Shown here in pieces: positions 1 to 14,378 of a stretch of 14,378 nucleotides of DNA (position 1 is the first letter of the stretch; each line of letters opens with the position of its first letter). The translations under genes were made by a program, and so were the position numbers. Source of the stretch: Thiolapillus brandeum (lineage in GTDB: Bacteria > Pseudomonadota > Gammaproteobacteria > Chromatiales > Chromatiaceae); assembly GCA_011051425.1 (NCBI GenBank), contig DRLF01000139.1, positions 1 through 14,378 of the forward strand, given 5' to 3'. The notes beneath the pieces are model-generated. The model was not told where the DNA came from. It ran no database searches and worked only from the letters and a program-made list of their open reading frames with translations.

Positions 1-1
1 A

Positions 2-52
2 GATTATCTGGAAAGACATCCTGAAGCCTTGCTGCAGGGAAAAGCACGCTGA
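2..52 (+). CDS. 3' end of a gene entering from the left, possibly an MCE/PqiB-type protein
   Basis: Only the last 16 codons are in the window, reading DYLERHPEALLQGKAR followed by TGA. The upstream part is missing. A tail of the form DYLERHPEAL-x-x-GK is one I associate with the C-terminus of MCE-domain proteins of the PqiB/MlaD group, which carry lipids between the inner and outer membrane. That is recalled similarity over a very short segment, so the assignment is tentative. The reading frame is open from the window edge and the stop is followed by an inverted repeat, which fits the end of a real gene. It converges on the minus-strand cytochrome gene next door. Confidence 0.45.
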   Translation, partial: DYLERHPEALLQGKAR

Positions 53-56
53 GTTG

Positions 57-80
57 AACCTGAACCCAAGGGTTCAGGTT
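57..80. repeat. Perfect 11-bp inverted repeat between convergent genes
   Basis: AACCTGAACCC (57-67) and GGGTTCAGGTT (70-80) are perfect reverse complements separated by two bases. There is no T-run immediately after the hairpin on either strand: on the plus strand an A-run follows instead. It may help end transcription of the plus-strand gene stopping at 52, but it does not have the form of a standard intrinsic terminator. Confidence 0.6.
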
Positions 81-81
81 G

Positions 82-115
82 AAAAAAGCGGACGATGAGG
101 CGATGCCTCATCGTC
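82..115 (-). terminator. Intrinsic terminator of the multihaem cytochrome gene
   Basis: On the minus strand an 11-bp stem (arms 91-101 and 105-115, GACGATGAGGC against GCCTCATCGTC, three-base loop) is followed after three bases by six T residues (plus-strand A-run 82-87). It lies just downstream of the stop codon of the pentahaem cytochrome at 126. Confidence 0.8.
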
Positions 116-125
116 TGTCTGGAGA

Positions 126-1433
126 TCAGAAATGCTGCTCTGAAAATGCCATGAGCTTGGATTCCTTGAGGTGCTTGGGAAGGAAATCCAGCTTCTTTTT
201 CAGAGATGGCCAGAGCAGGTTGTAGTACAGCTCAGCCCTTACCATCGCGACGTTTTTTGCAGGAATGCTGTAGCTCAATTCCCTGCGTTCATACGGATTC
301 AGGCGCGTGTCTTCTCCCGGTTGAGTGGCCTTGGGTGGAGGCACCGGTTTGCCTTCCTTGTTCAGCAGTTTGTAAACAAAATAGGATTTTGGATCTTCCT
401 TGGCTGGGTGGTTCTTGAAGTTTTCCCAGAGCTTCTTGCCATCCTGGTCGTAGGCAGTCACTTTCAGGACCATGTTGCGAAACGGTGCACCGGTGGGGAT
501 CTTGTGCGGTTGCTGATTGCGTATGTGAACGGTCACTTTGATATCCTTTTCTCCTTTTGTGGCATCAAGCTTCAAGAACAGAGCCCTTCGCAAAGTGGCT
601 GCATCGTGTCCGCCACCCATGCTGTGATTGGCAAAACCATTGCTGACCGGCATGTGACAGGACTGGCAGCTGACGTGGGTACGGCCGGCAACATATTCGT
701 CTCCTGTGGCACACAGTGGCACGCCATGAGAATTTGCGCGCTTGTCATGGCAACCAAGGCAGGCGGCTGAGGTTTTAAGCATCTCCGGATTGGATTCCAG
801 CGGCAGTATCATTTCGTCGGCTTCTTCATCAGATACATAGGGTTTCTGTCTGTGGGGGTTCTCTTTTTCCTCCTCGCCTTCATGCGCTTTTTTCGCCATT
901 TCGGCGTGCTGGGAGAAAGAAGTAGGGAAACCGGATGGCCCCTGGCAGCTTTCTGCTACTTCGTAGGCATCAATGCCCAGCCTCAACTTGCCGTTGGACA
1001 AACGTGTTCCCTTGAACTTCTTCAGCCGGTGGCAAACGAGGCAGTTTACGCCCTCCTTGTACGCTGGCATGGCATCCAGCTTGGTTTTCTTGTCCTGGGC
1101 CGCGTTCGGTGCATGACATTTCAGGCAAACGGGGTATTTGCCGTTTTTCATTTTTTCCCCTTCTCTGGTAGGGTCCCCGATCACTTTCTTGTAAAAAGCG
1201 CGGTGAATGGGGTCGGCCAGTGCTGTGCTGTTTGCGTGCATCGAACCTTTCCATTGTTCGTATATTTCCATATGACAAAGCCGGCATTCCTGAGCGGATA
1301 CCTGATGCAGTGGCACTTCTTCATCATCGATAAGTACAGCCTGCGTGGTGCTGCAAAAGAACAGAGTGAAAAGAAATGCAGTAATGGCCTTGCAGGAAAG
1401 AAAATGGTGGAAATTGTTTTGGTGACTGGACAT
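126..1433 (-). CDS. Secreted pentahaem cytochrome c (c554-like), linked to nap
   Basis: This 435-residue protein is probably a periplasmic electron carrier. It has an N-terminal signal peptide with likely cleavage near residue 32 after TQA. Five CxxCH haem-binding motifs begin at Cys50, Cys103, Cys131, Cys225 and Cys256, with many other histidines that could be distal ligands. The part from about residue 290 has no haem motif and looks like a beta-rich domain (HKIPTGAPFRNMVLKV at 310-325), as seen at the C-terminus of some cytochrome c554-family proteins. An AGGAGG ribosome site lies six bases before the ATG. The gene follows napC but is separated from it by a terminator and has its own FNR-like promoter. 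Whether it donates to or accepts from the Nap system, or reduces a nitrogen or sulfur compound itself, cannot be read from the sequence. Confidence 0.85.
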   Translation of the reverse strand: MSSHQNNFHHFLSCKAITAFLFTLFFCSTTQAVLIDDEEVPLHQVSAQECRLCHMEIYEQWKGSMHANSTALADPIHRAFYKKVIGDPTREGEKMKNGKYPVCLKCHAPNAAQDKKTKLDAMPAYKEGVNCLVCHRLKKFKGTRLSNGKLRLGIDAYEVAESCQGPSGFPTSFSQHAEMAKKAHEGEEEKENPHRQKPYVSDEEADEMILPLESNPEMLKTSAACLGCHDKRANSHGVPLCATGDEYVAGRTHVSCQSCHMPVSNGFANHSMGGGHDAATLRRALFLKLDATKGEKDIKVTVHIRNQQPHKIPTGAPFRNMVLKVTAYDQDGKKLWENFKNHPAKEDPKSYFVYKLLNKEGKPVPPPKATQPGEDTRLNPYERRELSYSIPAKNVAMVRAELYYNLLWPSLKKKLDFLPKHLKESKLMAFSEQHF

Positions 1434-1540
1434 TGCGCCCTCCTTGTCTGGTGATTGCCTGAAGTTCTCCGAACGATTGTTGTTTCTTATTCCAGGTCTG
1501 AGCGACAGGATGTTCGGTATATTGCTGTAAAGCAGCTTTG

Positions 1541-1582
1541 ATTATCTGGTGCAAACAGCGCAATTTCCTTGATAGCTGTCAT
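1541..1582 (-). promoter_or_regulatory. Putative FNR-type class II promoter of the multihaem cytochrome
   Basis: TTGAT-AGCT-GTCAT (1569-1582) matches the FNR/Anr consensus TTGAT-N4-ATCAA at 8 of 10 positions. On the minus strand a -10 hexamer GATAAT (1546-1541, 5/6 to TATAAT) lies exactly 22 bp away, the spacing of FNR-activated class II promoters (site centred at -41.5). The predicted start near 1534 gives a leader of about 100 nt. The same geometry is found upstream of napF. Confidence 0.55.
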
Positions 1583-1660
1583 GCGTTACCGGAGAAGGAG
1601 GGATGATCAAGAGAAAGGAAAATGCCAGGGACAGGTTCTTGGATGAGAAACTGCGGGCAC

Positions 1661-1693
1661 AAAAAAAGCGGCCTGTCAGTTGACAGGCCGCTT
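1661..1693 (-). terminator. Strong intrinsic terminator after napC
   Basis: An 11-bp GC-rich stem (1668-1678 and 1681-1691, GCGGCCTGTCA against TGACAGGCCGC), extendable by A-T pairs, is followed on the minus strand by seven T residues (plus A-run 1661-1667). It lies 27 bp after the napC stop and closes the nap operon before the separate cytochrome gene. Confidence 0.85.
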
Positions 1694-1719
1694 CTTGTTT
1701 GGGAGCAAAGAGGGAGGTA

Positions 1720-2295
1720 TCAGCCCGCGTTTTCACCATCCGGTGCATCTTCACCAGGATCGTAGCCTTCCGGCAATTCATGGGCGATACCTTTGTGGCA
1801 ATCGATGCAGGTATAGCCTTTCTCGATGGCTTCTTCATGACGGTCGGCGCTGCGGCTTTCCTGCTTGTCGAAATCCATAGAGTCGAAGTTGTGGCAGTTG
1901 CGGCATTCGCGGGAATCCGTGTCCTTCATGGCTTTCCAGACATGCTTTGCCAGTTCGAGTTTTTTTGCTTCAAATTTTTCAGGAGTATCCACATCCTTGA
2001 CGATGAAGTGGTGATACAACTCATTGGAGGCCTGAATCTTACGTATCATTTTGTACACCCATTCCTTGGGAACATGACAGTCGGGGCAGGTGGCCCGGAC
2101 ACCGGTGCGGTTGGTGAAATGGATGGTATCCTGCAGTTGCTCGTAAGGATTGTCACGCATTTCGTGGCAGGAAATACAAAACTGTTCCGTATTGGTCAAG
2201 GCAAGTGCCCAGTTGAAACCACCCCACAGGATAATACCCAGAATGATACCGATGAGAAGCACTGAAAATGTGCCCTTTTTTTGACCGTTAGTCAT
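1720..2295 (-). CDS. napC: NapC, membrane-anchored tetrahaem quinol dehydrogenase
   Basis: This 191-residue NapC/NirT family cytochrome takes electrons from the quinol pool and passes them to periplasmic NapB and NapA. A single N-terminal membrane anchor spans about residues 9-33, without signal cleavage. Four CxxCH haem motifs follow at Cys40, Cys70, Cys121 and Cys153. The length is usual for the family (about 190-200). The ATG is preceded by AGGGGA at good spacing. It is the last gene of the nap operon, 67 bp after napB, with a hairpin in the gap and a strong terminator behind it. The acidic C-terminal tail after the fourth haem has no obvious function. Confidence 0.95.
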   Translation of the reverse strand: MTNGQKKGTFSVLLIGIILGIILWGGFNWALALTNTEQFCISCHEMRDNPYEQLQDTIHFTNRTGVRATCPDCHVPKEWVYKMIRKIQASNELYHHFIVKDVDTPEKFEAKKLELAKHVWKAMKDTDSRECRNCHNFDSMDFDKQESRSADRHEEAIEKGYTCIDCHKGIAHELPEGYDPGEDAPDGENAG

Positions 2296-2326
2296 GATGA
2301 AATCCCCTGCGTGTAAAGCATGAAGT

Positions 2327-2350
2327 TATGGCCTCCCGGAGGAGGCCATA
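2327..2350. repeat. Intercistronic hairpin between napB and napC
   Basis: TATGGCCTCC (2327-2336) and GGAGGCCATA (2341-2350) form a perfect 10-bp stem with a four-base loop in the 67-bp napB-napC gap. No T-run follows on the minus strand, so it is more likely to affect mRNA processing or stability than to terminate fully. It would tune napC relative to the upstream genes. Confidence 0.6.
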
Positions 2351-2362
2351 CAGTTACTGGTG

Positions 2363-2800
2363 TTATTTTACACCTTCGAAGTCATTTTTGACCAGTGGAT
2401 TAGCGTCCACCTGGGGTGCATGACACTGGTTACAGAAATAACGGCGACTGGAAACTTTTTCCAGCTTTTTTCCGTCGCGGGTGAGGAAATGGCTCTCACC
2501 AAGCATTGGCGCCTTCTCCTTCTTGTGGTTCTTTTTACTGTGGCACTTGAGGCAGCCGTTGTTTTTCAGGTTGATCTTGTACTTGTCGATCTTGTGAGGA
2601 ATCATGGGAGGCTGTTGTTTATATGAGCGCTCGAAGCCGCCTTCCTGAGAAATAACTTTTTTCTTGGTGACCTTCAGTGACTTACCTTCCAGATCTTCCG
2701 TGCCACGCAGAGAAGCGATACTTTCTTTGGCGGTAACCGTACCGCTGGTGACAAGCAACAAGGCGAAGGCTGCCAGGGTTATGTGGATAATCTTTTTCAT
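2363..2800 (-). CDS. napB: NapB, dihaem cytochrome c subunit of periplasmic nitrate reductase
   Basis: NapB is the small dihaem electron-transfer subunit that binds NapA in the periplasm. From the ATG chosen here it has 145 residues with a Sec signal peptide (about residues 1-24), the conserved PPMIPHKI segment near residues 64-71, and two CxxCH motifs at Cys83 and Cys113. An open frame extends five codons further upstream to a TTG at 2815. I prefer the ATG at 2800 because GGAGAT lies just before it and the resulting MKKIIH start gives a typical signal peptide. The napH stop is 21 bp upstream. The mature protein is very rich in lysine. Confidence 0.93.
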   Translation of the reverse strand: MKKIIHITLAAFALLLVTSGTVTAKESIASLRGTEDLEGKSLKVTKKKVISQEGGFERSYKQQPPMIPHKIDKYKINLKNNGCLKCHSKKNHKKEKAPMLGESHFLTRDGKKLEKVSSRRYFCNQCHAPQVDANPLVKNDFEGVK

Positions 2801-2821
2801 CTTTATCTCCATCAACTCAAA

Positions 2822-3730
2822 TTAAACTGTATGTTTGGAATAGGCTTTAGCGGAATGCAGGCCGCTACTGGATTGGTTGGAATAACGGTTGCCAAACTGG
2901 AATACGTTTACAGCGCATACATCGATGCAGCGTCCGCAGTTGGTGCACTGGTTAGCCACGATCACAGGACCAATGCCCTTGGGTGCACCTTTCAGTGCGG
3001 GTTTGATGACCTGAGGTTCGGGGCAGACATTGAAACAGTCCATGCAGTCGTCACAGGCTTCACGGTTTGTCGCTGCAACCCTGACTACCGCCCGATTCGA
3101 CAACAGACTGTAGAAAGCGCCCACAGGGCAGTAGTGTCCGCACCAGCCATCTCTGGAAACCAGAAGATCGAACAGGAATATTGCCAGTATCAGTACCCAC
3201 GCCAACCCCATGCTGAACACGATGCCCCGGAACATGATCGATACCGGATTGACCAGCTCCCAGACGATGCCCCCAGTGATCAGAGGCAGTATCAGCGTCA
3301 GTGCCAGTACCCAGTAACGGGTGCTGCGGGATGCATGAGAACTGCCGCGAATACCCAGCTTGCGGCGCAGCCATGCAGCAGCGTCTGTCACCATGTTCAC
3401 CGGACAGACCCAGGAGCAGTACACCCGTCCGCCCACCAGCGCGTAGAACACCAGCACGATAATTGCACCGACGATGGCAGTGGTTTCAGGCGTAACACCG
3501 GATATCATGGCCTGCAACAGGATATGGGGATCGGTAAGTGGCAGGGTGTCCAGCGTCAGGCTGGAGGCAAGATTGCCCTTGACGATCCACAACCCGAACC
3601 AGGGTCCGGCAACAAATGCCGCCAGAATACCCAGCTGACTGATGCGTCGCAGGATCAACCACTTGTGCGCACCAATCCAACCCTTGGTCTGGATGGCTTC
3701 TTTGCCGACATCTTGAGGCATGTTGGCCAT
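2822..3730 (-). CDS. napH: NapH, membrane ferredoxin-type quinol dehydrogenase subunit
   Basis: NapH is the integral membrane partner of NapG and oxidises quinol to feed the Nap system in parallel with NapC. The 302-residue protein has four predicted membrane segments (about 27-50, 84-100, 139-157 and 170-191). Two family CxxxCP motifs follow membrane segments: CSWVCP at 105-110 and CGHYCP at 197-202. Two C-terminal 4Fe-4S motifs, CDDCMDCFNVCP (226-237) and CTNCGRCIDVC (262-272), lie on the cytoplasmic side. The start is 2 bp after the napG stop, so the two are almost certainly translated together. The Ser-rich tail after the last cluster shows no motif. Confidence 0.95.
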   Translation of the reverse strand: MANMPQDVGKEAIQTKGWIGAHKWLILRRISQLGILAAFVAGPWFGLWIVKGNLASSLTLDTLPLTDPHILLQAMISGVTPETTAIVGAIIVLVFYALVGGRVYCSWVCPVNMVTDAAAWLRRKLGIRGSSHASRSTRYWVLALTLILPLITGGIVWELVNPVSIMFRGIVFSMGLAWVLILAIFLFDLLVSRDGWCGHYCPVGAFYSLLSNRAVVRVAATNREACDDCMDCFNVCPEPQVIKPALKGAPKGIGPVIVANQCTNCGRCIDVCAVNVFQFGNRYSNQSSSGLHSAKAYSKHTV

Positions 3731-3732
3731 TG

Positions 3733-4605
3733 CTATTTATCCTCCGGCTTGCGGTTGAGCGTGTCCAGTGGATTGGTCGAGAAGGGTGAATCAGGCAACG
3801 ATTCGTCGATCTTGCTGTCAATGATCAGTCCTTTGCCCTGGAGGTCGTAGCGCACCCCTGCGGGCAGGTTGTACTGATGTTTGACATCCGGTGTAACCAG
3901 CGCCTTTCCGGCCTTTTCTTTCTCTTTCCAGCCGAAACGGTAGTGGTGACCCAGTTCGCCCTTGGCCAGATCGGTGGGGAAGACCTTGATAGCGGCTTTC
4001 TCCAGGATGCAGGCTTTCTCGCACAAACCGCAACCTGTACAGGCATCGGAATGGACGACAGGGATGAACAGGGCATGTTTGCCGGAACGCACATTGTGCT
4101 GCATGTCCAGGGTAATCGCCTTGCCCCGGATGGGGCAGACATTGAAGCAGACTTCACAGCGAAGTCCCTGGAAGGCGATGCAGTTTTCCTGGTCGACAAC
4201 GACAGCCAGGCCCATACGCGATTTCTCGATATCCGTAAGGGAATGATCCAGCGCATTGGTGGGGCAGGCAGCCACGCAGGGAATGTCCTCGCACATTTCA
4301 CACGGACCGGTACGGGCGATGAAGTACGGCGATCCCGCCGGAATATCGTCACCCAACTGGCCCAGGAACAGAATATCGAAAGGACAGTCTCTGGCGCACA
4401 GGCCGCAACGGATACACGCACCCAGGAAATCTTCTTCCGGTAGCGCACCTGGTGGCCGGATTGCAAGGGGAGGCAGGGCATTGGCCCGTTGGGTATAAAA
4501 ACCCAGACCTACGCCCATGATACCCACACTGCAGGCAGTCTTGAGCGTCGTCGTCAGAAACTGCCGACGGCTGACGCTTTTCTTGCCTTTGTCTGATTTA
4601 GCCAT
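3733..4605 (-). CDS. napG: NapG, periplasmic polyferredoxin with Tat signal
   Basis: NapG is a periplasmic protein with four 4Fe-4S clusters that works with NapH to pass electrons from quinol to the nitrate reductase. The 290-residue protein begins with a twin-arginine signal (SRRQFL at 12-17, hydrophobic stretch to about residue 36). Four cysteine clusters follow: CIRCGLCARDCP at 64-75, CEMCEDIPCVAACP at 102-115, CIAFQGLRCEVCFNVCP at 142-158, and CTGCGLCEKAC at 189-199. The ribosome site is weak. It follows napA after a 55-bp gap holding a GC-rich hairpin and is closely coupled to napH. Confidence 0.95.
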   Translation of the reverse strand: MAKSDKGKKSVSRRQFLTTTLKTACSVGIMGVGLGFYTQRANALPPLAIRPPGALPEEDFLGACIRCGLCARDCPFDILFLGQLGDDIPAGSPYFIARTGPCEMCEDIPCVAACPTNALDHSLTDIEKSRMGLAVVVDQENCIAFQGLRCEVCFNVCPIRGKAITLDMQHNVRSGKHALFIPVVHSDACTGCGLCEKACILEKAAIKVFPTDLAKGELGHHYRFGWKEKEKAGKALVTPDVKHQYNLPAGVRYDLQGKGLIIDSKIDESLPDSPFSTNPLDTLNRKPEDK

Positions 4606-4627
4606 TGCTATAGTCCAGTTCAGCTGC

Positions 4628-4654
4628 GCGGCCCGCCCGCGAAGAGCGGGCCGC
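4628..4654. repeat. GC-rich intercistronic hairpin between napA and napG
   Basis: GCGGCCCGC (4628-4636) and GCGGGCCGC (4646-4654) form a 9-bp all-GC stem with a nine-base loop in the 55-bp gap. No T-run follows on the minus strand, so transcription should continue into napG. It sits just after the napA stop, where it could protect the napA transcript end and favour NapA over the downstream electron-transfer subunits. Confidence 0.65.
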
Positions 4655-4660
4655 TAACCG

Positions 4661-7225
4661 TCATGCCTTGGTGATTTTCACCGCGCACTTCTTGTAATCC
4701 GTCTCTTTGGAAAGCGGATCGGTTGCATCAAGCGTGAGCTTGTTGACCAGACGGCCGGCATCAAACCAGGGAATGAAAATCAACCCCTTTGGCGGCTGGT
4801 TACGGCCCCGTGTCTCTACCTTGCAGGTGATTGTGCCCCTGCGGGAGGAGATCTTGGCCATGCGTCCGTTGCGCAGCTTGAACTTCTTGGCGTCCTTCTT
4901 GTTCATGTACACCACAGCGTCCGGTACCGCACGATACAGTTCAGGCACACGGCGGGTCATGGACCCTGAATGCCAGTGCTCGAGTACCCGGCCGGTGCAC
5001 AGCCACAAGGGATATTCGCTGTCCGGGCTTTCTGCGGGTGGCTCGTAAGGTGCGGTGATGATGTTGGCCTTGCCACCGTTCTTCTTCTTGTTGCCATAGA
5101 AGAACACATCACCTTTCTTGCCGTCCGGATTCCACTTGGCCACATAGGGGTCATAGCCTTCGCGGAAGCGATACAGGGTTTCCTTGCCGTTGACCACGGG
5201 CCAGCGCAGGCCACGTGCCTTGTGGTACATGTCGAAGGGTGCCAGGTCGTGGGCATGGCCCCGACCGAAAGAGGCATATTCCTCGAACAGGCCTTTCTGC
5301 ACGTAATAGCCAAAGTGAGCCGACTCGTTATTGTCATACTCGTTGCCGCGATCGTCGGTGATTTTTCCGTCGAACGGGAACTGGTTGACCTGTCCGTTCT
5401 CATAGAGCACTTCGTACAGTGTTTTGCCTTTGTATTCGGGTGCCTTGTCCAGCAGTTCGGCAGGCCAGACCTCTTCCATCTTGAATCGCTTGGCAAACTC
5501 CATGGTCTGCCACAGGTCAGACTTGGCCTCACCCGGTGCCTGGGTCTGCTGACGCCAGAACTGGGTACGGCGTTCGGCGTTGCCGTAGGCGCCTTCCTTC
5601 TCGATCCACATGGCGGTGGGCAGAATCAGGTCGGCTGCCTGTGCGGAAACCGTGGGATAGGGGTCTGTCACGGTGACAAAGGCATTGGGATTGCGATAGC
5701 CGGGATATGATTCATTGTTCATATTGGCGGCGGCCTGCATGTTGTTGTTGCACTGTTGCCAATAGCAATCCAGTTTCCCGTCGTGCAGCATGCGCATCAT
5801 CTTGACCGCGTGATAGCCTGGCTTGCCGGGAATGGTGCCTTCAGGCAGTTTCCAGATCTTCTCTGCAATCTCGCGGTGGGCCTTCTTCTTGACCACCAGG
5901 TCTGCTGGCAGACGGTGGGAGAAAGTGCCGACTTCACGGGCGGTGCCGCAGGCGGAAGGCTGGCCGGTGAGAGAGAAGGGGCTGTTGCCGGGCTCGGAAA
6001 TCTTGCCCATGAGCAGGTGCACGTTGTAGCACAAGCCGTTTACCCACACACCGCGGGTGTGCTGGTTGAAGCCCATGGTCCACAGGGACATGACCTTCTT
6101 TTTGGGGTCGGCATAAACCTTGGCCAGCCTTTCCAGTTTGTCTTTGGGAACGCCGGAAAGCTTGGATGCTTTTTCCAGGGTATAGGGTGCTACGGACTTG
6201 GCATATTCTTCGAAGCTGATCTTGCTCAGCTTGCCTTTCATTCGGTTCTTGGCCTTCTTCTCCCGTGGATCGTTGGCACGCAGGCCATAACCGATGTCGG
6301 TGGGAGTTTTGGTGAATTGAACGTGTTTGTCGATGAACTCTTTGTTGTAGGCCTTGTTCTGAATGATGTAGTTGGCGATATAGTTCAGAATCGCCAGGTC
6401 AGTCTGGGGTGTGAACACGATGCCGTTGTCCGCCAGTTCGAAACAGCGGTGCTTGTAGGTAGAAAGCACATGCACTTCACAGCCTGGCTTGGTCAGACGG
6501 GTGTCAGTGAGACGGGACCACAGAATGGGGTGCATTTCCGCCATGTTGGAACCCCAGAGTACGAAAGCATCTGCCTGCTCCAGGTCATCGTAGCAACCCA
6601 TGGGCTCGTCGATGCCGAAGCCACGGATGAATGCGCCAACGGCAGAGGCCATGCAGTGGCGGGCGTTGGGGTCCAGGTTGTTGGAGCGGAAACCGGCCTT
6701 CATCAGCTTGGAAGCAGCATAGCCTTCCCACAGGGTCCACTGGCCGGAACCGAACATGGCGACCCGCGAGGTTATTTTGTCTACGGGCTTGCCCTTGTTT
6801 TCTTCCCAGCCTTTTTTGATGGCGGTTTTCCATTTTTCGGCCATGACATCGAAGGCTTCATCCCAGGACACTTCCTCGAACTTTCCATCCTTGGCGTATT
6901 TGCCATTCTTCTTGCGCAGCAGGGGTTTTGTCAGGCGGTCTTCTCCGTACAGGATCTTGGGCAGGAAATAACCCTTGATACAGTTCAGGCCTTTGTTGAC
7001 GGGTGCGTCGGGATCACCCTGGCTGGCGACGACTTTGCCTTCTTTGGTACCGATAAGTACGGAGCAACCTGTACCACAGTAACGGCAGGCTGCCTTGTCC
7101 CAGCGTACACCGGCATCTTCATCTGCCGCCAGCGCTGTTTTGGCTGCCGGAAGGGTGACGCCTGCAGTTGCCGCCGCAGCAGCAATGGCGTTGCTTTTGA
7201 TAAAATCACGTCTAGTTAAACTCAC
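4661..7225 (-). CDS. napA: NapA, catalytic molybdenum subunit of periplasmic nitrate reductase
   Basis: NapA reduces nitrate to nitrite in the periplasm using a 4Fe-4S cluster and a bis-MGD molybdenum cofactor. The 854-residue protein (E. coli NapA is about 828) starts with a Tat signal (TRRDFIK at 4-10, then an Ala-rich stretch ending near residue 34). The 4Fe-4S cluster is bound by Cys47, Cys50, Cys54 (CRYCGTGC) and Cys82 (LNCIKG). Cys191 in [12 protein letters not shown] is the expected molybdenum ligand of the Nap clade. The start is a GTG preceded by AGGAGG six bases away, and it overlaps the end of napD by 14 bp, coupling the enzyme to its Tat-signal chaperone. The gene is full length with no visible break. 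Confidence 0.97.
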
Positions 7226-7493
7226 GGATTACCTCCTCGTTAAGATCATCCCCACCGTAGTGGTAAATCAAAGTTGCACTCACTACACCTTCGAGTGAGT
7301 TGAATGTCATCATGGTGTCGCCAGCGGAATTTTCTTCACTGTCTTCCACTGTGACGATTAGTTTTCCTTCATCCACCCCCCCGTGAACTTCCACGCCGGG
7401 GATGCTGTTCAGCAGTTTTTCGACTTCCGGTCCTCTTTCCGGCCGGGTATGGACGATACAACTGCAGAGATTGGTGGTGTTGCTGTTTTCCAT
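7212..7493 (-). CDS. napD: NapD, Tat-signal chaperone for NapA
   Basis: NapD binds the twin-arginine signal of NapA in the cytoplasm and delays export until the molybdenum cofactor is inserted. The 93-residue protein fits the family length. It has the N-terminal [10 protein letters not shown] strand (10-19), a [15 protein letters not shown] helix-turn and a [15 protein letters not shown] region typical of the ferredoxin-like fold. An open frame continues far upstream inside napF, but the ATG at 7493 is the right start: it lies 4 bp after the napF stop, follows a GGAGG, and gives the family length. Its end overlaps the napA start. Confidence 0.92.
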
Positions 7494-7497
7494 AGGG

Positions 7498-8019
7498 CTA
7501 GGATGCCTCCGGAATTTGGAGTGAAATGGATTGAGTCGGGCATACCGCCAGGCATTCACCGCAGCCGTTGCAAAGCTCCTGATCCAGCAGGGGGGTGGCC
7601 CGGCCACCGATTTCCAGCCGAAAACGGATGGCGTCCGTATCACAGACATCGCCGCAGGAGCGGCAAACGATGCCGTTGAGAGAAAGGCATTCGGGCTTGA
7701 TGCTGGCGCGATGTCGCCATGCAAGAGAAGGGGCGGGTACTGGCGCCTGCAATGCACCGGCAGTGCAGGCAGTCAGGCAGTCGCCGCAAAAGTCGCAGCC
7801 TGCTGACTGGAAACTGATCTCGGGAAAGCCGCCGGAACCTCGAAAAAGGAGCCGGTCTTCGCAGGCATTGATGCAGTCGTCACAACGGCTGCAAAGCTGC
7901 ACAAAATCGTCTTCACCCTGTGCCCAGGGTGGGCGCATCGGTGGCTGTTGGTTGCGAATCTTGCCTCGCAACAACTGGCGTCTGTTTAGGTTGGTTTTCG
8001 CGTCATGCGCTTCAAACAC
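7498..8019 (-). CDS. napF: NapF, cytoplasmic 4Fe-4S ferredoxin-type protein
   Basis: NapF is a cytoplasmic iron-sulfur protein that interacts with NapA before export and is thought to help assemble or load its iron-sulfur cluster. The 173 residues carry an N-terminal LNRRQLLRG segment typical of NapF and not a full Tat signal (no hydrophobic stretch follows). Four cysteine clusters are visible: 43-53 (CSRCDDCINAC), 75-85 (CDFCGDCLTAC), 111-126 (with CRSCGDVC), and 150-160 (CNGCGECLAVC). The start is GTG with AGGA six bases upstream. It is the first gene of the operon, about 26 nt after the predicted transcription start. Confidence 0.92.
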   Translation of the reverse strand: MFEAHDAKTNLNRRQLLRGKIRNQQPPMRPPWAQGEDDFVQLCSRCDDCINACEDRLLFRGSGGFPEISFQSAGCDFCGDCLTACTAGALQAPVPAPSLAWRHRASIKPECLSLNGIVCRSCGDVCDTDAIRFRLEIGGRATPLLDQELCNGCGECLAVCPTQSISLQIPEAS

Positions 8020-8051
8020 ATTTCCTGCCTGATAGCTTGGTTACGCGATCA

Positions 8052-8093
8052 ATTACACATTAATTGCCGGGGGAAGGGTTTGATTAAGGTCAA
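8052..8093 (-). promoter_or_regulatory. Putative FNR-dependent class II promoter of the nap operon
   Basis: TTGAT-TAAG-GTCAA (8080-8093) matches the FNR/Anr/DNR consensus TTGAT-N4-ATCAA at 9 of 10 positions. On the minus strand TGTAAT (8057-8052, 5/6 to TATAAT) lies 22 bp downstream of the site, the classic class II geometry. The predicted start is near 8045, leaving a short leader with AGGA before the napF GTG. This fits nap induction when oxygen is low. I saw no convincing NarL/NarP heptamer pair. Confidence 0.7.
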
Positions 8094-8120
8094 AGATTAT
8101 GGGTTTATTATGAAATTCTT

Positions 8121-8144
8121 AAAAACCCTTTGAAATAAAAAGGG
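8121..8144 (-). terminator. Probable weak terminator of the M16/radical SAM operon
   Basis: On the minus strand a 6-bp stem (plus arms CCCTTT 8126-8131 and AAAGGG 8139-8144, seven-base loop) is followed by five T residues (plus A-run 8121-8125). It lies about 70 bp after the dioxygenase stop and before the nap promoter, so it would insulate the two operons. The stem is short and AT-containing, so termination may be partial. Confidence 0.5.
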
Positions 8145-8214
8145 AATAAACCGGTTCTTCTATCAACCCCTTCGTTTTCCAAGGCTTGGACTATCGCCAC
8201 AAGCCGGGGCAGTT

Positions 8215-9081
8215 TCACAGGCTTATACGATCAAAGTATCTGCCCCGATAAAGCAGCCGCTGGCTGTTTTTCTCGAAGCCGGTGCGCGTATGCAGCACAT
8301 TGTTGCAGATGAGACCCTGACCCGCACCCAGCGTGCCTTCTATATAGTAAGGGTTGTCCGGGTTCATGATGCTGCCCAGGAATGCCACGGCCTGTCGGGT
8401 GAGTTCGTCGTCCCGCCATTCGATATTACGTTTGCGGTGGGTGTAGCGCATGTGCAGGCTGCCATTGTCCTGCAGCATGAACACCGGTCCCCTCGCCCAG
8501 CCACGCAATTCTTCACCGTTGACCACATTGGGGGGGATGCTCATGGCTTCGGGGTGTTCGAAAGCGCGGATGAAATCGGGATTTTCATCCCGCAGCATGA
8601 TGTAGGCAATCTCATGATCGAGGAGCTGATTCATGCCGCCTTCGGACGCCGGGCGGACACAATGCAGCAGCAAGCCGTGAATCTGTTTGTCCAGGTCGTT
8701 GTAGTAGCCGTCCGTGTGCCAGGCGATCGGGCGGTTGGTGTAGGGGATGTAGCCGGTGCGGGGTTCCTCATCCGCCTGTTCCAGGGAGGAGATGGCGTCG
8801 CCGTCGGCGCACATGTTGTGATCCAGGTGTTCCAGGCCGAACTGCAGTCCAAGCTGGCGTACGATTTCCTTGTCCGGGTCGTCTCCGGTTGTACCCGCAT
8901 AGATGGCCATGTTGGTTTTTCTCAGTATTTCCGACAGCTTGCTGTGCTGGGCTGGCGTCAGGCTGCGTGGATCATCGACTTCCACAACCAGCAATTCAAG
9001 TGCTGTGGGATAATCCCGTAGTTTTTCGTCCCGCCATTGCCGGTACGCTTCGTTGTCATTCAGATCGAAAGGGTTGTTCAT
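8215..9081 (-). CDS. TauD/TfdA-family Fe(II)/2-oxoglutarate dioxygenase
   Basis: This 288-residue protein is a predicted cytoplasmic non-haem iron oxygenase that couples decarboxylation of 2-oxoglutarate to hydroxylation of an unknown substrate. The iron-binding HxD motif is in AWHTDGYYN (His122, Asp124) and the distal His264 lies in NNVLHTRTGF. Arg275 or Arg279 in QRLLYRGRYF is the likely 2-oxoglutarate carboxylate ligand. No signal peptide is present. The ATG overlaps the stop of the radical SAM gene by 4 bp (ATGA), so the two are translationally coupled. The taurine enzyme TauD is not implied: no sulfonate transport genes are nearby. It needs oxygen, which is odd next to a radical SAM enzyme that is usually oxygen-sensitive. 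Confidence 0.85.
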   Translation of the reverse strand: MNNPFDLNDNEAYRQWRDEKLRDYPTALELLVVEVDDPRSLTPAQHSKLSEILRKTNMAIYAGTTGDDPDKEIVRQLGLQFGLEHLDHNMCADGDAISSLEQADEEPRTGYIPYTNRPIAWHTDGYYNDLDKQIHGLLLHCVRPASEGGMNQLLDHEIAYIMLRDENPDFIRAFEHPEAMSIPPNVVNGEELRGWARGPVFMLQDNGSLHMRYTHRKRNIEWRDDELTRQAVAFLGSIMNPDNPYYIEGTLGAGQGLICNNVLHTRTGFEKNSQRLLYRGRYFDRISL

Positions 9082-9677
9082 CCTACTTTGTCCAGTTGAC
9101 GGCGCCGGAAAGCCACGCCGCGTTGTTTTGCCAGTTGTTCACAGGCCTGAATATCCACGCCTTCGAGTCCGTCGATGGCGGTGGCGGTTACGTTGGGAAT
9201 GTATTTGGGTGCTTCTTCGAGAAATGACAGCATGGCTTCCCAGGAGCCAGGCAGTGCCGGGTGGCAATGCCGTTCATACACATCCGGGTTCTGGGCGTTC
9301 ATGGACACCGAAAGGCTGTCCACCACGCCCTGCATTTCCGGAAGTACGTCGCGCTTGTTCACCAGGTTGGCGAGGCCATCGGTGTTGATGCGCACCTTGC
9401 CGCCGTGAGCCTTGACCCACCGGGCGATCTCCATCAGCACCTTGAAACGCAGGGTAGGCTCACCGAAGCCGCAAAACACGACTTCGTCGTAGTCCGCCGG
9501 ATTGCCGATCGCTGCGATGATCTCGTCCACTTCCGGACGGTGGTCCAGGCTTAGATCGAATTCATGCACTCTGGGGCCCTGATCCGTGTGCTTGGGGCAG
9601 AACTGGCACTCCAGGGTGCAACGGTCGGTGATGTTCAGGTACAGACTGTTGCGGATGGGGTAGGCGAGTTCTGTCAT
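9078..9677 (-). CDS. Small radical SAM protein, TatD-linked type
   Basis: This 199-residue protein has the radical SAM cluster motif CTLECQFC (Cys20, Cys24, Cys27), which binds a 4Fe-4S cluster and cleaves S-adenosylmethionine. FCGFGEPTLR (68-77) is the SAM-contacting glycine-rich motif. Its small size and the NSLYLNITDRC and VVFCGFGEPTLR segments resemble the family described as TatD-family-associated radical SAM proteins, whose reaction is not established as far as I know. No SPASM extension or extra cluster is visible. No tatD gene lies in the window: here it is between an M16 peptidase gene (2-bp gap) and a dioxygenase gene (4-bp overlap). Its own ribosome site is weak, consistent with translational coupling. 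Confidence 0.82.
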   Translation of the reverse strand: MTELAYPIRNSLYLNITDRCTLECQFCPKHTDQGPRVHEFDLSLDHRPEVDEIIAAIGNPADYDEVVFCGFGEPTLRFKVLMEIARWVKAHGGKVRINTDGLANLVNKRDVLPEMQGVVDSLSVSMNAQNPDVYERHCHPALPGSWEAMLSFLEEAPKYIPNVTATAIDGLEGVDIQACEQLAKQRGVAFRRRQLDKVG

Positions 9678-9679
9678 GT

Positions 9680-11104
9680 TCAGGGTTTGGCCAGCCGGAT
9701 GTCACCAAACAGCGACAGGGATTCCATGATGGCTTTGGCATCACCGCTGATGGCCACGGCCTGCTTGCGTGAGGCAAAGTATTTGCGGCCCATTTCCCTG
9801 ACATCCTGCTTGCGTACTTTCTCGATGCCGGGTACGTACTTGGCCAGATCTCCGGGCGTCTTGCCGTCGATCCAGTAGCCGGTGAGGGTGGATGCCAGTG
9901 CGGATGAGGTTTCATTGGAAAGCAGGAAACTGCCCTTGAGATAACGCTGGGCGCGTGTCAGTTCCTCGTCCTCCGGCAGCGTGGTGGCCAGCCGGTCCAG
10001 CTCATAGAAGATCTCCGTCAGTGTGGCGGCGGTCACTTCGTTGCGGACCGAAGCGCTGATGCTGAAGATGCCGCCCTTGGCCCAGTCTGATACCGATGCG
10101 TGCGGGGAATAGGTGTAGCCCTTTTCTTCCCGTATATTCTGGGTCAGGCGGCTGCCGAAAGCGCCGCCGAAAATGGTGTTTGCCACCTTGAGTGAAAATT
10201 CATCGGGATTGCCTGCCGCGGGCATGGGGCGGCCCACGTAGATCGTGGACTGCACGGATTTCGGACGGTCCACTACCAGGAATTGCTGCCTGGTGGTGGC
10301 CGGGGCAGGTGGAATGGCCGCAAGCTTTTTACCACTGCTCTTCCAGTCACCGAAGTGCTTTTCAGCCAGTCCGGCCATTTTGCCGGTTGGCAGATTGCCT
10401 ACCATCACCAGAATGCCCTGGTCCGGGCGAAACCGTTGCTGATAGACGGCGAGCAGGTCTTTTGGCGTAACCCTGGCGACAACCTTCGGGTCCGGGTTGA
10501 CGAAAGCATAGGGGTGTTTGCCGAACAGCTCGGTATAGAAAACCTGCGACAGGTCATAGGATGGCTGGGATTTGCTGGCGATGATGGACTGCAGTTCATT
10601 CTCGATCGCCAGTTTGACCTCATCTTCCGGAAAACTGGCATGGCGGGCCGTGTCCGCCAGGATTTCCAGCAGCTGGCCGGTCCCCGAAGACAGGCCGTCA
10701 ATGCCGATATAGGAAATGTCCTTACCGATACCAACGCTGATATCCGCGCCAAGCGCCTGCAGTTCTTCTGCAATCTGGCGGGAAGTGCGTTTCCTGGTGC
10801 CTGCGCTGATGGTCGAAGACAGTATGTCGCTCACGCCCCGGAGATTTTCAGGGTCGGATGCAGAACCGCCCCTGACCGCGAGATACATGGAAATCAGCGG
10901 CAGGCCCGGACGTTCGATGAGCCACAGCGTGAGGCCGTTGGGTAGTTTCTTTTCCACCACGGCAGGAAGGATCAGGGGTTTGTCCTGGGCGTAGGCTGGC
11001 AGCCCCTTGATGGGCGCGTCCTTTTCCTTTGTCGACGAGGCGTTGCCAGCGGCTGCCAGCAGGGAAAGACTGAGCAACATGCTGATGATCCGGTTCTTCT
11101 TCAT
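9680..11104 (-). CDS. M16-family peptidase-like subunit lacking the zinc motif
   Basis: This 474-residue M16 (pitrilysin/PqqL-like) protein has an N-terminal signal peptide (about residues 1-22) and is likely periplasmic. It has the family's two-lobed arrangement, with the C-terminal substrate-side motif REEKGYTYSPHASVS. Where an active enzyme has HxxEH, it reads GVSDILSSTISAGT, with Asp93, Ser96 and Ser97 replacing the two histidines and the glutamate, so it should not bind zinc or cleave. It is the expected non-catalytic partner of the active M16 protein encoded just upstream, like the alpha/beta subunits of bacterial and mitochondrial processing peptidases. Its ATG overlaps the upstream stop by 4 bp, with AGGAG nine bases before it. 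Confidence 0.9.
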   Translation of the reverse strand: MKKNRIISMLLSLSLLAAAGNASSTKEKDAPIKGLPAYAQDKPLILPAVVEKKLPNGLTLWLIERPGLPLISMYLAVRGGSASDPENLRGVSDILSSTISAGTRKRTSRQIAEELQALGADISVGIGKDISYIGIDGLSSGTGQLLEILADTARHASFPEDEVKLAIENELQSIIASKSQPSYDLSQVFYTELFGKHPYAFVNPDPKVVARVTPKDLLAVYQQRFRPDQGILVMVGNLPTGKMAGLAEKHFGDWKSSGKKLAAIPPAPATTRQQFLVVDRPKSVQSTIYVGRPMPAAGNPDEFSLKVANTIFGGAFGSRLTQNIREEKGYTYSPHASVSDWAKGGIFSISASVRNEVTAATLTEIFYELDRLATTLPEDEELTRAQRYLKGSFLLSNETSSALASTLTGYWIDGKTPGDLAKYVPGIEKVRKQDVREMGRKYFASRKQAVAISGDAKAIMESLSLFGDIRLAKP

Positions 11105-12462
11105 GGCTGCTTCTCCTGATGCTGTTGGGCCACCTGGCGATCGATCCAGCTGCGGTTGGCGACGGTAAGGTATTTTTCCGCAACGCGCTGGATATCCTTT
11201 GAAGTGATCTTGCGGATGAGGTCCGGATAACGGTTCACCAGGTTGGCATCGCCGTGCAGCAGCTGGGTGATGGCCAGATAGTCAGCCCGGTCGATGTAGC
11301 TGGCCAGTTGCTTGTAAAAATCGGCGATCATTTTTGTTTTGACGGCCTTCAGGCGTTTCGGGTCTATGCCTTGTCTGGCAAGCTGGTCGATCACGCCCTG
11401 TATATCGCTGGTGTCCTGTGCGGCACTGCTGCCGGGCTTGTAGATGCCGAAAGCCACCATAAGGCTGGGGCCGGCGAAGGTCAGGGGGTCACCCAGGGGC
11501 CAACCCATGCCGCCTGAGATGGAAAGCATGGACTGCTTCTCCTTGACCATTTTCTGGTAAAGAAGGCTGGCATCGCCACCCAACAGAACCTCACCCAGCA
11601 CGGCCAGCGGGTAGTAGTCCGCGCTGTCAGGCCCGGGCATCTTCCAGCCGATGGCCAGTGCGGGTGCCATGGCGTGTTCGTCCGTCTCTTTTTCGAAGCG
11701 TTCCTTGGTGTTCGGTTTTTCTGAAACGTCGGGAAGTGTTGGCAGCTTCGCCGCCGGGATGCTGCCAAAATACTTGTTTACCAGCTTGTAGGCGGTGTCA
11801 CCGTCCACATCTCCGGCAATGGCGATTACCGCATTGTTCGGCGCGTAGTAGGTGTGATGGAAGCGTTCGACGTCCTCGATGCTGGCTTTGTCCAGGTCAA
11901 CGAAGGAGCCATAGCCGTCATGGGCGTTCTCCCATTTGTTGAATGCCAGGGCAGCGAGATCCGTCCAGAAAAACAGGCCATAGGGCTTGTTTTTTACATT
12001 GACGCGAATTTCCTCTTTTACAACGTCGCGCTGGTTGTCGAGATTTTCCTCGGAAAAATCCAGGTGGCGCATGCGGTCTGCCTCCAGCCACAAAACGGGT
12101 TCGAGGGCGGAGACGGGGGCGGTGGATATATAGTTGGTGTAGTCATACCGGGTGGAGCCGTTGAGAGAGCCTCCGCCACCCTGGATGATCTTCACGAAAC
12201 TGCCCTTGGGGGCATTGGGAGTCCCTTCGAACATCATATGTTCGAAAAGATGGGCGAAGCCGGTACGCCCCCTGGGTTCCAGGCGAAAACCTACATGGTA
12301 AGCAATGGACAGGCCGAAGGTGGGGGAGCTGTGATCCTCCGAAACCACCAGGGTCAGGCCGTTGTCCAGTTTGTAGGTATGGACAGGCAGCTTCTGTCCG
12401 GCCATCGCACCGGAAAAGACCAGCAGCAATACCGGCCACATTTTGCAGAATATTTTTTTCAT
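11101..12462 (-). CDS. Catalytic M16-family zinc metallopeptidase, secreted
   Basis: This 453-residue protein begins with a signal peptide (about residues 1-22), so it acts in the periplasm. The inverted zinc motif HLFEH (71-75, in GFAHLFEHMMFEGT) is intact, and the third ligand is a glutamate in VVKEEIR (about residue 150-151), at the expected distance of about 76 residues. M16 enzymes degrade or process short, unfolded peptides inside a clam-shell made of two M16 units, and the second unit is supplied by the next gene. An open frame extends 20 codons further upstream to 12522. I prefer the ATG at 12462 because MKKIFCKMW starts a normal signal peptide and AAGGAG lies 12 bases before it. It is first in a four-gene operon. 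Confidence 0.92.
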   Translation of the reverse strand: MKKIFCKMWPVLLLVFSGAMAGQKLPVHTYKLDNGLTLVVSEDHSSPTFGLSIAYHVGFRLEPRGRTGFAHLFEHMMFEGTPNAPKGSFVKIIQGGGGSLNGSTRYDYTNYISTAPVSALEPVLWLEADRMRHLDFSEENLDNQRDVVKEEIRVNVKNKPYGLFFWTDLAALAFNKWENAHDGYGSFVDLDKASIEDVERFHHTYYAPNNAVIAIAGDVDGDTAYKLVNKYFGSIPAAKLPTLPDVSEKPNTKERFEKETDEHAMAPALAIGWKMPGPDSADYYPLAVLGEVLLGGDASLLYQKMVKEKQSMLSISGGMGWPLGDPLTFAGPSLMVAFGIYKPGSSAAQDTSDIQGVIDQLARQGIDPKRLKAVKTKMIADFYKQLASYIDRADYLAITQLLHGDANLVNRYPDLIRKITSKDIQRVAEKYLTVANRSWIDRQVAQQHQEKQP

Positions 12463-12822
12463 CTTGTTTTGCTTCTCCTTGTCCGCTTGTACCGCAGATG
12501 GTTGCTGATCTTGCAGACCCAAAAAATCAGGCCCGGTTCAGCGGTTTCCCAAGTTGTCAGAGGTCTTATCAATAAGAAAATGGTAATATTCTTATTAATG
12601 GCGCCGGTGAACGGAAATTTTAGCACTCCATGAAATGGGAAGATACGTGCGGTTTTTTGTGTTGCAGAACAGGTTAATAGCCAAAAACTAATTATTTGAA
12701 AAATTAAATAGTAAATAACTACTTAACAATATAAGCAAAAACTGAAATACTAATATGCAGATGACGAGTTGGACGCATCTACAAACAAAGAAGTTCCACT
12801 AAACTGATTTTGGAGATTTACG
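12463..12822. promoter_or_regulatory. Divergent intergenic region between M16 operon and sulfur-globule-like genes
   Basis: This 360-bp stretch holds no gene I can support and must contain promoters for both directions. The half next to the globule-like gene (about 12670-12760) is strongly AT-rich with A and T tracts, as expected of an upstream element of a strong promoter. TAATAT at 12751-12756 is a possible -10, but no matching -35 box is at a normal distance. A GGAG ribosome site (12812-12815) precedes the ATG at 12823. I could not place a convincing minus-strand promoter. Confidence 0.45.
12571..12596. promoter_or_regulatory. Operator-like inverted repeat
   Basis: AATAAGAA (12571-12578) and TTCTTATT (12589-12596) are perfect inverted 8-mers whose centres are 18 bp apart, nearly two helical turns. 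The left arm also pairs with the adjacent CTTAT (12565-12569) to make a shorter palindrome, CTTAT-CA-ATAAG. This is the form of a dimeric regulator site and it sits between divergent genes. No regulator gene lies in the window to assign to it. Confidence 0.4.
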
Positions 12823-13194
12823 ATGAAAAAAATGATTAAAGTTGCTGCTGTTGCAGCTCTGCTTGCCGCTTCTGCTTCTGCTTCTGCATGGTGGGGTGGT
12901 CCTTGGGGTGGCGATCGCGGCTACGGTAACAACGCATGGGACGACGCATGGGACGGTATTGGCGACGGTTACGGTTCTGGTGACTTCAGCTTCGGCATGA
13001 GCGGTTCTGCACGTGGTAGCGGCTATGGCCGTGGTTACAACCGTTACAACGGCTACAATGGCTACGGCTATGCCCCTTACGGTTATGCTCCTTACGGCGC
13101 TCCTTATGGTTATGCTCCTTATGGTGCTCCTGCTCCTTATGGCGCTCCTGCTGCTCCTCAGGCTCCTCAAGCTCCTGCGGCTCCTGCCAAGTAA
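12823..13194 (+). CDS. Sulfur globule-like envelope protein, Gly/Tyr/Pro-rich
   Basis: This 123-residue protein is exported by a Sec signal peptide (residues 1-22, cleavage after ASASA, mature start WWGGPWGG). The mature part is low-complexity: Trp/Gly/Asp-rich to about residue 50, then [19 protein letters not shown], then repeated YGYAPYGAP units and a Pro/Ala/Gln tail (about 81-123). It has no cysteine. The composition, the signal peptide and the WW-G start resemble the sulfur globule proteins (Sgp) of Allochromatium and relatives, which coat periplasmic sulfur deposits. The family call rests on recalled resemblance, not a search. Codons are dominated by GGT, GCT and TAC/TAT, which suggests high expression. 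It is followed by a closely related gene after a hairpin. Confidence 0.75.
13063..13188 (+). repeat. In-frame tandem repeats coding YGYAPYGAP
   Basis: Imperfect units of the type GGTTATGCTCCTTATGGC, GCTCCT and TATGGC repeat along the 3' half of the first globule-like gene, drifting into CAGGCTCC-type units near its end. The repeats encode the Tyr/Gly/Ala/Pro-rich tail and are likely to change in copy number by slippage or unequal recombination. Confidence 0.75.
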
Positions 13195-13205
13195 GTTTGT
13201 TGAGA

Positions 13206-13240
13206 CATCAGGTGTGCCCGCGGTATCGGTACACCTGATG
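13206..13240 (+). repeat. Stem-loop between the two globule-like genes
   Basis: CATCAGGTGT (13206-13215) and ACACCTGATG (13231-13240) make a perfect 10-bp stem in the gap between the two genes. No T-run follows on the plus strand. It probably acts as a partial terminator or as a stabiliser of the first gene's mRNA, which would keep the short protein more abundant than the long one. Confidence 0.6.
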
Positions 13241-13286
13241 GTATTGGGATGAATGGGTTCATTTGAATGATACCGGAGAGTGTGTG

Positions 13287-14003
13287 ATGAATAAGATGGT
13301 TAAAATTAGTATGGCCGCCGTACTGGCCGTTGCTTCCGCCTCGGCTTCCGCCTGGTGGGGAAACAATGACGGTTGGGACAACGACGGTTTTGGCGATTTC
13401 ATGGGCGACATGTTTGGCGACATGGATTTCAATTTCAATATGCATGCCCGTGGTGATGGTTACGGACGTGGCTACGGTTACAACCGCTACAATGGTTATG
13501 ATGGCTATGGTTATGCTCCCTACGGTTACGCTCCCTATGGCTATGGCGCACCGGTTGCACCGGCCCTGAGCGAAGAGCAGCAGAAAGCCGCTGCCGAACA
13601 GTATGCCAAAGCGATCGAAGCTCAACGCAAGGCCGCTGAAGCTTATGCAGCTCAGCAAGCCGAGATGTACAAGCAGTATCAGGCGACTGCTCCTCAGCAG
13701 ACCATGCCTGCTCCCTTCCAGGCTCCCCAGTTTTCGGGTTTCAAGAGCCGTGACGAAGTCATGAAGGAAATGGATGCTCGCCGTGCAGAAATGCAAAAAG
13801 AGATGGAAGCCCGCCGCGCTCAAATGGAAAAGGAAATGGGTGGTATGCAACGCCCAATGCCTGCTTCCTTTGACGCTCCCAAGTTCGAGGGTTTCAAAAG
13901 CCACGATGAAATGATGAAAGAAATGGAAGCCCGTCGTGCGCAAATGGACAAGGAAATGCAGGCCCGTCGCGCCCAGTTCGACAAGGGTTGCAACAAGCTC
14001 TGA
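13287..14003 (+). CDS. Sulfur globule-like protein with long charged helical repeat tail
   Basis: This 238-residue paralogue of the preceding protein shares its signal peptide end (SASASA|WWG, cleavage near residue 22), a Gly/Asp/Phe segment ([18 protein letters not shown], 35-52) and a [21 protein letters not shown] region (57-77). It then departs completely. Residues 94-134 are Ala/Gln/Glu/Lys-rich and should be helical. Residues 140-238 contain two copies of a 51-residue unit: MPA-x-F-x-AP-x-F-x-GFKS-x-DE followed by MKEM-x-ARRA-x-M-x-KEM heptad-like sequence, a likely coiled coil. The only cysteine is Cys235, four residues from the end. The ATG at 13287 is chosen over an upstream in-frame TTG because GGAGAG lies eight bases before it. 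A role in coating sulfur globules is inferred. The helical tail's function is unknown. Confidence 0.75.
13704..14000 (+). repeat. Two direct repeats of about 150 bp coding a 51-residue helical unit
   Basis: The segments 13704-13853 and 13857-14000 encode aligned units ([18 protein letters not shown] and [18 protein letters not shown], each followed by MKEM/ARRA-type helix). The period is 153 bp, an exact number of codons. The second copy is truncated at its end into KGCNKL. Shorter internal repeats (ATGGAAGCCCGxCGxGCxCAAATGG) occur within each unit. Confidence 0.8.
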
Positions 14004-14037
14004 TCTCTATCTTCAAAGAGCAGCTTGCGGAAGAATG

Positions 14038-14068
14038 GCGCGCCCGGCAATGCCGGGCGCGCTTTTTT
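14038..14068 (+). terminator. Strong intrinsic terminator after the globule-like genes
   Basis: An 11-bp all-GC stem (14038-14048 and 14052-14062, GCGCGCCCGGC against GCCGGGCGCGC, loop AAT) is followed directly by six T residues (14063-14068). It lies 34 bp after the stop at 14003 and closes the plus-strand unit. Confidence 0.9.
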
Positions 14069-14077
14069 ATGTCTAGG

Positions 14078-14106
14078 TGCTGGCAACTGCTCCTGCGTTG
14101 CCAGCA
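14078..14106. repeat. Perfect 10-bp hairpin in intergenic region
   Basis: TGCTGGCAAC (14078-14087) and GTTGCCAGCA (14097-14106) form a perfect stem with a nine-base loop, followed by TTT. It could be a second, weak terminator. A related sequence recurs at 14201-14230 with TGCTCCTG and GCATTTC at nearly the same spacing. Confidence 0.55.
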
Positions 14107-14295
14107 TTTCCTACATCCCTGTAGGTCATGGACTGGCCGAAAAAGGCACCTGTATTTTTCACGCTTCTGCCTTCCTTGGAGGTCGTAGGCCGCGGGCACT
14201 GGAAATGCTCCTGGCACTTCCGGCATTTCGACGGTCTGTGTTAGGATGATCTCCCCATACCGTTGCCCTCAAGCTGATTCAACAGAGCGTCTTAC

Positions 14296-14378
14296 ATGAG
14301 TAAACAGAACCTGACCCAGAAGATTTCCGTAGTATTTGCTTTCATTTTCTATATTGCTGCGGTCGTCAGTGTCTCGGC
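14296..14378 (+). CDS. 5' end of an inner membrane protein, cut by the window edge
   Basis: An open frame starts at ATG 14296 and runs off the end after 27 codons: MSKQNLTQKISVVFAFIFYI then AAVVSVS. A short polar, basic start followed by a hydrophobic segment from about residue 10 suggests an N-terminal membrane anchor of the kind found in sensor kinases, chemoreceptors and diguanylate cyclases. The ribosome site is weak. Too little is visible to name a family. It is isolated from the preceding genes by a strong terminator. Confidence 0.5.
   Translation, partial: MSKQNLTQKISVVFAFIFYIAAVVSVS

Follow-up and report, generated by a model that had tools for sequence, protein, structure and literature searches.

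The window, by which we mean the whole 14,378-nucleotide stretch of Thiolapillus brandeum DNA that was analyzed (contig DRLF01000139.1), contains near its right-hand end two adjacent genes whose products match the Pfam sulfur globule protein family (SGP; PF17228). In the product of the second gene, the SGP domain is followed by a long C-terminal tail. The features of this pair are as follows.

12823..13194, + strand: short sulfur globule protein of 123 aa, first gene of the pair (PF17228, 85.3 bits)
13206..13240, + strand: intergenic stem-loop with 13 pairs and a 9-nt loop, not followed by a T run (inverted repeat)
13287..14003, + strand: tailed sulfur globule protein of 238 aa (open frame, PF17228 match)
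13287..13352, + strand: predicted signal peptide, residues 1 to 22 (read from the sequence; cleavage probably before Trp23)
13353..13589, + strand: Gly/Tyr-rich SGP domain, residues 23 to 101 (PF17228)
13572..13688, + strand: helix 1, residues 96 to 134, the best-conserved tail block, common to SgpD (model and alignments)
13695..13832, + strand: 51-residue repeat copy 1, aligned residues 137 to 182, including most of helix 2 (155 to 185)
13848..13985, + strand: 51-residue repeat copy 2, aligned residues 188 to 233, including most of helix 3 (205 to 237)
13989..13991, + strand: codon of the sole cysteine, Cys235
14037..14068, + strand: hairpin resembling a Rho-independent terminator, after the second gene (12-pair stem, 11 G-C, then a T run)

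A preliminary description of this DNA had placed the second gene at 13287-14003 (+) with a product of 238 aa, had likened its N terminus to the upstream protein, and had pointed to two 51-residue repeats and a lone cysteine close to the end, all of which is borne out. BLASTP aligns the tailed protein with the upstream 123-aa protein over residues 1 to 79, signal peptide included, with 50 of 90 columns identical (E 7e-09). Aligned at an offset of 51 residues, the repeats have 32 of 46 positions identical (protein repeat score of 171, compared with a maximum of 71 in 1,000 shuffles), and the corresponding DNA copies, 153 nt apart, are 75% identical over 130 nt. The cysteine is residue 235 of 238, the fourth from the end. 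Differences at third codon positions dominate in comparisons with four relatives (for the locus L039, 8, 7, and 77 differences at codon positions 1, 2, and 3 over 236 codons), indicating that 13287-14003 is a real gene constrained at the protein level. Its ATG lies just 3′ of a CCGGAGAG stretch shared by the window and all six relatives aligned with it (7 sequences), and there is an alternative in-frame TTG start at 13263. The N terminus reads as a Sec-type signal, with a basic start, a hydrophobic core, and a SASA-W junction; the mature protein has a mass of 24.7 kDa. The tailed protein scores 48.7 bits against PF17228, for which the gathering cutoff is 26.7.

The two genes are separated by 92 bases, within which the stem-loop at 13206-13240 appears to be maintained. 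Among seven sequences (the window and six relatives), 5 of its 13 pairs have changed on both sides, 89% of cells pair, compared with at most 42.4% when the structure is slid, and the covariation score is 0.399, compared with at most 0.121 when slid; of its two outermost pairs, one is broken in 5 and the other in 4 of the 7 sequences. A counterpart is seen at the matching place in L040-L043, L045, and L048. Perhaps this stem-loop, lying between two coat genes, adjusts how much short protein is made relative to tailed protein. The hairpin after the second gene is one of 2 such sites found by the terminator scan, for which 2.2 are expected in shuffles.

The source genome (G000) is 2.74 Mb and 84% complete. 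It has three SGP matches, two in the window and one on another contig, where the third SGP gene (L003, 306-698) is followed by two frames that by eye resemble Crp/Fnr-type regulators (914-2187). Matches above the cutoff were found to dsrA (565.7 bits) and soxB (607.1 bits; a second match, partial, lies on a different contig). No match to soxC was found in G000, a weak negative given 84% completeness. On the − strand, positions 126-8019 of the window hold a periplasmic nitrate reductase (nap) cluster in which NapA, NapG, and NapH are above the cutoff, together with NapC-, NapB-, NapD-, and ferredoxin-like frames and a frame resembling a multiheme cytochrome. Between this cluster and the coat genes, also on the − strand (8215-12522), lie TauD-family and radical SAM frames and two adjacent M16 peptidase frames. 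No viral contigs were matched, and Rfam at gathering scores gave no hits in the window.

The tail is homologous to that of SgpD (Alvin_2515) of the purple sulfur bacterium Allochromatium vinosum, as judged by three kinds of sequence comparison. Mature SgpD receives 55.6 bits from a profile of 46 tails (45 from named loci plus that of the window), SgpD itself being left out of the profile, while the best of 2,000 shuffles reaches 2.8; BLASTP aligns the tailed protein with SgpD over residues 89 to 182 (E 7e-05); and hhalign of the family alignment with SgpD gives a probability of 98.7%, signal peptide included. The sgpD gene was located by means of a terminator sequence printed in PMC10386293, which occurs in one of five genomes searched (G124, at 2.84 Mb, which we take to be A. 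vinosum); beside it is a frame of 202 residues with a signal followed by Trp, and a second tail profile (A3, made from 21 of the 46 tails) matches this place with an E value of 1.2e-13. It is thus mistaken to suppose that a tail of this kind is absent from known globule proteins. When the fetched loci were searched with the first profile as stop-to-stop frames (3,165 frames, each ≥100 aa), 62 matched at E ≤1, and these look SGP- or SgpD-type by length, position, and Gly/Tyr content, some being duplicates under different locus names. For the tail of the window protein, Pfam offers only the helical domain PF24423 at 19.8 bits, below its cutoff of 30.9, and NCBIfam offers nothing; the tail being a known, unrelated domain is accordingly rejected. 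No PDB entry matches the tailed protein by sequence. A search of the literature on tails, SgpD, and hendecads in globule proteins, with most subscription papers outside its reach, turned up no tailed SGP other than SgpD, and the accessible parts of papers on symbionts report abundant SGPs without stating their form.

An AlphaFold2 model based on 33 sequences (mean pLDDT of 66.5, pTM of 0.33) predicts helices at residues 96-134, 155-185, and 205-237. Averages for 10-residue blocks of helix range from 64 to 95 (90 to 94 for the helix 1 blocks spanning 101-130), 64 residues have a pLDDT of ≥90, and the Gly/Tyr region is mostly below 50. Foldseek found no solved structure in the PDB that resembles the model. 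In helix 2, Val158 and Met residues 162, 169, 173, 180, and 184 follow one another at steps of 4, 7, 4, 7, and 4, a register that Met159 does not share; helix 3 has Met residues 209, 213, 220, and 224 and Phe231 at steps of 4, 7, 4, and 7, again with one residue, Met210, out of register. Five hydrophobic patterns were tried, among which the hendecad (positions 0 and 4) is the best for helices 2 and 3: its P values for helices 1 to 3 are 0.39, 0 of 500 shuffles, and 0.002, compared with 0.028, 0.066, and 0.012 for the heptad. The same periodicity is seen more widely. In 79 tail segments drawn from 53 of 55 clusters of homologues, with helix 1 left out, large hydrophobic residues are enriched at lags of 11, 7, and 4 (z of 15.8, 8.7, and 8.1) and also at lags of 14 and 15 (z of 5.2 and 4.5) but not at a lag of 3 (z of 0.4). 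Since helix 1 fits the heptad better than the hendecad and lag 14 is enriched, there may be a heptad contribution. A classical heptad coiled coil throughout is not favored, as helices 2 and 3 fit the 11-residue pattern better; the earlier term "coiled-coil-like" applies only loosely, the tail being predicted as three separate helices. No significant hydrophobic moment was detected between 80 and 120 degrees in helices 1 to 3 (P of 0.13, 0.98, and 0.79), so an amphipathic, surface-binding helix of the lipid droplet kind is not favored either, and any packing would have to rest on a narrow stripe composed mostly of Met.

In a sample of 146 genomes of the family, PF17228 matches were found in 130 and tail profile matches (E ≤0.001) in 77, the latter representing 34 of 61 genera. 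In a class-wide sample the tail profile matches 13 of 369 genomes, two of which are in the family; among the 11 outside it, G502 gives the one strong match (E 5.2e-18), and the next has an E value of 5.3e-8. These weak class-wide matches imply that chance may account for a few of the weakest matches in the family. Among the 52 protein homologues listed, 39 have a precomputed PF17228 match. According to the BLAST search in PMC10386293, SgpD is nearly confined to Chromatiaceae; of three exceptions, all unplaced, one is an endosymbiont of the tubeworm Escarpia laminata. In our profile searches, SgpD-type tails extend to Sedimenticola and to symbionts of lucinids, further tubeworms, and Solemya. 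Clustering at 70% identity reduced 119 proteins to 55 clusters, loci present in both sets being merged by clustering only; L193 and L208 (no signal start found) and L201 (contig end) were dropped from the family sample and L084 (cut) from the named loci. In a tree of the tails, SgpD falls in a supported clade of ten proteins that have neither a Gly/Tyr domain nor a partner, and the window protein falls outside it in another supported clade of five. The deep branches are weak, and the Gly/Tyr domain may have been either lost toward SgpD or gained. By eye, the tailed proteins of L079 and L074 have in-frame duplications of tail units of their own, unlike that in the window.

The pairing of a tailed gene with a short SGP gene is usual where the Gly/Tyr domain is present. 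The set analyzed comprises 78 loci (76 fetched tail loci with E ≤1e-7, the window, and SgpD) from 68 of the 77 genomes, the other nine having only weaker tail matches (E >1e-7). A Gly/Tyr-plus-tail locus was defined as one in which at least 12 Gly or Tyr residues precede the tail, and in 48 of 52 such loci a short SGP gene lies no more than 400 nt upstream in the same orientation. Three of the four loci without a partner have merely 219, 29, and 336 bases of upstream sequence, leaving L202 as a real exception. For tail loci without the Gly/Tyr domain, the figure is 7 of 26, two of these seven (L196 and L208) having uncertain starts. A test of the domain against the partner that is free of ancestry contained 2 independent pairs on supported branches and had no power (median P of 1). 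Among the named loci, 37 of 45 long proteins show the pair, at distances of 87 to 178 nt, and five of the eight unpaired loci belong to a group ending in D-[TK]-C-A for which no partner was seen. The culturable relatives Sedimenticola selenatireducens and S. hydrogenitrophicus (L054 and L053) have the pair. These 45 proteins (≥155 aa) were found by a sequence signature among 69 named loci, and the count does not include at least five tailed frames that the signature missed (L046, L055, L065, L088, and L091).

Our preferred reading, to which we give a probability of roughly 60%, is that the product of 13287-14003 is a structural subunit of the sulfur globule coat, with its SGP domain in the coat and a tail that oligomerizes. 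It would be part of the periplasmic envelope of sulfur globules in a sulfur-oxidizing gammaproteobacterium, a location suggested by its kinship to SgpD and the Pfam SGP proteins. The Gly/Tyr-rich domain would assemble on the sulfur surface together with the short SGP from the upstream gene. The tail would be the SgpD module, a conserved first helix followed by Pro-containing linkers and hendecad helices, and these helices would stand off the sulfur surface, pack with the tails of neighboring subunits, and so hold the coat together; the periodicity of the hydrophobic residues is what points to packing. In lineages with a terminal cysteine, the end of the tail could be joined to another subunit through a disulfide or to sulfur. 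SgpD itself is the most abundant globule protein of A. vinosum by proteome, and an mCherry fusion places it on the globules (PMC10386293). Deletion of sgpD is reported to leave globule size and number unchanged (PMC10386293), which speaks against size control in A. vinosum and suggests that the tail may be dispensable or redundant.

Alternatively, the tail might not self-associate at all and might instead form a charged brush of rigid single helices, directed outward from the coat, that prevents globules from fusing or from sticking to the membrane, with the number of repeats setting the length of the brush. Helices 2 and 3 are 55% and 45% charged, the helices have no hydrophobic moment, and helix 1 has more opposite charges at i+3 and i+4 than its shuffles (z of 3.2 and 3.0) and no like-charge pairs at these spacings. 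A variable length is also found within the genus of the window, where L158 and L161 have one 51-residue unit fewer and retain the terminal cysteine and the rest of the architecture. However, helices 2 and 3 show no excess of opposite charges at i+4 over their shuffles (z of 0.5 and 1.0), and a pure brush has no need of the 11-residue hydrophobic pattern that is kept in these helices across the family. We regard the brush as possible, with perhaps one chance in a few of being correct.

It is less probable that the tail, by way of its end, serves as a tether between the coat and either the cell envelope or some other partner. The chains of 17 of 55 cluster representatives end with [KR], at most one residue, [DE], and [IL], and this [KR]-x-[DE]-[IL] chain end is a possible recognition motif; the cysteine could play the same part. 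A metagenomic protein, P0050, couples an SGP domain to an OmpA-family domain (PF00691, 80.4 bits). The OmpA-family module binds peptidoglycan in other proteins, and the P0050 architecture is a possible route for fixing a sulfur coat protein to the envelope. Nevertheless, no other protein among the 52 homologues listed has this architecture, and the tail itself has no Pfam or NCBIfam domain above cutoff, which together make a tether unlikely. Another of these proteins, P0023, has an SGP domain followed by a partial carbonic anhydrase (PF00484, 36.1 bits) on a contig of 1,300 bases and is perhaps an assembly chimera.

The terminal cysteine could also be the working part of the protein, with a persulfide or polysulfane on it capping sulfur chains or handing sulfur to carriers, in which case the coat would be covalently bound to the sulfur. 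The window protein ends in CNKL, its close kin end in CNKL, CSKL, CDKS, or CNKS, and cysteine-bearing ends elsewhere are CKQM, CKQI, NCS, NCSS, CRES, CREI, TCA, and KCA. Eight of the 27 mature cysteines in the 55 clusters are within the last 4 residues, where 0.5 would be expected, a result not equaled in any of 100,000 random placements, although this test ignores ancestry. The tail tree requires at least 5 changes of the terminal cysteine state, which could be gains or losses, and mature cysteines are absent from all 59 short SGPs. The sulfur of A. vinosum globules has been described as mono- and bis-organylsulfanes (PMC10892978). The terminal clustering thus lends some support to the earlier suspicion that this cysteine matters, but the residue is not generally conserved: of the family sample's 77 complete tailed proteins, only 13 have it at the end, and the closest named relative of the window protein (L039, from a Chromatiaceae MAG), which is 92% identical, ends in HNKL. 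The cultured relatives encountered are likewise without a terminal cysteine. Moreover, disulfide cross-linking would give the same pattern. We regard a cysteine as the working part as improbable, and cross-linking or sulfur capping by this residue is a guess that its position makes reasonable. More speculative still is the specific idea of a covalent anchor for sulfur, formed by a cysteine retained or reacquired at the C-terminal tip of a long helical arm, so that coat proteins bear the ends of stored polysulfane chains. If it were true, the coat would be chemically bonded to its cargo and would help to set where sulfur is added and withdrawn. Finally, a Gly/Tyr-rich protein of the envelope with no part in sulfur storage is very hard to reconcile with the PF17228 match, the SgpD-homologous tail, the upstream SGP, and a genome with dsrA and soxB.

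By combining the SGP domain and the SgpD tail in a single chain, the tailed proteins link two known kinds of globule protein; as features common to SgpD and the other coat proteins, PMC10386293 (2023) gives only spaced prolines and repetitive sequence. The gene pair, the 51-residue unit of variable number, and a terminal cysteine that recurs provide handles on how the coat is built and on whether it bonds to sulfur.

Compared with P0050, the tailed protein has the same plan of an SGP domain followed by a second, C-terminal module, but its module consists of helices rather than an OmpA-family domain. With SgpA, SgpB, and SgpC and the Pfam SGP family (PF17228), it has in common a signal peptide and a Gly/Tyr-rich domain, and it is set apart from SgpA to SgpC by size; at 11 to 13 kDa (PMC10386293), these are probably too small for such a tail. 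SgpD differs from the tailed protein in having no PF17228 match, in having no short SGP found within the 4-kb stretch around its gene, and in having 11 residues before the tail (2 of them Gly or Tyr) instead of 67 (28 of them Gly or Tyr), and its predicted model has two confident helices (PMC10386293) where ours has three. Each of the two proteins has a single mature cysteine near the C terminus, although that of SgpD is the eighth residue from the end. They also share a signal peptide that ends before Trp (for SgpD, see PMC10386293), the conserved first helix of the tail, a Pro-rich middle, and an RR-rich second helix.
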